NCBI GenBank assembly: GCA_019752575.1
Contig: JAIELW010000007.1
Coordinates: forward strand, 62,001-126,000
Length of the DNA stretch: 64,000 nt
Reading direction: 5' to 3'
Origin: Xanthobacteraceae bacterium
GTDB lineage: Bacteria > Pseudomonadota > Alphaproteobacteria > Rhizobiales > Xanthobacteraceae
In this document: positions 1-64,000 of the stretch, piece by piece
How positions within the stretch are numbered: the first letter of the stretch is position 1
Layout of the letters: each line of letters starts with the position of its first letter
The notes under the pieces: model-generated
Databases searched by the model: none
Seen by the model: only the letters and a program-made list of their open reading frames with translations
Told to the model about the DNA's origin: nothing
Position numbers and translations under genes: made by a program

Positions 1-121
1 GCGTGAAATCGATTTCGTCGCCGGCATCGAGATCCCAAAGGCGGCGGAGCACGACGGGCAGCGTGACCTGGCCCTTGGTGGTGAGCGTCGCGCGGGCGCG
101 GTAATTCAGTTTGTGCGGCAT
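1..121 (-). CDS. AbrB/MazE-type antitoxin, N-terminal part (runs off window)
   Basis: The first 40 residues of a minus-strand gene are visible, starting at an ATG at 121-119. The segment ATLTTKGQVTLPVVLRR, followed by LWDLDAGDEIDF, is the N-terminal half of a SpoVT/AbrB swapped-hairpin DNA-binding domain, the fold used by VapB/MazE-like antitoxins and AbrB regulators. Such genes are usually followed by a PIN or MazF toxin gene, which would lie outside the window. The gene sits 70 bp after ureAB, where ureC would be expected, and has its own putative CtrA box upstream. Domain assignment is firm. The antitoxin role is inferred, because no toxin can be seen. Confidence 0.75.
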   Translation of the reverse strand, partial: MPHKLNYRARATLTTKGQVTLPVVLRRLWDLDAGDEIDFT

Positions 122-175
122 GGTTCGGCTTCCTTCTTTCCGTAAGGAGAAAGTAAGGAGCCTGCGCGCTTATGG

Positions 176-190
176 TTAACGAAAGGTTAA
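176..190 (-). promoter_or_regulatory. Putative CtrA box upstream of the AbrB gene
   Basis: The minus strand reads TTAACCTTTCGTTAACCAT. This contains TTAA-N7-TTAA exactly and extends into the TTAACCAT half-site form known for the cell-cycle regulator CtrA. It lies 55 bp upstream of the AbrB start and directly after the ureAB stop, so it should control the AbrB gene rather than the urease genes. Only the motif match is seen; binding is inferred. Confidence 0.5.
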
Positions 191-835
191 TCACAGCTTT
201 CCCATCACGTCCTGACGGAAGCCGTAGACTTCGCGCTTGCCCGCCATTGCAACCAGCGTCACCTCTCGGCTTTGCCCCGGCTCGAAGCGCACAGCGGTAC
301 CGGAAGGAATTGCGAGACGCATACCGCGCGCCTTATCGCGGTCGAATTTGAGCGCAGGGTTGGTCTCGAAGAAATGATAATGCGAGCCGACCTGAATCGG
401 ACGGTCGCCGGTGTTCGCGACTTTGAGCTTCAAGGTCGCACGGCCGGAATTGAGTTCGATGTCGCCTTTGGCGGCGATGATCTCGCCGGGCACGGGCTTC
501 GGTTTCGCCTTGCCCTTCTTCTTCGTCGCAGCCGCGCGGATCGGATTATGAACGGTGACGAGTTTCGTGCCGTCCGGGAACGTCGCTTCGACCTGGACAT
601 CGTGGATCATTTCCGCGACCCCGTCCATCACCTGACTCGCTTTCAGAACTTTCGCGCCGTCGCGCATGAGCGAAGCCACCGTCTTGCCGTCGCGCGCGCC
701 CTCCACGACATAGTCCGTGATCAGCGCAATCGCTTCGGGGTGATTGAGCTTCACGCCTCGTTTCATGCGCTTGCGTGCGACTTCGGCCGCCATGGCAATC
801 AGCAACTTGTCTTTTTCTCTTGGCGTCAGGTTCAT
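191..835 (-). CDS. ureAB: Urease structural subunits gamma and beta, fused
   Basis: This 214-residue protein joins the two small urease subunits. Residues 1-100 are the gamma subunit (start [12 protein letters not shown], then [19 protein letters not shown]). Residues about 117-214 are the beta subunit ([14 protein letters not shown] to [13 protein letters not shown] and [14 protein letters not shown]). A Lys/Pro-rich linker near residues 101-116 connects them. Separate gamma and beta genes are the common bacterial arrangement; fusions are known, for example Helicobacter UreA. The gene follows ureD by 12 bp and is last in the urt-ure series. The alpha subunit gene ureC, which carries the nickel site, is not next; an AbrB gene is. 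This gene alone cannot give an active urease. Confidence 0.95.
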
Positions 836-847
836 GCTTGCCTCGAA

Positions 848-1696
848 TTATAAAGTGTACGCGCGCGGCGGCGGTGTGCCCGCCGCTTCCAGCGCGGAAA
901 GAACTGCGGAGCGAAGTGAGATCGAGTCTTCTGCGAGAATGCGCGCGACCAGCATGCCGTCGAAAGCGCTGGCACCGGCTTCGAGGCCCTCTCCTGTCAG
1001 CGCCTCGCGAACTACATCGAGTTTTTCGTGACTGTTTCGCGAAACGACGACAATGGTCGCCATCGCGATCCTGCCGTTCATAGCAGCGCGGCGATTGACC
1101 GTCGATTTGATGTCGCCGTCGAGTGTTAGCGCATCAGCAAAAAACAGCTTCCCATCGCGGCGGATACGCCAGCGATCACGCAACAATCCGCGCACGACCT
1201 TCTCGCCCATCGCATCGCGTCCGAAAACGACCGCTTCGCAGATCGCGAGCGATCCTTCGGACGAAACATCGGCTTCGATCTCGCGCTCCACACGCGCGCG
1301 ATCGAACAAAATGGTTTCCTGCGGCAGCCAGAACAGCTCCGAATTTCTTTCGGCTTTTAGAGAAACCGAAATGCGCGAAGTCAGTCCGTTGGAGCGGTAG
1401 ATTTTCTCGGCCGCCTGGCTCGTGATCGCGAGGCTCGCGTCTTCGCGCGTCTCGATCTGAAATTCGAGCTTATCTCCGCCAACAATGCCGCCGGCTGTAT
1501 TGATCAGGATTGCCTCCAGCCGGTCTTCGCGGATGCGCGGGAAGCGCACGCGCAAGGGACCGCTCTCGGCAATATCCTCAGCGACAGTCCCTGAATCCGT
1601 ATGCGCCGCGACGAGCTTCAGTGCGCCGCTCGCGCGGATCGAAGCCGGCAGCGTTGCGGGCGCAGTTACCTCAGAGGGAAAGACGTTGACGGACAT
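848..1696 (-). CDS. ureD: Urease accessory protein UreD
   Basis: At 282 residues it has family length and the UreD core: RVRFPRIREDRLEAILINTAGG, then GGDKLEFQIE, TSQAAEKIYRS and LFWLPQETILFDRARVER. UreD is the scaffold that binds apo-urease and, with UreF and UreG, delivers nickel to the active site in the cytoplasm. The ATG at 1696 overlaps the 3' end of urtE by 26 bp, so translation is probably coupled to the transporter genes. UreE, UreF and UreG are not in the window and must lie beyond the left edge or elsewhere. Confidence 0.95.
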   Translation of the reverse strand: MSVNVFPSEVTAPATLPASIRASGALKLVAAHTDSGTVAEDIAESGPLRVRFPRIREDRLEAILINTAGGIVGGDKLEFQIETREDASLAITSQAAEKIYRSNGLTSRISVSLKAERNSELFWLPQETILFDRARVEREIEADVSSEGSLAICEAVVFGRDAMGEKVVRGLLRDRWRIRRDGKLFFADALTLDGDIKSTVNRRAAMNGRIAMATIVVVSRNSHEKLDVVREALTGEGLEAGASAFDGMLVARILAEDSISLRSAVLSALEAAGTPPPRAYTL

Positions 1697-2366
1697 CGGT
1701 CGACTGCATCATCGCGCGATCGCCGGAAAGGATGAACTGGCCGCGCTCCATCACCGCGAAAGTGTCGGCAAGTTCGGCGGCAAAGTCAAAGTATTGCTCG
1801 ACCAAGAGGATCGCGATGTCGCCGCGGTCGCGCAGGTATTTGATGGCGTTGCCGATGTCCTTGATGATCGAAGGCTGAATGCCTTCGGTCGGCTCGTCGA
1901 ACACGATCAATTTCGGGCGCATCACGAGCGCGCGGCCGATTGCAAGCTGCTGCTGCTGGCCACCGGATAGATCGCCGCCGCGCCGGCGGGTCATGCTCTT
2001 CAAGACCGGAAACAGCGAATAGACGTCATCCGGGATCGAGCGATCGGCGCGCTTGAGCGGCGCAAACCCGGTCTCGAGATTTTCCTCGACCGTGAGCAGC
2101 GGGAAGATCTCGCGGCCTTGCGGCACGAAGGCCACGCCCATGCGTGCGCGATCCGCCGAGCCCGTGCTCGTGATGTCCTTTCCGTTGAAGACGATATTGC
2201 CGTTCGCAACCGGATGCTGGCCGACAATCGCGCGCAGGAGCGAGGTCTTGCCGACGCCGTTGCGGCCCAAGACGCACGCGACCTTGCCCGGCTCCACCTT
2301 CAGCGAAACGCCGCGCAGCGCTTGTGCCGCGCCGTAATAAAGATCGATGCCGTTGACCTCTAACAT
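1671..2366 (-). CDS. urtE: Urea ABC transporter ATP-binding subunit UrtE
   Basis: This 231-residue ATPase of the branched-chain amino acid (LivF) type has Walker A GRNGVGKTS, the signature LSGGQQQQLAIGRAL and Walker B LIVFDEPTEG followed by IQPSII. UrtE pairs with UrtD to power urea import. Position after urtD, and next to ureD, gives the specificity to urea rather than to branched-chain amino acids. It starts 2 bp after urtD ends. Confidence 0.95.
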   Translation of the reverse strand: MLEVNGIDLYYGAAQALRGVSLKVEPGKVACVLGRNGVGKTSLLRAIVGQHPVANGNIVFNGKDITSTGSADRARMGVAFVPQGREIFPLLTVEENLETGFAPLKRADRSIPDDVYSLFPVLKSMTRRRGGDLSGGQQQQLAIGRALVMRPKLIVFDEPTEGIQPSIIKDIGNAIKYLRDRGDIAILLVEQYFDFAAELADTFAVMERGQFILSGDRAMMQSTDVRQRLSL

Positions 2367-2368
2367 CG

Positions 2369-3118
2369 TCAGCGCCCCAGATAGACTTCGATGACGCGAT
2401 CGTTCGCGGAGACGTCGTCAATGGTGCCTTCGGCGAGCACCGAGCCTTCGTGAAGACACGTCACCTTCACGCCAAGTTCGCGCACGAACACCATGTCGTG
2501 TTCGACCACGACGACCGAGCGCTCCTTGTTGATTTCCTTCAGCAACTCGGCGGTCTGATGCGTTTCCGCGTCGGTCATGCCGGCGGCGGGTTCATCGACC
2601 AGAAGAAGCTTGGGCTCCTGTGCGAGCAGCATGCCGATTTCCAGCCATTGCTTCTGGCCGTGCGAGAGACCGCCCGCGAAACGATTGCGGTGATCGCCAA
2701 GGCGCGTGATCCCGAGCAGTTCCTCCATGCGCTTCGTCTCGGCTGCGCTTTCCTTCCAGAATAAATTCGAGCTGGGCCCGCGCGGACCTGCGAGAGCAAG
2801 CACCAGATTGTCGTAGACCGTGTGGTGCTCGAACACCGTCGGCTTCTGGAATTTCCGGCCGATGCCGAGCGTCGCAATGCTCGCCTCGTCGAGCGCGGTC
2901 AGATCGACCGCACCCTGCTCGAAAAGTACGTCGCCGGTGTCAGGCCGCGTCTTGCCGGTAATCACATCCATCATCGTGGTCTTGCCGGCCCCGTTCGGCC
3001 CGATGATCGCGCGCATTTCGCCGGGCTCGATTACGAGCGAGAGTTCGTTCAGCGCCTTGAAGCCGTCGAAGGAGACCGAGACGCCATCGAGATAAAGCAG
3101 AGCGGAGGTGGTTTCCAT
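2369..3118 (-). CDS. urtD: Urea ABC transporter ATP-binding subunit UrtD
   Basis: This 249-residue LivG-type ATPase has Walker A GPNGAGKTT, signature LSHGQKQWLEIG and Walker B LLLVDEPAAGM. The LSHGQKQW form is characteristic of UrtD. It is the second nucleotide-binding subunit of the urea importer. It lies 3 bp after urtC and 2 bp before urtE in a tightly packed operon. Confidence 0.95.
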   Translation of the reverse strand: METTSALLYLDGVSVSFDGFKALNELSLVIEPGEMRAIIGPNGAGKTTMMDVITGKTRPDTGDVLFEQGAVDLTALDEASIATLGIGRKFQKPTVFEHHTVYDNLVLALAGPRGPSSNLFWKESAAETKRMEELLGITRLGDHRNRFAGGLSHGQKQWLEIGMLLAQEPKLLLVDEPAAGMTDAETHQTAELLKEINKERSVVVVEHDMVFVRELGVKVTCLHEGSVLAEGTIDDVSANDRVIEVYLGR

Positions 3119-3121
3119 GGC

Positions 3122-4558
3122 TTACTCCGCCGGGCTCGGGTTGGTGACGGCACCGTTCATCGCACCATCTTTCTTTTTCCCGCGCGAGAGGAACCTGTCT
3201 GAGAGATCGCCGAAGGTGCCGACGATACCTTTCGGCATCAAGAGTGTGACGAAGACGAACAATGCGCCGAGCGCGAATAGCCAGTAGAGCGCGAGCGAAA
3301 TGCCGGCAAAGGGCGTCGAGAAGAAAAGCACGAGCAACGCGCCTGCTCCTGCGCCTGCCGCTTCCGGCCGTGTACTTAAAATCCAGGTGGCGCCTGCAAC
3401 GGCTGCAACAATCAATCCCGCGTAGGTGCCAACTGTGCCGGGAATGAAGGAGCCGGCGAAAGCGAGTGCGGCACCGCCGCCGATGCCGATGAGTGCAGGC
3501 AAGCGCGATTTCCAGACGAGAAAAGCTGCGAGCGCGAGCACGCCGCCGCCGAACAGCCAGAACGGCGCAATCAAACCGCCGGTGAAGAGCGTCTTCGCAT
3601 AGTTCACAACGAAGGCGCCGAGTGCCGCGCCGACGAGCGTGCCGCGCCCGCCGACCGCAACCCAGATGATGATTTCGATCGAGTTCGCCGGAGAGAATTC
3701 GCTCGGATTGATGATGCCCACCTGCGGCACATAAAGCGCGCCCGCGATGCCCGCGAGGCACGCCGAAACCACAAACGCAACAAGCTTATAGTTTTCGACG
3801 CGATAGCCGATAAAGCGCGCACGCGACTCCTGATCGCGCACTGCGATCAGTACTTTCCCGAATTTCGAAGTCACCATCCAGCGGCATACGAGATAGCCGA
3901 AGATCAGAAACAACGCGGAGAAAATAAACAGAACGGCGCGCGTACCTTGCGCCTGTACATTGAAACCGAGGATGTCCTTGAAATCGGTCAGGCCGTTATT
4001 GCCGCCGAAACCAAAATTGTTGCGGAAGAAAGCGAGCATCAGCGCATAGGTCATCGCCTGCGTGATGATCGAAAGATAGACGCCGGTGACGCGCGAGCGG
4101 AACGCGAACCAGCCGAATACGAAGGCAAGCAGGCCCGGCACGATAATCACCATCGCCGCCGCGAAGATGAACCAGTCGAAGCCGTACCAGAACCAGGGCA
4201 ATTCCTTGTAGTTCAGGAACACCATGAAGTCCGGCAACACGGGGTGCGCATAGACTCCGCGCGGGCCGATCTGACGCATCAGGTACATGCCCATCGCGTA
4301 GCCGCCGAGCGCGAAGAACGCGCCATGGCCGAGCGAGAGGATGCCAGCATAACCCCATACCAGATCGACCGAGAGCGCCAAGAGCGCATAGCAGAGATAT
4401 TTCCCGATCAGCACCATGACGTAAGTCGGGATGTGGAACGGGTTCGACGGCGGCAAAAGATTCAACAGCGGAATGACGATCGCCATCGTCAGCACCGCGC
4501 CGATGAAAATCTGTCCGCGCCCGTCGAGCAGGCGGAGAATGAGCGGTCCCTGCTTCAT
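3122..4558 (-). CDS. urtC: Urea ABC transporter permease UrtC, with extra C-terminal membrane segments
   Basis: This is an inner-membrane permease of the LivM type. The core is clear: DLVWGYAGILSLGHGAFFALGGYAMGMYL near residue 65, VYLSIITQAMTYALM near 160 and WVAVGGRGTLVGAALGAFVVNYAKTLF near 300. At 478 residues it is longer than UrtC usually is (about 370-390). The excess lies between residues about 330 and 425: several hydrophobic stretches separated by a short Ala/Gly-rich loop (EAAGAGAGA), placed just before the usual last helix and the LLMPKGIVG end motif. Start and stop overlap urtB by one base (TAATG). Confidence 0.93.
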   Translation of the reverse strand: MKQGPLILRLLDGRGQIFIGAVLTMAIVIPLLNLLPPSNPFHIPTYVMVLIGKYLCYALLALSVDLVWGYAGILSLGHGAFFALGGYAMGMYLMRQIGPRGVYAHPVLPDFMVFLNYKELPWFWYGFDWFIFAAAMVIIVPGLLAFVFGWFAFRSRVTGVYLSIITQAMTYALMLAFFRNNFGFGGNNGLTDFKDILGFNVQAQGTRAVLFIFSALFLIFGYLVCRWMVTSKFGKVLIAVRDQESRARFIGYRVENYKLVAFVVSACLAGIAGALYVPQVGIINPSEFSPANSIEIIIWVAVGGRGTLVGAALGAFVVNYAKTLFTGGLIAPFWLFGGGVLALAAFLVWKSRLPALIGIGGGAALAFAGSFIPGTVGTYAGLIVAAVAGATWILSTRPEAAGAGAGALLVLFFSTPFAGISLALYWLFALGALFVFVTLLMPKGIVGTFGDLSDRFLSRGKKKDGAMNGAVTNPSPAE

Positions 4559-6174
4559 TACGCTTCCACCGCTCTGCCCTTGAGCGCGAACAGGCCGCGG
4601 GGCCTCTTCTGGATGAAGACGATGATGAGCACGAGGATCAGGATCTTGCCGAGCACCGCGCCCGCAAAGGGCTCGAGGAATTTGTTCGCGATGCCGAGCG
4701 AGAGTGCCGCGATCAACGTGCCGAACAGATTGCCGACGCCTCCGAACACGACGACGAGGAAGCTGTCGATGATGTAGCCCTGCCCCAGATTCGGCGAGAC
4801 GTTGTCGATCTGCGAAAGCGCGACACCGGCAATGCCCGCAATGCCGGAACCGAGCCCGAAAGTGAGCGCATCGACATAGCTCGTCTTGATGCCCATCGAC
4901 GACGCCATGCGCCGGTTCTGCGTCACCGCGCGCATCTCGAGACCGAAGCGCGTGTAGCGGAGCACAAATAGGAGTGCGACGAACACAGAGAGCGAGAAGA
5001 CGATGATCCAGAGGCGATTATATGTGATCGAGAGCCCGCCGAGTTCGAACGCGCCCGACATCCAGCTCGGCGCACCGACTTCGCGGTTGCTCGAGCCGAA
5101 GCCTGTGCGCACGGCCTGCTGCAGGATCAGCGAAAGCCCCCAGGTCGCGAGCAGCGTTTCCAGCGGACGGCCGTAGAGAAAGCGGATAATGCCGCGCTCG
5201 ATCAAGACGCCGACGAAGCCCGCGATCAGGAACGCGAGCGGCAGCGCAATCGCGAGCGAATAATCGAACAGGCCCGGATAATTCTGGCGGATCACTTCCT
5301 GGACAACGAAAGTAACGTAGGCGCCGATCATCACCATCTCGCCATGCGCCATGTTGATGACGCCCATGACGCCGAAGGTGATAGCGAGACCGATGGCGGC
5401 GAGCAGCAGAACGGAGCCGAGCGAAAGCCCGTACCAGACATTCTGCCCGACTTCCCAGAAGGCGAGCGAGCGTTCGACCGCGGCGATGGCAACTGCGGTC
5501 GCTGCCTTCACATCCGGCGAGGTGTCGGCGGGAACCGAGCGCAGCAAAGCGAGCGCATCGTTGTCGCCCTTCGCGCCGATCAACTGAATGGCGGCAATGC
5601 GTTCTTTTTCCGAAGTGTTCGCTTGGGAAATGAGAATTGCGGCCCGTGCTTCATTGAGCGATTTCTTCACGCGCGGGTCGGTTTCCTTGACCAGCGCGGC
5701 ATCAATCAATTTTAGCGCCGATACGTCGCGCGACTTGAAAACCGCGTTTGCCGCATCGAGGCGCTTGTTCGGGTCCGGCGAGACGAGGCGCAGCGAACCC
5801 AAAGCGGAGTCGATAGTCGTGCGGACGCGATTGTTCTGGCGGACCGGTCTTAAGCCTTCGGGCGTTTTGGCTTCGACTGCACCGGTCGCGAGGTTCTTCA
5901 GCTTTCCGGATGTATCGCGCAGATAAACGGATTTCGTCGCTGGATCGAACAGCACGTTCCCCGCTCCGATACCGGAAACAACCGGTTCGGCGTCGGCGTG
6001 TCCGCTCGCGGCGATTGCAGTGATTGCGTCGGCGGTGTCGGCGAAAGAGTCCGCAGCCAGCTTTGGTAACGCGTCTTCAAAGGGTTCTGCGTGCGCGAGC
6101 GGCGCACAAAAAGCCGCGGCGAGGAGGATAAAGGCAGCCGCAAGCCTGCGCGGCATCGCACGAAAGAATTTCAT
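4558..6174 (-). CDS. urtB: Urea ABC transporter permease UrtB
   Basis: This 538-residue protein has a signal peptide (residues 1-29, ending AHA), a periplasmic alpha-helical region to about residue 230, and a LivH-type permease with GVMGVINMAHGEMVMIGAYV and GSGIAGIAGVALSQIDNVSP. The long periplasmic N-terminus is usual in proteobacterial UrtB and is a good marker of urea rather than amino acid permeases. It is separated from urtA by 73 bp holding a strong hairpin. Confidence 0.95.
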   Translation of the reverse strand: MKFFRAMPRRLAAAFILLAAAFCAPLAHAEPFEDALPKLAADSFADTADAITAIAASGHADAEPVVSGIGAGNVLFDPATKSVYLRDTSGKLKNLATGAVEAKTPEGLRPVRQNNRVRTTIDSALGSLRLVSPDPNKRLDAANAVFKSRDVSALKLIDAALVKETDPRVKKSLNEARAAILISQANTSEKERIAAIQLIGAKGDNDALALLRSVPADTSPDVKAATAVAIAAVERSLAFWEVGQNVWYGLSLGSVLLLAAIGLAITFGVMGVINMAHGEMVMIGAYVTFVVQEVIRQNYPGLFDYSLAIALPLAFLIAGFVGVLIERGIIRFLYGRPLETLLATWGLSLILQQAVRTGFGSSNREVGAPSWMSGAFELGGLSITYNRLWIIVFSLSVFVALLFVLRYTRFGLEMRAVTQNRRMASSMGIKTSYVDALTFGLGSGIAGIAGVALSQIDNVSPNLGQGYIIDSFLVVVFGGVGNLFGTLIAALSLGIANKFLEPFAGAVLGKILILVLIIVFIQKRPRGLFALKGRAVEA

Positions 6175-6200
6175 GGCTGGCGGCCTTTGGTTTGGAAAGT

Positions 6201-6227
6201 CCGGACGGGACCTAGTGTCCCGCCCGG
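6201..6227 (-). promoter_or_regulatory. Hairpin between urtA and urtB
   Basis: The arms ccgg-a-cgggac and gtcccg-c-ccgg form a 10-bp stem with one A/C mismatch around the 5-base loop ctagt. No T-tract follows, so it is not a clean intrinsic terminator. Such hairpins after binding-protein genes usually protect the upstream message from 3' exonucleases or reduce read-through, giving more binding protein than permease. Confidence 0.6.
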
Positions 6228-6247
6228 TTCGTTTCAGATCAAGCGCG

Positions 6248-7531
6248 TTACGAACCGCACTTGTTGGTCTTGGTGTTGAAGTTGCCGCACTTCAGTTTCA
6301 CCCAGTCGGCAACGAGGTCCTTCGAGCCTTCGAGATACGGCGACCAGGCCGCACCCGGCACGAGGCCGTCGGTCTTCCACACAACGTCGAACTGGCCGTC
6401 GGCGCGGATTTCGCCGATGAACACGGGCTTGGTGATGTGGTGGTTCGCGAGCATTTCCGACTCGCCGCCCGTGAGGTTCTTCGCCTTGATACCCGGCAGC
6501 GCCTCGATGACCTTATCCGGCGCGAAGGAGCCGGCCTTTTCGACCGCTTTCACCCACATGGCGAAACCGACGACATGGGCTTCCATCGGGTCGTTGGAAA
6601 CGCGCTTCGGGTTCTTGGTGAAGGCTTTCCACTTCGCGATGAATTCCTTGTTGTCCGCGTTCTCGATCGACTGGAAGTAGTTCCAGGCGGCGAGATGGCC
6701 GACGAGGTTCTTGGTGTCGATGCCGGCGAGTTCTTCTTCGCCGACCGAGAAGGCGACGACCGGGATGTCCTTCGCGGACACGCCCTGGTTCGAAAGCTCC
6801 TTGTAGAACGGAACGTTCGCGTCGCCGTTGATCGTGGACACGACGGCGGTCTTCTTGCCGCCGGTGCCGAACTTCTTGATCGAGGCTACGATCGTCTGCC
6901 AATCGGAGTGGCCGAACGGCGTGTAGTTGATCATGATGTCTTCATCCTTGACGCCCTTCGACTTGAGGTACGCTTCAAGGATCTTGTTCGTGGTGCGCGG
7001 ATAGACGTAGTCCGTGCCCGCGAGCACCCAGCGTTCGATCTTGTATTCCTTGGCGAGATAGTCGACCGCAGGGATCGCCTGCTGGTTCGGCGCGGCGCCC
7101 GTGTAGAACACGTTGCGTTCGGACTCTTCTCCCTCGTATTGCACTGGATAGAACAGAATCGAGTTCAGTTCCTTGAACACCGGCAGCACCGACTTGCGCG
7201 ACACCGAGGTCCAGCAGCCGAACACGACCGAAACCTTATCCTTGTTGATCAGCTCGCGCGCCTTTTCGGCGAACAGCGGCCAGTTCGAAGCGGGATCGAC
7301 GACGACGGCTTCCAGCTTCTTGCCGAGCACGCCGCCCTTCTTGTTCTGCTCTTCGATGAGCATGAGCATCACGTCTTTCAACGTGGTCTCAGAGATCGCC
7401 ATGGTGCCCGAGAGAGAATGCAGGATGCCAACCTTGATGGTTTCCTGCGCGGCGGCGGGCGCCGCCGAGATCGAAACAGCCAGCGCCGCGGTACCGGCCG
7501 CGACACCTAGCTTTTTGAAGACATTGAACAT
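6248..7531 (-). CDS. urtA: Urea ABC transporter substrate-binding protein UrtA
   Basis: This 427-residue periplasmic binding protein has a signal peptide (MFNVFKKLGVAAGTAAL..., cleavage after AAAQ or nearby). The mature start ETIKVGILHSLSGTMAISETTLKD is typical of UrtA, and the segment NQQAIPAVDYL is also characteristic. It binds urea and presents it to UrtBC. It is the first gene of the operon. A Shine-Dalgarno GGGAG lies 5 bases before the ATG, and the sigma-54 promoter lies about 80 bp upstream. Confidence 0.96.
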   Translation of the reverse strand: MFNVFKKLGVAAGTAALAVSISAAPAAAQETIKVGILHSLSGTMAISETTLKDVMLMLIEEQNKKGGVLGKKLEAVVVDPASNWPLFAEKARELINKDKVSVVFGCWTSVSRKSVLPVFKELNSILFYPVQYEGEESERNVFYTGAAPNQQAIPAVDYLAKEYKIERWVLAGTDYVYPRTTNKILEAYLKSKGVKDEDIMINYTPFGHSDWQTIVASIKKFGTGGKKTAVVSTINGDANVPFYKELSNQGVSAKDIPVVAFSVGEEELAGIDTKNLVGHLAAWNYFQSIENADNKEFIAKWKAFTKNPKRVSNDPMEAHVVGFAMWVKAVEKAGSFAPDKVIEALPGIKAKNLTGGESEMLANHHITKPVFIGEIRADGQFDVVWKTDGLVPGAAWSPYLEGSKDLVADWVKLKCGNFNTKTNKCGS

Positions 7532-7610
7532 GAAAGCTCCCCATGAGGTTCGAGCCGGATGGATCGAAGGCGCGCGAACATTGGCGGACGCTTACGCCGG
7601 AGAGAGGGAT

Positions 7611-7626
7611 TGCAACGCACGTGCCA
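7611..7626 (-). promoter_or_regulatory. Sigma-54 promoter of the urt-ure operon
   Basis: The minus strand reads TGGCACGTGCGTTGCA, a full match to the -24/-12 element TGGCACG-N4-TTGCW. Transcription should begin near 7600, leaving a leader of about 70 bases before the urtA ATG at 7531. Sigma-54 dependence fits nitrogen control through NtrC. I saw only a poor half-match (TGCACT near 7727) to an NtrC site upstream, so the activator is inferred. Confidence 0.85.
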
Positions 7627-7749
7627 GCCGGAGCCGTGCGAATCGCCAATAAATGGCGGGCGTCTTTTAAGCACATGCCCTCTTATTAGGCTGCGCCACT
7701 TCCGCTGTATAAAAAATAAGCAACTGCACTGCTCTGTTCGAAGGCACTT

Positions 7750-8898
7750 CTAACGGCGCAGGTTTGCCATACGATCGATGGCGCCATCCAGCGTCGCGTC
7801 ATGCTTGGCGAAGCAAAAGCGGACCACGCTGGTAACCGGCTCTTCAGCGTAGAAGGCCGACACCGGGATCGCGGCAACCTTGTTCCCGGTGACGAGCCGC
7901 TGACAGAAGTCACGGTCAGCCTCGTTGATGCCGAGCGCCGCCAGATCGACGTTCATGAAATAGGTGCCCTGGCTTTGCAGCGGATCGAAGCCGAGTTTCT
8001 TCAGGCCGGCGGCAAAACGATCGCGCGAACGCGCGAGTGTGCCGCGCATATTCAAAAAGTAATCGTCGCTCTTGCCGAGGCCATAGGCGACCGCCGCCTG
8101 CAAGTTCGGCGGCGTCGTGAAGGTGATGAACTGGTGTGCCTTCGATAGCCCGCGCATCAGCGCAGGTGCGGCGCAGACGAAGCCGACCTTCCATCCGGTG
8201 AGACAGAAAATCTTTCCCGCCGAGCCGATCTTCACGGTGCGCTCATGCATACCCGGCACCGAAAGCATGGACACATGCTTGCGCCCATCGAAGATGACAT
8301 GTTCCCAGACTTCGTCGCAGATTGCGACAGCGTCGAACTCCCCGCAGAAGCGCGCGAGCAGTTTCAGGTCGTCCATCGAATAGACGACGCCCGCCGGATT
8401 GTGCGGGTTGTTGAAGAGAACCGCCTTCGTTTTCTTCGTGAAGACGCGCTTCAGCGCATCCTCGGTAATGCGCCAATGCGGCGGTTCGAGACGGACGAGC
8501 CTCGGAATGCCGCCTGCCCGCTTCACCATCGGCAGATAGGAGTCATAGAGCGGCTGAAACAACACAACTTCGTCGCCGGGCTCGACCAAGGTCAGGATCG
8601 CGCCGGTCAGCGCCTCGGTCGCGCCCGACGTGATCATAATTTCCGATTCAGGATCGAGCGTGACCCCTTGCCAATGCGCGTAATGTTTTGCGACTGCCGC
8701 GCGCAATTCCGGCAGCCCCATCATCGGCGGGTATTGATTCCAGCCGGAGACGACCGCCTCCGCCGCTTTTTGACGGACATCTTCCGGCCCCGGATCGTCG
8801 GGGAAGCCCTGGCCGAGATTGATCGCGTCGTGCTCGCGCGCGAGCCGCGACATCACCTCGAACACCGTGGTCGGCAGATTGGCGAATACGGGATGCAT
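7750..8898 (-). CDS. PLP-dependent aminotransferase, class I/II
   Basis: This 382-residue fold-type I aminotransferase has GQGFPDDPGPEDV near the N-terminus, SGATEALTGAI for cofactor phosphate contact, NNPHNPAG, CDEVWEHVIFDG, and the Schiff-base lysine in SAGKIFCLTGWKVG. The pattern is closest to the methionine/kynurenine aminotransferase group (YbdL-like). Amino donor and substrate cannot be read from sequence. It ends 219 bp before urtA and lies in the same direction, but the sigma-54 promoter in between makes the urt operon independent of it. Confidence 0.85.
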   Translation of the reverse strand: MHPVFANLPTTVFEVMSRLAREHDAINLGQGFPDDPGPEDVRQKAAEAVVSGWNQYPPMMGLPELRAAVAKHYAHWQGVTLDPESEIMITSGATEALTGAILTLVEPGDEVVLFQPLYDSYLPMVKRAGGIPRLVRLEPPHWRITEDALKRVFTKKTKAVLFNNPHNPAGVVYSMDDLKLLARFCGEFDAVAICDEVWEHVIFDGRKHVSMLSVPGMHERTVKIGSAGKIFCLTGWKVGFVCAAPALMRGLSKAHQFITFTTPPNLQAAVAYGLGKSDDYFLNMRGTLARSRDRFAAGLKKLGFDPLQSQGTYFMNVDLAALGINEADRDFCQRLVTGNKVAAIPVSAFYAEEPVTSVVRFCFAKHDATLDGAIDRMANLRR

Positions 8899-8936
8899 CG
8901 AGGGATGTTACGCGGCTACGCTTGCGGGCAACAGGT

Positions 8937-9368
8937 TTAGACTTTCGTTTCAACTTCGAGGCTGATCGCCACGGCAGAGAGGGCCTTTGATACAGGGCAA
9001 CCCACCTTTGCACTTTCGGCGGCTTCTTTGATTTTCGCAGCATCCGCGCCGGGAGCGTCGACGATAGCTTTCAGCTTAATACCGGTGATGTTCGCGCCTT
9101 TTTCGCCGAGAACTACTTCGACTTCCGCGTCGGTATGAACTGATTTTTGGTTGATCCCGGCGCGAAGCAGATTGAAGCTGAGCTGCATCGTGTAGCAACC
9201 AGCGTGAGCCGCTGCGATCAATTCTTCCGGTGTCGTCTGTTGCGTCCCGCCTTCAAAGCGTCCTTTGGCGCTATACGGTGTGTTTTTTAGAACACCCGTT
9301 CCGGTCGAGATTTGACCGTTGCCTTCCTTCGGCGAGCCTTCCCAGTGCGCACTGGCGCTGCTTTTCAT
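8937..9368 (-). CDS. OsmC/Ohr-family peroxiredoxin
   Basis: This 143-residue protein has both catalytic cysteines of the family, in AAHAGCYTMQLS and GCPVSKAL. The N-terminal WEGSPKEGNGQISTGTG motif places it with OsmC proper rather than Ohr. OsmC reduces organic hydroperoxides with thiols in the cytoplasm and is often stress-induced. It lies 38 bp upstream of the aminotransferase gene. Confidence 0.9.
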   Translation of the reverse strand: MKSSASAHWEGSPKEGNGQISTGTGVLKNTPYSAKGRFEGGTQQTTPEELIAAAHAGCYTMQLSFNLLRAGINQKSVHTDAEVEVVLGEKGANITGIKLKAIVDAPGADAAKIKEAAESAKVGCPVSKALSAVAISLEVETKV

Positions 9369-9390
9369 GATTTACTTCTCCCGTTCTTGT

Positions 9391-11202
9391 TCAATCTCTT
9401 TTCGGCTTGGGCACTACCTTCCGCGCAAACCGCTTCGGATAGCCTAGCAGCCGGCGCAATGAAGTCGAACGTATAGGCGCAAAGCCGCCTTGCGGTTCCT
9501 GCACGAAGTCGAGCCGGGCCTCCGAAACTTTATCGTCGGCAAGCTCGCGAACGACGAGCCGCGCGTGACCGAAATCGATACGGTTGCCTGGACGCGGATT
9601 ATCTTCGAAGCGAACATCGAAGAGTTCGGCGACTGTCATCTCGCGTTCCGCGGGCTCTACCTTTAGATCGTACATATCGGCTATCGCGCCAAGCCGGACA
9701 TCGCCTTTGAAGGGAAAGGCAGCGGAAGTTTCCTCGTCGATATAGCCTTCGTTCGGGGCGAACAGGCGGTCGAGCCGCTCGACGCGCTGCGGCGGCGCGA
9801 GGAAGTATCCATAGTCGCCGACACGCAATGCGCCGGCTTCCTGCGGCGAAAGGATCGCCTCGTTGCGGATGATCAGCACGGGTTTCGCCCAGGCGGGCCA
9901 GGTGCCGTGGCCGACCACGGGACTGCCCTCGACGATCGGATAGCCGACGAGTTCCTCATCCAACTGTCCCGGCAGGTCGATTTCGATGCGTTTCACCGAA
10001 GGCGCCGGATCGTCGAGCGCCACGCCCAACCTTCGGCCGACATGCGCGAGCGACCAACCCTGCACGATCAGCGAAACGGCAACGACCACGAATGCGACTG
10101 TGAAATAGGTCTGTGCGTTCGGGACCTGCGAAAGCATGGGGATTGCGGCGAGGAAAATCGAAACGGCGCCGCGCAATCCCACCCATGACATGAAAACTTT
10201 CTCGGAGTTCTGGAATCCGAAGGGTGCGAGGCAAAGCCAAACCGCTATCGGCCGTGCGACGACGATCAGAAAGAACGCAATCGCAAACGCCTGCCATAAC
10301 GCCGGATAGAGCTGCGACGGCGTCACCAGAAGACCGAGCATGATGAACATCGCGATCTGGCAGAGCCAGGTCAGCGTGTCGTGGAACGTCGTAATCGAAG
10401 CGAAGGCACGCACCGGGCGGTTGCCGAGCACGATGCCCGCGAGATAAGCCGCGAGGAAACCCGAACCGCCGAGCGCGACCGCGAGCGCGTAAATGAAAAG
10501 CGCGCTGGCGACGACAAGGAGCGGGTGCAAGCCGGAGGGCAAGGCAATTCTGTTCAGCGCCACGGAGATTGCGAAGCCGCCGGCGATGCCCACGAACGAG
10601 CCTACGATCGCTTCGCGCGCAGCGGCAAAGGCGATTGATCCGATCGATGTCTGTCCGCCGATGATGATCAACTGGACGAGCAGAATCGTCATGAAGACGG
10701 CGATCGGATCGTTGGTTCCGGACTCCATTTCGAGAGTCGCGGCAACGCGCCGTTTCAACTGCTGACCGCCCGCGCGCAGAAGAAAGAAAACCGCCGCCGC
10801 GTCGGTCGAGGCGACAATCGAGCCGACGAGCAACCCTTCAATCCAACTGAGATCGAGCAAATAGGCGGCAAGAATCCCCACCAGCACCGCGGTGACGATC
10901 ACGCCAAGCGTCGCAAGTGCGATCGCCGGATAGAACGCGCCGCGGAACGCCGCGAAGCGCGTGCGCAGGCCGCCGTCGAACAGGACAATCGCGAGCGCCG
11001 CCGAGCCGACGACGTAGGTCGAATAGAAGTCGTCGAACTTGATCCCGCCAGGCCCCTCTTCGCCCGCGAGCAGGCCGACAAGCAGGAAGATGAGCAACAG
11101 CGGAGCGCCGATCCGCGATGCGACGAGACTCGAAAAGACACCGAGCACGGCCAGCGCCGCGCCTACCAGAATAAGCAGATTGGCCGAACCAATGCTTGTC
11201 AT
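9391..11202 (-). CDS. Potassium/proton antiporter (CvrA/NhaP2 type)
   Basis: This 603-residue protein has an N-terminal sodium/proton-exchanger domain of about 12 membrane segments (residues 5-390). It contains LLAGEEGPGGI, GSIVASTDAAAVFFLL and MESGTNDPIAVFMTILL, the last holding the conserved Asp of the family. A TrkA-C-like domain (about 400-485) and a CorC/HlyC-type domain (about 500-585) follow. This order is that of the K+/H+ antiporters also called CvrA or YcgO, which extrude K+ from the cytoplasm. Confidence 0.9.
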   Translation of the reverse strand: MTSIGSANLLILVGAALAVLGVFSSLVASRIGAPLLLIFLLVGLLAGEEGPGGIKFDDFYSTYVVGSAALAIVLFDGGLRTRFAAFRGAFYPAIALATLGVIVTAVLVGILAAYLLDLSWIEGLLVGSIVASTDAAAVFFLLRAGGQQLKRRVAATLEMESGTNDPIAVFMTILLVQLIIIGGQTSIGSIAFAAAREAIVGSFVGIAGGFAISVALNRIALPSGLHPLLVVASALFIYALAVALGGSGFLAAYLAGIVLGNRPVRAFASITTFHDTLTWLCQIAMFIMLGLLVTPSQLYPALWQAFAIAFFLIVVARPIAVWLCLAPFGFQNSEKVFMSWVGLRGAVSIFLAAIPMLSQVPNAQTYFTVAFVVVAVSLIVQGWSLAHVGRRLGVALDDPAPSVKRIEIDLPGQLDEELVGYPIVEGSPVVGHGTWPAWAKPVLIIRNEAILSPQEAGALRVGDYGYFLAPPQRVERLDRLFAPNEGYIDEETSAAFPFKGDVRLGAIADMYDLKVEPAEREMTVAELFDVRFEDNPRPGNRIDFGHARLVVRELADDKVSEARLDFVQEPQGGFAPIRSTSLRRLLGYPKRFARKVVPKPKRD

Positions 11203-11231
11203 GACCGTCTGTTCGATCTGCCGTGCGTTTT

Positions 11232-11267
11232 AGGGCCGGGAGGCGGTTGTCCCCGCCGCCCGGCCCT
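11232..11267. terminator. Strong hairpin between copper chaperone and antiporter genes
   Basis: AGGGCCGGG and CCCGGCCCT form a 9-bp stem continued by GGCGG/CCGCC across one mismatch. The minus direction, in which both neighbouring genes run, has AAAACG rather than T residues after it. It may act as a mRNA-stabilising or Rho-assisted end rather than a simple intrinsic terminator. Confidence 0.4.
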
Positions 11268-11338
11268 GTTGTTCTCCTCACATTATGAGAAATGCCGAAG
11301 CGTTCGTCTCGTAAGTTCTTCGGAAATCGCGATGATTT

Positions 11339-11827
11339 TTAGTGATTGTGCTGGCCGCCGTGGCCTTTCTTCTGGCCCGCACCCATGGCGCGCACCTCGA
11401 ACTCGACTTCCAGCGGGCCTGCTTTCTCGAACACGAGCGTCACCTTGTAGCGCTGTCCGGCAGCGAGCGGCTGCTTCAGCTTCAGGAGCATCAGATGATA
11501 ACCGCCGGGCTCGATCTTCACGGTCGCACCGGCCGGAATGACGAGACCCTTGGCGAGCGGGCGCATCTTCATAACGCCGCCCTCGTTGGTCATTTCGTGG
11601 ACCTCGGGCTGATCGGCGAGATCGGTGGTAAAGGACACGAGCCGCTCCGCCGAAAGACCCTTGTTCGTGATGACGAGGTAACCCGCCGCGACGGGTGCGC
11701 CGGCGGGGGTTGCCCACGAATAGGGTGCGGAAATTGCCAGATCGCCCTTGTGCACGGTCTGCGCGGCCGTGCCGAAAGCGGCGAGCAGAACGACAGGCAG
11801 GAAAAGCAGCAGCGTGCGGAAGCGCAT
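11339..11827 (-). CDS. Periplasmic copper chaperone PCu(A)C
   Basis: This 162-residue protein has a signal peptide (MRFRTLLLFLPVVLLAAFGTAAQ) and the PCu(A)C metal site: His-Glu-Met (VHEMTNEG), two Met (GGVMKMRPL) and a later His-Leu-Met (GGYHLMLL). The His-rich tail GHGGQHNH probably adds copper ligands. PCu(A)C proteins deliver Cu(I) to the Cu(A) centre of cytochrome c oxidase together with Sco proteins. The frame stays open for 93 codons further upstream, but that stretch has no signal-like or family sequence, so the start is placed at 11827. No Sco gene is adjacent. Confidence 0.9.
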   Translation of the reverse strand: MRFRTLLLFLPVVLLAAFGTAAQTVHKGDLAISAPYSWATPAGAPVAAGYLVITNKGLSAERLVSFTTDLADQPEVHEMTNEGGVMKMRPLAKGLVIPAGATVKIEPGGYHLMLLKLKQPLAAGQRYKVTLVFEKAGPLEVEFEVRAMGAGQKKGHGGQHNH

Positions 11828-12123
11828 GTTGAAAACTCCGGTTCGGGAAGCGGCAGGCCCGGCTCGGGGAACCTCGCCGCGGAGCCATAGCCGAGGAGGC
11901 TCAATCCTGCGACCTCCTTGATGCCGCAACGGGAGCCTTGGGCTGGAAACCCCAAAAAGCCTGTAAATCAACGGTTTCGGGGCCGCTCTAGGCTTTTCCC
12001 GGCATTGAAAGCCCCCATATCGTCCGCTATACGAACCGCGACACATTAGAGTGCCGGCAAGCCATTGGCGGCGGCTCTTTTCCCCTTTCAACCGCCAGTC
12101 CGGCACCGAGCGGAGACAACTGC

Positions 12124-12405
12124 ATGTCCTCGACCTTCGATACGGTCGCCAACATCATCGCCGAAACCTGCGACATCCCGCGTGAGCAGATCACGCCGGA
12201 GAGCCATGCCATCGACGATCTCGGGATCGACAGCCTCGACTTCCTCGACATCGCTTTTGCGATCGACAAGGCGTTCGGGATCAAGCTGCCGCTCGAGCAG
12301 TGGACCGCCGAAGTGAACGACGGCAAGGCCACGACCGAGCAGTATTTCGTGCTCAAGAACCTCGCCGAGCGCATCGACGGACTCGTCGCCGCCAAGGGCG
12401 CGTAA
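12124..12405 (+). CDS. acpXL: Acyl carrier protein AcpXL for very-long-chain fatty acids
   Basis: This 93-residue carrier protein has the phosphopantetheine serine in [13 protein letters not shown] (Ser37). The tail [23 protein letters not shown] is diagnostic for AcpXL rather than housekeeping AcpP. AcpXL carries the C26-C32 (omega-1)-hydroxy acyl chain that LpxXL attaches to lipid A in rhizobia and relatives. It heads a seven-gene plus-strand operon. GGAG lies 9 bases before the ATG. Confidence 0.96.
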
Positions 12406-12414
12406 GGCGCGTCC

Positions 12415-12879
12415 ATGCGGCTCGAATATTTCGAGCTCGTCGACAAGATCGAAGAGCTGAACCTCTCCGAAGGCCGCATTCTCGTGCGGGGCAATGTTCC
12501 CGCCGCGAGCCCTGTGTTCGAGGGTCATTTCCCCGGCCACCCGCTCGTGCCCGGCGTCCTGTTCGTCGAGTTCATGGCGCAGACTTCGGGCTGGCTTTTG
12601 CTCGGCAAACTCAATTTCGAACGCATGGCTTTTCTTGCCTCCGTGAAGGAAGCGAAGATGCGCACCTTCGTGCAGCCGAACACGCCGCTTTTTGCCGAAG
12701 CTGTGATCGAACATGAAGGCTCCGGCTACGGCATCACCAACTGCAAGGTGACGAAAGAAGACGGCACGCCGGTCGCAGACGCGCAGATCACGCTTCGCAT
12801 CATGCCGTTCCCCTCTCCAGAATTCTCCGACGCCATGCGCGCCCGCGCGCGGCAGGTCGGCTTCACCATTCCGGCGTGA
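12415..12879 (+). CDS. fabZXL: 3-hydroxyacyl-ACP dehydratase of the VLCFA cluster
   Basis: This 154-residue hotdog-fold protein has the FabZ active-site segment EGHFPGHPLVPGVLFVEFMAQTSG (catalytic His in HFPG, acidic residue in FVEFMAQ). It dehydrates 3-hydroxyacyl-AcpXL during chain elongation in the cytoplasm. It starts 9 bp after acpXL, matching the rhizobial order acpXL-fabZXL. The last base of its TGA lies just inside the next gene, so the two are translationally coupled. Confidence 0.92.
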   Translation: MRLEYFELVDKIEELNLSEGRILVRGNVPAASPVFEGHFPGHPLVPGVLFVEFMAQTSGWLLLGKLNFERMAFLASVKEAKMRTFVQPNTPLFAEAVIEHEGSGYGITNCKVTKEDGTPVADAQITLRIMPFPSPEFSDAMRARARQVGFTIPA

Positions 12880-14072
12880 AGGCAATGGATACGAGCCGCG
12901 AGACCTGGATCACCGGAATCGGTTTGCTCTCCTCGCTCGGCGAGGGACCCGAGACGCATCTTGCGCGGCTGAATGCCGGCGATGCGCCGGTGACCGATTT
13001 CAAAACTTTTCCCGATTTTCTCATTCATCCGCTCGGCCCGGTCGATTTCGACAAGCAGATACCGAAGAAGGGCGATCAGCGGCAGATGGAGTTGTGGCAG
13101 CGGATCGGCACGTACACGGCCGGCCTCGCGCTGACCCACGCCGGGGTCGCCGGCAATCAGGATTTGCTCAAGCGGATGGACATGATCGTCGCAGCCGCGG
13201 GGGGCGAGCGCGACGTGAAAGTCGATGCTTCGGTCGCGGACGAGTTACGCAAGCACAACAATCCGGAAGTGCGGCTGAACGAACGGCTGCAAAGCGAATT
13301 GCGCCCTACGCTCTTTCTGGCGCAGCTTTCCAACCTGCTCGCGGGCAATATCTCGATCGTGCACGGCGTCGTCGGCTCCTCGCGCACTTTCATGGGCGAG
13401 GAAGGCTCCGGCGTGCAGGCGATCCAGACCGCTTATGCGCGCATCAAAGCGGGGCAAAGCGATCTCGCGCTCGTAGGCGGCGCCTACAACGCCGCGCGGC
13501 CCGACATGCTCGGCCTGTGGGAATTTGCGAGCATGCATTACCGCGGCGAATACAAGCCGGTGTTTGCGCCCGGCCGGAAACCCGGTATGGCGACCGGCAC
13601 AGGTAGCTGTTTCCTCGTTCTCGAATCGCGCAAGCACGCCGAAGCGCGCGGCGCGAAGCCGATCGCAAAAATCACTTATGTCGAGTCCGCCCGCGCGAAG
13701 CGCGATGCGGAAGGTGGCGTTCGCGCTTCCGTCAATGCGCTGATCGAAAACGCGAAAAAACACGCGAAAAACGCCGGCGCGATTTATACCAGCGCGAGCG
13801 GCGTCGAACCCGCGACCGGCGAAGAAGCCGAAGCGCTGAAAGCGGCTAACCTGCCGGTGCGCGCGGTGGTGAGCCGCGTCGGCCAGACCTTCGAATCGAT
13901 GTTTCCGTTCGGGATTGCTTTTGCGGCGCTTGCGGTTGCAAACGGTAAACTCGCGGCAGCCATGCCGAATGTGCCGCTCGAAACTCCCGCACCGGATGGC
14001 GTAAAGTCGATCATTATCTCTACCGTCGGCCACTGGCGCGGCGAAGGCGTCGGTATCGTCGAAGCGATCTAG
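12876..14072 (+). CDS. fabF2XL: Ketosynthase-like protein without catalytic residues (FabF2XL position)
   Basis: The fold and length (398 residues) are those of a beta-ketoacyl-ACP synthase (WITGIGLLSSLGEG; LALVGGAYNAARPDM), and position matches rhizobial fabF2XL. All three catalytic residues are gone. Counting back from the conserved GGA, the catalytic Cys aligns with Glu176 in FMGEEGSGV. The HGT histidine region reads SASGVEPATG, and the GH histidine region reads VGQTFESMFPFG. This resembles chain-length factors of type II polyketide synthases, which pair with an active synthase. The GTG at 12876 overlaps fabZ; an in-frame ATG at 12885, with GAAGG just before it, may be the real start. Confidence 0.88.
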   Translation: MKAMDTSRETWITGIGLLSSLGEGPETHLARLNAGDAPVTDFKTFPDFLIHPLGPVDFDKQIPKKGDQRQMELWQRIGTYTAGLALTHAGVAGNQDLLKRMDMIVAAAGGERDVKVDASVADELRKHNNPEVRLNERLQSELRPTLFLAQLSNLLAGNISIVHGVVGSSRTFMGEEGSGVQAIQTAYARIKAGQSDLALVGGAYNAARPDMLGLWEFASMHYRGEYKPVFAPGRKPGMATGTGSCFLVLESRKHAEARGAKPIAKITYVESARAKRDAEGGVRASVNALIENAKKHAKNAGAIYTSASGVEPATGEEAEALKAANLPVRAVVSRVGQTFESMFPFGIAFAALAVANGKLAAAMPNVPLETPAPDGVKSIIISTVGHWRGEGVGIVEAI

Positions 14073-14082
14073 CGAGGTTGTC

Positions 14083-15369
14083 ATGGCGAAGAACGGATTC
14101 AAGGATTCGGCAGGCCGTCCCATCGTTGTCGTGACCGGCATGGGTGTCGTGAGTTCGCTCGGGCAAGGCAAGGAAGACAACTGGAAGAAGCTCAGTGCCG
14201 GCCAGTCCGGCATTCACCGGATCAAGCGGTTCCCGCTCGACGGGCTGAAGACCACAATCGCGGGCACGGTCGATTTTCTATTCGACAAGCCGGTGAGCGC
14301 GCCCGAACTTTCGGAGCGCCTCGGCACGCTTGCCGCCGAAGAAGCGGTCGCGCAATCGGGCATCGGCTCGAAGGGAAACTTCCCCGGGCCGCTCTTCTGC
14401 GCCGTCCCTCCTGTCGAGATGGAGTGGACGCAGCGCCGCGCGCTCGCAGCAGAAGCCGACCCCAATAAACCCTATACGCCGGAAGTGGCGCTGGAGATGT
14501 CGGCGCGTGGCAAGCATCCCGACTGGCATGAGCTTTTCTTGTACGGCACGGTCGCAGATCATCTCGCAGATACATTCGGCACCAAGGGCATGCCGATTTC
14601 GCTCTCGACGGCCTGCGCTTCGGGCGGCACGGCGATCCAGCTCGGCTTGGAGGCGATCCGCCGCGGCGACTGCGATGCCGCTCTAACCGTCGGCACAGAC
14701 AGCTCCGTGTATGCGGAAGCCTTGATCCGTTTCTCGCTACTCTCCGCGCTATCGACACAGAACAACCCGCCGGAGCAGGCATCCAAGCCGTTCTCAAAAA
14801 ACCGCGACGGCTTTGTCATGGGCGAAGGTGCCGGTGCGCTGGTGCTTGAAAGCCTTGAACACGCTACCGCGCGCGGCGCGAAAATCCTCGGAGTCGTTTC
14901 CGGCTGCGGAGAAGTCGCCGACAGCTTCCACCGCACGCGCTCCAGCCCGGATGGCAAACCGGTGATCGCCTGCATTCATCAGGCGCTCGCGGATTCCGGC
15001 ATGAAGGCCGAGGACATCGACCATATCAATGCGCACGGCACGTCAACGCCCGAAAACGACAAGATGGAAACGAACTGCGTGATGGCGGTCTTCGGCGAGC
15101 GCGCGAAGCAGATTCCGATCACGTCGAACAAGTCGATGATCGGGCACACGCTGACCGCGGCCGGCGCGATCGAAGCTGTGGTCTCGCTCTTGACCATTCA
15201 GCATCAGCGTATTCCACCCACGATCAATTACACGCTGCCCGATCCGGCGATCCAGCTCGATGTCGTCGGCAATGCGGCACGCGACGCCAAGGTGCATACC
15301 GTGCTTTCCAACTCCTTCGGCTTCGGCGGCCAGAATGTGAGCCTCGTGCTCTCCGGAGAGCCGGCTTGA
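14083..15369 (+). CDS. fabF1XL: Beta-ketoacyl-ACP synthase II, active partner (FabF1XL)
   Basis: This 428-residue ketosynthase has an intact Cys-His-His triad: Cys178 in STACASGG, His318 in INAHGTSTPEND and His355 in SMIGHTLTAAG. It condenses malonyl units onto the AcpXL-bound chain. It lies 10 bp after the catalytically empty paralogue, and the pair looks like a KS/chain-length-factor set. Confidence 0.93.
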   Translation: MAKNGFKDSAGRPIVVVTGMGVVSSLGQGKEDNWKKLSAGQSGIHRIKRFPLDGLKTTIAGTVDFLFDKPVSAPELSERLGTLAAEEAVAQSGIGSKGNFPGPLFCAVPPVEMEWTQRRALAAEADPNKPYTPEVALEMSARGKHPDWHELFLYGTVADHLADTFGTKGMPISLSTACASGGTAIQLGLEAIRRGDCDAALTVGTDSSVYAEALIRFSLLSALSTQNNPPEQASKPFSKNRDGFVMGEGAGALVLESLEHATARGAKILGVVSGCGEVADSFHRTRSSPDGKPVIACIHQALADSGMKAEDIDHINAHGTSTPENDKMETNCVMAVFGERAKQIPITSNKSMIGHTLTAAGAIEAVVSLLTIQHQRIPPTINYTLPDPAIQLDVVGNAARDAKVHTVLSNSFGFGGQNVSLVLSGEPA

Positions 15370-16112
15370 GCAAGCCGCGCCGCGTTCTCGTAACCGGCGG
15401 AGGCCGCGGCCTCGGCGCGCAGATCGTGCGCGAGCTAGCGGCTGCCGGTCACGAGGTGATCTTCACCTATCGCAGCGCGAGCGCGGAAGCGGATGCGCTC
15501 GTCAAGGAACTTGCCGGGAAGAAAGTTTCGGCAAAGGCTGTCGATCTCGCCGACGAACAGGCAGTCGAGAGGTTTGCCAGCGAGATCGAGAACGAAGCGC
15601 CGCTTTCGGGATTCGTTCACAACGCCGGCATGAGTTACGACGCGCTCGCGGCGGTGATGAAAATCTCCGAAGCCGAAAAAGTGATGCGCGTGAACTACTG
15701 GTCCTTCGTGCGGCTCTCGCAGGCGCTCGTTCGTCCGATGACCCGCGCGCGCGACGGCCGCATCGTGGTGATCGGCTCGCTCGCGGCCTTGCACGCGAAT
15801 GTCGGTAACGGCGCCTATGGCGCTTCGAAAGCGGCACTTTTCGCGTTTGCCCGCACGTTAGCTACCGAAACCGCGCGCCGCGGCGTCACTGTGAACTACA
15901 TCGCGCCGGGGTTCCTCGATACTGAGATGCTTACGCCCTATGCGCAGTATCGCGACAAGCTGGAGGGCAGCATTCCCTCCGGCCGTCTCGGTAAACCCGA
16001 AGATGTCGCGGGTCTCGTGGCGTTTCTGATGTCGCCAAGCGCGGCCTACATCACCGGCGCGGTGTTGCCGGTTGACGGCGGCCTCTCCGCTGGCTTAGGC
16101 GTCCAGCGCTAA
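15366..16112 (+). CDS. 3-oxoacyl-ACP reductase-like short-chain dehydrogenase
   Basis: This 248-residue SDR has the TGGGRGLGAQ NAD(P) motif, HNAG, the catalytic Ser in GSLAAL, Tyr and Lys in YGASKAALFAFAR, and the FabG-like end GAVLPVDGGLSAG. Context implies it reduces 3-oxoacyl-AcpXL. The start is TTG at 15366, overlapping the fabF1XL stop (TTGA), so it is coupled to it. The six-gene rhizobial cluster as I remember it has no reductase at this place. Confidence 0.88.
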   Translation: MSKPRRVLVTGGGRGLGAQIVRELAAAGHEVIFTYRSASAEADALVKELAGKKVSAKAVDLADEQAVERFASEIENEAPLSGFVHNAGMSYDALAAVMKISEAEKVMRVNYWSFVRLSQALVRPMTRARDGRIVVIGSLAALHANVGNGAYGASKAALFAFARTLATETARRGVTVNYIAPGFLDTEMLTPYAQYRDKLEGSIPSGRLGKPEDVAGLVAFLMSPSAAYITGAVLPVDGGLSAGLGVQR

Positions 16113-16143
16113 TTCAATCTCTTCAGACGGACTGGAATTCTTT

Positions 16144-17166
16144 ATGCGCGCGTTGCGTCTGCTCGGTGACCGCAAGCTCGAAATCTCGGAAGTGGATGCG
16201 CCTGCCGCGCCCGCGCCCGGAGAAGTGCAGATCAAGACGCATGCGGTCGCACTGAACCACATCGACGTGTGGGGCTGGCGCGGCATGGCTTTTGCCAAGC
16301 GCAAGATGCCGATGGTCGTCGGCGCGGAAGCCTCGGGCGAAATCGCCGCGGTCGGCGCAGGTGTCACCGGCTTCAAGGTCGGCGATCCGGTGGTGCCCTA
16401 TGGCGCGCTCACCTGCGGCCAATGCAAGAACTGTCAGCAGGGCCGCGATAACCTTTGCGAAAACGTGCAGGGGCTCGCGGGCTTTCACGTCGATGGCTAC
16501 GCGCAGGACCTCTACAACTGGCCCGCGCGCCTCACGATCAAGGTGCCGAAAGGCGTTTCGCCGTCAGACGCATCCTGCGCGCCCCTCACCTTCGCGACCG
16601 TCGAGCACATGTTCTTCGATAACGCGAAACTCGAGAAAGGCGAAGTCGTGCTCGTGCAGGCGGGCGGCTCGGGCATCGGCTCCGCCGCGATAAAACTTGC
16701 GAAAGATATCGGCGCAACCGTTTACACCACCGTCGGCGACGATGAGAAAGCAGCGAAAGCAAAAGCGCTCGGTGCGGATGAGGTCATCAATTACCGCAAG
16801 GACCGGTTCGAGGGTGTAGTGCGCAAGCTCACCAAGAAAAAGGGCGTCGATGTCGTGTTCGAACACACCGGCGCGGAAACCTGGAATGGCTCGCTGCTCT
16901 CCATGAAAAAGGGCGGCCGTCTCGTTACCTGCGGCTCGACCTCCGGCCCGACCGTGCAGATGAACCTGATGCAACTGTTTCAGCAGCAGTACAAAATTTT
17001 CGGCTCGTTCGGGTTCACGATGAAGAACGTGAAGGATGCGCTCGACAAGATCGCAGGCGGGACTTCGCCGGTGATCGACACCGAACTGCCGCTCGCCGAA
17101 TTCGAGAAGGGTCTCGAGCGCCTCGAGAGCCGTCGCGTGTTTGGCAAGATCGTAGTGCGCTTCTAG
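16144..17166 (+). CDS. Zinc-type alcohol dehydrogenase/reductase of the VLCFA cluster
   Basis: This 340-residue MDR-family protein has the catalytic-domain start GEVQIKTHAVALNHIDVWGWRG, a four-Cys structural zinc lobe in CGQCKNCQQGRDNLC, and the NADP-binding GGSGIGSAAIKLAKDIGA. It occupies the place of the adh2XL (fabXL) gene between the ketosynthases and lpxXL. It may be an enoyl reductase or may act in forming the omega-1 hydroxyl; sequence does not settle this. Confidence 0.87.
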   Translation: MRALRLLGDRKLEISEVDAPAAPAPGEVQIKTHAVALNHIDVWGWRGMAFAKRKMPMVVGAEASGEIAAVGAGVTGFKVGDPVVPYGALTCGQCKNCQQGRDNLCENVQGLAGFHVDGYAQDLYNWPARLTIKVPKGVSPSDASCAPLTFATVEHMFFDNAKLEKGEVVLVQAGGSGIGSAAIKLAKDIGATVYTTVGDDEKAAKAKALGADEVINYRKDRFEGVVRKLTKKKGVDVVFEHTGAETWNGSLLSMKKGGRLVTCGSTSGPTVQMNLMQLFQQQYKIFGSFGFTMKNVKDALDKIAGGTSPVIDTELPLAEFEKGLERLESRRVFGKIVVRF

Positions 17167-17168
17167 CA

Positions 17169-18152
17169 ATGAGCCTGCCCTTCAAGGTCAAGTTTTACTA
17201 CTGGATCAAGACTAATCCGGTCGGGATAAAGTTTTGGGCGTTAGCGCAGGGCCCGATCGCCGTCTATTCGCGGGTGCGCGACTTTTTCGTATGGCTGTTG
17301 GTGCGCGTCCTCGTTGGTGGGATTCGCGCGCTCGGACCCGATCGTTCATCGAACCTGATGGGCGGGATCGCGCGCGGGATCGGCCCATGGCTGCCAAATT
17401 CAAAAATCGCACGCACGAGTCTGAAGGCATCGTTTCCGGAGAAATCCGGCGCGGAAATCGAAGCAATTGTCCGCGGCGTCTGGGAAAATCTCGGGCGCGT
17501 CGCCGGTGAGTTCGTGCATCTACCGAAGATGTGGGACTTTGATCCTTCAAACCCGAACACCGGCCGCATCGAATTTACTCCACGAACCGCCGAGCTTTAT
17601 AATCTGCTGCGCGACGACGGAAAGCCCGCGATCTTCGTGTCCGCGCATTTCGCGAACTGGGAACTGCCCGCGGTCGCGGCCTTCGCGCATGGTCTCGATA
17701 CCGCGGTCGTTTATAAGGAGCCGACCAATCGCGGCTTTGCCGAACTCGTTCGCGAAACACGCACCGGCACGATGACAGAACTTATCAGCTCGAACCGTCA
17801 TTCAATCTTCACGATGACCGAGGTGCTGCGACAAGGCCGCCACCTCGGCCTTGTCGTCGATCAGTTTTTCAATGGCGGCGTCGAAATCACGATGTTCGGC
17901 AGGAAGACACGCGCGAGCCCCCTGCCCGCACGGCTTGCACGCAATGTCGATTGCCCCATTCACGCCGTGCGCGCGATCAGGCTGCCCGGCAACCGCTTCC
18001 GGATGGAGTTGAGCGAAGAACTGCAATTGTCGCGCGATGCCGAAGGCAAGATCGATATCAACGCGGCCACGCAGAAAATCTCCGACGTATTCGAGAGTTG
18101 GATTCGCGAGAGCCCCGAACAGTGGCTCTGGCTGCACCGCCGCTGGCGGTGA
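17169..18152 (+). CDS. lpxXL: Lipid A very-long-chain acyltransferase LpxXL
   Basis: This 327-residue LpxL/HtrB-family acyltransferase has the catalytic HX4E motif in SAHFANWELPAVAAF. A hydrophobic N-terminal stretch (FFVWLLVRVLVGGIRALG) anchors it to the inner membrane. It transfers the long acyl chain from AcpXL to lipid A. It begins 2 bp after the dehydrogenase and ends the operon. It converges with the next gene at a 4-bp gap with no terminator. Confidence 0.93.
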   Translation: MSLPFKVKFYYWIKTNPVGIKFWALAQGPIAVYSRVRDFFVWLLVRVLVGGIRALGPDRSSNLMGGIARGIGPWLPNSKIARTSLKASFPEKSGAEIEAIVRGVWENLGRVAGEFVHLPKMWDFDPSNPNTGRIEFTPRTAELYNLLRDDGKPAIFVSAHFANWELPAVAAFAHGLDTAVVYKEPTNRGFAELVRETRTGTMTELISSNRHSIFTMTEVLRQGRHLGLVVDQFFNGGVEITMFGRKTRASPLPARLARNVDCPIHAVRAIRLPGNRFRMELSEELQLSRDAEGKIDINAATQKISDVFESWIRESPEQWLWLHRRWR

Positions 18153-18156
18153 GCCA

Positions 18157-19263
18157 CTACTTGCCCGTTTTCACCCGCGTCCAGACGCGCGTCACGGTGC
18201 GTTGCAACTGCGCCGGATAAGGCGTCACGGTGTAGAGGCGCTTGAACACCTCGGCCGACGGATAGATCGCCGGGTTATCGAGAATTTCCTTATCGACCGA
18301 TTTCTGCGCGGCGAGGTTGCCGCTCGCATAGGCGACGAAGTTCGTATTCCGCGCGGCAACCTCCGGGCGCATCATGAAGTTGATGAACGCGTAAGCGGCT
18401 TCCGGGTTCGGCGCATCCTTCAGGATCGAGAAGGAGTCGAACCAGATCTGCGCGCCTTCCTTCGGAACCACGTAGTCGATCTCGACGACCGGCTTCTTGG
18501 TCTTCTCGGCGGCTTCCTTGGCGCGCGCCTTGGCCTGAAACACGTCGCCGGACCAGCCGACCACGAGACAGATTTCGCCGTTCGCGAGCGCGTTCAGATA
18601 TTCCGAGGAATGGAATTTCTGGATATTCGGCCGAAGTTTCAAAAGCAGCTCGCCTGCCCTTTCGATGTCGGCGGCGTTCTTCGAGTCCGGATCCATGCCG
18701 AGATATTTCAGCGCGGCGGGCAGCAGTTCTTCGGCAGTGTCGAGTACATGGACACCGCAATTTCTAAGCTTCGCGAGATTTTCCGGCTTGAAGAAAATGT
18801 CCCAGCTATCGACAGGCACATTGCCGAGCCGCTCTTTCACTTTCGCGACGTTGTAGCCGATGCCGGTCGTGCCCCACATATAGTTCACGGCATATTCGTT
18901 GCCGGGGTCGTAGGCGGCCAGACGCTGCGTGATTTCCGGCCACGCATGCTGAAGGTTGGGGAGTTTCGATTTGTCGAGTTTCTGGAAGACGCCGACGGAA
19001 AGCAGACGGCGCAGCACGGTCGAGCCCGGCACGACGACGTCGTATCCGGTCTTGCCGGCGAGCAGCTTCGCTTCGACGATTTCGTTGGAGTCGAAGGTGT
19101 CGTAGCGGACCTTGATTCCGGTTTCCTTGGTGAACTCTTCGAGCACCTTCGGATCGATGTAATCCGACCAGTTATAGACGTTGACTACACGCTCCTGCGC
19201 GCCCGCCGTACCGGCAAGCAGCATGCTCAGGAAAACCGCGGATTTCAGAATACGAAAAAGCAT
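18157..19263 (-). CDS. Polyamine ABC transporter substrate-binding protein (PotF-like)
   Basis: This 368-residue periplasmic binding protein has a signal peptide (MLFRILKSAVFLSMLLAGTAGAQ), the family start VNVYNWSDYIDPKVLEEF, and DVVVPGSTVLRRL, WGTTGIGYN and VGWSGDV. It resembles putrescine-binding PotF. The ATG at 19263 is preceded by GGGGGAAGG, so I prefer it to the longer frame. No permease or ATPase genes are adjacent, so it is an orphan component here. Confidence 0.9.
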   Translation of the reverse strand: MLFRILKSAVFLSMLLAGTAGAQERVVNVYNWSDYIDPKVLEEFTKETGIKVRYDTFDSNEIVEAKLLAGKTGYDVVVPGSTVLRRLLSVGVFQKLDKSKLPNLQHAWPEITQRLAAYDPGNEYAVNYMWGTTGIGYNVAKVKERLGNVPVDSWDIFFKPENLAKLRNCGVHVLDTAEELLPAALKYLGMDPDSKNAADIERAGELLLKLRPNIQKFHSSEYLNALANGEICLVVGWSGDVFQAKARAKEAAEKTKKPVVEIDYVVPKEGAQIWFDSFSILKDAPNPEAAYAFINFMMRPEVAARNTNFVAYASGNLAAQKSVDKEILDNPAIYPSAEVFKRLYTVTPYPAQLQRTVTRVWTRVKTGK

Positions 19264-19341
19264 CGACCTTCCCCCGACAGAATTTTCGCGGGCGACGTTA
19301 GTTGGCAATTCGGGAGTTCTCAACTGCGAAGCAACGCGCGA

Positions 19342-19668
19342 TCAACCGCTTTCGGTGTCGAAGCCGGCTTCCTTCCAAGCGAGAATTCCGCCTGCCAAAT
19401 GGGCATCGTAAGGCAGCCCAGCGGCTTGCGCAGCCTTGGAGGCGGTAATCGAGCGGCGCCCCGAGCGGCAGGTAAAAACCACGCGCCTGCCTTCCGGATC
19501 GGGCAGCGCGGACGGATCGAAGGTAGAAAGCGGAAAATCGATCGCGCCCGGAATACGTTCGGCCGCAAGCTCATTCGGCTCGCGCACATCGACGAGCAGA
19601 ATGGAGCCGTCATCAAGCCCCGTCTTCACCTGCTCTACCGTGAGATCTTCGACCGCTGGATCGGACAT
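19342..19668 (-). CDS. Rhodanese-like domain protein
   Basis: This 108-residue single-domain rhodanese has VDVREPNELAAERIPGAIDFPLS and the active-site loop CRSGRRS, whose Cys carries the persulfide, plus the end motif LAGGILAWKEAGF. It probably transfers sulfur in the cytoplasm; the acceptor is unknown. It lies 78 bp upstream of the binding-protein gene in the same direction. Confidence 0.88.
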   Translation of the reverse strand: MSDPAVEDLTVEQVKTGLDDGSILLVDVREPNELAAERIPGAIDFPLSTFDPSALPDPEGRRVVFTCRSGRRSITASKAAQAAGLPYDAHLAGGILAWKEAGFDTESG

Positions 19669-19729
19669 GCAACGCTCCGAGAACTGCTGGAGCAGTTAGA
19701 TGCGCGGCCTGCTTCTAAGGGTCAAGCCG

Positions 19730-20563
19730 TCACGGACGGATATTCGGCGGCGCGACCGGCGCTTCCTTCATCAGCGTGATGGTCACGCGACGGTTTGCCG
19801 CCATGTAGGGGTCTTCCGGAAACAGCGGATCGCTGTCGGCGCGGCCCGCCACCATTGCAAACTGCTGCGTGCGCACCCCGGCCGATTGCAGGATACCGCG
19901 CACGACATTGGCGCGATCGGCGGAAAGATCGAACGCGCCGTAATCGCCCTTGGGCGGCGTGCGCAGTGCCGCCGTGTGACCCGTGATGATGACGCGGTTC
20001 GGCATGGCGCGGATCGACTCCGCGATTTTCACCAAGAGCTTGCGCGTGCGCTCGTAAGGCTCCTTCGCGCCTTCCGGGAACATCGAGCGTCCATCCTGAT
20101 CGACGATCTCGACGTTGAGACCTTCCTTGGTCTCCGTGAAGAGAATGTGCTTCGAAAGTTCGCTGATCTCCGGCAGGTCCTGCAGCGCCTGTCGCAGGCT
20201 GGCGGCGGCGAGCGCGAACTGGCGATCCTTGATCGCCTTCAGTCCTTGGACAAGCTCGTTGTCCTGCTCATCCTTGCCTGGCGTTTCGCTGGTTTCCTCG
20301 GGGCGAAGATTCTTTTTCGCGTTCTGAAGTTTCGGCCGAACCGGCAAGCCATCGACCTCGACCAAGCCGGTGAACCGGGTATCGCGCTGCGTGCCGAACG
20401 CATCCCGCAACGAGCCCGTCATCAGCTTCAATTTCTCTTTGTCCATCGTCGAGTAAGCGGCGATCATGACGAAGAAGGCCATCATAAGCGCCATCAGGTC
20501 GGCGAAGGTCACGAACCAGCCGTGACCGCCTGCATGTCCGCCATGTCTGCGCTTAACTGCCAT
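19730..20563 (-). CDS. motB: Flagellar motor stator protein MotB
   Basis: This 277-residue protein has one N-terminal membrane helix holding the proton-binding Asp (FVTFADLMALMMAFFVMIAAYS). A linker and an OmpA-like peptidoglycan-binding domain follow, with VIITGHTAAL, LSADRANVVRGILQSAG and MAANRRVTITL. It anchors the stator to the cell wall and forms the ion channel with MotA. It starts 27 bp after motA. No other flagellar genes are near. Confidence 0.9.
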   Translation of the reverse strand: MAVKRRHGGHAGGHGWFVTFADLMALMMAFFVMIAAYSTMDKEKLKLMTGSLRDAFGTQRDTRFTGLVEVDGLPVRPKLQNAKKNLRPEETSETPGKDEQDNELVQGLKAIKDRQFALAAASLRQALQDLPEISELSKHILFTETKEGLNVEIVDQDGRSMFPEGAKEPYERTRKLLVKIAESIRAMPNRVIITGHTAALRTPPKGDYGAFDLSADRANVVRGILQSAGVRTQQFAMVAGRADSDPLFPEDPYMAANRRVTITLMKEAPVAPPNIRP

Positions 20564-20590
20564 TCGCTTGCTTCTCTCGCCTGGGCCCGA

Positions 20591-21361
20591 TCAGGCGGGC
20601 ACGGCCTCCGGTGCCGGATGATGCCGCTCCGGTAGATAAGCCACGAGCATTTCGCGCACGATGGCCGGGCTCTTGGCCTCGCGGATCATCAACACGCCGT
20701 CGATGATGAGCGTGCGATTGGTTTCCTCGTCGTGCAGCTTCACCTGAAGCTTGTCCGCGATCGGCAGACAGACGAGGTTCGCAAGCACGGCACCGTAAAG
20801 CGTCGCAAGCAGCGCAATCGCCATGAAGGGTCCGAGTTTCGACGGATCGGACATATTCGCGAACATCTGCACCATACCGATCAGCGTGCCGACCATGCCG
20901 AACGCGGGCGCGCAGTCGCCGATGGCGCGATATATTTTCTGCCCCTCGTCGAGATGCATGAAGAAGGTCTCGCGCTCGCGTTCCATCGCATCGCGAATGA
21001 AGACGGCGTCATAGCCGTCCGCGACGTAGCGGACGCCCTTGGCGAGAAACGGATCTTCGACTTCTTCCTTTTCGAGACCGAGCGGACCAGCCTTGCGCGC
21101 GACTTCGGCAAGGCGTGCGACTTCGTCGACGAGTTCGAGTTGCGTCATACGGCGCATGGTGAACGCGTATTTCGCGCCGAGCGGAAGGCCGTGCGCGATC
21201 GAAGAAAGAGGAAAGCGGATCAGGGTCGCCGCTGCGGAGCCGCCGAAAATCACGATAACAGCGTGATAGTCGAGGAACGTACCGAGATCGCCACCCATCA
21301 GGATCAGCGCTATGACAACAATCGACCCGAATATCAGGCCGAGGCCCGTTGCCAGATCCAT
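20591..21361 (-). CDS. motA: Flagellar motor stator protein MotA
   Basis: This 256-residue membrane protein starts with MDLATGLGLIFGSIVVIALI. It has the MotA/TolQ/ExbB features GGSAAATLIRFP, GDCAPAFGMVGTLIGMV and ALLATLYGAVLANLVCLPIADKL. It forms the proton channel with MotB. The frame is open for 25 further upstream codons, but the hydrophobic start at 21361 fits the family. An isolated motAB pair away from flagellar genes is common in this order. Confidence 0.9.
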   Translation of the reverse strand: MDLATGLGLIFGSIVVIALILMGGDLGTFLDYHAVIVIFGGSAAATLIRFPLSSIAHGLPLGAKYAFTMRRMTQLELVDEVARLAEVARKAGPLGLEKEEVEDPFLAKGVRYVADGYDAVFIRDAMERERETFFMHLDEGQKIYRAIGDCAPAFGMVGTLIGMVQMFANMSDPSKLGPFMAIALLATLYGAVLANLVCLPIADKLQVKLHDEETNRTLIIDGVLMIREAKSPAIVREMLVAYLPERHHPAPEAVPA

Positions 21362-21466
21362 GAGGGTTCTCCCGTTACGCGCGGACCGCTTCTGGGACCG
21401 CAATACTCTTAAGTTCCGATGGTTAGCCGGGCGCACCTAAGAAGGGGTTAAGTCACGGATTTTGCT

Positions 21467-21482
21467 CGACAAGGCCTTGTCG
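21467..21482. repeat. 16-bp perfect palindrome between motA and mmsA
   Basis: CGACAAGGCCTTGTCG is self-complementary over all 16 bases. It lies about 105 bp upstream of motA and 105 bp upstream of the divergent mmsA. It may be an operator for either gene. No T-tract adjoins it, so it is unlikely to be a terminator. Confidence 0.4.
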
Positions 21483-21524
21483 CCTGCGGCCTTTCGCGAG
21501 ACCAGACGCTACGCTAGGACAAGC

Positions 21525-21539
21525 CTAACGGTTCGTTAA
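21525..21539. promoter_or_regulatory. Near-consensus CtrA box between motA and mmsA
   Basis: CTAACGGTTCGTTAA differs from TTAA-N7-TTAA by one base. It lies 50 bp upstream of mmsA and 164 bp upstream of motA. CtrA controls motility genes in many alphaproteobacteria, so motA is the more sensible target despite the distance. Confidence 0.3.
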
Positions 21540-21588
21540 AAACGGCCAGAAGCAGTGATAAACGCTGCACTTATCGGGAGGTAACGTC

Positions 21589-23085
21589 ATGCGCGAGATC
21601 GGTCATTTCGTCGGCGGCAAACAGGTCAAAGGGACATCAGGCCGCACCGGCGATGTCTTCCAGCCGATGACCGGCGACATCGTTGCGAAGGTCGCACTGG
21701 CCTCTAAGGCCGAGTTGCGCGCCGCGGTGGAGAACGCGAAGGCCGCGCAACCCGCCTGGGCTGCAACCAATCCGCAGCGCCGCGCGCGTGTCCTCTTCAA
21801 ATTTCTCGAACTGATCGCGAATGAGACCGACAATCTTGCCGACATGCTGGCACGCGAGCACGGCAAGACCATCGCGGACGCCAAGGGTGACATCCAGCGC
21901 GGCGTCGAAGTGGTCGAGTTCGCCTGCGGTATCCCGCATTTGCTCAAGGGCGATTTCACCGAAGGCGCAGGACCGAGCATCGACATCTATTCGATGCGGC
22001 AACCGCTGGGCGTCGTCGCGGGAATTACGCCGTTCAACTTCCCGGCAATGATCCCGATGTGGAAATTCGCGCCGGCGATCGCCTGCGGCAACGCTTTCAT
22101 CCTGAAACCCTCGGAGCGCGATCCGGGCGTGCCGATGCGGCTTGCCGAACTTATGCTTGAAGCGGGTCTTCCCGCAGGGATCCTCAACGTCGTCAACGGC
22201 GACAAGGAAGTCGTCGATGCGATCCTAGACGATCCGGACATTCGCGCGATCGGCTTCGTCGGCTCGACCTCGATTGCCGAATATATCTACACGCGCGGCA
22301 CCGCGAGCGGTAAGCGCGTGCAGTGCTTCGGCAGCGCCAAGAACCACATGATCGTGATGCCGGACGCCGACATGGATCAGGCGGTCGATGCGCTGATTGG
22401 CGCGGGTTACGGCTCGGCGGGCGAACGCTGCATGGCGATCTCGGTTGCCGTGCCGGTCGGCAAGGAAACCGCCGATAAGCTCGTCGAGAAGCTGATTCCT
22501 CGTGTCGAAAGCCTGAAGATCGGTCCTTCGACCGATGCCGGCGCGGATATTCCGCCGATGGTGACCCGCGCGCATATGGAGAAAGTGAAGAACTACGTCG
22601 AGATCGGCATCAAGGAAGGTGCGAAGCTCAAAGTCGATGGCCGCAATTTCAAGATGCAGGGCTACGAAAAAGGCTTCTATATGGGCGGCTGCCTGTTCGA
22701 CGAAGTGAGGCCGGAGATGCGCATCTATAAGGAAGAAATTTTCGGCCCGGTGCTCTCGGTCGTGCGCGCGAAGGACTACGACGCAGGCCTCAAGCTCGCG
22801 AACGATCACGAATACGGCAACGGGGTTGCGATCTTCACGCGCGACGGCGACGCTGCGCGGGACTTCGCGAGCAAAGTGAATGTCGGCATGGTCGGCATCA
22901 ACTTCGCGATCCCGGTGCCGCTCGCCTATCACACCTTCGGCGGCTGGAAGCGCTCGGGCTTCGGCGACCTCAACCAACACGGGCCGGACTCGGTGCGCTT
23001 CTATACCAAGACCAAGACCGTCACCTCGCGCTGGCCCTCCGGTATCAAGGACGGAGCCGAGTTCACCATTCCGACGATGAAGTGA
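21589..23085 (+). CDS. mmsA: Methylmalonate-semialdehyde dehydrogenase (CoA-acylating)
   Basis: This 498-residue ALDH-superfamily enzyme has GITPFNFPAMIPMWKFAPAI, LKPSERDPG, FVGSTSIAEYIY and the catalytic Cys in GSAGERCMAISV. These are the MmsA forms of the motifs, and MmsA uses CoA rather than water. It converts methylmalonate semialdehyde to propionyl-CoA in valine and myo-inositol breakdown. Start ATG 21589 follows GGGAGG at a normal spacing. Confidence 0.94.
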   Translation: MREIGHFVGGKQVKGTSGRTGDVFQPMTGDIVAKVALASKAELRAAVENAKAAQPAWAATNPQRRARVLFKFLELIANETDNLADMLAREHGKTIADAKGDIQRGVEVVEFACGIPHLLKGDFTEGAGPSIDIYSMRQPLGVVAGITPFNFPAMIPMWKFAPAIACGNAFILKPSERDPGVPMRLAELMLEAGLPAGILNVVNGDKEVVDAILDDPDIRAIGFVGSTSIAEYIYTRGTASGKRVQCFGSAKNHMIVMPDADMDQAVDALIGAGYGSAGERCMAISVAVPVGKETADKLVEKLIPRVESLKIGPSTDAGADIPPMVTRAHMEKVKNYVEIGIKEGAKLKVDGRNFKMQGYEKGFYMGGCLFDEVRPEMRIYKEEIFGPVLSVVRAKDYDAGLKLANDHEYGNGVAIFTRDGDAARDFASKVNVGMVGINFAIPVPLAYHTFGGWKRSGFGDLNQHGPDSVRFYTKTKTVTSRWPSGIKDGAEFTIPTMK

Positions 23086-23091
23086 GCACGC

Positions 23092-23739
23092 ATGGCTGAA
23101 TACAAACTCTATTGCTTCGCGCAGTCCGGCAATTCCTACAAAGCCGCGCTGATGCTCAATCTGATCGGCGCTGACTGGAAGCCGGTCGCGGTCGATTTCT
23201 TTGCGGGCGAAACGCGCTCACCGGAGTTTCGCGCGGGCGTCAACGAGATGGGTGAAGCGCCGGTGCTTCTGCACAAAGGTAAGCGGCTCACGCAATCCGG
23301 CGTGATCCTGACCTATCTGTCGCGGCTCTCCGGGAAATTCAAAGCCGGGAGCGAGGACGAAGAACTCGAAGTGCTGCGCTGGATTCTGTTCGACAACCAC
23401 AAGGTCACGAACTTCATGGCGACGCACCGTTTCTTCAATTCGCTCGCGAAAGGCGGTAATCCCGCGGTCATCGAATTCCTGCGCGGCCGGGTGCTGTCGA
23501 ACCTCAAAATCGTCGATCTGCATCTGGCGAAGCAGGAATATCTGGTGGGCTCCAAACCCACGATCGCGGATATTTCGGTTGCCGGGTACATCTACTATCC
23601 GGCCGAAGAGCACGGCTTCGATATCGAGAAAGAATTTCCTGCCGTTCACGCATGGCGCGAACGCATCAAAAAGCTGCCGGGCTGGAAGCATCCTTATGAT
23701 CTGATGCCGCAGCCGCCTTCGGCGCCGCAAAAACCTTAG
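23092..23739 (+). CDS. Glutathione S-transferase family protein
   Basis: This 215-residue protein has a thioredoxin-like N-terminal domain (YKLYCFAQSGNSYKAALML; EAPVLLHKGKRLTQSGVIL) and an all-alpha C-terminal domain with KPTIADISVAGYIYY. Glutathione conjugation or reduction is likely, but the substrate is unknown. It starts 6 bp after mmsA and is probably co-transcribed with it. Confidence 0.85.
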   Translation: MAEYKLYCFAQSGNSYKAALMLNLIGADWKPVAVDFFAGETRSPEFRAGVNEMGEAPVLLHKGKRLTQSGVILTYLSRLSGKFKAGSEDEELEVLRWILFDNHKVTNFMATHRFFNSLAKGGNPAVIEFLRGRVLSNLKIVDLHLAKQEYLVGSKPTIADISVAGYIYYPAEEHGFDIEKEFPAVHAWRERIKKLPGWKHPYDLMPQPPSAPQKP

Positions 23740-23742
23740 CTT

Positions 23743-23791
23743 CGTCGTCCCGGCCAAGGGTCGCGTAGCGACACGCGAGCCGGGACCGTTT
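23743..23791 (+). repeat. Left palindrome of the GIY-YIG unit
   Basis: GTCCCGGC (23747-23754) pairs with GCCGGGAC (23779-23786), and TCGCG (23761-23765) pairs with CGCGA (23774-23778) inside it. The repeat starts 4 bp after the GST stop codon and ends 10 bp before the nuclease start. Confidence 0.75.
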
Positions 23792-23801
23792 CGAGGTTTA
23801 T

Positions 23802-24098
23802 TTGAAGAAGTTCTTCGTTTACATCCTCGCTACTCGAAAGGACGGGCCGCTCTACGTCGGCGTCACAAGTAATCTACAAAAACGGATTTTCGAACATAAA
23901 AGCCGAGCCGTTCGTGGCTTCACAAAACGATTCAATATCGATCGTCTGGTCTGGTTTGAGCTGTATGAAACGGCCGAGGCCGCGATCGTTAAAGAAAAAC
24001 AACTAAAACGCTGGAAACGGCAATGGAAGAAAGAGCTGATCGAACACTCCAACCCAGAATGGAGCGATCTCTACGAGACGCTTGATCCGGATTATTAA
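23802..24098 (+). CDS. GIY-YIG nuclease family protein
   Basis: This 98-residue protein consists only of a GIY-YIG domain: FFVYILATRKDGPLYVGVT carries the VYI and YVG signature, LQKRIFEHK the catalytic Arg, and IVKEKQLKRWKR the catalytic Glu. It has no extra DNA-binding domain. This resembles the small UPF0213/YhbQ-like proteins, which are frequent in Hyphomicrobiales genomes. The start is TTG at 23802; no ATG fits the domain. Flanking inverted palindromes and a lower GC content suggest recent mobility. It may nick the palindromic repeats; this is inference. Confidence 0.85.
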   Translation: MKKFFVYILATRKDGPLYVGVTSNLQKRIFEHKSRAVRGFTKRFNIDRLVWFELYETAEAAIVKEKQLKRWKRQWKKELIEHSNPEWSDLYETLDPDY

Positions 24099-24101
24099 TT
24101 G

Positions 24102-24142
24102 GAACGGTCCCGGATAGCGGCTTCGCCGCTTCCGGGACGACG
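24102..24142 (-). repeat. Right palindrome of the GIY-YIG unit
   Basis: GTCCCGGA (24107-24114) pairs with TCCGGGAC (24131-24138), and AGCGGC (24116-24121) with GCCGCT (24125-24130) around a TTC loop. Its ends match those of the left palindrome when read on the opposite strand. It may also stop transcription between the nuclease gene and the convergent gene at 24165. Confidence 0.75.
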
Positions 24143-24164
24143 TTTCATCTTATTTCAGTAAAGA

Positions 24165-24941
24165 TTACGCGTCGCGCTTGATCGCAAACGGCGCCCAGGC
24201 TTGCATCGACGCCATCGCCTCGATGCGGTTGATGTTCACATGCCGCGGCATGGTGCAGCAGAAGAACACCTGCTCAGCGATGTCGTCGGCGACCATCGGC
24301 TTCACGCCTTTGTAAACCGCGTCGGCCTTTGCCTTGTCGCCCTTGAAGCGCACCACCGAAAATTCGGTCTCCGCAAGACCCGGCTCCACCGAGGTAACGC
24401 GAACGTTCTTGCCGAGAAGATCGCAGCGAATATTCATCGCAAACCGCGTCACGAAAGCCTTGGTCGCGCCATAGACGTTGCCGCCTGGATAAGAATAATT
24501 CGCCGCGACCGAACTGATCACGACGACATGACCTTCGTCACGCTCGACCATACCGGGCAGCGTGTTGCGAACGGTATAAACAAGACCGTTGATGTTCATC
24601 GCAATCATCTGATTCCAGTCTTCGATATTCGCTTCTTGGGCAGGCTCAAGACCGACGGCGCCGCCGGCATTCGCGACGACAACATTGATCTTCTTGAAGG
24701 CATCGGGAAGCGAGTTCAACGCCTTGATCGTCGCGGCGTTGTCCGTGACATCGAAGTTAAGCGTGTGGCAATTCGCTCCGAGCTCTTTCTTCAGCGCGTC
24801 AAGGCGCTCCTGGCGTCGGCCGGTGCCGATCACTTTCGCGCCTGCTTGCGCGAAGCGCCGCGCGGTGGCGGCGCCGAAGCCGGAGGTCGCGCCCGTGACG
24901 AGCACGGTCAGGGTTTTCGGATCTAACATCTGCGAAGCCAT
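24165..24941 (-). CDS. YdfG-type NADP-dependent short-chain dehydrogenase
   Basis: This SDR of about 258 residues has TGATSGFGAATARRF, VANAGG, the catalytic Ser in ISSVAAN and YGATKAFVTRF. The YdfG-like signatures are GGNVYGATKAFV, EPGLAETEFSVVRFKGD and HVNINRIEAM. YdfG oxidises L-allo-threonine, serine and 3-hydroxy acids with NADP. The ATG at 24941 follows GGAGAGGAAATTC and is preferred over the upstream one. Confidence 0.88.
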   Translation of the reverse strand: MASQMLDPKTLTVLVTGATSGFGAATARRFAQAGAKVIGTGRRQERLDALKKELGANCHTLNFDVTDNAATIKALNSLPDAFKKINVVVANAGGAVGLEPAQEANIEDWNQMIAMNINGLVYTVRNTLPGMVERDEGHVVVISSVAANYSYPGGNVYGATKAFVTRFAMNIRCDLLGKNVRVTSVEPGLAETEFSVVRFKGDKAKADAVYKGVKPMVADDIAEQVFFCCTMPRHVNINRIEAMASMQAWAPFAIKRDA

Positions 24942-24992
24942 GAATTTCCTCTCCTGCAAAGCAGCGGTTCGTTCCGCCAGTTCGTTATGGGG

Positions 24993-25709
24993 TCAGCGCG
25001 CGGTGAGCCCGCCGTCGATGGGGATTTCCGCGCCGGTAATGAAAGCGCTCTCATCGCTTAGCAGAAATACCGCGAGGTTCGCTACCTCCTCGGGTTGGGC
25101 AAAGCGGGCCAGCGGCACATCGGCCGTCATGCGCTCGCGGGCAACCTCTTTGGACTTCACGTTGGCGAGCATGGCCTCGACCATTGCACCCTCGACAAAG
25201 GTGGGATGCACGGAATTCGAGCGCACTTGCGGCTTCAGTCGAGCGCCATAGAGCGCCACCGATTTCGAGAGCAGCCGCACCGCGCCTTTGGAAGCGTTAT
25301 AGGACGCGAGATTGTGCCCGGCGACGAGGCCCGACACCGAAGACAGATTGACGATGGATCCGCCGCGTACTTTCAAAAGCGGCATTGCATATTTGCAGCC
25401 AAGATAGGTGCCGTCGACATTGACGGCCATCGTTTTCTTGTAACCCGCGAAGTCCTCGCTCTCGATGGTGCCGAGCGAAGCGATGCCCGCCGAATTCACA
25501 AGCCCATCGAGACGGCCGTGCTGCTTCGCGACACTGTCCGCGACCAACTTCCAGTTTTCCTCGGAGGTCACGTCGAGCGCAAAATCCTGCCCGTTATGCG
25601 AGGCGAGATCGGTGCGAATCGCCTTGCCGCCCTCCCGCTCGACCATTTGCGCAATCGTGTTGCCGATGGTTCCGGCAGCGCCGGTGATCAGCACGATCTT
25701 ATCCTTCAT
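24993..25709 (-). CDS. Short-chain dehydrogenase/reductase
   Basis: This SDR of about 238 residues has ITGAAGTIGNTIAQ, VNSAGIASLG, LSSVSGLVAGHNLASYNASKGAV (Ser, Tyr, Lys catalytic set) and the C-terminal ITGAEIPIDGGLTAR. Motifs resemble cyclopentanol or 3-oxoacyl reductases, but the substrate cannot be named. The ATG at 25709 is chosen; a GTG 15 bases upstream is also in frame. It lies 51 bp upstream of the YdfG-like gene in the same direction. Confidence 0.85.
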   Translation of the reverse strand: MKDKIVLITGAAGTIGNTIAQMVEREGGKAIRTDLASHNGQDFALDVTSEENWKLVADSVAKQHGRLDGLVNSAGIASLGTIESEDFAGYKKTMAVNVDGTYLGCKYAMPLLKVRGGSIVNLSSVSGLVAGHNLASYNASKGAVRLLSKSVALYGARLKPQVRSNSVHPTFVEGAMVEAMLANVKSKEVARERMTADVPLARFAQPEEVANLAVFLLSDESAFITGAEIPIDGGLTAR

Positions 25710-25734
25710 ACGCACGGCAAACACCCAGAAATGA

Positions 25735-25764
25735 AAAACCCGCCGCGATCATGCGGCGGGTTTT
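25735..25764 (-). terminator. Intrinsic terminator after the TRAP operon
   Basis: AAAACCCGCCGC and GCGGCGGGTTTT form a perfect 12-bp stem around the loop gatcat. In the minus direction it is followed by a run of five T residues, 22 bp after the dctP stop. The other side also has a T-rich tract, so it could act in both directions. Confidence 0.88.
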
Positions 25765-25786
25765 ATTTTTTGCAAGTCGCCGGGGC

Positions 25787-26830
25787 TTACTTCACCGGGC
25801 CGGCGTATTTGGCGACCAGCGCTTCGACGTCCTTGATCAGCGCTTCTCCGTCGATGCCTTTGCCCTTCATTTCCGCAGTCCAGGCGGCGATGACCGGCTT
25901 TGCGGCATCCTTCCAGCGCTGCGTTTCGGCGGGGCTCAGGGTGACGATGTTGTTCTTGCGATCCTGCGCGAATTTCAGGCCCGGCGCGTCGCCCTGATCC
26001 ATGACCTGACCGACCCACTTCGAGGTGGCAAGACCGGAGTTGTCGTCGATCACTTTCTTCAGATCGGCCGGCAGGCTGTCATACTTCGCCTTGTTCATCG
26101 CAAAGATGAAGAAGGAAACGTAGAACGAGCGGTTGCCAGAGAAGGTCGTGTGCGTCTGCACGAGCTCGGCCACGCGCAGCGGCGTGGTGACTTCCCACGG
26201 AACGACGGTGCCGTCGATCACGCCCTTGGAGAGCGCGTCCGGCATCGCCGGAACCGGCATGCCGACCGGGGTCGCGCCGAGTGCTTCAATCAGGCGGTTC
26301 ACAACGCGCGACGGGCCGCGGAGCTTCAAGCCCTTCATATCCTCGAGCTTCTGCACGCCGTTGCCCTTGACGTGCAGCAGACCCGGCCCGTGCGTGTGCG
26401 CGGCGATGATCTTCACGTCCTTGAACTCATCCTTCAGGTGCTTCTCGTAATATTCCCAGGCAGCCTGGCTGGTCTGCTCGGCGTTGCCCGCGATGAAGGG
26501 AAGCTCGAAGGCTTCGGTGCGCGGGAAGCGGCCCGCGGTATAGCCCGGCAGCGTCCAGACGATGTCGACGACGCCGTCCTTAACCTGATCGAAGAGTTGC
26601 GGCGGCGTGCCGCCGAGCTGCATCGAAGGATAGAGCTCGACCTTGATGCGGCCCTTGGACTCGTCCTCGATCTTTTTCGCCCAGGGGGCGATGAAATTGC
26701 GCGGAACCGGCGCTTGCGCCGGCAGGAACTGGTGGATGCGAAGCGTCACGGTCTGCGCGTCGGCGGGCGCCGAGAACGCAAGCGCGACAGCGGCAATTGC
26801 GAGGCCGCTCAGGCGTTTGAATGTGGTCAT
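25787..26830 (-). CDS. TRAP transporter solute-binding protein (DctP family)
   Basis: This binding protein of about 347 residues has a signal peptide (MTTFKRLSGLAIAAVALAFSAPADA). The family core includes PWAKKIEDESKGRIKVELYPSMQLG, LRGPSRVVNRLIEALGATPVGMPV and YVSFFIFAMNKAKYDSLP. The conserved Arg that binds a ligand carboxylate is likely in LRGPSR. The ATG at 26830 has GGAGAAAACG before it. It lies last in a Q-M-P operon. Ligand is probably an organic acid, identity unknown. Confidence 0.92.
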   Translation of the reverse strand: MTTFKRLSGLAIAAVALAFSAPADAQTVTLRIHQFLPAQAPVPRNFIAPWAKKIEDESKGRIKVELYPSMQLGGTPPQLFDQVKDGVVDIVWTLPGYTAGRFPRTEAFELPFIAGNAEQTSQAAWEYYEKHLKDEFKDVKIIAAHTHGPGLLHVKGNGVQKLEDMKGLKLRGPSRVVNRLIEALGATPVGMPVPAMPDALSKGVIDGTVVPWEVTTPLRVAELVQTHTTFSGNRSFYVSFFIFAMNKAKYDSLPADLKKVIDDNSGLATSKWVGQVMDQGDAPGLKFAQDRKNNIVTLSPAETQRWKDAAKPVIAAWTAEMKGKGIDGEALIKDVEALVAKYAGPVK

Positions 26831-26913
26831 CGTTTTCTCCAGATGGCGGTTTTGGTTTTTGTTATCCCGCTTCTTGCGAGCGGTTTTATTATCCGTTGCG
26901 ATCAATTTCGCGC

Positions 26914-28245
26914 CTAGCTTACGAAACGAAGCGCGAAGAGCGTGAGCGCCGGAAAGAACAGGAGCAGAAGCACGCGAACAATATCCGAGATCAGGAACGG
27001 CACGATGCCGCGGTAGATCTCGCCGATCGGCACGTTCTTCGCAATATTGGCGACGACATAGACCGCGAGTCCTACCGGCGGCGCGATCAGGCCGACCGAG
27101 ACCACGACCAGCATCAGAATTCCGAACCATATTGCCTTGTGCTCGACCGTCATGCCGAAAAGATCGAGGCCAAGAATGGTGGGCAACACGACCGGCAGAA
27201 GCAGGAGCATCATCGCAAGTTCGTCTAGGATGCAACTCAAGATCACGAAGAGAACAAGGAAGCCGCCGACGATTACGAGCGGGTGATAATTCAGGCTGTT
27301 CGCCCACGCGGAAAGATCGGCGGGCACCTGCGAGACTGCGAGCGCGGTATTCATCATCGCCGCGCCGAGCAACATCGTGTAGATCATCGCCGATGCTTGC
27401 GCCGCCGGCAAAAAGCCTTTCAGCGCATTCTTGAAATTGATCTTGCCGCGAATGATACCGAGCAAAAGCGTCGAACTCGTACCCACCGCAGCACCTTCGG
27501 TCGCCGTGAACCAGCCACGATAGATCCCGGTGAACATAACAAGGAAGATCGCCGCGATCGGCCAGGCTTCCAGCGTCGCTTCGATCAGCTCTTTCCTGCT
27601 CGCGGTGCTGCGCTCGGAGGTTTCCGGCGCGTGACCCGGATAGAGCCGGATGTAGATCGAGATCGAGATCATATAGAGCACGGCGGCGAGTAAGCCCGGC
27701 ACCACCGCGGCTGCGAACAGCTTGATGATGCTTTGCTCGGCGAGAAACGAGTAAATAATGAGAATGAAGGAAGGCGGAACGAGAATCCCGAGCGTGCCGC
27801 CAGCGGCGAGCGTGCCGGTCGCGAGGCGGTCGGAATATTTCAACCGCTTCATTTCCGGCAGCACGACCTGACTCATCGTCGCCGCGGTCGCGACCGAAGA
27901 ACCGCTGATCGCGCCGAAGCAGGCGCAGGCGACAATCGCGGCCTGCGCGACGCCGCCCTTTACCCAGCCTATCCACGCATTGGCTGCGCGAAACAGACTC
28001 CGCGAGAAGCCCGCGATCGAAGCGAACTGTCCCATCAGCAGGAAAAGCGGAATGACGGAAAGGTCGTAAACCGAGAAGCGCGCCCAGAACAGCGCCTTGA
28101 GATAGTTCAGTAGCGGCAGGGATCCGACGATCCAGCCATAGCCGGCAGCGCCTGCGATGAACATGGCGACCCCGAGCGGCACGCGCAGCGCAATCAGAAA
28201 CATCATCCCTGTCGTGACGATGCTGATGATTTCGACTTTACTCAT
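26914..28245 (-). CDS. TRAP transporter large permease (DctM family)
   Basis: This 443-residue membrane protein of about 12 helices has DctM motifs GQFASIAGFSRSLFRAANAWIG, CACFGAISGSSVATAATMSQVVLPEMKR and GTLGILVPPSFILIIY. It moves the solute with sodium or protons across the inner membrane. It overlaps the small permease gene by 8 bp, indicating coupled translation. Confidence 0.94.
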   Translation of the reverse strand: MSKVEIISIVTTGMMFLIALRVPLGVAMFIAGAAGYGWIVGSLPLLNYLKALFWARFSVYDLSVIPLFLLMGQFASIAGFSRSLFRAANAWIGWVKGGVAQAAIVACACFGAISGSSVATAATMSQVVLPEMKRLKYSDRLATGTLAAGGTLGILVPPSFILIIYSFLAEQSIIKLFAAAVVPGLLAAVLYMISISIYIRLYPGHAPETSERSTASRKELIEATLEAWPIAAIFLVMFTGIYRGWFTATEGAAVGTSSTLLLGIIRGKINFKNALKGFLPAAQASAMIYTMLLGAAMMNTALAVSQVPADLSAWANSLNYHPLVIVGGFLVLFVILSCILDELAMMLLLLPVVLPTILGLDLFGMTVEHKAIWFGILMLVVVSVGLIAPPVGLAVYVVANIAKNVPIGEIYRGIVPFLISDIVRVLLLLFFPALTLFALRFVS

Positions 28246-28762
28246 GGGAGACGCGCTCCGAAATGCCGATCAGCCCCAGCCCTTGCGCGAGCGCGACTAT
28301 CGAAGCGAGCGCCAGCCCCGGCAGCGCGCAGGCGTAGCCAACCCAGATCGGGAATCCCATCAACATCGACGTTTCGCCGCTGTGCCGGATCTCGGTCATG
28401 CCGATCGAGGTACGCCACAAGACGAGCGCAAACATTCCGCCCATAAGGAGCGCGCCGAAGCTATCCATCGCTTTTTTCGCGCGGTCGCCCGCGCGGATCG
28501 TGAAGATGTCGACGAAGATGTTGCCGGCGGTAATCTGGCAGTAAGCGAGGAACAAAGAACCCGCGACGGCGATCCCGATCTCGACCAGTTCGAAATCGCC
28601 CCTGATCGGCCTCGCCCAAAGGGCGCGCCCCGTGATGCTGATGACAGACATGATGCCGATCGCAGCGACGATCGCGCCGCCGACATAGGCAAACCAGACC
28701 GCTACGTTGTGGAGCGCCTCATGGAGACCTCCGCGGGTCTCGGCTTTCTTCTTGACGGCCAT
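28238..28762 (-). CDS. TRAP transporter small permease (DctQ family)
   Basis: This protein of about 174 residues has four membrane helices and the DctQ features VISITGRALW and GRPIRGDFELVEIGIAVAGSLFLAYCQ (here ARPIRGDFELVEIG). It stabilises the large permease. Both GTG at 28768 and ATG at 28762 are in frame; the ATG directly follows AGGGTGGAA. It is the first gene of the TRAP operon. Confidence 0.9.
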   Translation of the reverse strand: MAVKKKAETRGGLHEALHNVAVWFAYVGGAIVAAIGIMSVISITGRALWARPIRGDFELVEIGIAVAGSLFLAYCQITAGNIFVDIFTIRAGDRAKKAMDSFGALLMGGMFALVLWRTSIGMTEIRHSGETSMLMGFPIWVGYACALPGLALASIVALAQGLGLIGISERVSHE

Positions 28763-28966
28763 TTCCACCCTGCAGGGATTTTATATTTTCCGCGGCGCTC
28801 TAAGGGCGCCTTCCCCCGCGTTCAACCCCTTCCCCAACGGGCAATGCAGGAGTGGGACGGATAGCTCGCACAGCCGGAGATTGGCAACGACCGAAAGCCG
28901 AGGAATTGTGCTGCAAAGCCAGAAGTACCGGCGTTTCAATCTTTTATTCCAGTTGGAACTTCCGGC

Positions 28967-28981
28967 TTAACGGCTTGTTAA
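28967..28981 (+). promoter_or_regulatory. CtrA box upstream of a small gene
   Basis: TTAACGGCTTGTTAA is an exact TTAA-N7-TTAA match, 63 bp before the ATG of the 67-codon gene at 29045. It supports that gene being real and cell-cycle controlled. Binding is not shown. Confidence 0.5.
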
Positions 28982-29044
28982 TGCTTCGGGCACAGCATTT
29001 CTCGCAGGTGCGAACAAGGCTCGCGCCTAGGGATTGGGCAAAGC

Positions 29045-29248
29045 ATGGCGACACTTTCCGAACTCCGATTTGTCGATGGCGCACCGGCCATCGCGCCCGA
29101 TTGCGTTTCGCCACTGGTCAGCCGGATGCAGCTGATGTTGTCTACGTTGAAACCGCGCTCCGACGCGGAAGCGCTGAAACTTCTGCGCACAAGTTTTCCG
29201 CAATCGACGTTGAGCGAGCGGCTTAGTGCGCTTTCCAATCGGCGCTAA
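29045..29248 (+). CDS. Small conserved-looking protein of unknown function
   Basis: This 67-residue reading frame begins MATLSELRFVDGAPAIAP and contains PRSDAEALKLLRTSFPQSTLSERLSAL, which has the look of a helical, soluble protein. I do not recognise a named family. No good Shine-Dalgarno precedes the ATG (GATTGGGCAAAGC). A CtrA box upstream and the absence of any competing gene in 28763-29278 support it. It stands alone between the TRAP operon and the pssA gene. Confidence 0.55.
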   Translation: MATLSELRFVDGAPAIAPDCVSPLVSRMQLMLSTLKPRSDAEALKLLRTSFPQSTLSERLSALSNRR

Positions 29249-29278
29249 GCGCCGCGCGGCGCTGCAGCAATTTATTGA

Positions 29279-30133
29279 TCAGTTGAGGCGATCGGGGCGT
29301 TGCTCGTTTTCGGGCTGCGCTGCCATCAGTCCGCCCGTTGAAAGCACATGCGCTTTCTCAAGACGGCGATAGTGCATTAGCGCGAGGGGAATGGTGCCGA
29401 GATAAGCGAGTACCACCACGGTCAGCAATTCCCACGGATAGCTGAGCAACATCGCTACGACGAGAACGACGAGCACAAGAATCGGCAGCACATATTCGCG
29501 TGGCACGCGGGCGCTAAGCTTCTTGCCCGACCAGGTCGGGATTTTCGAAACCATGATCAACGCGATCGCGAGCGCGAAGACAAGATACAGCACCGGGCTG
29601 AACGAGAAGCGCGGCACGCCGAGCATTTCGAGATAGACCGGCAGCAGCACGACCACCGCGGCCGCGGGTGCCGGCATGCCGACAAAGAAGTTTCCGGCGA
29701 AGGCGGGACGGTTCGGGTCGTCGATCATCACGTTGAAGCGCGCGAGACGCAGCGCCGCGCAGAGTGCGAAGATCAGCATGATGATCCAGCCCAGCGTCTT
29801 CAGCGGCCCGAGGCCCCAGAAGAAAAGTATCAGCGCCGGCGCGCAGCCGAAATTCATGAAGTCCGCGAGCGAATCCAGTTCCGCGCCAAAGCGCGACTGC
29901 GCCTGCAGATAACGCGCGAGCCTTCCATCGACGCCGTCTAGGATTGCGGCAAGCACGATGCCCGCGATCGCGAGATCCATGCGGCCTTCGATTGCCATGC
30001 GGATCGCAGTCAGCCCGAGGCAGAGCGCAAGCAAGGTGACCATGTTCGGCAGAAGCGCACGGATCGGAATTTTCCGGAAGCGCTTGCGCGGATTTTCGTC
30101 ACCGGGCTCGAAGGAGGGAAACAGCCTGTTCAT
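29279..30133 (-). CDS. pssA: CDP-diacylglycerol--serine O-phosphatidyltransferase
   Basis: This membrane enzyme of 284 residues has the CDP-alcohol phosphotransferase motif DGRLARYLQAQSRFGAELDS..D (D-G-x2-A-R-x8-G-x3-D-x3-D), then FMNFGCAPALILF and RLARFNVM. It makes phosphatidylserine from CDP-diacylglycerol. The start at 30133 (MNRLFPSFEPG) fits the family; the frame is open further upstream. It follows psd by 55 bp, so the two steps to phosphatidylethanolamine are encoded together. Confidence 0.92.
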   Translation of the reverse strand: MNRLFPSFEPGDENPRKRFRKIPIRALLPNMVTLLALCLGLTAIRMAIEGRMDLAIAGIVLAAILDGVDGRLARYLQAQSRFGAELDSLADFMNFGCAPALILFFWGLGPLKTLGWIIMLIFALCAALRLARFNVMIDDPNRPAFAGNFFVGMPAPAAAVVVLLPVYLEMLGVPRFSFSPVLYLVFALAIALIMVSKIPTWSGKKLSARVPREYVLPILVLVVLVVAMLLSYPWELLTVVVLAYLGTIPLALMHYRRLEKAHVLSTGGLMAAQPENEQRPDRLN

Positions 30134-30188
30134 GACGATCAGAGTACGCCCGAAACGCCGCCAAATGAAGAGCGGTCTGCCGGTTTGG

Positions 30189-30887
30189 TTACGCGGCGCG
30201 GAAGGCGGGCTCGGCGGCAGTCGCGGCAAGGTCCGCGATTACCGTTTCCCCGCCGAGTGCATATTGGCCGACGGAGACCAGCGGCTTGGTGCCTGCGGGA
30301 AGGTAAACGTCCACGCGCGAACCGAAACGGATCAGGCCGAAACGCTCGCCTGCCGCCACAAGCTGCCCCTCCTTGACGAAGCAGACAATGCGGCGCGCGA
30401 CCAGGCCCGCGATCTGCACCACGCCATAGCGGCCGGACGGCGTGCGGACGACGAGGCCGTTCCTCTCGTTATCCTCGCTCGCCTTGTCGAGATCGGCGTT
30501 CAGGAACTTGCCTGGCCGATAGACAATGCGCTCGATCTCGCCGGAGACAGGGCTGCGGTTCACGTGCACGTCGAACACGCTCATGAAGATCGAGACACGC
30601 GGCACCGACTCCGAACCCAGACCCAGCTCGGCGGGCGGGACCGCGAGCGCGACCGAGGAAATCTTGCCGTCGGCGGGGGCGACCACGAGACCGTCGCGCA
30701 CTGGCGTAACGCGCACCGGATCGCGGAAGAAATAGATGCACCAGAGCGTGAGAACGACGCCGAGCCAGCCCAAGGGCCGCCAGATAATGAAGAGCACCAG
30801 CGAGACCAGCGCGAAAATCCCGATGAAGAGGTAACCCTCGGGATGGATCGGGGCTATCTGCTTGCGGATGGATTCGGCAATCGACAT
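30189..30887 (-). CDS. psd: Phosphatidylserine decarboxylase proenzyme
   Basis: This 232-residue Psd of the short type has membrane helices near residues 18-50, [37 protein letters not shown], and the self-cleavage site Gly-Ser in [11 protein letters not shown]. The Ser becomes the pyruvoyl group. It decarboxylates phosphatidylserine to phosphatidylethanolamine at the inner membrane. The ATG at 30887 ([18 protein letters not shown]) is the family start. Confidence 0.93.
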
Positions 30888-31005
30888 CGGATTTTCCCTT
30901 TGTGCCGGACTGCTAAAGAGCGTCCGGCGGCGCGTCAACGGCCCTGCCTTAAGCGCCTTCCTCCGGCCAATTCTGTGGCATAGAAGCAACGAAGCCGGAG
31001 GAAGA

Positions 31006-32028
31006 ATGCTTTCATACGCCCAGCATTTCGAGGACGTTTACCTGATGCGCTGCTTCCGCGAGCGCAAGGACGGCTTCTATATCGACGTAGGCGCCGGGCA
31101 TCCGGTCATCGACAACGTCTCCTTCGCTTTTTACCTGAAAGGCTGGCACGGGATTACGGTCGAGCCGAACCCTTCGCTCGCCAAGCTGTCCCGCAGCGTG
31201 CGCCCGCGCGACATCGGCGCGGAGACGCTGGTGGGCTCCTCACCCGGCAAGGCGAAGTTCTTTCTGGTCGACGACTTCCACGGTCTTTCGACCATGATCG
31301 GCGAAAACGCGCGCGCGGCGGCCGACAACTATGGTAAAAAGTCGAACGAACTCGAACTTCCGGTCACGACGCTTGCCGATCTCTGCAAGAAGCATCAGCC
31401 CAAAGCCATCGATTTCTTGAAGATCGACGTCGAGGGCGCGGAGAAAGACGTGCTCGAAGGCGCGGACTGGAAGAACTACCGCCCTTGCGTCGTCGTCATC
31501 GAAGCGACCATGCCCGCCTCGCCCGAACCGAACTGGGGCGGCTGGGAGCCGTTCCTGCTCTCGCAGAGATACCGTTTCGTCTTTTTCGATGGATTGAATC
31601 GTTATTACGTCGCGGAAGAAGAAGCCGCGCTGGCTGCGCACTTCGAAGCGCCGGTGAACCCCTTCGATAAAGCGGTCCAGCTTTCCCGCTACCGCAAGGC
31701 GCTGGAAGACGCCTCGCACCCGGATCACAAGCTTGCGGGCGTGCTCGCTGAAAGTTTTCTCACGCGCGCACCGCTGATCTCGCCTGATTTGATCGTCGAA
31801 ATACTGACGGGGGAGTTGAATCCGACCGCCCTCGCCCACCCTGCGACAGAGGCCGATATCATTGCAGTGTTTGCGCGTTTGCTCGGCCGCGAGCCGACTG
31901 CCGATGAACTGAACGAAGCGAAATCGCTCTCGAAGGGCAAGACGCTGCGCGAACTTTATCGGGTCGTGATCGGATTCGATTCCGTGCGCGCGGCGCTGGG
32001 GCGAATTTCCGGCAGCTACGCCTGGTGA
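31006..32028 (+). CDS. FkbM-family methyltransferase with C-terminal extension
   Basis: The N-terminal 220 residues (start [17 protein letters not shown]) are an FkbM SAM-dependent methyltransferase: [53 protein letters not shown]. These enzymes often O-methylate sugars or lipids. About 110 further residues hold a helical segment with [11 protein letters not shown], resembling short repeats seen in glycan-related proteins. GGAGGAAGA immediately precedes the ATG at 31006. It is divergent from psd. Confidence 0.85.
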
Positions 32029-32049
32029 TTATTGCCAGTTTAGTTCGCG

Positions 32050-33201
32050 CTACTTGAACGGCCAGATGAGTTGGGAGCCGAATTCGCCTGGTATCGGATC
32101 GCCATGAATTCCCACCTCGGGCGGCCAGGAGCCGTCGGCAGGAAGATGGTAGGTGCCGAATAGCCGGTCGATCCAGGGAAAGTGGACGGCGAAATTCTTG
32201 TCGATGGGTCTTACCGCGTGGTGCCAGTGGTGAAAGCGCGGCGTCACCAGTAGCTGCTCCAACCATTTCAGCCGCCATTTCATGTTGACGTGAATGAATG
32301 TCGCCTGCGCGGCGACAATCCCCAGCCAGATATAAAGCGCCTGTTCGGCGAAGCCGATTACGAATAGCGGCACAAGAATTAGCCCGCGCGTCACGACAGT
32401 GTCCACAACATGCAGCCGCGAACCGGCGAGCCAATCCATGTTGCGCGAGGAATGGTGGATTGCATGGAAAGGCCAAGCCCACTGGATTCGGTGAAAGCTT
32501 CGATGCACCCAATATTGCGTGAGGTCGGCGGCAACCATGATGAGCAGGACCTGAACCACGATCGGCAGACTTTTTACTTGCATGCCGAGCGCGTCGGCCT
32601 GCCAAGCCTGCGAGACCAGTGTGGCCGGCAGCAGCGTGAAGAACGTTAGGAGTTCGACCGCGATGTGGCTGAAAATGAAATAGATGCCATCGGTCGTCCA
32701 TCCGGGCCGGAACGTGCCCTGCTCCGGCTTCAGCGGAAACAAGCGCTCCAGCGGCACGAATACGAGGCTGAGCAGCACTACGTTCAATACGAGCCAATCG
32801 AGGCCGAGATGCACGGGCGCCTGGCGATCGGGATTAATCTCGACTCCTGCTCCGCCAAGGATCACCGCGCCGCAGGTGAAAGCGATGCCGGCGAGGCCGA
32901 GCGTTTTGCGTGGCCTCAACAGGAGATTCAAGGCGGAGAAGAAGAAAGCGGCAATGATGGCGAGCGTGAGCAGGCCGCGCATCAATTCGATCGGATATTT
33001 CGCTCTCAACTCGTTAATCGTGAGCCATTCGTGGAAATGGAAAACCAGCACGGCGAAGAACGATCCTGCGCCGAGCAACAGGCCGATCAGACCGGAGAAC
33101 CAGCCCGATCCGAAATGCTGTGGGCCGCGGTCGCCGAGTACGCGCTCGAACCACAGGTCCAGCCTTGTGTAGGATCGATCAGGATCGCCCGACGATGTCA
33201 T
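32050..33201 (-). CDS. Sterol desaturase/fatty acid hydroxylase family membrane protein
   Basis: This 383-residue multi-pass protein has the three histidine clusters that bind the di-iron centre: HRSFHR, HAIHHSS and RFHHWHH. The last is followed by the family motif AVHFPWIDRLFGTYHLP. It hydroxylates or desaturates a lipid; the substrate is unknown. Neighbouring genes for lipids give no direct link. Confidence 0.88.
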   Translation of the reverse strand: MTSSGDPDRSYTRLDLWFERVLGDRGPQHFGSGWFSGLIGLLLGAGSFFAVLVFHFHEWLTINELRAKYPIELMRGLLTLAIIAAFFFSALNLLLRPRKTLGLAGIAFTCGAVILGGAGVEINPDRQAPVHLGLDWLVLNVVLLSLVFVPLERLFPLKPEQGTFRPGWTTDGIYFIFSHIAVELLTFFTLLPATLVSQAWQADALGMQVKSLPIVVQVLLIMVAADLTQYWVHRSFHRIQWAWPFHAIHHSSRNMDWLAGSRLHVVDTVVTRGLILVPLFVIGFAEQALYIWLGIVAAQATFIHVNMKWRLKWLEQLLVTPRFHHWHHAVRPIDKNFAVHFPWIDRLFGTYHLPADGSWPPEVGIHGDPIPGEFGSQLIWPFK

Positions 33202-33250
33202 CGTGTCACCTCGCCGATTCTAACATGCGGTGCCGATTCCTGGTCCAGCG

Positions 33251-35194
33251 TTATTCCGCGGCTTCGATTTTCGGCGGCACGGCCGGAGCCGGCTCCGGCT
33301 CCACAATTTTCGGCGGCGTGGCATTCGGCTTCTCGCGTGGCGTGATTTCTTCCGCTACTTCGCGCAGCTTCTCGCGCGCGGCATCGGCTTCGCGCTGGCG
33401 GTTCCACATTCCGGCATAAAGGCCGCCCTTCGCGAGCAATTGCGTATGCGTGCCGCGCTCCACCACCTGCCCCGCCTCGATCACGATGATCTCGTCTGCG
33501 TTGATCACCGTCGAAAGCCTATGCGCAATCACGAGCGTGGTGCGGCCTTTGGCGACGCGCTCAAGCGCATCCTGAATTTCCCGTTCGGTATTGGAGTCGA
33601 GTGCCGATGTCGCTTCATCGAGCAAGAGGATCGGCGGACCTTTCAGAATCGTTCGCGCTATTGCGACGCGCTGCTTTTCGCCACCCGATAATTTCAGACC
33701 GCGCTCACCAACTTCGGTTTCGTACCCGTGCGGCAGAATGCGAATGAATTGGTCGATCTGCGCATCCGCCGCCGCTTGATCGATTTCGGCATCGGTCGCC
33801 TCCCAACGGCCATAGCGGATATTGTAGCGGATGGTGTCGTTGAACAGTACGGTATCCTGCGGAACCATACCGATAGCCCCGCGCAGCGAAGTCTGGGTCA
33901 CGTCGCGGATATCCTGACCGTCGATCGTGATGCGGCCGCCAGCGACATCATAGAAGCGATAGATCAGGCGCGAGATGGTGGACTTGCCCGCGCCGGACGG
34001 GCCGACGATGGCGACGGTGTGGCCGGCAGGCACCTCAAATGAAATGCCTTTGAGGATTTCGCGTTCCGGATCGTAGCTGAAGCGGACATCCTCGAAGCGA
34101 AGCCGTCCTTCATGCACTTCGAGCGGCTTCGCGTCCGGAGAGTCTTTGATCTCCGGATTGCGATTCAGGATACCGAACATCTGTTCGATGTCGATGATCG
34201 CCTGCTTGATCTCGCGGTAAAGCATGCCCATGAAATTCAGCGGGATATAAAGCTGAATGAGCATGGCATTGATCATCACGAAATCGCCGACCGTGCGGCG
34301 GCCGGCCTGAATGTCGAAGACGCAGAGCGCCATCATCGCGGTCAGGCCAAGCGTGAAAATCGTCGCCTGCCCCGCGTTCAGCACCGCGAGCGAGGTATAG
34401 GTCTGCACGCCAGCTTTCTCGTATTTCGCGATCGAGCGGTCGTAGCGATCGCTCTCGCGTTTCTCAGCGCCGAAATATTTGACCGTCTCGAAATTCAGTA
34501 GACTATCCACCGCCTTTGCCGTCGCGTCGGTGTCGGAATCGTTCATAGCCTTGCGGATTTTGATCCGCCACTCGGTCGCGCGATAAGTGAAGGCCATGAA
34601 CACGATCATCGTCACGAAGACGATTGCCGCGTAGCGCCAATCGAAAGCGATCAGCATCACAACGATGACGAGACCGAGTTCGAGGATCGTCGGCGCAAGC
34701 TGCAACACGACGAGGCGCACCAATTCTTCGATGCCGTTACGGCCGCGTTCGAGCACGCGCGTGAGACCGCCGGTTTTGCGCTCGAGATGAAAACGCAAGG
34801 ACAGCGCGTGCATGTGATCGAAAGTGAGCTGCGCGAGACGGCGCACGGCATGCAGCGCTACGCTCGCAAACAGGCCGTCGCGAAGCTGCGTGAGCAGCGC
34901 CATGGAAATCCGGATCAGGCCGTAAAGCGCGACCAGCGCCAGCGGCGCGGAAAAGATCGCAAGCCAGGCGGCGGTGGTCGGCGCTTTTCCTTCCGAGATT
35001 GCAACCAGCGCGTCCGTCGCCCATTTGAACGTGAAAGGCATCAAAACGGTCGCGAGCTTCGCGACCAGCAGAAGTAGGAATGCGACGAAGACGCGGCGCT
35101 TCAGGTCCGGCCGCGACGAGGGCCACATATGCGGCCACAGTCCAATGATCGTGGACAAGAGCGTCGGGCGGGTTACGGGATTGGCTTCTTTCAT
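33251..35194 (-). CDS. Atm1/HMT1-type ABC exporter
   Basis: This protein of about 647 residues has an exporter membrane domain (to about residue 340; RATEWRIKIRKAMNDSDTDATAKAVDSLLNFETVKYFGAE is typical of the Atm1 group). Its ATPase has Walker A GPSGAGKST, signature LSGGEKQRVAIART and Walker B LLLDEATSALD. Atm1-type exporters move glutathione conjugates or metal-thiol complexes. A Pro/Glu-rich tail of about 45 residues follows the ATPase. An in-frame TTG sits 6 bases before the chosen ATG. Confidence 0.9.
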   Translation of the reverse strand: MKEANPVTRPTLLSTIIGLWPHMWPSSRPDLKRRVFVAFLLLLVAKLATVLMPFTFKWATDALVAISEGKAPTTAAWLAIFSAPLALVALYGLIRISMALLTQLRDGLFASVALHAVRRLAQLTFDHMHALSLRFHLERKTGGLTRVLERGRNGIEELVRLVVLQLAPTILELGLVIVVMLIAFDWRYAAIVFVTMIVFMAFTYRATEWRIKIRKAMNDSDTDATAKAVDSLLNFETVKYFGAEKRESDRYDRSIAKYEKAGVQTYTSLAVLNAGQATIFTLGLTAMMALCVFDIQAGRRTVGDFVMINAMLIQLYIPLNFMGMLYREIKQAIIDIEQMFGILNRNPEIKDSPDAKPLEVHEGRLRFEDVRFSYDPEREILKGISFEVPAGHTVAIVGPSGAGKSTISRLIYRFYDVAGGRITIDGQDIRDVTQTSLRGAIGMVPQDTVLFNDTIRYNIRYGRWEATDAEIDQAAADAQIDQFIRILPHGYETEVGERGLKLSGGEKQRVAIARTILKGPPILLLDEATSALDSNTEREIQDALERVAKGRTTLVIAHRLSTVINADEIIVIEAGQVVERGTHTQLLAKGGLYAGMWNRQREADAAREKLREVAEEITPREKPNATPPKIVEPEPAPAVPPKIEAAE

Positions 35195-35383
35195 TTGCAA
35201 ACTTTTCGCCGGCGCTTTCTTCGATCCAAATGCGGCGATAGCGCGCCTGCGTGCCTCAAAATCCGGCGCATCCTAGCATGGCTGCCTAAACCGGGACGGA
35301 TCGTCGCAATTCCTGCATATCGCCCCTGTAACACGCTCTCGCGTGCTATCTAGGTGTTCCTTCCCGAACTTTCGAGTGTCTGT

Positions 35384-35926
35384 ATGCGCCGTCCGCTCGC
35401 CTTCTTTTCATCCGCGCTTATCCTGGTCGCAGCCGTTTCCTCAGTATCCGCGCAGCAGATCGTCGCGCGCACGCCGCAGGGCGCCGCCGCGGTCGAAACC
35501 ACCCAAAGCGAGAACGGTGTCCAGCTCACAATCACCGTTGGCAGCGCCGAACCGCAGGTCTTCGACGGCGTCGGCGATGTGCTGGTGCCGATCCGCGCCG
35601 GCAACCGCTCCGCGCCCGTGATTGCGTTCGACATCGACCGCGACGGCACCGATGAGATTTTCGTCCGCACTTCGACCCAAGGACAGCGCGGGGTGCTTAT
35701 CGTGTTTCGCTGGAATGCGGGCGCCAGCGAATACGCACCCGTAACTTTCGCCGAGGATACCGGCGCGCCAAAACCCTATCTGATCGTACATCTTTCGCAG
35801 CAGGTTCTGGTTAGCGGCACCGTCGTCGAAGCCAATCACGACAGCACGGACGGCGGCCGCAAGCGGCTTCGCGTTTTCCGCTACCGCTGGAACGGCAGCG
35901 GCTTCGTGCAGACCGCCGACCATTAG
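35384..35926 (+). CDS. Secreted protein of unknown function with VCBS-like segment
   Basis: This protein of 180 residues has a signal peptide (MRRPLAFFSSALILVAAVSSVSAQ). The segment FDIDRDGTDEIFVRTS looks like an FG-GAP/VCBS calcium-loop repeat. I do not recognise a named family. The ATG at 35384 gives the best signal peptide; the frame continues 10 codons upstream. It lies 43 bp before the LOG gene, in the same direction. Confidence 0.7.
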   Translation: MRRPLAFFSSALILVAAVSSVSAQQIVARTPQGAAAVETTQSENGVQLTITVGSAEPQVFDGVGDVLVPIRAGNRSAPVIAFDIDRDGTDEIFVRTSTQGQRGVLIVFRWNAGASEYAPVTFAEDTGAPKPYLIVHLSQQVLVSGTVVEANHDSTDGGRKRLRVFRYRWNGSGFVQTADH

Positions 35927-35969
35927 AACGGTCTTGACGCGGCAAGTCCGCGCCGCCACATCGTATCGT

Positions 35970-36578
35970 ATGGCTGAAATCAGAAAGATCTGCGTTTTCT
36001 GCGGCTCCTCGCCGGGCCGCAGCGGCAAATACATCGACGACGCAAAGGCATTCGGTGAAATCCTTGGGCGCGAAAAAATCGGACTTGTTTTCGGCGGCGG
36101 CGGCGTCGGCCTGATGGGTACGGTCGCGCGCGCGGCGCGCGATGCGGGCGCCGAGGTCACGGGAATTATTCCGACATTTCTCGTGAATCGCGAGCGGCCG
36201 GAAGCCGCGCATTCGACGCAGACGATCGTCACCAAAGATATGCACGAGCGCAAGCACAAGATGTTCGAGCTCGCCGACGCCTTCGTGGCGCTGCCCGGCG
36301 GCATCGGCACGCTGGAAGAACTCATCGAACAGCTCACCTGGATTCAGCTCGGCCAGCACCAGAAGCCGATTCTGATACTGAACACGGAAGGATTCTGGAA
36401 TCCGCTCCTCAAGCTCTTGGAAAACTTACGCGATCTCGGCTTTATCGGTCAGCATGCGATCGACAATCTTCTTGTCGCCGGGAAGGTCGAGGACATCCTG
36501 CCGAAACTCAGGAACGCCGCGGCACCCGTCTCGCTCTGGGCGCTTCGCGAAGATCAGGGCGTCTCGGAGAATATGTAG
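35970..36578 (+). CDS. LOG-family protein (TIGR00730, Rossmann fold)
   Basis: This protein of 202 residues has CVFCGSSPG, GGGGVGLMGTVARAA and the LOG signature PGGIGTLEELIEQLTW. LOG proteins remove ribose 5'-phosphate from cytokinin or nucleoside monophosphates. Bacterial members probably act in nucleotide metabolism. The start at 35970 (MAEIRKICVFCGSS) is the usual family start. Confidence 0.92.
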   Translation: MAEIRKICVFCGSSPGRSGKYIDDAKAFGEILGREKIGLVFGGGGVGLMGTVARAARDAGAEVTGIIPTFLVNRERPEAAHSTQTIVTKDMHERKHKMFELADAFVALPGGIGTLEELIEQLTWIQLGQHQKPILILNTEGFWNPLLKLLENLRDLGFIGQHAIDNLLVAGKVEDILPKLRNAAAPVSLWALREDQGVSENM

Positions 36579-36581
36579 CTT

Positions 36582-36968
36582 CTAAAGCGCGACGAAGGTC
36601 ACGACTTCGATCTTGTTGCCGTCGAAATCGCGGACGAAGGCGGCGTAATAGTTCTCGCTATAATGCGAGCGGATGCCGGGCGCGCCGTCGCCGGTCGCGC
36701 CCAATTTCATCGCCGTCTCATAGAACGCCTTGACCGCTTCCGCCGTCTTCGTGCGAAGACAGATATGCGTGCCGGAATCCGCCGGTACCTTCGCCATGCC
36801 GGGGCGCGCGTTCAGCCAGAATTCCGAATGCGGTTTGCCGCGGCGGCCGAAGCCCGACGTTTTCGGCCGCTCGTCGCGCAACTCGTAATCGAGCGTCGCG
36901 AGGACTTCTTTATAGAAGGCGGTGGAGGCTTTCAGATCGCTGACACCAATCGAGATGTGATCGATCAT
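36582..36968 (-). CDS. VOC-family (glyoxalase/bleomycin resistance) protein
   Basis: This 128-residue protein begins MIDHISIGVSDLKASTAFYKEVL and ends AFVRDFDGNKIEVVTF, the first and last strands of a vicinal-oxygen-chelate domain. The Glu of NKIEVV and the His of MIDHIS are the likely metal ligands. Reaction is unknown. It lies 12 bp after cimA and shares its direction. Confidence 0.85.
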   Translation of the reverse strand: MIDHISIGVSDLKASTAFYKEVLATLDYELRDERPKTSGFGRRGKPHSEFWLNARPGMAKVPADSGTHICLRTKTAEAVKAFYETAMKLGATGDGAPGIRSHYSENYYAAFVRDFDGNKIEVVTFVAL

Positions 36969-36980
36969 GCCCTCTCCCGT

Positions 36981-38576
36981 TCAAACCGGCGCGTTGCTCT
37001 TCAAAAGTTTCCAGGTGATCGAGTCGATCAGCGCCTGGAACGACGCGTCGATGATATTGGGCGAAACGCCGACGGTCGTCCACTGTTCGCCATTCTCGTC
37101 GGTAGACTCGATCAGAACCCGGGTTACGGCACCGGTGCCGCCGTCGAGGATACGCACACGGAAATCCGTTAGCTGGAGCCCTGCGATATACGACTGGTAT
37201 TTGCCGAGGTCCTTGCGGAGCGCGACATCGAGCGCATTCACCGGGCCGTTGCCCTCGCCCGCCGAGATCAGCGTCTCGCCGCCGACGCGCACTTTCACTG
37301 TCGCCTCGGCGACGGTGATGAGCTCACCTTTCGCGTTGTAGCGCCGCTCGACATTCACGTTGAAGCGCTCCACATCGAAATAATCCGGCACCTTGCCGAG
37401 CATGCGTCGCGCGAGCAACGCAAACGAAGCGTCGGCGGACTCATATGAATAGCCCATCGCTTCGCGCTGCTTCACTTCTTCCAGAAGATAGCTTAGCCGC
37501 GGGTCGTTCTTATCGGCAACGATGCCGAGACGCTCCAACTCCGCGAGCACGTTCGACTTGCCGGCCTGGTCGGAGACCATGACTTTGCGGCGGTTGCCGA
37601 CCGACTCCGGCGAGACATGCTCGTAGGTCGTGGGGTCTTTCAGAATCGCAGAGGCGTGGATGCCGGCCTTGGTTGCGAACGCGTTCTCGCCGACATAAGG
37701 CGCATATTTATCCGGCGCGCGGTTCAAGATTTCGTCAAGCGAATGCGCGCAATGGCGCAATGTCGTGAGCTGCTCCGGCTTCACGCCGATCTCGAATTTG
37801 TCCGCGAAGTCGCCCTTCAAGAGCAGCGTCGGGATGATCGAGCATAGGTTCGCGTTGCCGGTGCGCTCGCCGAGACCGTTCAGCGTGCCCTGAATCTGGC
37901 GCGCGCCCGCTCGCACCGCCGCGAGCGAATTGGCAACTGCCTGCTCCGTATCGTTATGCGCGTGGATGCCGACATGGTCGCCGGGGATCATTTTCACCAC
38001 ATCCTTGACGATGACTTCGATCTCATTCGGCAGCGTGCCGCCATTGGTGTCGCAAAGCACGACCCAGCGGGCGCCGGAATCGTAGGCGGCCTTCGCACAG
38101 GCGAGCGCGTATTCCTTGTTGTCTTTATACCCGTCGAAGAAATGCTCGCAGTCGATCAGCGCTTCGCGACCGGAATCGATGATCGCTTTCACGGAGTCCC
38201 GGATGCTTTCGAGATTCTCTTCCGGCTTGATTTCGAGCGCGACGCGCACCTGAAAGGCGGAGGCCTTGGCGACGAGGCAGACGGCGTCGGCTTTCGCCGC
38301 CAGCGTGCCAGCGAGCGCCGGATCGTTCGAGGCGGAGCGGCCCGCGCGCTTGGTCATGCCGAAGGCGGTGAATTTCGCCTTGGTCTTGTTGTTCTCGGAA
38401 AACAGCGCCGTATCGGTCGGGTTCGCGCCGGGGATACCGGCCTCGATGTAATCGACGCCGAGTTCGTCCAGCATCTTCGAGATGCGGAGCTTGTCGGTCA
38501 CCGTGAAATCGACGCCGTGCATCTGCGCGCCGTCGCGCAGCGTGGTGTCGAACAAATAGAGCCGCTCGCGCGCCAT
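36981..38576 (-). CDS. cimA: Citramalate synthase
   Basis: This 531-residue enzyme has a DRE-TIM metallolyase barrel (LFDTTLRDGAQMHGVDFTV; HVGIHAHNDTEQAVANS; GTLNGLGERTGNANL). A C-terminal LeuA-type allosteric domain follows (ISAGEGNGPVNALDVALRKDL, DFRVRILDGGTGAVTRVLI). This is the long CimA form that makes (R)-citramalate from pyruvate and acetyl-CoA, an entry to isoleucine that bypasses threonine. The regulatory domain suggests isoleucine feedback. Confidence 0.92.
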   Translation of the reverse strand: MARERLYLFDTTLRDGAQMHGVDFTVTDKLRISKMLDELGVDYIEAGIPGANPTDTALFSENNKTKAKFTAFGMTKRAGRSASNDPALAGTLAAKADAVCLVAKASAFQVRVALEIKPEENLESIRDSVKAIIDSGREALIDCEHFFDGYKDNKEYALACAKAAYDSGARWVVLCDTNGGTLPNEIEVIVKDVVKMIPGDHVGIHAHNDTEQAVANSLAAVRAGARQIQGTLNGLGERTGNANLCSIIPTLLLKGDFADKFEIGVKPEQLTTLRHCAHSLDEILNRAPDKYAPYVGENAFATKAGIHASAILKDPTTYEHVSPESVGNRRKVMVSDQAGKSNVLAELERLGIVADKNDPRLSYLLEEVKQREAMGYSYESADASFALLARRMLGKVPDYFDVERFNVNVERRYNAKGELITVAEATVKVRVGGETLISAGEGNGPVNALDVALRKDLGKYQSYIAGLQLTDFRVRILDGGTGAVTRVLIESTDENGEQWTTVGVSPNIIDASFQALIDSITWKLLKSNAPV

Positions 38577-38578
38577 TG

Positions 38579-38704
38579 TTATCTCCAGAGCAGGCCGAAT
38601 ACGTAGCCGGAGAGCAGCGCGGCGGCGGCCAGCACGACGTATTTCAGCACCACATAATAGATGCGGTGACGCGGAAACGGCGGCTTGTCGATCTCGTCGT
38701 TCAC
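38579..38704 (-). CDS. 41-residue single-helix membrane protein
   Basis: A GTG at 38704 opens a frame of 41 residues: a charged N-terminus (NDEIDKPPFPRHR) and then one hydrophobic helix (IYYVVLKYVVLAAAALLSG) ending in FGLLWR. AAAGGTG lies 7 bases upstream as a ribosome site. It stops 3 bp before the cimA start. Helix position, a good ribosome site and tight packing support a real gene of unknown function. Confidence 0.6.
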   Translation of the reverse strand: MNDEIDKPPFPRHRIYYVVLKYVVLAAAALLSGYVFGLLWR

Positions 38705-38717
38705 GGCTTCACCTTTT

Positions 38718-38845
38718 GATTCAGATTCAACGGCTTCGTGCGAAATAGCAGCATCTGGTGCAGCGGGAAAAACGATGATTTTTCAGTAGCTTGCGGCAGG
38801 CCGCAAAGACTGTGATTCCGATTCAATCGCTTCATGTGTCGAGTC
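38718..38845. repeat. Imperfect direct repeat rich in GANTC sites
   Basis: A 23-bp sequence (38718-38740) recurs at 38814-38836 with 19 of 23 positions equal. Each copy holds two GATTC sites, and a GAGTC follows at 38841. Five GANTC sites, the target of the cell-cycle methylase CcrM, fall within 128 bp. A small hairpin TTGCGG-cagg-CCGCAA lies between at 38791-38806. Confidence 0.5.
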
Positions 38846-38858
38846 GGTTCCATCGCGC

Positions 38859-39077
38859 TCACCGTCTGTTGCAGTCGGGATCGGATAGCGGGCAGAGCTT
38901 AATGTCCTTGGTCGCGCTATCGATCGAAGACTTTACGTCGCGCTCGATGCGCTCGTTGGTTTCCTTGGTATTGCGCTGATCGGCGCGCATCTGCGCGCGC
39001 CAAGCTGACAAACCGCCGAGCGCAAGGAGCAGTGCGACGATAGTGACGAGACCGGTTTTCGTTTTCCAGAAATTCAT
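38859..39077 (-). CDS. Small membrane-anchored protein of unknown function
   Basis: This 72-residue protein has one N-terminal helix (MNFWKTKTGLVTIVALLLALGGLSAW), then a charged helical region and a short tail with two Cys (LCPLSDPDC). I do not recognise a family. GGAG lies 8 bases before the ATG. The same 16 bases containing this ribosome site and start occur at the 3' end of cysS, implying that the two genes once overlapped as ATGA before a repeat inserted between them. Confidence 0.65.
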   Translation of the reverse strand: MNFWKTKTGLVTIVALLLALGGLSAWRAQMRADQRNTKETNERIERDVKSSIDSATKDIKLCPLSDPDCNRR

Positions 39078-39089
39078 CGCGCGATCTCC
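39074..39089. repeat. 16-bp direct repeat, copy 1 (flank of palindromic insertion)
   Basis: tcatcgcgcgatctcc here equals 39244-39259 exactly. On the minus strand it reads GGAGATCGCGCGATGA and holds the ribosome site and start codon of the 72-residue gene. Confidence 0.85.
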
Positions 39090-39243
39090 GACTTACCCTC
39101 TCCCCTTGCGGGAGAGGGGTGCCCGCGCGTAGCGCGTCCTACTGCGTCATGCCCGGCCTCGTGCCGGGCATCCACGCTTTGACCACCGATCCGCCATGTA
39201 AGGCGTGGATGGCCGGGACAAGCCCGGCCATGACGCGGGAGTG
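39090..39243. mobile_element. Composite palindromic (REP-like) insertion
   Basis: The 154 bp between the 16-bp direct repeats hold two palindromes. The first is CCCTCTCCC/GGGAGAGGG (39096-39104 and 39110-39118). The second is a pair of 33-nt arms in inverted orientation (39145-39177 starting CGTCATGCCCGGCC, and 39203-39235 ending GCCCGGCCATGACG). Both kinds are familiar as interspersed repeats of Hyphomicrobiales. The direct repeats mark it as an insertion at the cysS/small-gene junction. Confidence 0.75.
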
Positions 39244-39259
39244 TCATCGCGCGATCTCC
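39244..39259. repeat. 16-bp direct repeat, copy 2 (within cysS 3' end)
   Basis: This copy encodes the last residues of CysS (EIAR) and its TGA stop on the minus strand. It is identical to 39074-39089, across a 170-bp period. Confidence 0.85.
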
Positions 39260-40650
39260 CACGTCGTGGTGCCGTCTTTGTTATCCTTGATGACGACGCC
39301 CATGGCTTTCAATTCGTCGCGGATGCGGTCGGACTCGGCAAAATCCTTCGACTTGCGCGCAGCAAGGCGCGCGTCGATCAAACCTTCTACTTTTTCACTA
39401 TCGATAATTTTTGCACCGTCACGGGTGAGCCATTGCTCGTAAGTTAGATTGAGTAGTCCTATCGCTCGCGCAGAGCCGCGCAAAGCTTGCTTCAAATCTA
39501 TCTGATGCTTCCCAGAAGCTGGGCCTTTGATTTCAGAATACAAACTATGAAGGCGCGCAATAGCCTTAGGCGTATTCAAATCATCTTCGAGAGCTTCAAT
39601 GAATTCCGGATCGATCGTGGTCTTATCACCTATATTTTGTGTCGCAGCCTCATACCATCGGCCGAGTGTTTTTTCTGATTCCTCAAGCGCTTTTACAGTC
39701 CAATCAATCGGTTGACGATAATGCGTGCGTAGCATGTTGAAGCGGATCACCTCGCCTGGCCAATCGTTCAGCAACTGCCGAAGCGTAATGAAATTCCCGA
39801 GCGACTTGCTCATCTTCTCGCCTTCGACCTGCAGGAAGCCGTTGTGCATCCAGGTCTTCGCCATGACCGGCGAATGAAACGCGCAGCGGGATTGCGCGAT
39901 TTCGTTCTCGTGATGCGGGAAGACGAGATCGATGCCGCCGCCGTGAATGTCGAAGGTCTCGCCGAGATGCTTCCACGACATCGCGGAGCATTCGATATGC
40001 CAGCCGGGACGGCCCGGCGTTTTAATTCCGGAAGGTGAAGGCCACGCGGGCTCGCCTGGCTTCGACGGCTTCCACAGCACAAAGTCCATCGGATTGCGTT
40101 TATAGGGCGCGACTTCGACGCGCGCGCCGGCTTCCATTTCGTCGAGCGAACGGCGCGCGAGCTTGCCGTAGTCGGACATCTTGCCGACTTCGAACAGCGC
40201 ATGCTCCTGCTCGACATACGCGAAGCCCGCTTTGACGAGCCGGTCGATCAGTTCACGCATCTCGTTGATATGTTCGGTCGCGCGCGGTTCGACGTCGGGG
40301 CGCAGGCAGCCCAGCGCATCGACATCGTCGTGAAACTGCTTTTCTGTTTTCTCGGTGACGAGCCGGATCGCCTCGTTCAGCGGCAGCTTCGGATATTCCT
40401 CCGCCGCGCGCGCGTTGATCTTGTCGTCCACGTCCGTGATGTTGCGGACGTATTTGACGCGGCCCTCACCCGGATAAAGGTGCCGAAGCAGCCGGTAGAG
40501 CACATCGAAGACGATGACAGGCCGCGCGTTACCGATATGCGCGAAGTCGTAAACCGTCGGACCGCAGACATACATACGCACGCGCGCGGGATCGAGAGGC
40601 TGGAAGACCTCTTTCTCCTTGGTCAGCGTGTTGTAGAGCCGAAGCTCCAT
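39244..40650 (-). CDS. cysS: Cysteinyl-tRNA synthetase
   Basis: This 468-residue class I synthetase has the HIGH-type motif FAHIGNARP, zinc ligands Cys (YVCGPTVYD), Cys-His ([13 protein letters not shown]) and the KMSKS motif [11 protein letters not shown]. It charges tRNA-Cys in the cytoplasm. The stretch from 39440 to 39720 (about residues 310-404) has only about 44% GC, unlike the rest of the gene, yet the protein reads through without interruption. Confidence 0.96.
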
Positions 40651-41006
40651 AGAAATCTCCGTCCCGCGGACCGGAACGTTCGACTCTCAGATTTTCGAGA
40701 ATAAACGGCCGTCCGCGCCTGATATCAGGAGCGAATAATCTCGCGGCAAATGCCGAAGAAAGCGTTGTGGGCCGTGAACATGGCCGGGACCATGCTTGGG
40801 GCTAGGCTGCCCGTCAAGGGTTCCTGTTGCCGATGGGACTCACCTCTTGCCCGAATGGCAAATGCGGCATTGGTAGCGGTTGACCCGATTCAGCCGCGTC
40901 TTTACCCCGTGCCCAAGGGGTCAGTGTCCCGCGTTAACGGCCTGTCAACCCAACAGGCGCAACCTTTGCACGTAGACATGGGTCTCCGGGGAAACGGGCT
41001 TTTTCC
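40651..41006. other. Intergenic region between cysS and a secreted protein gene
   Basis: I see no convincing gene. An 86-codon plus-strand frame from 40750 ends in an ATGA overlap with the next gene, but it lacks family features and a signal. The region should hold the divergent promoters and has a near-CtrA box at 40934. Confidence 0.6.
40934..40948 (+). promoter_or_regulatory. Near-consensus CtrA box upstream of a secreted protein gene
   Basis: TTAACGGCCTGTCAA differs from TTAA-N7-TTAA by one base and is followed by CCC. It lies 58 bp before the ATG at 41007, a position similar to the exact box at 28967 relative to its gene. Confidence 0.3.
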
Positions 41007-41318
41007 ATGACGACACTTCGCTTTTCTGCGCTCGCGGCTTGCCTGCTTGCGTCCATCGCGCTCGCCAAGGCCGAGACGCGCACATTCATTCTCGACAGCT
41101 CCGAGGGCTACGGCATCGATAGCTGCCTCGTGAAAGGCGAAGCCTGCGGCAAGGCGATGGCCACCGCGGTCTGCCAGGCCAACCAGTTCGCTTCCGCGGT
41201 CGATTTCGGCCGCATGGACCCGACTGAGATCACCGGCTCGGTGCCGGGCGGCATGAAGGCCAAGATCTGCGAAGGGCCGAAGTGCCCGGAGAAGGTTGCG
41301 ATCACTTGCACCCGTTAA
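41007..41318 (+). CDS. Small secreted cysteine-containing protein
   Basis: This 103-residue protein has a signal peptide (MTTLRFSALAACLLASIALAKA) and a mature part with six Cys (DSCLVKGEAC, AVCQAN, KICEGPKCP, ITCTR), which could form disulfides in the periplasm. I do not recognise a named family. A terminator follows 39 bp after its stop. Confidence 0.75.
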   Translation: MTTLRFSALAACLLASIALAKAETRTFILDSSEGYGIDSCLVKGEACGKAMATAVCQANQFASAVDFGRMDPTEITGSVPGGMKAKICEGPKCPEKVAITCTR

Positions 41319-41357
41319 GCCGCACGCGCTGATCGTAGCAACCGCATACAAGCAATA

Positions 41358-41380
41358 AGCCGGGCACTCGCCCGGCTTTT
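41358..41380 (+). terminator. Intrinsic terminator of the small secreted protein gene
   Basis: AGCCGGGC and GCCCGGCT form an 8-bp stem with loop ACTC, followed by TTTTCTATTTT on the plus strand. Confidence 0.88.
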
Positions 41381-41402
41381 CTATTTTCAATGCCCCAAAG
41401 AA

Positions 41403-41431
41403 ATCGGGCGGCGCTTTTGGCGCCGCCCGAT
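41403..41431 (-). terminator. Intrinsic terminator of the porin gene
   Basis: ATCGGGCGGCGC and GCGCCGCCCGAT form a perfect 12-bp stem with loop ttttg. The minus strand continues TTCTTTGG, 23 bp after the porin stop codon. Confidence 0.8.
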
Positions 41432-41453
41432 CTTTGAAGACTAGGCTTCGAAC

Positions 41454-42311
41454 TTACTTGACGTTCGAGAGCAGCGTGTCGAACGACAGCTTCACGATGA
41501 AGGTGTCGTTGCAGTACTTGTTCGCCGGACGGGTAGCTACGCCGACATTGAGGAAGCTCGCGCATTCCGCAACGCTCATGTCCGTACCGTGGTAACGGAG
41601 GTCGAGGGTAAGCGCCTTGTAGGTGAAGGCGATACCGGCGTTGTAGTACACGTAATCCGGATTCGAAGTGTGGAACGCGGCGGTTTCGATGTTCCAGAAG
41701 CCGACAGCGCCGGAGACGTAGGAACCGACGTTGTTGAAGGTCCACGGCGTGACCCACTTCGCGTTGGCTTCCCAGTAGGTCGCCGCAACGTTGTTGCCGC
41801 CGTTGAAGATCGACAGGTTCAGCAGGTCCGGCGTGTGGTACACGGCGCCGCCGATGGTCAGGTCCTTGTTAACGGCCCAAGCGATCTTGGCGTAAACTTC
41901 AGCCCAGTCGGTGTTGAAGTCTTCCTGCGGATACCAGTAGTAGATGTAGCCGACATCGACCGACAGCGCGCCGAAGGTCTTGCGCCAGCCGGCGTAGATG
42001 TCGATTTCTGCCGACGGGTTCGAGAAGCCGAACGCGTTGTCGAAGTCGACACCGAGACCGCCAAGACCGACATAAACCTGGCCGAGCGACATGTTGTACT
42101 GGAATTCGAAGTAGGCAGACGGCGACGGGCCGCGGTCGGACTGCGAAACGCCACGGAAGTTGTAGTCCGACGCGATCGCGCCGCCGATGGCGATGTCCCA
42201 AACCGGCGACGGAGCCGCCTTCAGGTACGGAGCCTTCACCGGCAGATCGGCGGCGAAAGCGGTACCGGCCATGAGCGCGAGCGCGACGCCGGTTCCGAAA
42301 ATCTTCTTCAT
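41454..42311 (-). CDS. TorF-family putative porin
   Basis: This outer-membrane protein of 285 residues has a signal peptide (MKKIFGTGVALALMAGTAFAADLP) and the TIGR02001 (TorF) core: IASDYNFRGVSQSDRGPSPSAYFEF, VYVGLGGLGVDFDN, EIDIYAGWRKTFG. The strand pattern is that of a beta-barrel. The protein ends in a Lys (SNVK) rather than the usual aromatic residue. AGGGG lies 8 bases before the ATG at 42311. Confidence 0.88.
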   Translation of the reverse strand: MKKIFGTGVALALMAGTAFAADLPVKAPYLKAAPSPVWDIAIGGAIASDYNFRGVSQSDRGPSPSAYFEFQYNMSLGQVYVGLGGLGVDFDNAFGFSNPSAEIDIYAGWRKTFGALSVDVGYIYYWYPQEDFNTDWAEVYAKIAWAVNKDLTIGGAVYHTPDLLNLSIFNGGNNVAATYWEANAKWVTPWTFNNVGSYVSGAVGFWNIETAAFHTSNPDYVYYNAGIAFTYKALTLDLRYHGTDMSVAECASFLNVGVATRPANKYCNDTFIVKLSFDTLLSNVK

Positions 42312-42647
42312 CTTGTTACCCCTCATCGTGTGACCCCAATTCAATCCTTTGAAGTGCCTTTCCTGGAACGGCCGGCTGAGTGAGGTCACTCGCCCGGGGC
42401 ACCCCGAACCTCGTATTCGAGTGAGAAAATCCAATATTTGCAGGGGTTTTCGCAACGTCACACGCTAGGCAAAGCGCCCAATCCTTATGCAAATAGGGGG
42501 CGGAACGCGAGATTTCGCAGGGCTTTGCAAAATTGACACAAGTTTGGCGGAGCCAAAAGTCTAAGAAAGCCGCCGGTAATTAAGAAAGCGGCCGGTAAGA
42601 GGCCACCGCCTGTCAAAAAATTTGCGGCCTATGAGGCTGCTAGCGGC
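42312..42647. other. AT-richer intergenic region upstream of the porin
   Basis: No gene is evident. It should carry the porin promoter. It holds a tandem 19-bp imperfect repeat (42562-42580 and 42581-42599, TAAGAAAGCSGCCGGTAA) and a short hairpin TTTGGC-gga-GCCAAA at 42544-42558 of unknown role. Confidence 0.55.
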
Positions 42648-42842
42648 TCAACCGGCCTTTTTGGCCAGCGTGATCGCCTCTTTCAGAACCGCCAGATCGC
42701 CGATGTGATTCGAGAGAATCAGCACAAGCCGCGCATTCAGGGCAGCACTTTCCGCCTCGGACACACCGCGATGCCCCTCGACCAGCATTTCGTAGGCCGC
42801 GTCGGGATTCGGAAAGGACGGTTCGGTCTTTAGCATGGTCAT
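42648..42842 (-). CDS. DUF2783 protein
   Basis: This 64-residue protein begins MTMLKTEPSFPNPDAAYEML and contains LNARLVLILSNHIGDLAVLKEAI. It matches the DUF2783 pattern, a small family found next to FAD hydroxylases. Its start overlaps the hydroxylase stop as ATGA, so the two are coupled. It may be a helper subunit; no function is established. Confidence 0.8.
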   Translation of the reverse strand: MTMLKTEPSFPNPDAAYEMLVEGHRGVSEAESAALNARLVLILSNHIGDLAVLKEAITLAKKAG

Positions 42843-44440
42843 TTCGCCAATCCTTTTGCGCGGGCGAGCGCATTGCGGATGCGATTGCCGTCATAGCGGC
42901 GCATCCGCGCGCACAGATGATGATCCGGCCGGAGCAGAAACGCCGAGCCGGGTGTCGCGCCGAAGCGCTGCATAAAGAGACCTTCGCGATCGAACAGATC
43001 CTCGCCGATCACGGTGAGGCGAATACCCTCCGGTACATTCGGCCGCGCGCCGTTCTTCACATAGAGAAGCTCGAAGTCCGCACCCAGTGCCTGCAGAAGG
43101 AAGCGGTGCCTGCCTTCTCGATCTTCGAGTGGCGCGTCGGGCACTGGAAGACCGAGCTTCGCGCTGCCAGCGAAAACTTCTTCGTCCCCGGTCGAGAGCG
43201 GCGAGTCGTATTCGGAAGCAACCGAGAGCCTTCCCGAGTTCACCATGCCGCGTGCAAAAGGCGCATGCGGTGCGAGTTGCAAGACGGCGTTGCGAAGCAC
43301 GCGCTCCTGTTTCGTGCGCGGCGCGATGAAATCGGTCGAGCGCGTCGAGTGGCCGATATTTTCGTCGGCCGCCTGCCCGCGCTCCAGATCGTAGCTTTCG
43401 AGCAGGCTTTCGGGCGCTTCTGCGTTGATCACGAGCGCAAGTTTCCAGACCAGATTTTCCGCGTCCTGAATTCCGGAATTGGCGCCGCGCGCGCCGAAGG
43501 GCGACACCTGATGCGCACTGTCACCCGCGAAGATCACGCGGCCATGCACGAATTTCTTCAGCCGCGCGCAGTTGAAACGATAGACCGAGACCCATTCGAG
43601 TTCGAATTGCCGCTCGCCGAGCATGCGCTTGAGCCGCGGTAGCACGCGCTCCGGCTTCTTTTCTTCTTCCGGATTGGCGTCGGGTCCGAGTTGCAAGTCG
43701 ATGCGCCAGACATTGTCCGGCTGACGGTGCAGCAGCGCAGACTGACCCGAGTGAAACGGCGGATCGAACCAGAACCAGCGCTCGGTCGGATAGTCAGCCG
43801 ACATCTTCACGTCCGCGATCAGGAAGCGCTCCTCGAAGGTGTGGCGCTCGAATTTAAGACCGAGGCAATCGCGCACTTTCGAGCGCGCGCCGTCGCACGC
43901 AAGGCACCAATCGGTATCGAGCTTGTATTCTCCCTCGGGCGTTTCGATCGTGAGGCGAACGAAATCCTCGTGACGCTCGACCGCGCTTACACGATTGCGC
44001 CAGCGCAGATCGATTAGAGGCAATTCCGCAGCACGCTCGACCAGATAGCCTTCGAGATAATACTGCTGGAGGTTAATGAATGCCGGCATCTTGTGCCCAG
44101 CCTCGGGCAGGAGATCGAACAAATAGACCTGATGCTCGCCGAGGAAGACCTTGCCGACTTTCCAGGTGACGCCCTTTTCGACCAGCCGTTCGCCCACACC
44201 CAGCCGATCCATGATTTCGAGCGAGCGCTTGGAAAAACAGATCGCGCGCGAGCCTTCGCCGATGCGGTCGGCGTCGTCGAGAATGATGGAAGCAATGCCG
44301 CGTTGCGCGAGGTCGATCGCGGCGGTGAGGCCCACCGGACCGGCGCCGACGATCACGACCGGGCGGCGAACCGGACTTTTCGAATCCTGATCGGCGCTGC
44401 GGCGATAGCCGAATTGATAGACCGACTTCCGCTCCGCCAT
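42839..44440 (-). CDS. FAD-dependent aromatic monooxygenase
   Basis: This 533-residue class A flavoprotein hydroxylase has the GXGXXG motif VVIVGAGPVGLTAAIDLAQRG, the DG motif CLACDGARSKVRDCLG and the GD motif VIFAGDSAHQVSPFGARGANSG. A thioredoxin-like C-terminal domain follows from about residue 400. It resembles 3-(3-hydroxyphenyl)propionate or phenol hydroxylases. Substrate is probably an aromatic acid or phenol, consistent with the homogentisate genes nearby. Confidence 0.88.
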   Translation of the reverse strand: MAERKSVYQFGYRRSADQDSKSPVRRPVVIVGAGPVGLTAAIDLAQRGIASIILDDADRIGEGSRAICFSKRSLEIMDRLGVGERLVEKGVTWKVGKVFLGEHQVYLFDLLPEAGHKMPAFINLQQYYLEGYLVERAAELPLIDLRWRNRVSAVERHEDFVRLTIETPEGEYKLDTDWCLACDGARSKVRDCLGLKFERHTFEERFLIADVKMSADYPTERWFWFDPPFHSGQSALLHRQPDNVWRIDLQLGPDANPEEEKKPERVLPRLKRMLGERQFELEWVSVYRFNCARLKKFVHGRVIFAGDSAHQVSPFGARGANSGIQDAENLVWKLALVINAEAPESLLESYDLERGQAADENIGHSTRSTDFIAPRTKQERVLRNAVLQLAPHAPFARGMVNSGRLSVASEYDSPLSTGDEEVFAGSAKLGLPVPDAPLEDREGRHRFLLQALGADFELLYVKNGARPNVPEGIRLTVIGEDLFDREGLFMQRFGATPGSAFLLRPDHHLCARMRRYDGNRIRNALARAKGLAK

Positions 44441-44454
44441 AGCCCCCTGCGCTC

Positions 44455-44916
44455 TTAGCTCTTCGGTTTGAAATCCAGTTTGGATTCCACATCCTTCTTC
44501 ATCTCGGCCGGGCAGTTCGAGCCGATTTGCTTTTGGATCTGCTGCATCGCGATCTGGTGGATAAGGCCGATCAACGCGAGCTGGCGCTCGGTCTTATTTT
44601 GCTTTCGCCAGTACGCCATCATCGGCTCGTAATTGCGCTTGCCCCATTCGAGCTGACAGATATCAGCGCCGCCGCTGAACAAGCCTCGTCCGAAAATCTG
44701 ACTGGTTTCGGAAAGCGAAAGCAGCGGATTTTTTCTTTCTTCCGCGGTCGCTGGTGAGCACCGGTCGCTGCCGCATCGCAAGGTATGGATGTTATCCAGT
44801 GCGGCATGCAACACCTGTTGCATCAGTTCTTCGCGCGACCTCGCCTTTTGCGTCTGGGCAAATGCGGAAGCAGCAAACACACCTGCGAACACGAGAACGA
44901 AGATTGCGCGCAACAT
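44455..44916 (-). CDS. Secreted protein of unknown function
   Basis: This 153-residue protein has a signal peptide (MLRAIFVLVFAGVFAASAFAQ), three conserved-looking Cys in the mature part (LRCGSDRCSP; NCPAEM) and helical sequence. I do not recognise a family. The ATG at 44916 is chosen because the upstream extension lacks any signal. It lies 10 bp after the metallo-hydrolase gene in the same direction. Confidence 0.7.
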   Translation of the reverse strand: MLRAIFVLVFAGVFAASAFAQTQKARSREELMQQVLHAALDNIHTLRCGSDRCSPATAEERKNPLLSLSETSQIFGRGLFSGGADICQLEWGKRNYEPMMAYWRKQNKTERQLALIGLIHQIAMQQIQKQIGSNCPAEMKKDVESKLDFKPKS

Positions 44917-44926
44917 TTTTCGAATC

Positions 44927-45874
44927 CTATCCCTGTAGCGCCTTCCACATTTCGCGGTCGCGTTCGGCGGTCCAGATCTCTGGATGGTCGATGCCCTTGG
45001 CCTCGTCATAGGCCCGCGAAACATTGAACGGCATGCAATGCTCGTAGATCGCGAATGTTGCGTATTTTGTGTCCATGGCCGCGCGGGCGGCATTCCAGGC
45101 GTCCTTGAGGGTGCCGCCTTTCGCCGCGACAGGCGCCACGCTGCCGTAAAGATCGGACAGAAAGGCTTTGGTTAGCTCGATCCCGTCCTTTACCTGCGAA
45201 GCGCTTTTGAGCGCCGCGCCACGTCCCGGAACCAGCGCTTTCGCACCGAATTCGGCTAGCCTATTCAGCGTGTTAGGCCAATCCTTGAGATGCGCGTCGC
45301 CGCAATAACAGGCCGAGTGATACTCCACGAGATCGCCCGAGAAGACGACGTTCGCGTCAGGCACGTAGGCCACGACGTCGCCCGCGGTGTGGCCGCGGCC
45401 GAGGTGGCGAATCTTTACCTCGCGCTTGCCGAGCCAGACGGTCATTTCCTTCGGGAATGTGACCGTCGGCCAGGTTAACCCGGGAATCGATTCTTGCGCC
45501 CGGAACAGCCGCGGGAAGCGCCCGATCTCCGAATCCATATCCTGCTTGCCGCGTTCGACGATTAGATCGCGCGTCGCATCGGAAGCGAGAATGGCTTTCG
45601 CGTTGTAGGCGGACGCGCCGAGCACGCGCACCGCGTGATAATGCGTGAGCAGCACATGCGTGATCGGCTTATCGGTAACTTTCTTCACGCGTGCGATCAC
45701 GTCTTTCGCCATCACCGGCGTCGCCTGTGCGTCGATCACCATGACGCCGTCGTCGCCGACGATGATGCCGGAGTTCGGATCGCCCTCCGCGGTGAAAGCG
45801 TAAAGATCGTGGCCGATCTCCTCGAAGGTGACTTTCTTTTCCGAGAGATCGCCGGTCGAAGCAAAAGTTGCCAT
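44927..45874 (-). CDS. Metallo-beta-lactamase-fold protein with altered metal motif
   Basis: This 315-residue MBL-fold protein reads THYHAVRVLGA where the family motif is THxHxDHxxG. The first two His are kept but the Asp-His pair that binds the second metal is replaced by Val-Arg. Later ligands remain (GRGHTAGD, FSGDLV). It may bind one zinc or have changed chemistry. The ATG at 45874 overlaps the fah stop by one base (TGATG); a GTG 3 bases earlier is also possible. It is co-oriented with hmgA-fah. Confidence 0.85.
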   Translation of the reverse strand: MATFASTGDLSEKKVTFEEIGHDLYAFTAEGDPNSGIIVGDDGVMVIDAQATPVMAKDVIARVKKVTDKPITHVLLTHYHAVRVLGASAYNAKAILASDATRDLIVERGKQDMDSEIGRFPRLFRAQESIPGLTWPTVTFPKEMTVWLGKREVKIRHLGRGHTAGDVVAYVPDANVVFSGDLVEYHSACYCGDAHLKDWPNTLNRLAEFGAKALVPGRGAALKSASQVKDGIELTKAFLSDLYGSVAPVAAKGGTLKDAWNAARAAMDTKYATFAIYEHCMPFNVSRAYDEAKGIDHPEIWTAERDREMWKALQG

Positions 45875-46872
45875 CACGCCTTTTCCACTTTGTTATCGAT
45901 CGCGCCGAAGATGGATTTTCCGGCCATGTCGAGCATTTCGATTTTCACGCTGTCGCCGAAGGCGAGAAACGGCGTCGAAGGCTTGCCGTTGCGGATCGTC
46001 TCGACCGCGCGGATTTCGGCAATACAGGAATAACCGACACCGCCCTCCTCCACGCGCCGGCCCGGCCCACCATCGGCGTCCTTGTTCGAGACCGTGCCGG
46101 AGCCGACGATCATGCCGGCGGAAAGCGGGCGCGTGCGCGCCGCGTGCGCGATCAGTTTGCCGAAGTCGAAGGTCATGTCGGCCTTTGCGTTCGGCTTACC
46201 GAATAGTTTGCCGTTTACATAAGAAAGCAGCGGCAGGTTTAGCGTGCCGCCGTCCCAAGCCGTGCCCAGTTCGTCCGGCGTGACCGCAACCGGCGAGAAC
46301 GCGGTCGGCGCCTTTGACTGAAAGAAGCCGAAGCCTTTCGCGAGTTCGCCTGGAATGAGATTGCGAAGGCTGACGTCGTTGACCAAGAGCACGAGCAGGA
46401 TTTTCTTCCGCGCTTCCTCCGCGGAAACGCCCATCGGCACGTCGTCAACGATCACGGCGACTTCCGCCTCGAAGTCGATGCCCCAGGACGCGTCGGCAAA
46501 GCGCGATGCATCGTGCGGGCCCAGAAAGCGATCCGACCCGCCGCGATACATCAACGCGTCGGTCCAGAAGCTCTGCGGCATCTCGGCGTTGCGCGCCTTG
46601 CGAACGAGTTCGACATGATTGACGTAGGCTGAGCCGTCGGCCCAGCCGTATGAGCGCGGCAGCGGCGCCGTGCATTCCACCGGGTTGAACGGATGATGCT
46701 CGACTTTGCCTGCTTCCAGCGCTTCGGCAATGCTACGAAGCTCCGGTCCCGCTTCTTCCCAATTCTCGAGCGCGACCTGCAAGCTGGCCGCCGCATCTGC
46801 GTAACGCGAGAGATCGCGAGAGACCACGATAAGCCGCCCGTCGCGGCCTTCCTTCAACGACGCGAGCTTCAT
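45874..46872 (-). CDS. fah: Fumarylacetoacetate hydrolase
   Basis: This 332-residue FAH-family enzyme has FWTDALMYRGGSDRFLGPHDASRF, WGIDFEAEVAVIVDD (metal-binding acidic residues), LVNDVSLRNLIPGE and GSGTVSNKD. It cleaves fumarylacetoacetate to fumarate and acetoacetate, the last step of tyrosine/homogentisate breakdown. Its ATG directly follows the hmgA stop, confirming the pathway. Confidence 0.92.
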   Translation of the reverse strand: MKLASLKEGRDGRLIVVSRDLSRYADAAASLQVALENWEEAGPELRSIAEALEAGKVEHHPFNPVECTAPLPRSYGWADGSAYVNHVELVRKARNAEMPQSFWTDALMYRGGSDRFLGPHDASRFADASWGIDFEAEVAVIVDDVPMGVSAEEARKKILLVLLVNDVSLRNLIPGELAKGFGFFQSKAPTAFSPVAVTPDELGTAWDGGTLNLPLLSYVNGKLFGKPNAKADMTFDFGKLIAHAARTRPLSAGMIVGSGTVSNKDADGGPGRRVEEGGVGYSCIAEIRAVETIRNGKPSTPFLAFGDSVKIEMLDMAGKSIFGAIDNKVEKA

Positions 46873-48246
46873 TTATTTGGGCTCGCGGCTTTTCGGATCG
46901 AAGTGCTTCTTCAGCCCGGTCCAGCAGTCGATGTAATTGTCCTGCAAGGCCGAAGACTTCGCGGCGAACTTCGTCACGCGCTGGCGGAATCTCGTTTCGA
47001 ACATGAAGGCGAGCGTGTTCGAGAGTTTCACCGGCCTCAATTCGACATTGCTCGCGTGCTCGAATGCATCGACATCCGGACCATGCGGCAGCATCGTGTT
47101 GTGCAGGCTGATACCGCCGGGCGTGAAGCCCTCGGGCTTCGCGTCATAGACGCCGTACACGAGGCCCATGAACTCCGACATGATATTGCGGTGGTACCAC
47201 GGCGGGCGGAACGTATTCTCTGCAACACCCCAGCGCTCGGGGAAGATCACGAAGTCGATATTCGCGGTGCCCGGCGTTTCCGAGGGCGAAGTCATCACCG
47301 TGAAGATCGACGGATCGGGATGGTCGAACAAAATCGCGCCGACTGGCGAAAAGTGCCGGAGGTTATATTTGTAAGGATAATAATTGCCATGCCAGGCGAC
47401 GACATCGATCGGCGAGTGGTTGGTTTCGGTTTTATAAAGTTCGCCGCCCCACTTCACATAGAGCGTGTGCTTGCCTTCGACGTCTTCGTAAGCAGCCACC
47501 GGCGTATGGAAATCGCGCGGATTGGCGAGACAGTTCGCGCCGATAGGACCGCGGTCCGGCAGCGTGAAAGCGCCGCCGTAATTTTCGCAGACATAGGCGC
47601 GCGCCGGGCCGTTCAACAATTCGACACGGAAGATCACGCCGCGCGGAATGATGCAGATTTCGCCGGGGCCGATATCGATCACACCAAACTCGGTGCGGAA
47701 GCGCAGCGAGTTTTCCTGCGCGACGATCAGGAACTCGCCGTCAGCATTGAAGAAGTGCTCGCGCTCCATCGACTGGTTCACGAAGAGCATGTGCGCGGCC
47801 ATGCCGTTCATCGACTCGCAGTCGCCCGCGACCGTGATCGTGTAGAGGCCGTTCAGGAAAGTCGTTTTGCCTTTCGGCATTTCCATCGGCGACCAGCGCA
47901 ACTGGCCGATCGGCATTTCGGTCTCATCGCGCTCCGGCGCGGTACGGATTTGCCCGCGGTCGATGCGCTGGAAGCGCGAGGTATGCTTCACGCCCGCGCG
48001 GATGCGATAGAGCCACGAGCGCTGGTTCGTCGCCTGCGGCGCGGTGAAGGGGGAGCCGGAAAGCTGCTCGGCATAGAGGCCGTAGTTCACCTTCTGCGGC
48101 GAGTTCCGGCCGATCGGCAGCGCACCCGGCAACGCCTCGGTTTCGAAGCTGTTGCCGAAGCCAGACATGTAGCCTGGGATGATCGCACTCTCGATATCGG
48201 CGGATCTGCGGGCTTCTGCGGGTGCGTTTCTGCGGTCGCTCGCCAT
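46873..48246 (-). CDS. hmgA: Homogentisate 1,2-dioxygenase
   Basis: This 457-residue enzyme has the family start [26 protein letters not shown], the central [32 protein letters not shown] and the iron-site region [23 protein letters not shown]. It opens the homogentisate ring to maleylacetoacetate. It is the first gene of the hmgA-fah operon and divergent from a MarR regulator gene 98 bp away. Confidence 0.96.
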
Positions 48247-48323
48247 GGCGTTCTCCCTTCGCGATTGCTCGCGTTTGTCTTTCGATTATTGTCCGCGCGG
48301 ATCACTACTTGCCGCGCGTGGCT

Positions 48324-48346
48324 ATTTGTGCAAAGTAGTTACAAAT
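48324..48346. promoter_or_regulatory. Palindromic operator between hmgA and the MarR gene
   Basis: ATTTGT and ACAAAT form an inverted repeat with an 11-base spacer. It is 77 bp upstream of hmgA and overlaps the first ATG of the regulator gene. This spacing is usual for a MarR dimer that represses both its own gene and the divergent target. Binding is inferred. Confidence 0.6.
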
Positions 48347-48833
48347 GAAACCAATGTCAAACCACGAAGGTTTCGTGCTGCGGCTCGAGAATTTCCTGCC
48401 CTACCGGCTGGTGGTGGCGGCAAGCCTTGTCAGCCAGGCCACTGCGCGGACCTATGCCACCAAATACGGAATCGGCATCGCCGAATGGCGGGTGATCGCG
48501 CAGCTCGGCGAATTCGGCACCATGACCGCGAAGCAGATCGGCACGCGCAGTCATATGCACAAGACGAAAGTTTCGCGTGCGGTCGCGACGCTGACACGCA
48601 AAAAAATGCTCGCAAAGCGCGCTAACCGCGACGACAAGCGCGAGGCGTTTCTTTCACTGAGCCCGATCGGCCTGGAGATTTACGAGTCGATTGCGCCCGC
48701 GGCGCAGGCGCTCTCGCAGCGCATGTTCGGCGAGGTCTCTGCGGAAGACCGCGCGGCCTTCGAGCGCGTACTCGATACCGTCACCGCGCGCGCGGCGGCG
48801 CTTGCCGATACCGGCGCCGAGTTGCCGGACTAA
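48345..48833 (+). CDS. MarR-family transcriptional regulator
   Basis: This 162-residue winged-helix protein has FGTMTAKQIGTRSHMHKTKVSRAVATLTRKKMLAKR and RANRDDKREAFLSLSPIG, the recognition helix and wing of MarR. Position divergent from hmgA suggests it controls homogentisate degradation with an aromatic effector. No Shine-Dalgarno precedes ATG 48345 or the in-frame ATG 48354, and the first ATG lies in the operator; a leaderless or later start is possible. Confidence 0.88.
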   Translation: MKPMSNHEGFVLRLENFLPYRLVVAASLVSQATARTYATKYGIGIAEWRVIAQLGEFGTMTAKQIGTRSHMHKTKVSRAVATLTRKKMLAKRANRDDKREAFLSLSPIGLEIYESIAPAAQALSQRMFGEVSAEDRAAFERVLDTVTARAAALADTGAELPD

Positions 48834-48836
48834 GCG

Positions 48837-49478
48837 ATGCTATACAATCCGCCCGCCTTCAAGGAAACCGATCTGCCTGCCCTGCAAGCACAGATCGCGG
48901 CTTCGGGTTTGACGACGCTGATCTCGGTCGGCGCGAATGGCCCAATCGTAAGCAACCTGCCGATCATTTTCGACGCAGCCCACGGTCAGTACGGAATAAT
49001 CGCGGGACATCTCGCGCGCGGCAATCCGCAATGGCGCGACAGTGACCTGTCGATTCCGGCGATTGCGATCTTCATGGGCGCGGACGCCTATGTCTCGCCG
49101 TCGTATTACCCGTCGAAGCAGGAGCACGGCAAAGTCGTGCCGACCTGGAACTACTCGATGATCGTCGCGCGCGGACGGCTGGAAACTTTCGAGGATGCCG
49201 ACGCGCTCCGCGCGCAGGTCGTCGAACTTACCAAGCGTTTTGAAGCTGGCTTTAAGAAACCGTGGGAGGTTTCCGACGCGCCGGAAGATTACATTCAGCG
49301 CCAGATCAAAGGGATCGTGGGCGTGCGGCTGCATGTCGAATCCATCGAAGGCAAGGCGAAGCTCAATCAAAATAGGAGCAGCGCCGACCAGGAAGGCGTC
49401 GTTGCCGGCCTCTCCCCCTCAGCGCGCGCGAGCGACCGCGAAGTCGCCGAGCAGATGCGCGAGCGTCTCAAGCGCTAA
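48837..49478 (+). CDS. PaiB-family FMN-binding protein
   Basis: This 213-residue protein begins MLYNPPAFKETDLPALQAQIA and has SNLPIIFD, GHLARGNPQW, AYVSPSYYPSK and VVPTWNYSMIVARG, all typical of the PaiB/FMN-binding negative regulator family. It follows the MarR gene by 3 bp and is probably co-transcribed. Proteins of this family bind FMN; a role in transcription is reported for Bacillus PaiB only. Confidence 0.9.
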   Translation: MLYNPPAFKETDLPALQAQIAASGLTTLISVGANGPIVSNLPIIFDAAHGQYGIIAGHLARGNPQWRDSDLSIPAIAIFMGADAYVSPSYYPSKQEHGKVVPTWNYSMIVARGRLETFEDADALRAQVVELTKRFEAGFKKPWEVSDAPEDYIQRQIKGIVGVRLHVESIEGKAKLNQNRSSADQEGVVAGLSPSARASDREVAEQMRERLKR

Positions 49479-49482
49479 AAAC

Positions 49483-49500
49483 CTGTCGTCAAAACTTCAT
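49483..49500 (+). promoter_or_regulatory. Putative Pho box upstream of btaAB
   Basis: CTGTCGT-CAAA-ACTTCAT resembles the PhoB box (two CTGTCAT repeats with a 4-base spacer): 6 of 7 and 4 of 7 bases agree. It lies 58 bp before the btaA start. Betaine lipids replace phospholipids when phosphate is scarce, so PhoB control is expected. The second half-site is weak. Confidence 0.45.
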
Positions 49501-49558
49501 CGGCTCTCCGCTAAACGGAAAAGAAAAGACCAACAACGATTCCGTTGAGGGACCAAAA

Positions 49559-50791
49559 TTGTCCGGTCGTGAGATCACCGTCTCCGCGCGGCTGCGGAGT
49601 GCTGTCGGCTATCGCCGCTCGCTTGCGCCGGCGAACCTCCTGAACGCGCTTTTCGCTTCGCTGTTCAAGGGTCTCGTTTATCCGCAGATCTGGGAAGACC
49701 CGGAAGTGGACATGGAAGCGTTGGCGATCGCGCCCGATTGCCATGTCGTCGCGATCGCCTCCGGCGGCTGCAATGTGCTTTCCTATCTCACGGCCGATCC
49801 TGCACGCGTCACCGCGCTCGATCTCAATCCGACCCATGTCGCGCTGAACAAACTTAAGCTCACGGCAGCGGCGCAGTTCCCTTCCTGGAACGAGTTCTAT
49901 CGCTTCTTCGGCGTCGCGAACGAGAAGTCGAATATCGTCGCCTACGACCGCTGGCTGGCCTCGCATCTCGACGAGAAGACGCGCGCATATTGGGAGCATA
50001 GGCGCTTCGGCGCCGGCGAGCGCCGTATCGGAATCTTTGCACGTAATTTCTATCGTCACGGCCTACTCGGCCGCTGCATCGGCTTCGGTCATTTCGTTGC
50101 CCGCGCTTACGGCGTGAACCCGGGCGATCTTCTTCGCGCGCGCACGCTCGAAGAGCAGAAGGCCTATTTCGCCGACAAACTGGCGCCGCTGTTCGACCGG
50201 CGGATCATCCGCTGGGCCTTGGCGCAGCAATTCTCGCTGTTCGGCCTCGGCATTCCGCCCGCGCAATACGAAGCGCTGGCCGGTGCCGGAAACGGCAATA
50301 TGGCCGCTGTCGTCTATGAGAGGCTCGAGCGGCTCTCCTGCGATTTCCGGATCGAAGACAACTACTTCGCGTGGCAGGCATTCGGCCGCGGTTATTCGCA
50401 CGACGAGCGCGGCCCGTTGCCGCCCTATCTCAGGCGCGATAATTTCGAGACGATCAAGGGCCGCGCAAACCGCGTGGAAGTCCTGAACCGCTCCTTCACC
50501 GAATATCTGGAAGCGCAGAAAGGTAATTCTCGCGATCGCTACATTTTGCTCGATGCGCAGGACTGGATGAACAACGCGCAACTCAACGCGCTCTGGACGC
50601 AAATCACACGCACGGCGAAGCCCGGCGCGCGCGTAATCTTCCGCACAGCCGCAAAACCTTCGCTGCTTCCCGGCCGTGTCGCACCGGAAATCCTGAACCG
50701 CTGGGATTATCGCGAAGCGGAATCGCTCGCCTTCACCGCGCGCGACCGCTCCGCGATCTATGGCGGCTTTCATCTTTACGTTTTGAAATGA
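49559..50791 (+). CDS. btaA: SAM:diacylglycerol 3-amino-3-carboxypropyltransferase BtaA
   Basis: This 410-residue enzyme has LVYPQIWEDPEVDMEAL and the SAM-binding CHVVAIASGGCNVLSYLTADPARVTALDLNPTHVAL, with FFGVANEKSN. It transfers the aminocarboxypropyl group of SAM to diacylglycerol, the first step to the phosphorus-free lipid DGTS. The start is TTG at 49559, 8 bases after GAGGG. Its stop overlaps btaB as ATGA. Confidence 0.94.
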   Translation: MSGREITVSARLRSAVGYRRSLAPANLLNALFASLFKGLVYPQIWEDPEVDMEALAIAPDCHVVAIASGGCNVLSYLTADPARVTALDLNPTHVALNKLKLTAAAQFPSWNEFYRFFGVANEKSNIVAYDRWLASHLDEKTRAYWEHRRFGAGERRIGIFARNFYRHGLLGRCIGFGHFVARAYGVNPGDLLRARTLEEQKAYFADKLAPLFDRRIIRWALAQQFSLFGLGIPPAQYEALAGAGNGNMAAVVYERLERLSCDFRIEDNYFAWQAFGRGYSHDERGPLPPYLRRDNFETIKGRANRVEVLNRSFTEYLEAQKGNSRDRYILLDAQDWMNNAQLNALWTQITRTAKPGARVIFRTAAKPSLLPGRVAPEILNRWDYREAESLAFTARDRSAIYGGFHLYVLK

Positions 50792-51465
50792 CGCTCGCGC
50801 ATGACGAGCCGGCCGGCACGGCCGAGAGCATGGACCGGATGTACCGGCATCAGCGGCGCATCTACGATCTCACGCGAAAATTCTATCTGCTCGGACGTGA
50901 CGGCATGATCCGCGGGCTGAAGCCGGGACCTGACTCGCATGTGCTCGAGATCGGCTGCGGGACCGCGCGCAACCTGATCCTTGCTGCGAAACGCTTTCCG
51001 GACGCGGACTATTTCGGCGTCGATATTTCCGAAGCAATGCTCACGACTGCTCGCGCCAACATCGCCCGGGAAAAACTCGACGATGCGATTGAAGTCGCCC
51101 ACGCCGACGCGACCGTATTCGAGCCTAAACAACTGTTCGGCGTAGCGCGCTTCGAGCGGATTTTTATTTCGTACAGTTTATCCATGATTCCGGTCTGGCG
51201 GACGGTCTTGCAGCGCGCGCTTGCGATGCTCGCACCGAACGGCGAGTTGCATATTGTCGATTTCGGCGATCAACGCAGACTACCCGGCTGGTTCGCGCGC
51301 GCGCTTACGCGCTGGCTGCGGATCTTTCACGTAACACCCCGCGACGATCTGGAAATCCAGCTACGAACGCTCGCCGATTATCATGGCGCGGAATTGCACT
51401 TCGCCCGCCCGTTTCGCGGCTATGCACAATATGCGGTTCTGCGCTTGGGGCACACAGCCGCTTGA
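50788..51465 (+). CDS. btaB: DGTS-forming N-methyltransferase BtaB
   Basis: This 225-residue SAM methyltransferase has MDRMYRHQRRIYDLTRKFYLLGRD, the SAM motif VLEIGCGTARNLILAA and YFGVDISEAML. It adds three methyl groups to the headgroup made by BtaA. The ATGA overlap with btaA shows translational coupling. Confidence 0.94.
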   Translation: MTLAHDEPAGTAESMDRMYRHQRRIYDLTRKFYLLGRDGMIRGLKPGPDSHVLEIGCGTARNLILAAKRFPDADYFGVDISEAMLTTARANIAREKLDDAIEVAHADATVFEPKQLFGVARFERIFISYSLSMIPVWRTVLQRALAMLAPNGELHIVDFGDQRRLPGWFARALTRWLRIFHVTPRDDLEIQLRTLADYHGAELHFARPFRGYAQYAVLRLGHTAA

Positions 51466-51495
51466 ATAACGCGCGGTTTATGCGATGAAGCGGAA

Positions 51496-52125
51496 ATGCA
51501 ACTTTATTCCTACTTCCGCTCGTCGGCGAGCTATCGCGTGCGCATCGCGCTCGCACTCAAGGGGCTTTCCTACCAGACCATCGCCATTCATCTCGTGAAG
51601 GGCGAGCACAAAGCGGCGCCCTTCATCTCCATCAATCCGCAGACGCGTGTGCCGGCGTTAAAGACTGATAACGAGGAAATCCTGATTCAATCGCTCGCCA
51701 TCATCGACTGGCTCGACGAAACGCATCCACAGCCGCCGTTTCTTCCATCCGATCCGCTCGAACGCGCGCGTGTGCGCGCTGCGGCCCATGTTATCGCGAT
51801 GGATGTGCACCCGCTCGGCAACACAGGCCCGCGCAACTATCTCCTGAAAGTGCTGAACCACGATCTCGAAACCGTCGATGCCTGGACGCGGCACTGGATC
51901 GCAGACGGGTTCTCCGCTGTCGAAAAGATGATTTCGCCTGCCCCGTATTGTTTCGGCGCCGAGCCGACGCTCGCCGACATCTGTCTCGTGCCGCAAGTCT
52001 TCAATGCCCGGCGCTACAAGGTCGATATGGCGAAGTTCCCGAAGATCGTGGCCGCGGACGAGACGTGCCAGCGGAACCCGGCTTTCGCAGCCGCCGCCCC
52101 GGCGGCTCAGCCCGACGCCGAATAG
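51496..52125 (+). CDS. maiA: Maleylacetoacetate isomerase (zeta-class GST)
   Basis: This 209-residue enzyme begins MQLYSYFRSSASYRVRIALALKGL and has INPQTRVPAL, QSLAIIDWLDE and EPTLADICLVPQVFNARR. The zeta-class active-site motif SSCSxRVRIAL is present as SSASYRVRIAL, with Ala for Cys; the Ser residues and glutathione contacts are kept. It isomerises maleylacetoacetate to fumarylacetoacetate, the step between HmgA and Fah, whose genes lie 3 kb away on the other strand. Confidence 0.92.
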   Translation: MQLYSYFRSSASYRVRIALALKGLSYQTIAIHLVKGEHKAAPFISINPQTRVPALKTDNEEILIQSLAIIDWLDETHPQPPFLPSDPLERARVRAAAHVIAMDVHPLGNTGPRNYLLKVLNHDLETVDAWTRHWIADGFSAVEKMISPAPYCFGAEPTLADICLVPQVFNARRYKVDMAKFPKIVAADETCQRNPAFAAAAPAAQPDAE

Positions 52126-52203
52126 GCGGCCAGATCACCACCATTATTCGGTCAAGTTATTCTGTGTTTTAGCTGCGAATCCACGTATCTAGCGGCAAGA
52201 TTC

Positions 52204-53409
52204 ATGGCTCTTGAGCGGCGCAACGGCTTGGCTATCGCAGCCCTCGTGACCCTTATGGGCGCGGCGTGGGCGCAGCCCTTGCCGCCTGCCAACATACCAA
52301 ACGCTCCGCCTCCGCCGCCGCAGAACTACCAGCAGCAGCCTTTCCCGCAGCAGCGGCCCCAGCAGCAACAGCAATTCCAGAGCAATTCGAGCGCGGTCTG
52401 CCAGCGCCTCGAAGCGGCGCTCGCAGATGTGAACCGCGGCCCAGCCGCCGCCAACAGCGAAACGCTCGCCCGCTACGAAGATGCGATCGTCAAGCAGCGG
52501 CAGGAACTCGATCAGGCAATGGGCACAGCGCGGCGTCTCGGCTGCGACCGCCGCGGCTTCTTCATTTTCGGCGGCAGCCAGAGGCCGGAACAGTGCAACG
52601 CGCTGGAGCCGCAGATCGACCGCATGCGCGCGAACCTCGACCGCATGCAACAGGAGGTCTCGCAGCTCCGCGGCGGCAACACCGATGCGAATTACACTCG
52701 CGACCTGCAGCGGCGGCAAATTCTCGTCTCGCTCGGCCAGAACAATTGCGGCCCGCAATACCGCAACGCCGCGCTGCCACCGCCGCGCCCGCGCGGCTTC
52801 CTCGATCGCTTGTTCGGCAATAACGACGAAAATCCGGATGTCGCTCCGAACGACATTCCGATGGAAGGGCAAGGCTTCCGCACTGTCTGCGTGCGCATGT
52901 GTGACGGCGCTTTCTTTCCGATCAGCTTCGCGACCGTGCAGTCGCGCTTCGGCGAGGACGAGGCGCTATGCAAGCGGCAGTGCCCGGCCGCGGAAGTCGC
53001 GCTGTTCGCCTATAACAATCCGGGACAGGACATTCAGCAGGCGGTGTCCCTTTCCGGCCAGCCGTATTCGTCGCTGCCAAACGCTTTCAAGTTCCGCACC
53101 GAATTCAACCCGAGCTGCTCCTGCCGCGGTCCGGGACAAAGCTGGGCCGACGCGCTCGGAGCAGACCAGACGATCCAGCGCGGCGACATCATCGTGACCG
53201 AGCAGCGCTCGAAACAGCTTTCGCAACCCAAGATCGGTCCGCTCGCACAGCCGCAACAGCAACAGCCGCAGCAAACGAAGAACCCTAACAATCCGGTGTT
53301 CGAGCCGCCGACGCCGACGCCTCCGGCTGCCGAAACGCAGACGCCGCAGACTCCCAACGGCAAGCGCAAGGTGCGCGTAGTTGGCCCGCAGTTCTATCCG
53401 GTTCGCTAA
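52204..53409 (+). CDS. Secreted DUF2865 protein
   Basis: This 401-residue protein has a signal peptide (cleaved after GAAWAQ), a Pro/Gln-rich segment (residues 23-60), a coiled-coil-like middle, and the DUF2865 domain with TVCVRMCDGAFFPISFAT, CKRQCPAAEVALFAY and SCSCRGPGQSWADAL (paired Cys). A second Gln/Pro-rich tail ends it. DUF2865 is a family of this order with unknown function, probably in the cell envelope. Confidence 0.9.
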   Translation: MALERRNGLAIAALVTLMGAAWAQPLPPANIPNAPPPPPQNYQQQPFPQQRPQQQQQFQSNSSAVCQRLEAALADVNRGPAAANSETLARYEDAIVKQRQELDQAMGTARRLGCDRRGFFIFGGSQRPEQCNALEPQIDRMRANLDRMQQEVSQLRGGNTDANYTRDLQRRQILVSLGQNNCGPQYRNAALPPPRPRGFLDRLFGNNDENPDVAPNDIPMEGQGFRTVCVRMCDGAFFPISFATVQSRFGEDEALCKRQCPAAEVALFAYNNPGQDIQQAVSLSGQPYSSLPNAFKFRTEFNPSCSCRGPGQSWADALGADQTIQRGDIIVTEQRSKQLSQPKIGPLAQPQQQQPQQTKNPNNPVFEPPTPTPPAAETQTPQTPNGKRKVRVVGPQFYPVR

Positions 53410-53412
53410 GCT

Positions 53413-54759
53413 TTACGCGGTTTCGCCGCGCAGCCGCGCGGAAGCGCGCGCACGTCCGATCAACGGTAGAAGAGCGCGCAATTCCGGGCCGTTCTCTCGT
53501 GCGGTCAACGCGATGCGCAACGGGTGAAACAGCTCGCGACCCTTGCGATTTGCCGCCGGCTTGATCGCGGCAAGCCACTCGTCCCAGATATTCTCGCTCC
53601 ACGGCTCCGCCGGGAGAAGCGTTTCCGCGAGCTTGCAGAACTCGGCATCCGCGTCTGCGATTTTCGAGGCAAGCTGCGCCGAGACGACTTCCCACCAGTC
53701 TTTCGCATCGGAAAGCCGCGCGAGATTTCCACGCACCGCGAGCCAGAATTTTTCGCCGCCGCCTGCGCCGAGCGCCTCGAGACGCGCCGAAACCGACGCA
53801 TAAGACGCGGCATGCAACGTCTTCGCGGTCAGCGCGTCGAGATCGGCAGGATCGAAGCGCGCGGGCCCGTGCGAGATTTTCTTGAAGTCGATTTTTTCCG
53901 CGAGCGTATCGAGGTTCTCGGCGGGCTCGAGCGCGAGCGACGTACCGGTCAGCACGGCGGCCGAAGCGATTGCCAGCGCTTCGTGACCCGCTTCGCGCAG
54001 CGACTGGATCGAGAGCGAGCCGAAGCGTTTCGATAACCCCTCGCCGCCCGGCAGCGTCAGCAAGTTGTGGTGCGCAAATGCCGGCGCGCTGCCGCCGAGG
54101 GCAGCGAACATATCGAGCTGTGCCGCGGTATTCGTGATGTGGTCTTCGCCGCGGATGACGTGCGTGACCTGCATGTCGATATCGTCGATGACGGAGGCGA
54201 GCGAATAGAGCCAGGTGCCGTCCGCGCGGCAGACTACCGGATCGGAAAGCGACGCGGTGTCGATCGAAATCTCGCCGCGCACGAGATCGTTCCATTTCAC
54301 GAGACGGTGGTCGAGCTTGAAGCGAAAGTAAGGCCTGCGGCCTTCGCTCTCGTATTTCGTGCGGTCTTCGGCGCTCATCGTCAGCGCCGCACGGTCGTAC
54401 ACCGGCGGCAGGCCACGGCCGAGCTGGCGGCGGCGCTTGCGCTCGAGTTCGTCTTCGGTTTCGTAGCAGGCATAGACGCGGCCCGCGTCGCGCAGCTCCG
54501 TAAGCGCCGCTTCGTAGCGGCCCATGCGCGACGACTGCGTTTCGACCTTATCCGGTGGAATGCCGAGCCAGCCCAGATCCTCCCCGATCGCTTTCGCGAA
54601 ACGCTCCTCCGAACGCGCGCGGTCCGTATCGTCGAGGCGCAGAACGAAAGTACCCAGCTGCTTGCGCGCGTAGAGCGCATTCAGAAGTGCCGTGCGCGCA
54701 TTGCCGATGTGGATCAGCCCGGTCGGGGACGGCGCAAAGCGGACGACGGGACCGGACAT
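53413..54759 (-). CDS. gltX: Glutamyl-tRNA synthetase
   Basis: This 448-residue class I synthetase has VVRFAPSPTGLIHIGNARTALLNAL (HIGH motif), LRLDDTDRAR, VTHVIRGEDHITNTAAQ and the KMSKS-type loop GEGLSKRFGSL. Many alphaproteobacteria carry two GltX proteins, and this one at under 450 residues looks like the shorter paralogue. If so it may charge tRNA-Glu or misacylate tRNA-Gln. It ends 3 bp from the convergent DUF2865 gene. Confidence 0.92.
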   Translation of the reverse strand: MSGPVVRFAPSPTGLIHIGNARTALLNALYARKQLGTFVLRLDDTDRARSEERFAKAIGEDLGWLGIPPDKVETQSSRMGRYEAALTELRDAGRVYACYETEDELERKRRRQLGRGLPPVYDRAALTMSAEDRTKYESEGRRPYFRFKLDHRLVKWNDLVRGEISIDTASLSDPVVCRADGTWLYSLASVIDDIDMQVTHVIRGEDHITNTAAQLDMFAALGGSAPAFAHHNLLTLPGGEGLSKRFGSLSIQSLREAGHEALAIASAAVLTGTSLALEPAENLDTLAEKIDFKKISHGPARFDPADLDALTAKTLHAASYASVSARLEALGAGGGEKFWLAVRGNLARLSDAKDWWEVVSAQLASKIADADAEFCKLAETLLPAEPWSENIWDEWLAAIKPAANRKGRELFHPLRIALTARENGPELRALLPLIGRARASARLRGETA

Positions 54760-54962
54760 GCTGGCTGCTTTCGGAATCGCGGTTGAGACGAAGCTCTAAG
54801 CCAGTAAGGGCCTGAAACGCCAACAAAAAGCGCAGCTAGCAAGGTGTCCTAGCAGATACGCTTATAAGTAGAAATAAATTACTATATTAACTAATACGTT
54901 ATATTTTCCTGCTATGGTCGTATTCATACTAAATTCGTTCTGTGGATGCAGAGCATGTGTAA
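54760..54962. other. AT-rich intergenic stretch
   Basis: The bases from about 54840 to 54960 are strikingly AT-rich (for example 54871-54920). No gene is present. The stretch lies just upstream of a gene remnant and may be its old promoter, or foreign DNA. Confidence 0.6.
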
Positions 54963-55247
54963 GCGTTTAAAGACGGCTTCTGCCCCAATCTTGGCGGACC
55001 CCCGGCATGGCGTTTCCTGCGGCGCAAGCTGTCTCGCTGGCTTCGAGACCGTTCAGGGGTCGCCGCCATCGAGTGCGCCATTGTCGGTCCCCATGCCTCC
55101 GAAAACGATCGCGCGCAGCGCAGTCGTCCGGCGGGACGGTTACTGACAATACCCCGCCGGCTCCAATCTTCGCCCTGGATTCGCTTCGGTACCGCCGGTA
55201 TCGAAGTCTATACCGCGCAGACGTTTCCTGCGGACCCAATCCCGTGA
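54963..55247 (+). pseudogene. TadE/TadG-like pilus protein remnant
   Basis: A plus-strand frame with no ATG reads WRFLRRKLSRW and then LRDRSGVAAIECAIVGP. The second part is the cytoplasmic lead and processing region of TadE/TadG-type pseudopilins (RDRRGVAAVEFALIAP in intact ones), with Cys for the usual Phe. The hydrophobic helix that should follow is absent and the rest is unrelated sequence. It looks like a decayed gene. No other tad genes are near. Confidence is moderate because the match is short. Confidence 0.5.
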
Positions 55248-55286
55248 ACGGCGTGCGCTGCGACGGCGCAGCCTTAGTTCGCTAAA

Positions 55287-57026
55287 TCAGAAATCAATCA
55301 CTTCCGTCCGCGCGGCGACCGCGCCTTTCGATAAAGTCTGATCCGGCTCGGCCGGCTTCGTGCCCGGATCGCGGAAGCGGTTTGTGATCGGATAGCGGCG
55401 GTCGCGGCCGAAATTCCTGAGCGTCACCTTCACGCCGGGGGCTGCCTGACGGCGCTTGTACTCGGCAATATCGAGAAGGCGCGCGACCTTCAGCACCGTT
55501 TCCTTCTCGAAACCAGCCTCGACGATATGCGAAACGGATTCCTCCTTCTCGACGAGCCGCTCCAGAATGGCATCGAGGATGTCGTAAGGCGGCAGCGAAT
55601 CCTGATCCTTCTGGTTTTCGCGCAGTTCCGCCGAAGGCGGCTTGGTCAGAATGTTCGGCGGGATCACGACGCCGTCCGGGCCTTTCGCGTCCTTCGGCTT
55701 CCAGCGGTTACGCAGCGCCGAGAGACGGAACACTTCGGTCTTGTAGAGATCCTTGACCGGATTATAGCCGCCGTTCATGTCGCCATAGAGCGTGGCGTAG
55801 CCGACGGACATTTCCGACTTGTTTCCGGTCGTCACCACCATCGGCCCGAACTTGTTCGAGATCGACATCAGGATCGTGCCGCGCGCGCGCGACTGGAGAT
55901 TTTCTTCCGTGATGTCGCGGTTGGTACCCTTGAACATTTCGCTGAGCGATTTCTCGAAACCTTCAACCGCTTCGAAGATCGGTACGATGTCGTAGCGAAC
56001 GCCGAGCGCTTTCGCGCAGTTCGCTGCGTCTTTCAGCGAGTCTTCTGACGTATAGCGGTAGGGCATCATCACGCAGTGAACGCGATCGGCGCCGAGCGCA
56101 TCGACGGCCATCGCGGCACAAAGCGCGGAATCGACACCGCCGGAAAGGCCGAGCACCACACCCTTGAACCCGTTCTTGTTCACGTAATCGCGTAAGCCCA
56201 GCATGCAGGCGGAATAGTCCGCGGCGTCGCCTTCGATGTCCGGAACGATCAAGCCATCCGCACAGCGCCACGTGCCGCCTTCGCGCTTCCATGTCGTGAG
56301 TACGACACTTTCCTGAAACGAAGGAAGCTGAAACGCGAGCGAGCGGTCGGCATGCAGCGCGAACGAAGTGCCGTCGAAAACAAGTTCGTCCTGCCCGCAT
56401 ACCTGATTGACATAGATGAAGGGCAAGCTCGACTCAGTGACGCGCGCGACCGCGTGCGAAAGACGCACATCCTGCTTGGTGCGGTCGTAAGGCGAACCGT
56501 TCGGCACGATCAGGATTTCCGCGCCGGTTTCGGTGAGACATTCGACCACATCTGGCGTCCAGATATCTTCGCAGACCGGCGCGCCGATCCTGATGCCGCG
56601 AAAATCCATCGGACCCGGCATCGGGCCGGGAACGAACACGCGCTTCTCGTCGAACACGCCGTAGTTCGGTAGATCGGCCTTGAAGCGCACGGCGGAAATC
56701 TTGCCGCCGTCGAGCAAGCACACCGCGTTGTAGAGTTTGCGGTCTTCGACCCACGGCGTCCCGATCAGCACGGCCGGTCCGCCGTCCGAAGTTTCGCGCG
56801 CGAGCGCTTCGACAACCGAGCGGCAGGCCGTCTGAAACGCGGGCTTCAGAACCAGATCTTCCGGCGGATAGCCTGCGATGAACAATTCGGAGAGCACCAG
56901 AAGATCGGCGCCGCCCTTCGCAGCGATTACGCGCGCCGCGCGCGCCTTCTCCGCGTTGCCGGCGATGTCGCCGACCGCGGGATTAAGCTGTGCAATCGCA
57001 AGAACAAGGCGGTCTTTCACGGTCAT
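55287..57026 (-). CDS. nadE: Glutamine-dependent NAD+ synthetase
   Basis: This 579-residue protein has an N-terminal nitrilase-type glutaminase (catalytic Glu in LVLSELFIAGYPPEDL, Lys in RFKADLPNYG, Cys in GAPVCEDIWTPD) and a C-terminal synthetase with the ATP motif GLSGGVDSALCAAMA. It amidates deamido-NAD with glutamine-derived ammonia. ATG 57026 starts MTVKDRLVLAIAQLNPAVGD. Confidence 0.95.
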   Translation of the reverse strand: MTVKDRLVLAIAQLNPAVGDIAGNAEKARAARVIAAKGGADLLVLSELFIAGYPPEDLVLKPAFQTACRSVVEALARETSDGGPAVLIGTPWVEDRKLYNAVCLLDGGKISAVRFKADLPNYGVFDEKRVFVPGPMPGPMDFRGIRIGAPVCEDIWTPDVVECLTETGAEILIVPNGSPYDRTKQDVRLSHAVARVTESSLPFIYVNQVCGQDELVFDGTSFALHADRSLAFQLPSFQESVVLTTWKREGGTWRCADGLIVPDIEGDAADYSACMLGLRDYVNKNGFKGVVLGLSGGVDSALCAAMAVDALGADRVHCVMMPYRYTSEDSLKDAANCAKALGVRYDIVPIFEAVEGFEKSLSEMFKGTNRDITEENLQSRARGTILMSISNKFGPMVVTTGNKSEMSVGYATLYGDMNGGYNPVKDLYKTEVFRLSALRNRWKPKDAKGPDGVVIPPNILTKPPSAELRENQKDQDSLPPYDILDAILERLVEKEESVSHIVEAGFEKETVLKVARLLDIAEYKRRQAAPGVKVTLRNFGRDRRYPITNRFRDPGTKPAEPDQTLSKGAVAARTEVIDF

Positions 57027-57123
57027 ATGACGGGTCTAGCGCCGTGGGGAACGCGCGGCAATGCTGGCTTCCGTCATGCCGTTATTGCGCTAGTATAAGG
57101 GTAAATCAGGGAGGCGTTCGGCA

Positions 57124-57669
57124 ATGGCAAAGCGCAAATACCAGACGCAGAAAGAAGCCGGCATCATTCTCGCGGTCTGCGGGGTCATCTCCGGGCTGCT
57201 TTCGGCCTATGTGAATGTTCCGGGCGTCGAACTTTTCGGTGTGCCCATGCTGCCCGCAATCTTCTTCGGCATCGTCGTCGCGCTCGGTATTTACTCCTGG
57301 GAAGCGCGGCACCCGATCCCGATGCTGATCGTTCTCGTGGGTGTTGCTGTCGCCTGGTGGGCGGCCTATTCGATCGCGCTCAATCTCTACGACGATAAAA
57401 ACAAGATTTCGCTGGTCTGGACCGGTGCGATCAGCGGCGCGGTCGGCGCGATTCTGACTTCCGTCGCGCTCTGGATCGCGAGCGAGGACTTTCGCACGCG
57501 CAACAACGCGATCCTCGCAGTCGCGATCGGAGCGGTAGCGGGCATGCTGCTTTATTATATCGACCAGGGCGGCCCGGTTCACGGTACCGCGCCGCTTTTC
57601 GTCGTGTGGCAGGCCGCTATCGCTGGACTGATCGGCTACGCACTCGCGTTCCGGCCAAGACCGAATTGA
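57124..57669 (+). CDS. Multi-pass membrane protein of unknown function
   Basis: This 181-residue protein has about six hydrophobic segments (ILAVCGVISGLLSAYV; MLPAIFFGIVVALGIY; MLIVLVGVAVAWWAAY; and three more). I do not recognise a family. It is divergent from nadE and is followed by a palindromic repeat that may end transcription. Confidence 0.7.
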   Translation: MAKRKYQTQKEAGIILAVCGVISGLLSAYVNVPGVELFGVPMLPAIFFGIVVALGIYSWEARHPIPMLIVLVGVAVAWWAAYSIALNLYDDKNKISLVWTGAISGAVGAILTSVALWIASEDFRTRNNAILAVAIGAVAGMLLYYIDQGGPVHGTAPLFVVWQAAIAGLIGYALAFRPRPN

Positions 57670-57694
57670 AACCGAAGCAAATATCGCAATTACT

Positions 57695-57781
57695 CGTCAT
57701 GCCCGGCCTTGTGCCGGGCATCCACGTCTTAGCAGCAGTCCAAATCGGAAAAGGCGTGGATGGCCGGGTCAGCCCGGCCAT
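57695..57781. repeat. REP-like inverted repeat between convergent genes
   Basis: The left arm (57695-57726, CGTCATGCCCGGCC...) and right arm (57754-57781, GCGTGGATGGCCGGG...) are the same repeat family as 39145-39235, in inverted orientation. The right arm lacks its outer ATGACG end. It fills the gap before the convergent DAHP synthase gene, 7 bp from that gene's stop codon. Confidence 0.8.
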
Positions 57782-57787
57782 TTTTGT

Positions 57788-59173
57788 TTAGAAACCCGCG
57801 ACCGCGGAGATCGGCCGGGCGCGTTCGACACGCTCGCGCTTGAGCAAGTCGGCCACCAGGAACGCCATCTCGATCGCCTGCTCAGCATTGAGGCGCGGAT
57901 CGCAATGCGTGTGATAACGGTCCTTGAGATCGGTATCCGAAATCGCGCGCGCGCCGCCGGTGCATTCGGTGACGTTCTGGCCAGTCATCTCGAGATGGAT
58001 ACCGCCTGCGTGGGTGCCTTCGGCGGCGTGGACCGCGAAGAACTCGCGCACTTCCTGCAGGATCAGATCGAAGGGGCGCGTCTTGTAGCCGTTCGCGCTG
58101 ACCGTGTTGCCGTGCATCGGATCGCAGGACCATACCACCTTACGGCCGTCCTGCTTCACCGCGCGGATTAGGCGCGGCAGATGCTCGTTCACCTTGCCCG
58201 CGCCGAAACGTGCGATCAGCGTGATGCGGCCCGCCTCGTGCTCCGGATCGAGAATTTCGAGGATCTTCAGCAAGCCCTCGGCAGTCGTCGAAGGACCGGT
58301 CTTGATGCCGATCGGATTCTTGATGCCGCGGCAGAACTCGACATGCCCATGATCCGGCTGACGCGTGCGGTCGCCGATCCAGACCATATGGCCGGACGTG
58401 TCGTACCAATCGCCGCTCGTCGAATCGACGCGCGTCATCGCCTGCTCGTAACCGAGCAGCAACGCCTCGTGCGAGGTGTAGAAATCCGTCGTGCGCATTT
58501 CCGGATGTACTTCCGGGTCGATGCCGCAGGCGCGCATGAAGTTGAGCGTCTCGGTGAGACGCGCCGCAAGCGCCTCATAACGATGCGACTGCGGGCTGTC
58601 CTTCACGAAGCCCAGCATCCACTGATGCGCGTTCGAAATATTCGCGTAGCCGCCGGTCGCAAACGCGCGCAGAAGATTGAGCGTCGCCGCCGACTGGCGG
58701 TACGCCTCGAGCTGGCGCTTCGGATCCGGAATGCGCGAGTCTTCGGTGAACTCGGGGCCGTTGATGATGTCGCCGCGATAGCTCGGCAGTTCCTTGCCGT
58801 CCTGCTTCTCCATCGGAGAAGAGCGGGGTTTTGCGAACTGGCCCGCGATGCGGCCGACTTTCACAACCGGCGAAGCGGCGGCGAAGGTCAGCACAACTGC
58901 CATCTGCAAGAAGACGCGGAAGAAGTCGCGGATGTTGTCCGCGCGATGCTCGGCGAAGCTCTCCGCGCAGTCGCCGCCCTGCAAGAGAAAAGCGTCTCCA
59001 GATGCCACGGAGCCAAGCGCACGCTTCAGCGCCCGCGCCTCGCCTGCAAAAACGAGCGGCGGGAATGTAGCGAGCTGCTTCTCGACCTGTTCGAGGGCCT
59101 TCTGATCCGGGTAATCCGGGACCTGAACGACGGGCTTTTTGCGCCAGGAATCCGGGCTCCAACGCTCTTTCAT
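57788..59173 (-). CDS. aroG: Class II (plant-type) DAHP synthase
   Basis: This 461-residue enzyme begins [14 protein letters not shown] and has [55 protein letters not shown] and [10 protein letters not shown], the type II signatures. It condenses phosphoenolpyruvate and erythrose 4-phosphate, the first step of aromatic amino acid synthesis. ATG 59173 is used; an in-frame GTG precedes it. Confidence 0.94.
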
Positions 59174-59373
59174 CACGCATACTCCTGCACAGGGCTTGCT
59201 CTTTCCTTGGCCCCGAGGGGCGGGGTTATAGCGGGGGCCGCCGGTCGATGCCAGTTTTAGCGCCCGCCCCGGTTCCCGGTCCCCTTCAACTTACGTAGCG
59301 ACCCGTAGCGTCGCCGTTAACGCGCTTGATAGGCCCGGTTTCGCATGGAGAATGCCGCGCCAAAGATACCAAT

Positions 59374-60240
59374 ATGACGACACCGATCCTCGAAAACCGC
59401 GCCGAATTCAAAGCCTCTGATGGCTATCCGCTTACCTGCACGATCTTCGAACCGTCGCAGCCATTTCGCGCGGTCGTGCTGATTGCATCGGCAACCGCGG
59501 TGCCACGCGGCTACTACGCGAAGTTCGCGCGCTATCTCGCCGAACAGGGATTCAAAGCGATTACCTTCGACTATCGCGGCATCGGCGGCTCGAAACCGAA
59601 AAGCGGTCTGCGCGGCTTCAAAGCGAAAATGCGTGACTGGGCTGCGCTCGATCTCGTCGCCGCGGTCGATTACGCGAGCGAGCTCGCTGGCGGAAAGCCG
59701 CTCGTTTATGTCGGGCACTCATTCGGCGGACAGGCGCTCGGACAGCTTCCGAACAGTCATAAAGTCAGCCGCGCGCTCTTCGCCGCCTCGCAGATCGGTT
59801 ACTGGAAACTTTTTCCCGCGCCGGAAAAATATCGCGTGTGGTTCATGCTGCGCATTCTCGGCCCGGCGGTCGCGGCGGTCTTCGGTTACGTGCCGGGCAA
59901 ACTCGGCATGGGCGAGGACCTGCCGCACGGCGTCTTCATGGAATGGGCAAACTGGTGCATGAAGCCGCGCTATCTCTATGACGACGAGACGCTGGACGCG
60001 CGAAAAAACTATCCGGACTACAAAGGCGCGCTGCGCGCGGTCGGCATGAGCGACGACGACTGGGCGCCGCCGGTCACCGTCGCAGGATTGCTTGCGGGCT
60101 ACACCGGCACCAAACCCGAGCACATCACGGTCACGCCGCAATCCGCGGGCCAGAAGAAGATCGGCCACTTCGGCTATTTCCGCGAGCCGTCGCGCGAACC
60201 CTTGTGGCGCGAAGCGGCGGAGTGGCTGGGCAGAAGTTAG
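59374..60240 (+). CDS. Alpha/beta hydrolase
   Basis: This 288-residue protein has DYRGIGGSKP, the nucleophile elbow GHSFGGQALG and a C-terminal His in GHFGYFRE. It resembles the YheT-like/predicted hydrolase group with an LIASATAVPRGYY oxyanion region. Substrate unknown. The start MTTPILENRAEFKASDGYPL at 59374 fits better than an in-frame ATG 48 bases upstream. It overlaps the convergent oxidase gene by 4 bp. Confidence 0.82.
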   Translation: MTTPILENRAEFKASDGYPLTCTIFEPSQPFRAVVLIASATAVPRGYYAKFARYLAEQGFKAITFDYRGIGGSKPKSGLRGFKAKMRDWAALDLVAAVDYASELAGGKPLVYVGHSFGGQALGQLPNSHKVSRALFAASQIGYWKLFPAPEKYRVWFMLRILGPAVAAVFGYVPGKLGMGEDLPHGVFMEWANWCMKPRYLYDDETLDARKNYPDYKGALRAVGMSDDDWAPPVTVAGLLAGYTGTKPEHITVTPQSAGQKKIGHFGYFREPSREPLWREAAEWLGRS

Positions 60241-61574
60241 AGCCGCTTGATGATCGTATTCGCGACTTCCGCGCCGACCAGCACCGCGCCGCCGCAGGTT
60301 TGTGTGAATTCGCCCGCGACAGCCTCGCCCGCGAAATAGACCTTGTCCGCGAGCGGCCGCTTCAACGCTGCACGCGCCGCGAATTGTCCCGGCAGCGCCG
60401 CCGAATAAGCGCCGCGTACCCACGGGTTGCGCGGCCATTGCGTGAAATCGGATTTGATAATGTGCTTACCTGTCTTTTCGCCGAACACGCGCTGGAGCGC
60501 GCTCGTCGCAAAGTCGATTGCCGCCTCGCGCCCCTGTGACGACAAATTCCAAGCGAAGTCGCCGCCGACGAAACCGATCATCATCGGAAAATCGAACGGA
60601 TGGCAGATGAAATAGATGTCCTGCTTGCCGGGCATCTCCAGGAGAATGTCCTCGAACGGCTTAATCCCGAAGCGTTCGCCGTCCAAAAGCAGCGGGATCT
60701 TCGCAAGCAATGCCATCGGGATATTCTGGATCGCGGTTTCCTTCCACTCGGGAAGCACCGGGTCCCATTTGATATAACCGGACTGCAGCGCGCCGGTTGA
60801 GCAGGTCACGATCGCGTATTTCGCGCTCACCGTACCCTTCGCAGTTTCGAGCTGCACGCCCTGCCCGCTGTATTTGATTTTCTGTACCGGCGTTTCCAGC
60901 GAAACCGGCACGCTTTCGCCGAATTTCGCAACCACCGTGCCGAAGCCCTCTTTCACGAGATAGTTCGGCTCGAGCTCGGCCTGCTCGTCGTAGTCGCGGA
61001 TCGAAAGGTTATGAAAGTCCACCGCCATATCCATCGGGCCCATGAGGGTCGCGGTGGCCTGTTCTTCCTTCGAGCGGATCGGACGGATTTCGGAGACCGC
61101 ACCGTCGCGGACCTTCGCAACTCTGGAATTCGCCTTGACGATCTCGTCCTGAATCCGCTTCACGCTCTTGATCTGGGTATCCGTGAATTTCTCGCGGCCG
61201 TACCAGACGTGATCGATGCTGTCGTGATGCTGTTGCAGCGTGAAGCCGTGCTGCTTGGCCACCGGCAGCATCGGATTGCGGTCGGCGGAATGAATCCACG
61301 CGCAGCCGCGGTCGAAGGGAATGCCGGGGAAAGTCGTGGTGTCGGTGTGTGCACGGCCGCCTTTGCGATCGTCCGCTTCCAACACGACGAACGTCTTTCC
61401 GGCCGCCGCCAGTGTGCGCGCCGCGGACAAACCCGCAGGGCCGGAGCCGATGATTGCTACATCTGGGTTGGTGGGGATGGATTGCGCAATCGCCAGCCTG
61501 CTTGCGAACGGCGTGAACGCAGTTGCGCCTAATCCTGCGAGAATGTCGCGGCGTGAAGGATTACGAAAATCCAT
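60237..61574 (-). CDS. Flavin amine oxidase family protein, Tat-exported
   Basis: This 445-residue FAD protein starts with a twin-arginine signal (NPSRRDILAGLGATAF). It has the dinucleotide motif VAIIGSGPAGLSAARTLAAAG, FVVLEADDRKGGRA, and the C-terminal FAD contact VYFAGEAVAGEFTQTCGGAVLVGAEVA. It resembles monoamine or polyamine oxidases and should act in the periplasm. The ATG at 61574 follows AGGTGGAGCTT. The substrate is unknown. Confidence 0.87.
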   Translation of the reverse strand: MDFRNPSRRDILAGLGATAFTPFASRLAIAQSIPTNPDVAIIGSGPAGLSAARTLAAAGKTFVVLEADDRKGGRAHTDTTTFPGIPFDRGCAWIHSADRNPMLPVAKQHGFTLQQHHDSIDHVWYGREKFTDTQIKSVKRIQDEIVKANSRVAKVRDGAVSEIRPIRSKEEQATATLMGPMDMAVDFHNLSIRDYDEQAELEPNYLVKEGFGTVVAKFGESVPVSLETPVQKIKYSGQGVQLETAKGTVSAKYAIVTCSTGALQSGYIKWDPVLPEWKETAIQNIPMALLAKIPLLLDGERFGIKPFEDILLEMPGKQDIYFICHPFDFPMMIGFVGGDFAWNLSSQGREAAIDFATSALQRVFGEKTGKHIIKSDFTQWPRNPWVRGAYSAALPGQFAARAALKRPLADKVYFAGEAVAGEFTQTCGGAVLVGAEVANTIIKRL

Positions 61575-61594
61575 AAGCTCCACCTGGAAAGTTC

Positions 61595-62956
61595 TTAGAC
61601 TTTAACTTTATTGCGCAGCGTAACCAGTTCTTCCGCCGCGGTCGGATGTATGGCAACGGTATTGTCGAAGTCGCGCTTTGTCGCGCCCATCTTCACGGCA
61701 ATCGCAGCCATCTGCACCATCTCGGCAGCCCCTTCGCCGACGATATGGACACCCAAAACCTTCTCGGTCTTCTGCTCGACGACAAGTTTCATCAAGATCG
61801 CGGTATCGCGGCCCGAAAGCGTCGCCTTCATCGGCTTGAAGCGCGTGCGGTAGATCTCGAGCGATTTTCCTGCGGCCTTTGCCGCGGCTTCGCTCAATCC
61901 GACGGTGCCGATTTCCGGTTCTGAGAATACCGCGCTCGGCACGTTCGTGTGATCGAGGTGCCAGGGATTGTTGCCGAACAGCGTGTCGGCAACCGCGTGC
62001 CCTTCGCGAATCGCGACCGGCGTGAGCGCGAGGCGCGCAGTGACATCGCCGATGGCGTAGATCGAAGGCACATTCGTGCGCGAGGTTTCGTCGACCGCGA
62101 TTGCGCCATCGGCACTCAGCTTCACGCCGGCGGCTTCGAGACCCATGTTCTTCGTATTCGGCGCACGGCCGACCGCGAGCATTACCTGATCGGCCTCGAT
62201 CGCTGCACCGTCGGAGAGAAACGCGCAGCGATGTGTCTTGTGATCCTCGATCTTCCGGATCGTGTCGTTCAGGCGCATATCGATGCCGCGCGCGACCATC
62301 TCGCTGCGCACATGCGTGCGCAGATCGTCGTCGAAGCCGCGCAGGATTTCATCGCCGCGATGGACGAGCGTCACCTTGCAGCCGAGTGCCTCGAACAAAC
62401 AGGCAAACTCGACCGCGATATAGCCCCCGCCCTGAATCACGATCCGGCGCGGAAGCGCTTCGAGATGAAACGCCTCGTTGGAGGTGATCGCGAGCTCCTT
62501 GCCGGGAATGTCGAGCAAGGACGGATGCCCGCCGGTCGCAACCAGGATGTATTTTGCGCGCACGCGCGCGCCGGTTTTGAGCACGCGGACCGTATGTGCG
62601 TCTTCAAGCGCCACGCGCGCGTCGACGATCCCCGCACCTGCGCCGCCGAGATTTTTCCGATACGCGGCTTCCAGCCGTTCGATTTCCTTGTCTTTGTTTG
62701 CGATCAGCGTGGGCCAGTCGAACTTCGCGCCCTCGACGGTCCAGCCGAAGCCTACGGCATCCTCGAATTCGTGTGCGAAGCGGCTCGCGTAGACGAGCAA
62801 TTTCTTCGGTACACAGCCACGGATCACGCAGGTGCCGCCCATGCGATATTCCTCGGCGATGGCCACCCGCGCGCCATGGGTCGCGGCGATCCGCGCAGCA
62901 CGCACGCCGCCCGAGCCGCCGCCGATCACGAACAGATCGAGGTCAAATTCCGCCAA
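61595..62956 (-). CDS. gor: Glutathione-disulfide reductase
   Basis: This 453-residue flavoprotein has FVIGGGSGGVRAARIAA, the redox disulfide GGTCVIRGCVPKK, an NADPH-binding RIVIQGGGYIAVEFA and the catalytic His-Glu HPTAAEE. It reduces GSSG with NADPH. I place the start at TTG 62956 (MAEFDLDLFVIGGG). The frame continues to a TTG at 62998, but that codon lies in the T-tract of an upstream terminator. Confidence 0.93.
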   Translation of the reverse strand: MAEFDLDLFVIGGGSGGVRAARIAATHGARVAIAEEYRMGGTCVIRGCVPKKLLVYASRFAHEFEDAVGFGWTVEGAKFDWPTLIANKDKEIERLEAAYRKNLGGAGAGIVDARVALEDAHTVRVLKTGARVRAKYILVATGGHPSLLDIPGKELAITSNEAFHLEALPRRIVIQGGGYIAVEFACLFEALGCKVTLVHRGDEILRGFDDDLRTHVRSEMVARGIDMRLNDTIRKIEDHKTHRCAFLSDGAAIEADQVMLAVGRAPNTKNMGLEAAGVKLSADGAIAVDETSRTNVPSIYAIGDVTARLALTPVAIREGHAVADTLFGNNPWHLDHTNVPSAVFSEPEIGTVGLSEAAAKAAGKSLEIYRTRFKPMKATLSGRDTAILMKLVVEQKTEKVLGVHIVGEGAAEMVQMAAIAVKMGATKRDFDNTVAIHPTAAEELVTLRNKVKV

Positions 62957-63003
62957 GGTCAGATCGCTCCCGCAGGTGACGTGGTCTTGTAGCGACAAAA
63001 AAA

Positions 63004-63029
63004 GCCGGGCGGAACAGCGTCCGCCCGGC
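63004..63029 (-). terminator. Intrinsic terminator of the DUF2059 gene
   Basis: GCCGGGCGGA and TCCGCCCGGC form a 10-bp stem with loop ACAGCG, followed on the minus strand by seven T residues. It separates the DUF2059 gene from gor and helps fix the gor start. Confidence 0.9.
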
Positions 63030-63056
63030 CCGAATTCACGAGAACGTCCGTGCAGC

Positions 63057-63563
63057 CTAGATGGTATGGCCCTTCTTCTTCATCTCCGACTTCAGGCGCT
63101 CGGTGAGCTGCTGGAGGAGCTTGCCGCTCCACTCCTGCACTTTGCCGTAGGAGTCGCGGCCGATCTCGGCGCCGGAAGTAATCAGCTTCTTGCCGGTCGG
63201 CGAATTGTAGAAAGCGATGAGGTCGTTCAGTTCGGCCTCGGTGAATTTCGTTGCGTAGGTCTGCGCGATGATGCCGGCGATCTCTTCCTTGCGCTTGTCG
63301 AATTCCGGGATGAGATCCTGCAGCACGCCCGCGATCTCCTTCGAGAGGTCGGGGTTTTGCTGGATGTAGGTGCCGTAAACCTGATTGAAGACCGTCGGCA
63401 CGGCGGCTTCGAATACGCGCGACGCGGCCGAAATCTCGACGACCTGACGCGCGAGCTTTACCTGCGCGGCGGTCGGGGCCTGCGCCTGTGCAGCCGCGGC
63501 GAAACCGAACAGGGCAACGAGGATTGCGCCCGCCCTTACGGCGCGGATTGCCAAAGTAACCAT
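63057..63563 (-). CDS. Secreted DUF2059 protein
   Basis: This 168-residue protein has a signal peptide (to about AAAQAQA) and the DUF2059 helical domain, with YATKFTEAELNDLIAFYNSPTGKKL near residues 103-127. Function is unknown; family members are periplasmic. It lies 23 bp after rpiA in the same direction and ends at a strong terminator. Confidence 0.88.
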   Translation of the reverse strand: MVTLAIRAVRAGAILVALFGFAAAAQAQAPTAAQVKLARQVVEISAASRVFEAAVPTVFNQVYGTYIQQNPDLSKEIAGVLQDLIPEFDKRKEEIAGIIAQTYATKFTEAELNDLIAFYNSPTGKKLITSGAEIGRDSYGKVQEWSGKLLQQLTERLKSEMKKKGHTI

Positions 63564-63586
63564 CTCAAACTCCTTCCCGTGAATTC

Positions 63587-64000
63587 TTAGGGCCGTTCTA
63601 TGACACGGATACCCTCGCTGTCTGCGAGGATGGCCCTTGTCGCCAGCCCGATGAACAGGCCGTGTTCCACGACGCCGGGCACTTGCGCAAGTCCCCTTGC
63701 GAGCGCCGCAGCATCGGGGATTCGGCCGAAATGCGCGTCCAGGATCACGTGTCCCTGATCCGTGACGAAAACATGGCCGTCCGCCTTTTTGCGTAGTTTC
63801 ATGTCGCCGCGGCAGCCGGCGGCGGCAGAAACCTCGACAATCGCCCGCCGTGTGGCCTCCAGGCCGAAATCCACGACCTCGATCGGCAGCGGGAAGCGGC
63901 CGAGCACCGGGACCGCCTTGCTCTCGTCCGCGACCACGATCATTTCCCGCGAGGCGCTGGCGACGATTTTTTCGCGAAGCAACGCCCCGCCGCCTCCTTT
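63587..64000 (-). CDS. rpiA: Ribose-5-phosphate isomerase A, C-terminal part (runs off window)
   Basis: The visible 137 residues begin in [17 protein letters not shown], the conserved RpiA loop with the catalytic Lys and Glu region, and continue with [28 protein letters not shown] and [12 protein letters not shown]. It interconverts ribose and ribulose 5-phosphates. The N-terminal part lies beyond the right edge. Confidence 0.93.

Follow-up and report, generated by a model that had tools for sequence, protein, structure and literature searches.

A GIY-YIG nuclease gene between inverted CGTC hairpins as a likely autonomous mobile element with ORF-less REP derivatives

The stretch of Xanthobacteraceae DNA analyzed here, 64,000 nucleotides in length and called the window below, carries between a glutathione-S-transferase gene on one side and a convergent SDR gene on the other a unit of 400 bp (23743-24142, + strand), which runs from a CGTC-tagged hairpin through a gene for a GIY-YIG nuclease to a second hairpin in the opposite orientation. 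The left-end palindrome (LE, 23743-23790, + strand) and the right-end palindrome (RE, 24103-24142, - strand) are defined by inverted pairs and by folding. Outermost is an exact inverted pair of 11 nt, CGTCGTCCCGG at 23743-23753 and CCGGGACGACG at 24132-24142, with 378 nt between the arms, and just inside it lies a second pair of 17 nt at 88% identity (23774-23790 and 24103-24119). The left end folds at -15.3 kcal/mol (z -2.6), a value equaled by 2 of 200 shuffles, and the right end at -16.9 kcal/mol (z -5.1), equaled by none of 200. The original prediction, made from the letters of the sequence, had described a 400-bp segment with inverted ends and palindromes facing in opposite directions, and both descriptions hold; the segment is confirmed as one discrete unit. 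The window contains just two exact copies of the 11-mer, namely the two element ends. At up to two mismatches its matches are near chance (59 versus 47.4 expected, with 59 reached in 6 of 100 shuffles), so the evidence lies in the arrangement of the ends and not in the 11-mer itself. Across the whole genome, the pattern CGTCNTCCCGG has 41 matches versus 7 for the reversed pattern, including several plus/minus pairs about 100 bp apart.

The single open reading frame between the hairpins (23802-24098, + strand) begins with TTG and encodes 98 amino acids that match PF01541 at 1.5e-14; a GAGG at 23793-23796 (+ strand), 5 nt upstream of the TTG, is a likely ribosome-binding site. As had been predicted of this lone 98-residue GIY-YIG frame, it is richer in AT than its surroundings, with a GC content of 46.8% against 60.6% for the window, a level as low in only 4 of 1275 segments of the same size, those over the frame itself included. 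Profile, alignment, AlphaFold2 model, and Foldseek all place the protein in the GIY-YIG superfamily, with the domain and its Tyr, Tyr, Arg, His, Glu, and Asn at positions that we take to be the catalytic residues of I-TevI and UvrC. These residues (Tyr7, Tyr18, Arg28, His32, Glu65, and Asn84) are conserved in 80/80 relatives of the same type, termed type 1, Glu65 having been part of the search pattern, and 4 of the 80 genes have an internal stop. The AlphaFold2 model has a pLDDT of 92.6, and UPF0213/YhbQ-type proteins are, among proteins of solved structure, closest to it in both sequence and fold. The best Foldseek match is UPF0213 BH0048 (1zg2; E 9.8e-5), the sole match below 0.001, and UPF0213 proteins are the only solved structures with a sequence relationship at E of 0.01 or less. 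Slx1 follows weakly (E 0.017 to 0.09), and because Slx1 is a nuclease of branched DNA, the model suggests folded DNA as a substrate. The window protein had no match in phage records, zero matches in PADLOC, and none above cut-off in NCBIfam.

Evidence of movement comes from related genomes. Of six relatives fetched, five (G190, G191, G193, G194, and G196) aligned with both flanks, and none of the five has the unit at the syntenic position; in G192 a single flank aligned, and in G195 no match took in both flanks. The check attached to the original prediction, whether orthologous loci lack the whole 400 bp, thus came out in its favor, and an old gene fixed with the same borders in all relatives is not what we find. 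The place of the element is taken by a terminator-like hairpin in G190, G193, and G194 and by about 660 bp of other sequence in G191 and G196, so that the site in the latter two is not clean and the exact target is blurred. In G196, a homologous unit lies one gene away, flanked by the genes for an aldehyde dehydrogenase and a transferase; its homology in BLAST covers window positions 23742-24142, tag to tag, at 71%, and ends there. The junction of the G196 element is occupied in G190 by an ORF-less remnant; in G191 and the window genome it is empty. An element on Sinorhizobium pSymB and elements on Shinella plasmids, whose annotated neighbors differ, are homologous over 2442-2816 (L430) and 2442-2811 (L431), with tags at 2442-2815, and the extra shorter matches in that comparison come from copies of the repeat and from a partial copy on the right. 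In two independent comparisons, DNA homology runs no further than the tags.

Further cases point the same way. A Sinorhizobium plasmid with flanks 95-96% identical to another has 80 bp where the other has 775, and in Azospirillum lipoferum the unit sits between sufB and sufC. Among 11 Sphingobium plasmids, the element is present in seven (one frameshifted) and replaced by a solo hairpin in two and by other sequence in two, and because of what the empty ones hold, these plasmids provide presence and absence and no clean junction. Within the genus, type-1 nucleases number zero in G190, G191, G193, and G194, one in G192 (partial) and in G195, two in G196, and ten in the window genome, a patchiness unlike the weak UPF0213-like matches found in 7/8 genus genomes. 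The same unit at different sites, together with sites that lack it in relatives, is what is expected of a transposable element. The elements in G000 and G196, compared by sequence context, sit at different sites. No target-site duplication rose above background, 44 element flanks being no better than mismatched flanks; IS200/IS605-type elements are not known to produce any either. Beyond the tags lies a stretch poor in G and rich in pyrimidines, a weak hint of site preference because the flank sets overlap. Separately, the solo tag-to-tag hairpin seen in Sphingobium L201 and L202, where relatives hold the full element, is probably a product of internal deletion.

The window genome itself (a 3.0-Mb assembly in 34 contigs, 99.99% complete) has 14 matches to PF01541, comprising ten type-1 proteins of about 95 amino acids and four other GIY-YIG proteins, which by eye are UvrC, a UPF0213-like protein (L005), and two more. 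Inspected by eye, 10/10 type-1 genes and 0/4 of the others lie between inverted tagged palindromes, so that the resident UPF0213-like copy differs from type 1 in having no such flanks. Inverted-repeat scores of the flanks range from 26 to 61 for the ten and from 12 to 18 for the four; a strict hairpin finder recovers two-sided hairpins at 6/10 type-1 genes and a hairpin on at least one side at 9/10. Two of the ten genes are broken (L012 and L013). Enzymes that are alike have palindromes that are alike (Mantel r 0.69, 2/20000 permutations, n = 9 elements). No recent burst of autonomous copies is visible, because the enzyme copies have diverged to 41-81% identity.

Relatives turned up in many phyla when a profile was built from nine of these proteins; at least 558 matched, of which the best 80 were taken. 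Inverted repeats in the flanks scored 30 or more at 60 of 78 type-1 loci (L078 and L089, with short flanks, being omitted) and at 16 of 2799 control positions with matching geometry; 18/78 fall below the threshold, so flanking is not universal. In a class sample, made up of the best match of 29 among 87 genomes with a match, 16/29 loci have the flanking repeat and 13/29 are below threshold. Strict two-sided tagged hairpins occur at 45/80 loci, 14/29 in the class sample, and 1/1594 control positions, and at least one CGTC hairpin at 74/80, 26/29, and 123/1594, respectively. Nucleases of this type are thus flanked far more often than chance, and the outcome that would have told against the idea, with such frames found mostly apart from palindromes, is the reverse of what the 60/78 indicate. 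CGTC-type ends, such as GTCATTCCCGCG...CGGGAATCCAG, extend beyond the proteobacteria to Chloroflexi, Omnitrophota, deltaproteobacterial, and candidate-phylum records, among which short metagenome-assembled contigs are perhaps misassigned.

Low-scoring GIY-YIG genes were taken as a negative control and rejected as such, being flanked in 9/16 cases versus 16/29 for the query type (Fisher p 1.0). This set proved to contain a second clade with a different palindrome, CATCCTGAG...TCGAAGGATG. These type-2 proteins share the motif RRPV...ERxIKGWSRAKKEAL (e.g., L180, L182, L183, L187, L188, and L192), and at 15 of the 18 type-2 loci, a set that overlaps the low-scoring control, a CGTC hairpin was found in 0/15, the clade's own palindrome on both sides in 8/15, and on at least one side in 13/15. 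Conversely, with all 80 broad type-1 loci used, the type-2 palindrome lies on both sides of type-1 loci in 0/80, 0/29, and 0/10 cases and on one side in 3/80, 2/29, and 1/10 (broad set, class sample, and own genome). The unflanked low-scoring genes include other GIY-YIG types (L190, L191, and L194) and also type-2 genes (L181, L184, L185, and L189), some of them palindrome bearing on one side. In the window genome, the type-2 profile has weak-E matches only, to type-1 and other GIY-YIG proteins; type-2-like palindromes occur there in the flank of L010, outside the tags.

On the enzyme tree, built by a quick method from an alignment of about 95 columns, palindrome class requires 13 changes, whereas none of 300 shuffles needs fewer than 25 (67 of 89 rows, those that are unlabeled or classed as "other" being left out), and within Pseudomonadota 10 versus at least 20 (42 rows). 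Host phylum requires 21 changes, with a shuffle mean of 25.7 and a lowest value of 24 (81 rows), which is a slight signal. Of the two traits, palindrome class is by far the closer fit to the enzyme tree.

The hairpins have the form of the CGTC REP superfamily, with a CGTC-like tag outside a stem of 8-9 bp, a short loop, a CC-type tail, and dimers that are predominantly head to head; loops exceed the published 4-5 nt in the window element and in the ATTCCGG class. Tag, stem-loop, tail, head-to-head dimers, and abundance in alphaproteobacteria are shared with the CGTC REPs as described in the defining paper (Di Nocera, De Gregorio and Rocco 2013, PMC3733652), and what differs here is the GIY-YIG gene between the ends and a commonest heterodimer that carries both ends of one nuclease element family. 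In the window genome, the CGTC REP pattern, which also matches some coding sequence by chance, has 200 matches and the reversed pattern 0. Among 92 typed of the 100 listed of these matches there are 26 head-to-head pairs, 2 tail-to-tail, and 1 head-to-tail. All 26 of the head-to-head pairs (83-118 bp) are heterodimers, and random pairing would give 7.3 homodimers. The halves of 19/26 are the left and right ends of the nuclease elements L006/L013, and the short dimer L031 has the left and right ends of the window element, with the same LE type. The fit is partial, as six T1/T2 dimers resemble L012 in just one of their halves. Nor does the autonomous form always have unlike ends, since the nuclease elements L002, L003, L004, L009, and L010 have two like ends.

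Two such dimers lie in the window. One is an ORF-less heterodimer of 91 bp (39145-39235), whose halves match both ends of L006/L013 and which is absent from four relatives that span both sides (L269, L270, L274, and L275). The other (57695-57781) has lost its right tag where the right end runs into a terminator-like T-tract, and in 4/4 aligned relatives, judged by eye, the site has a terminator-like hairpin and no dimer. The suggestion that these two repeats are ORF-less relatives of the 400-bp unit was correct in that both are real CGTC dimers, and needs amending in that they belong to another subfamily, with the ends of L006/L013. Around the first, at 39050-39330, the dimer and another hairpin (CTCTCCCCTTGCGGGAGAGGGG) are bracketed by two copies of the neighboring gene's final 16 nt, a single case. 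The right half of the second merges with the terminator of the relatives (CCCGGCCATTTTT), as if insertion had used the terminator hairpin.

Repeat load and enzyme go together across the class. Of 190 genomes, the 54 with a type-1 match at E below 1e-25 have a median of 4.8 pattern matches per Mb versus 0.94 in the other 136 (p 6e-12), and the difference persists with our own genome left out and only genomes of at least 2 Mb retained (p 4e-8). Enzyme without repeats and repeats without enzyme both occur, which counts against the nuclease as the mover of the repeats: five class genomes are repeat rich with no strong type-1 match (G081, G093, G105, G144, and G171), and eight have a strong match and 0-1 pattern matches.

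Taken together, the tag-to-tag unit, its presence and absence and its different sites, the pairing of enzyme clade with palindrome class, and the unlike ends joined in the commonest dimers make it likely that two CGTC hairpins and a GIY-YIG nuclease form an autonomous mobile element, that the nuclease mobilizes it, and that the ORF-less dimers are its nonautonomous derivatives. That the nuclease nicks or moves palindromes is what we infer from sequence, and each step of binding, cutting, and joining is put forward as part of a proposed route. The nuclease would recognize the hairpins of the ends, either extruded as cruciforms or single-stranded at the replication fork, and would cut hydrolytically at the hairpin feet beside the CGTC tag, much as its branch-selective relative Slx1 acts on branched DNA; host repair or replication would then join the freed or copied unit elsewhere. 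ORF-less CGTC REP dimers would be MITE-like forms that kept both ends and lost the interior, and those with both ends could be moved in trans and outlive the enzyme. Insertions may favor gene ends, pyrimidine-rich sites, and terminators. A wider reading, to which we incline by a modest measure, is that GIY-YIG nucleases are pan-bacterial stand-alone transposition enzymes of at least two clades, each with its own hairpins (the CGTC REPs and CATCCTGAG...TCGAAGGATG), and that they gave rise to much of the load of interspersed palindromic repeats in alphaproteobacteria and in other phyla, the Neisseria dRS3 repeats among them.

An improbable but not negligible alternative makes the nuclease gene a passenger: a RAYT or another transposase would move the CGTC dimers, which would at times have a small gene between them. 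An enzyme-blind search of viral contigs found four enzyme-sized repeat pairs, two of which enclose other, unrelated small ORFs, and dimers occur in genomes that have no type-1 enzyme, such as G193 (90% complete), with many dimer matches. A passenger would not be expected, however, to track palindrome class along its own tree, nor would this alternative predict two GIY-YIG clades, each with its own palindrome. A search for the Y1 type of transposase (PF01797) matched in 0/8 genus genomes, so that these genomes show no RAYT by which the repeats could at present be moved. In the viral contigs concerned (L310:11720-12039 and L316:357-682), the CGTC repeats stand head to head around the other small ORFs, which are perhaps cargo.

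We consider it less probable still that the nuclease gene spreads by homing, in which the enzyme would cut REP dimers already in place and the gene would be copied into the cut, while the dimers move by other means. GIY-YIG enzymes are known as homing endonucleases, and free-standing ones spread by homing; the ORF-less remnant in G190 at the junction that holds a full element in G196 fits that behavior as well. Sites that lack the unit show no dimer, and this disfavors homing into existing dimers, the window element's site holding a terminator-like hairpin in G193, G194, and G190 and the G196 junction being bare in G191 and the window genome; the ends and the enzyme also vary together. An ordinary resident gene with transcription terminators as its flanking hairpins, an idea prompted by the terminator-like hairpins of relatives at two insertion sites, is scarcely credible, given the absence of the unit from its site in five relatives compared, the recurrence of tags and stems across phyla, and the purine-rich rather than T-rich DNA outward of the hairpins.

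The preferred reading, a mobile element moved by its own nuclease, has partial parallels among known systems. GTAG REPs and REPINs with their RAYTs also have tagged, inverted palindrome pairs, a lone flanked enzyme gene, and short enzyme-less derivatives, but they combine an HUH Y1 transposase with GTAG, where the element here combines a GIY-YIG nuclease with CGTC. The REP/RAYT analogy of the original prediction is apt as a way of working and fails as membership, because the enzyme is unrelated: the ORF is PF01541, no Y1 gene lies between the repeats, the tag is CGTC rather than of GTAG type, and the eight genus genomes have no Y1 match. Free-standing homing endonucleases of the seg/I-TevI type are mobile GIY-YIG genes too, but the element differs from these in that it is not bound to one homing site or intron, is bounded by palindromes, and has ORF-less derivatives at many sites.

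Within the literature covered, which leaves most subscription papers and preprints outside its scope, the matches listed include no report linking GIY-YIG proteins with palindromes, REP, REPIN, MITE, RAYT, or dRS3, no such link for CGTC repeats, and none for type-2 palindrome strings; in the searchable text of PMC6006769 and PMC12306157, CGTC is mentioned solely in the reference lists. The defining paper describes CGTC repeats as apparently having no dedicated transposase and leaves the heterodimer preference of most CGTC families unexplained, homodimers predominating in CGTC-1 (PMC3733652). Our reading supplies a specific candidate for the mover of these repeats, which occur in several phyla and whose mover that paper left open, gives a reason for the joining of unlike halves in many CGTC dimers, and also takes in another palindrome family and the nuclease clade that goes with it. 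If true, it describes a type of transposon whose sole transposase has a chemistry not previously known in that role; were the enzyme to move hairpins, the hydrolytic chemistry of GIY-YIG would join that of HUH, DDE, and recombinases as a means of moving small DNA, in an enzyme of fewer than 100 residues.

The dRS3 elements of Neisseria are CGTC-1 repeats, according to PMC3733652. An intact type-1 gene lies inside a dRS3 array of N. gonorrhoeae (L196:1105-2750), in a 2.17-Mb record that is filed as a plasmid and is probably the chromosome. The type-1 gene is common to that array and to the element described here, with large clusters of repeats in Neisseria versus single dimers in the window genome.
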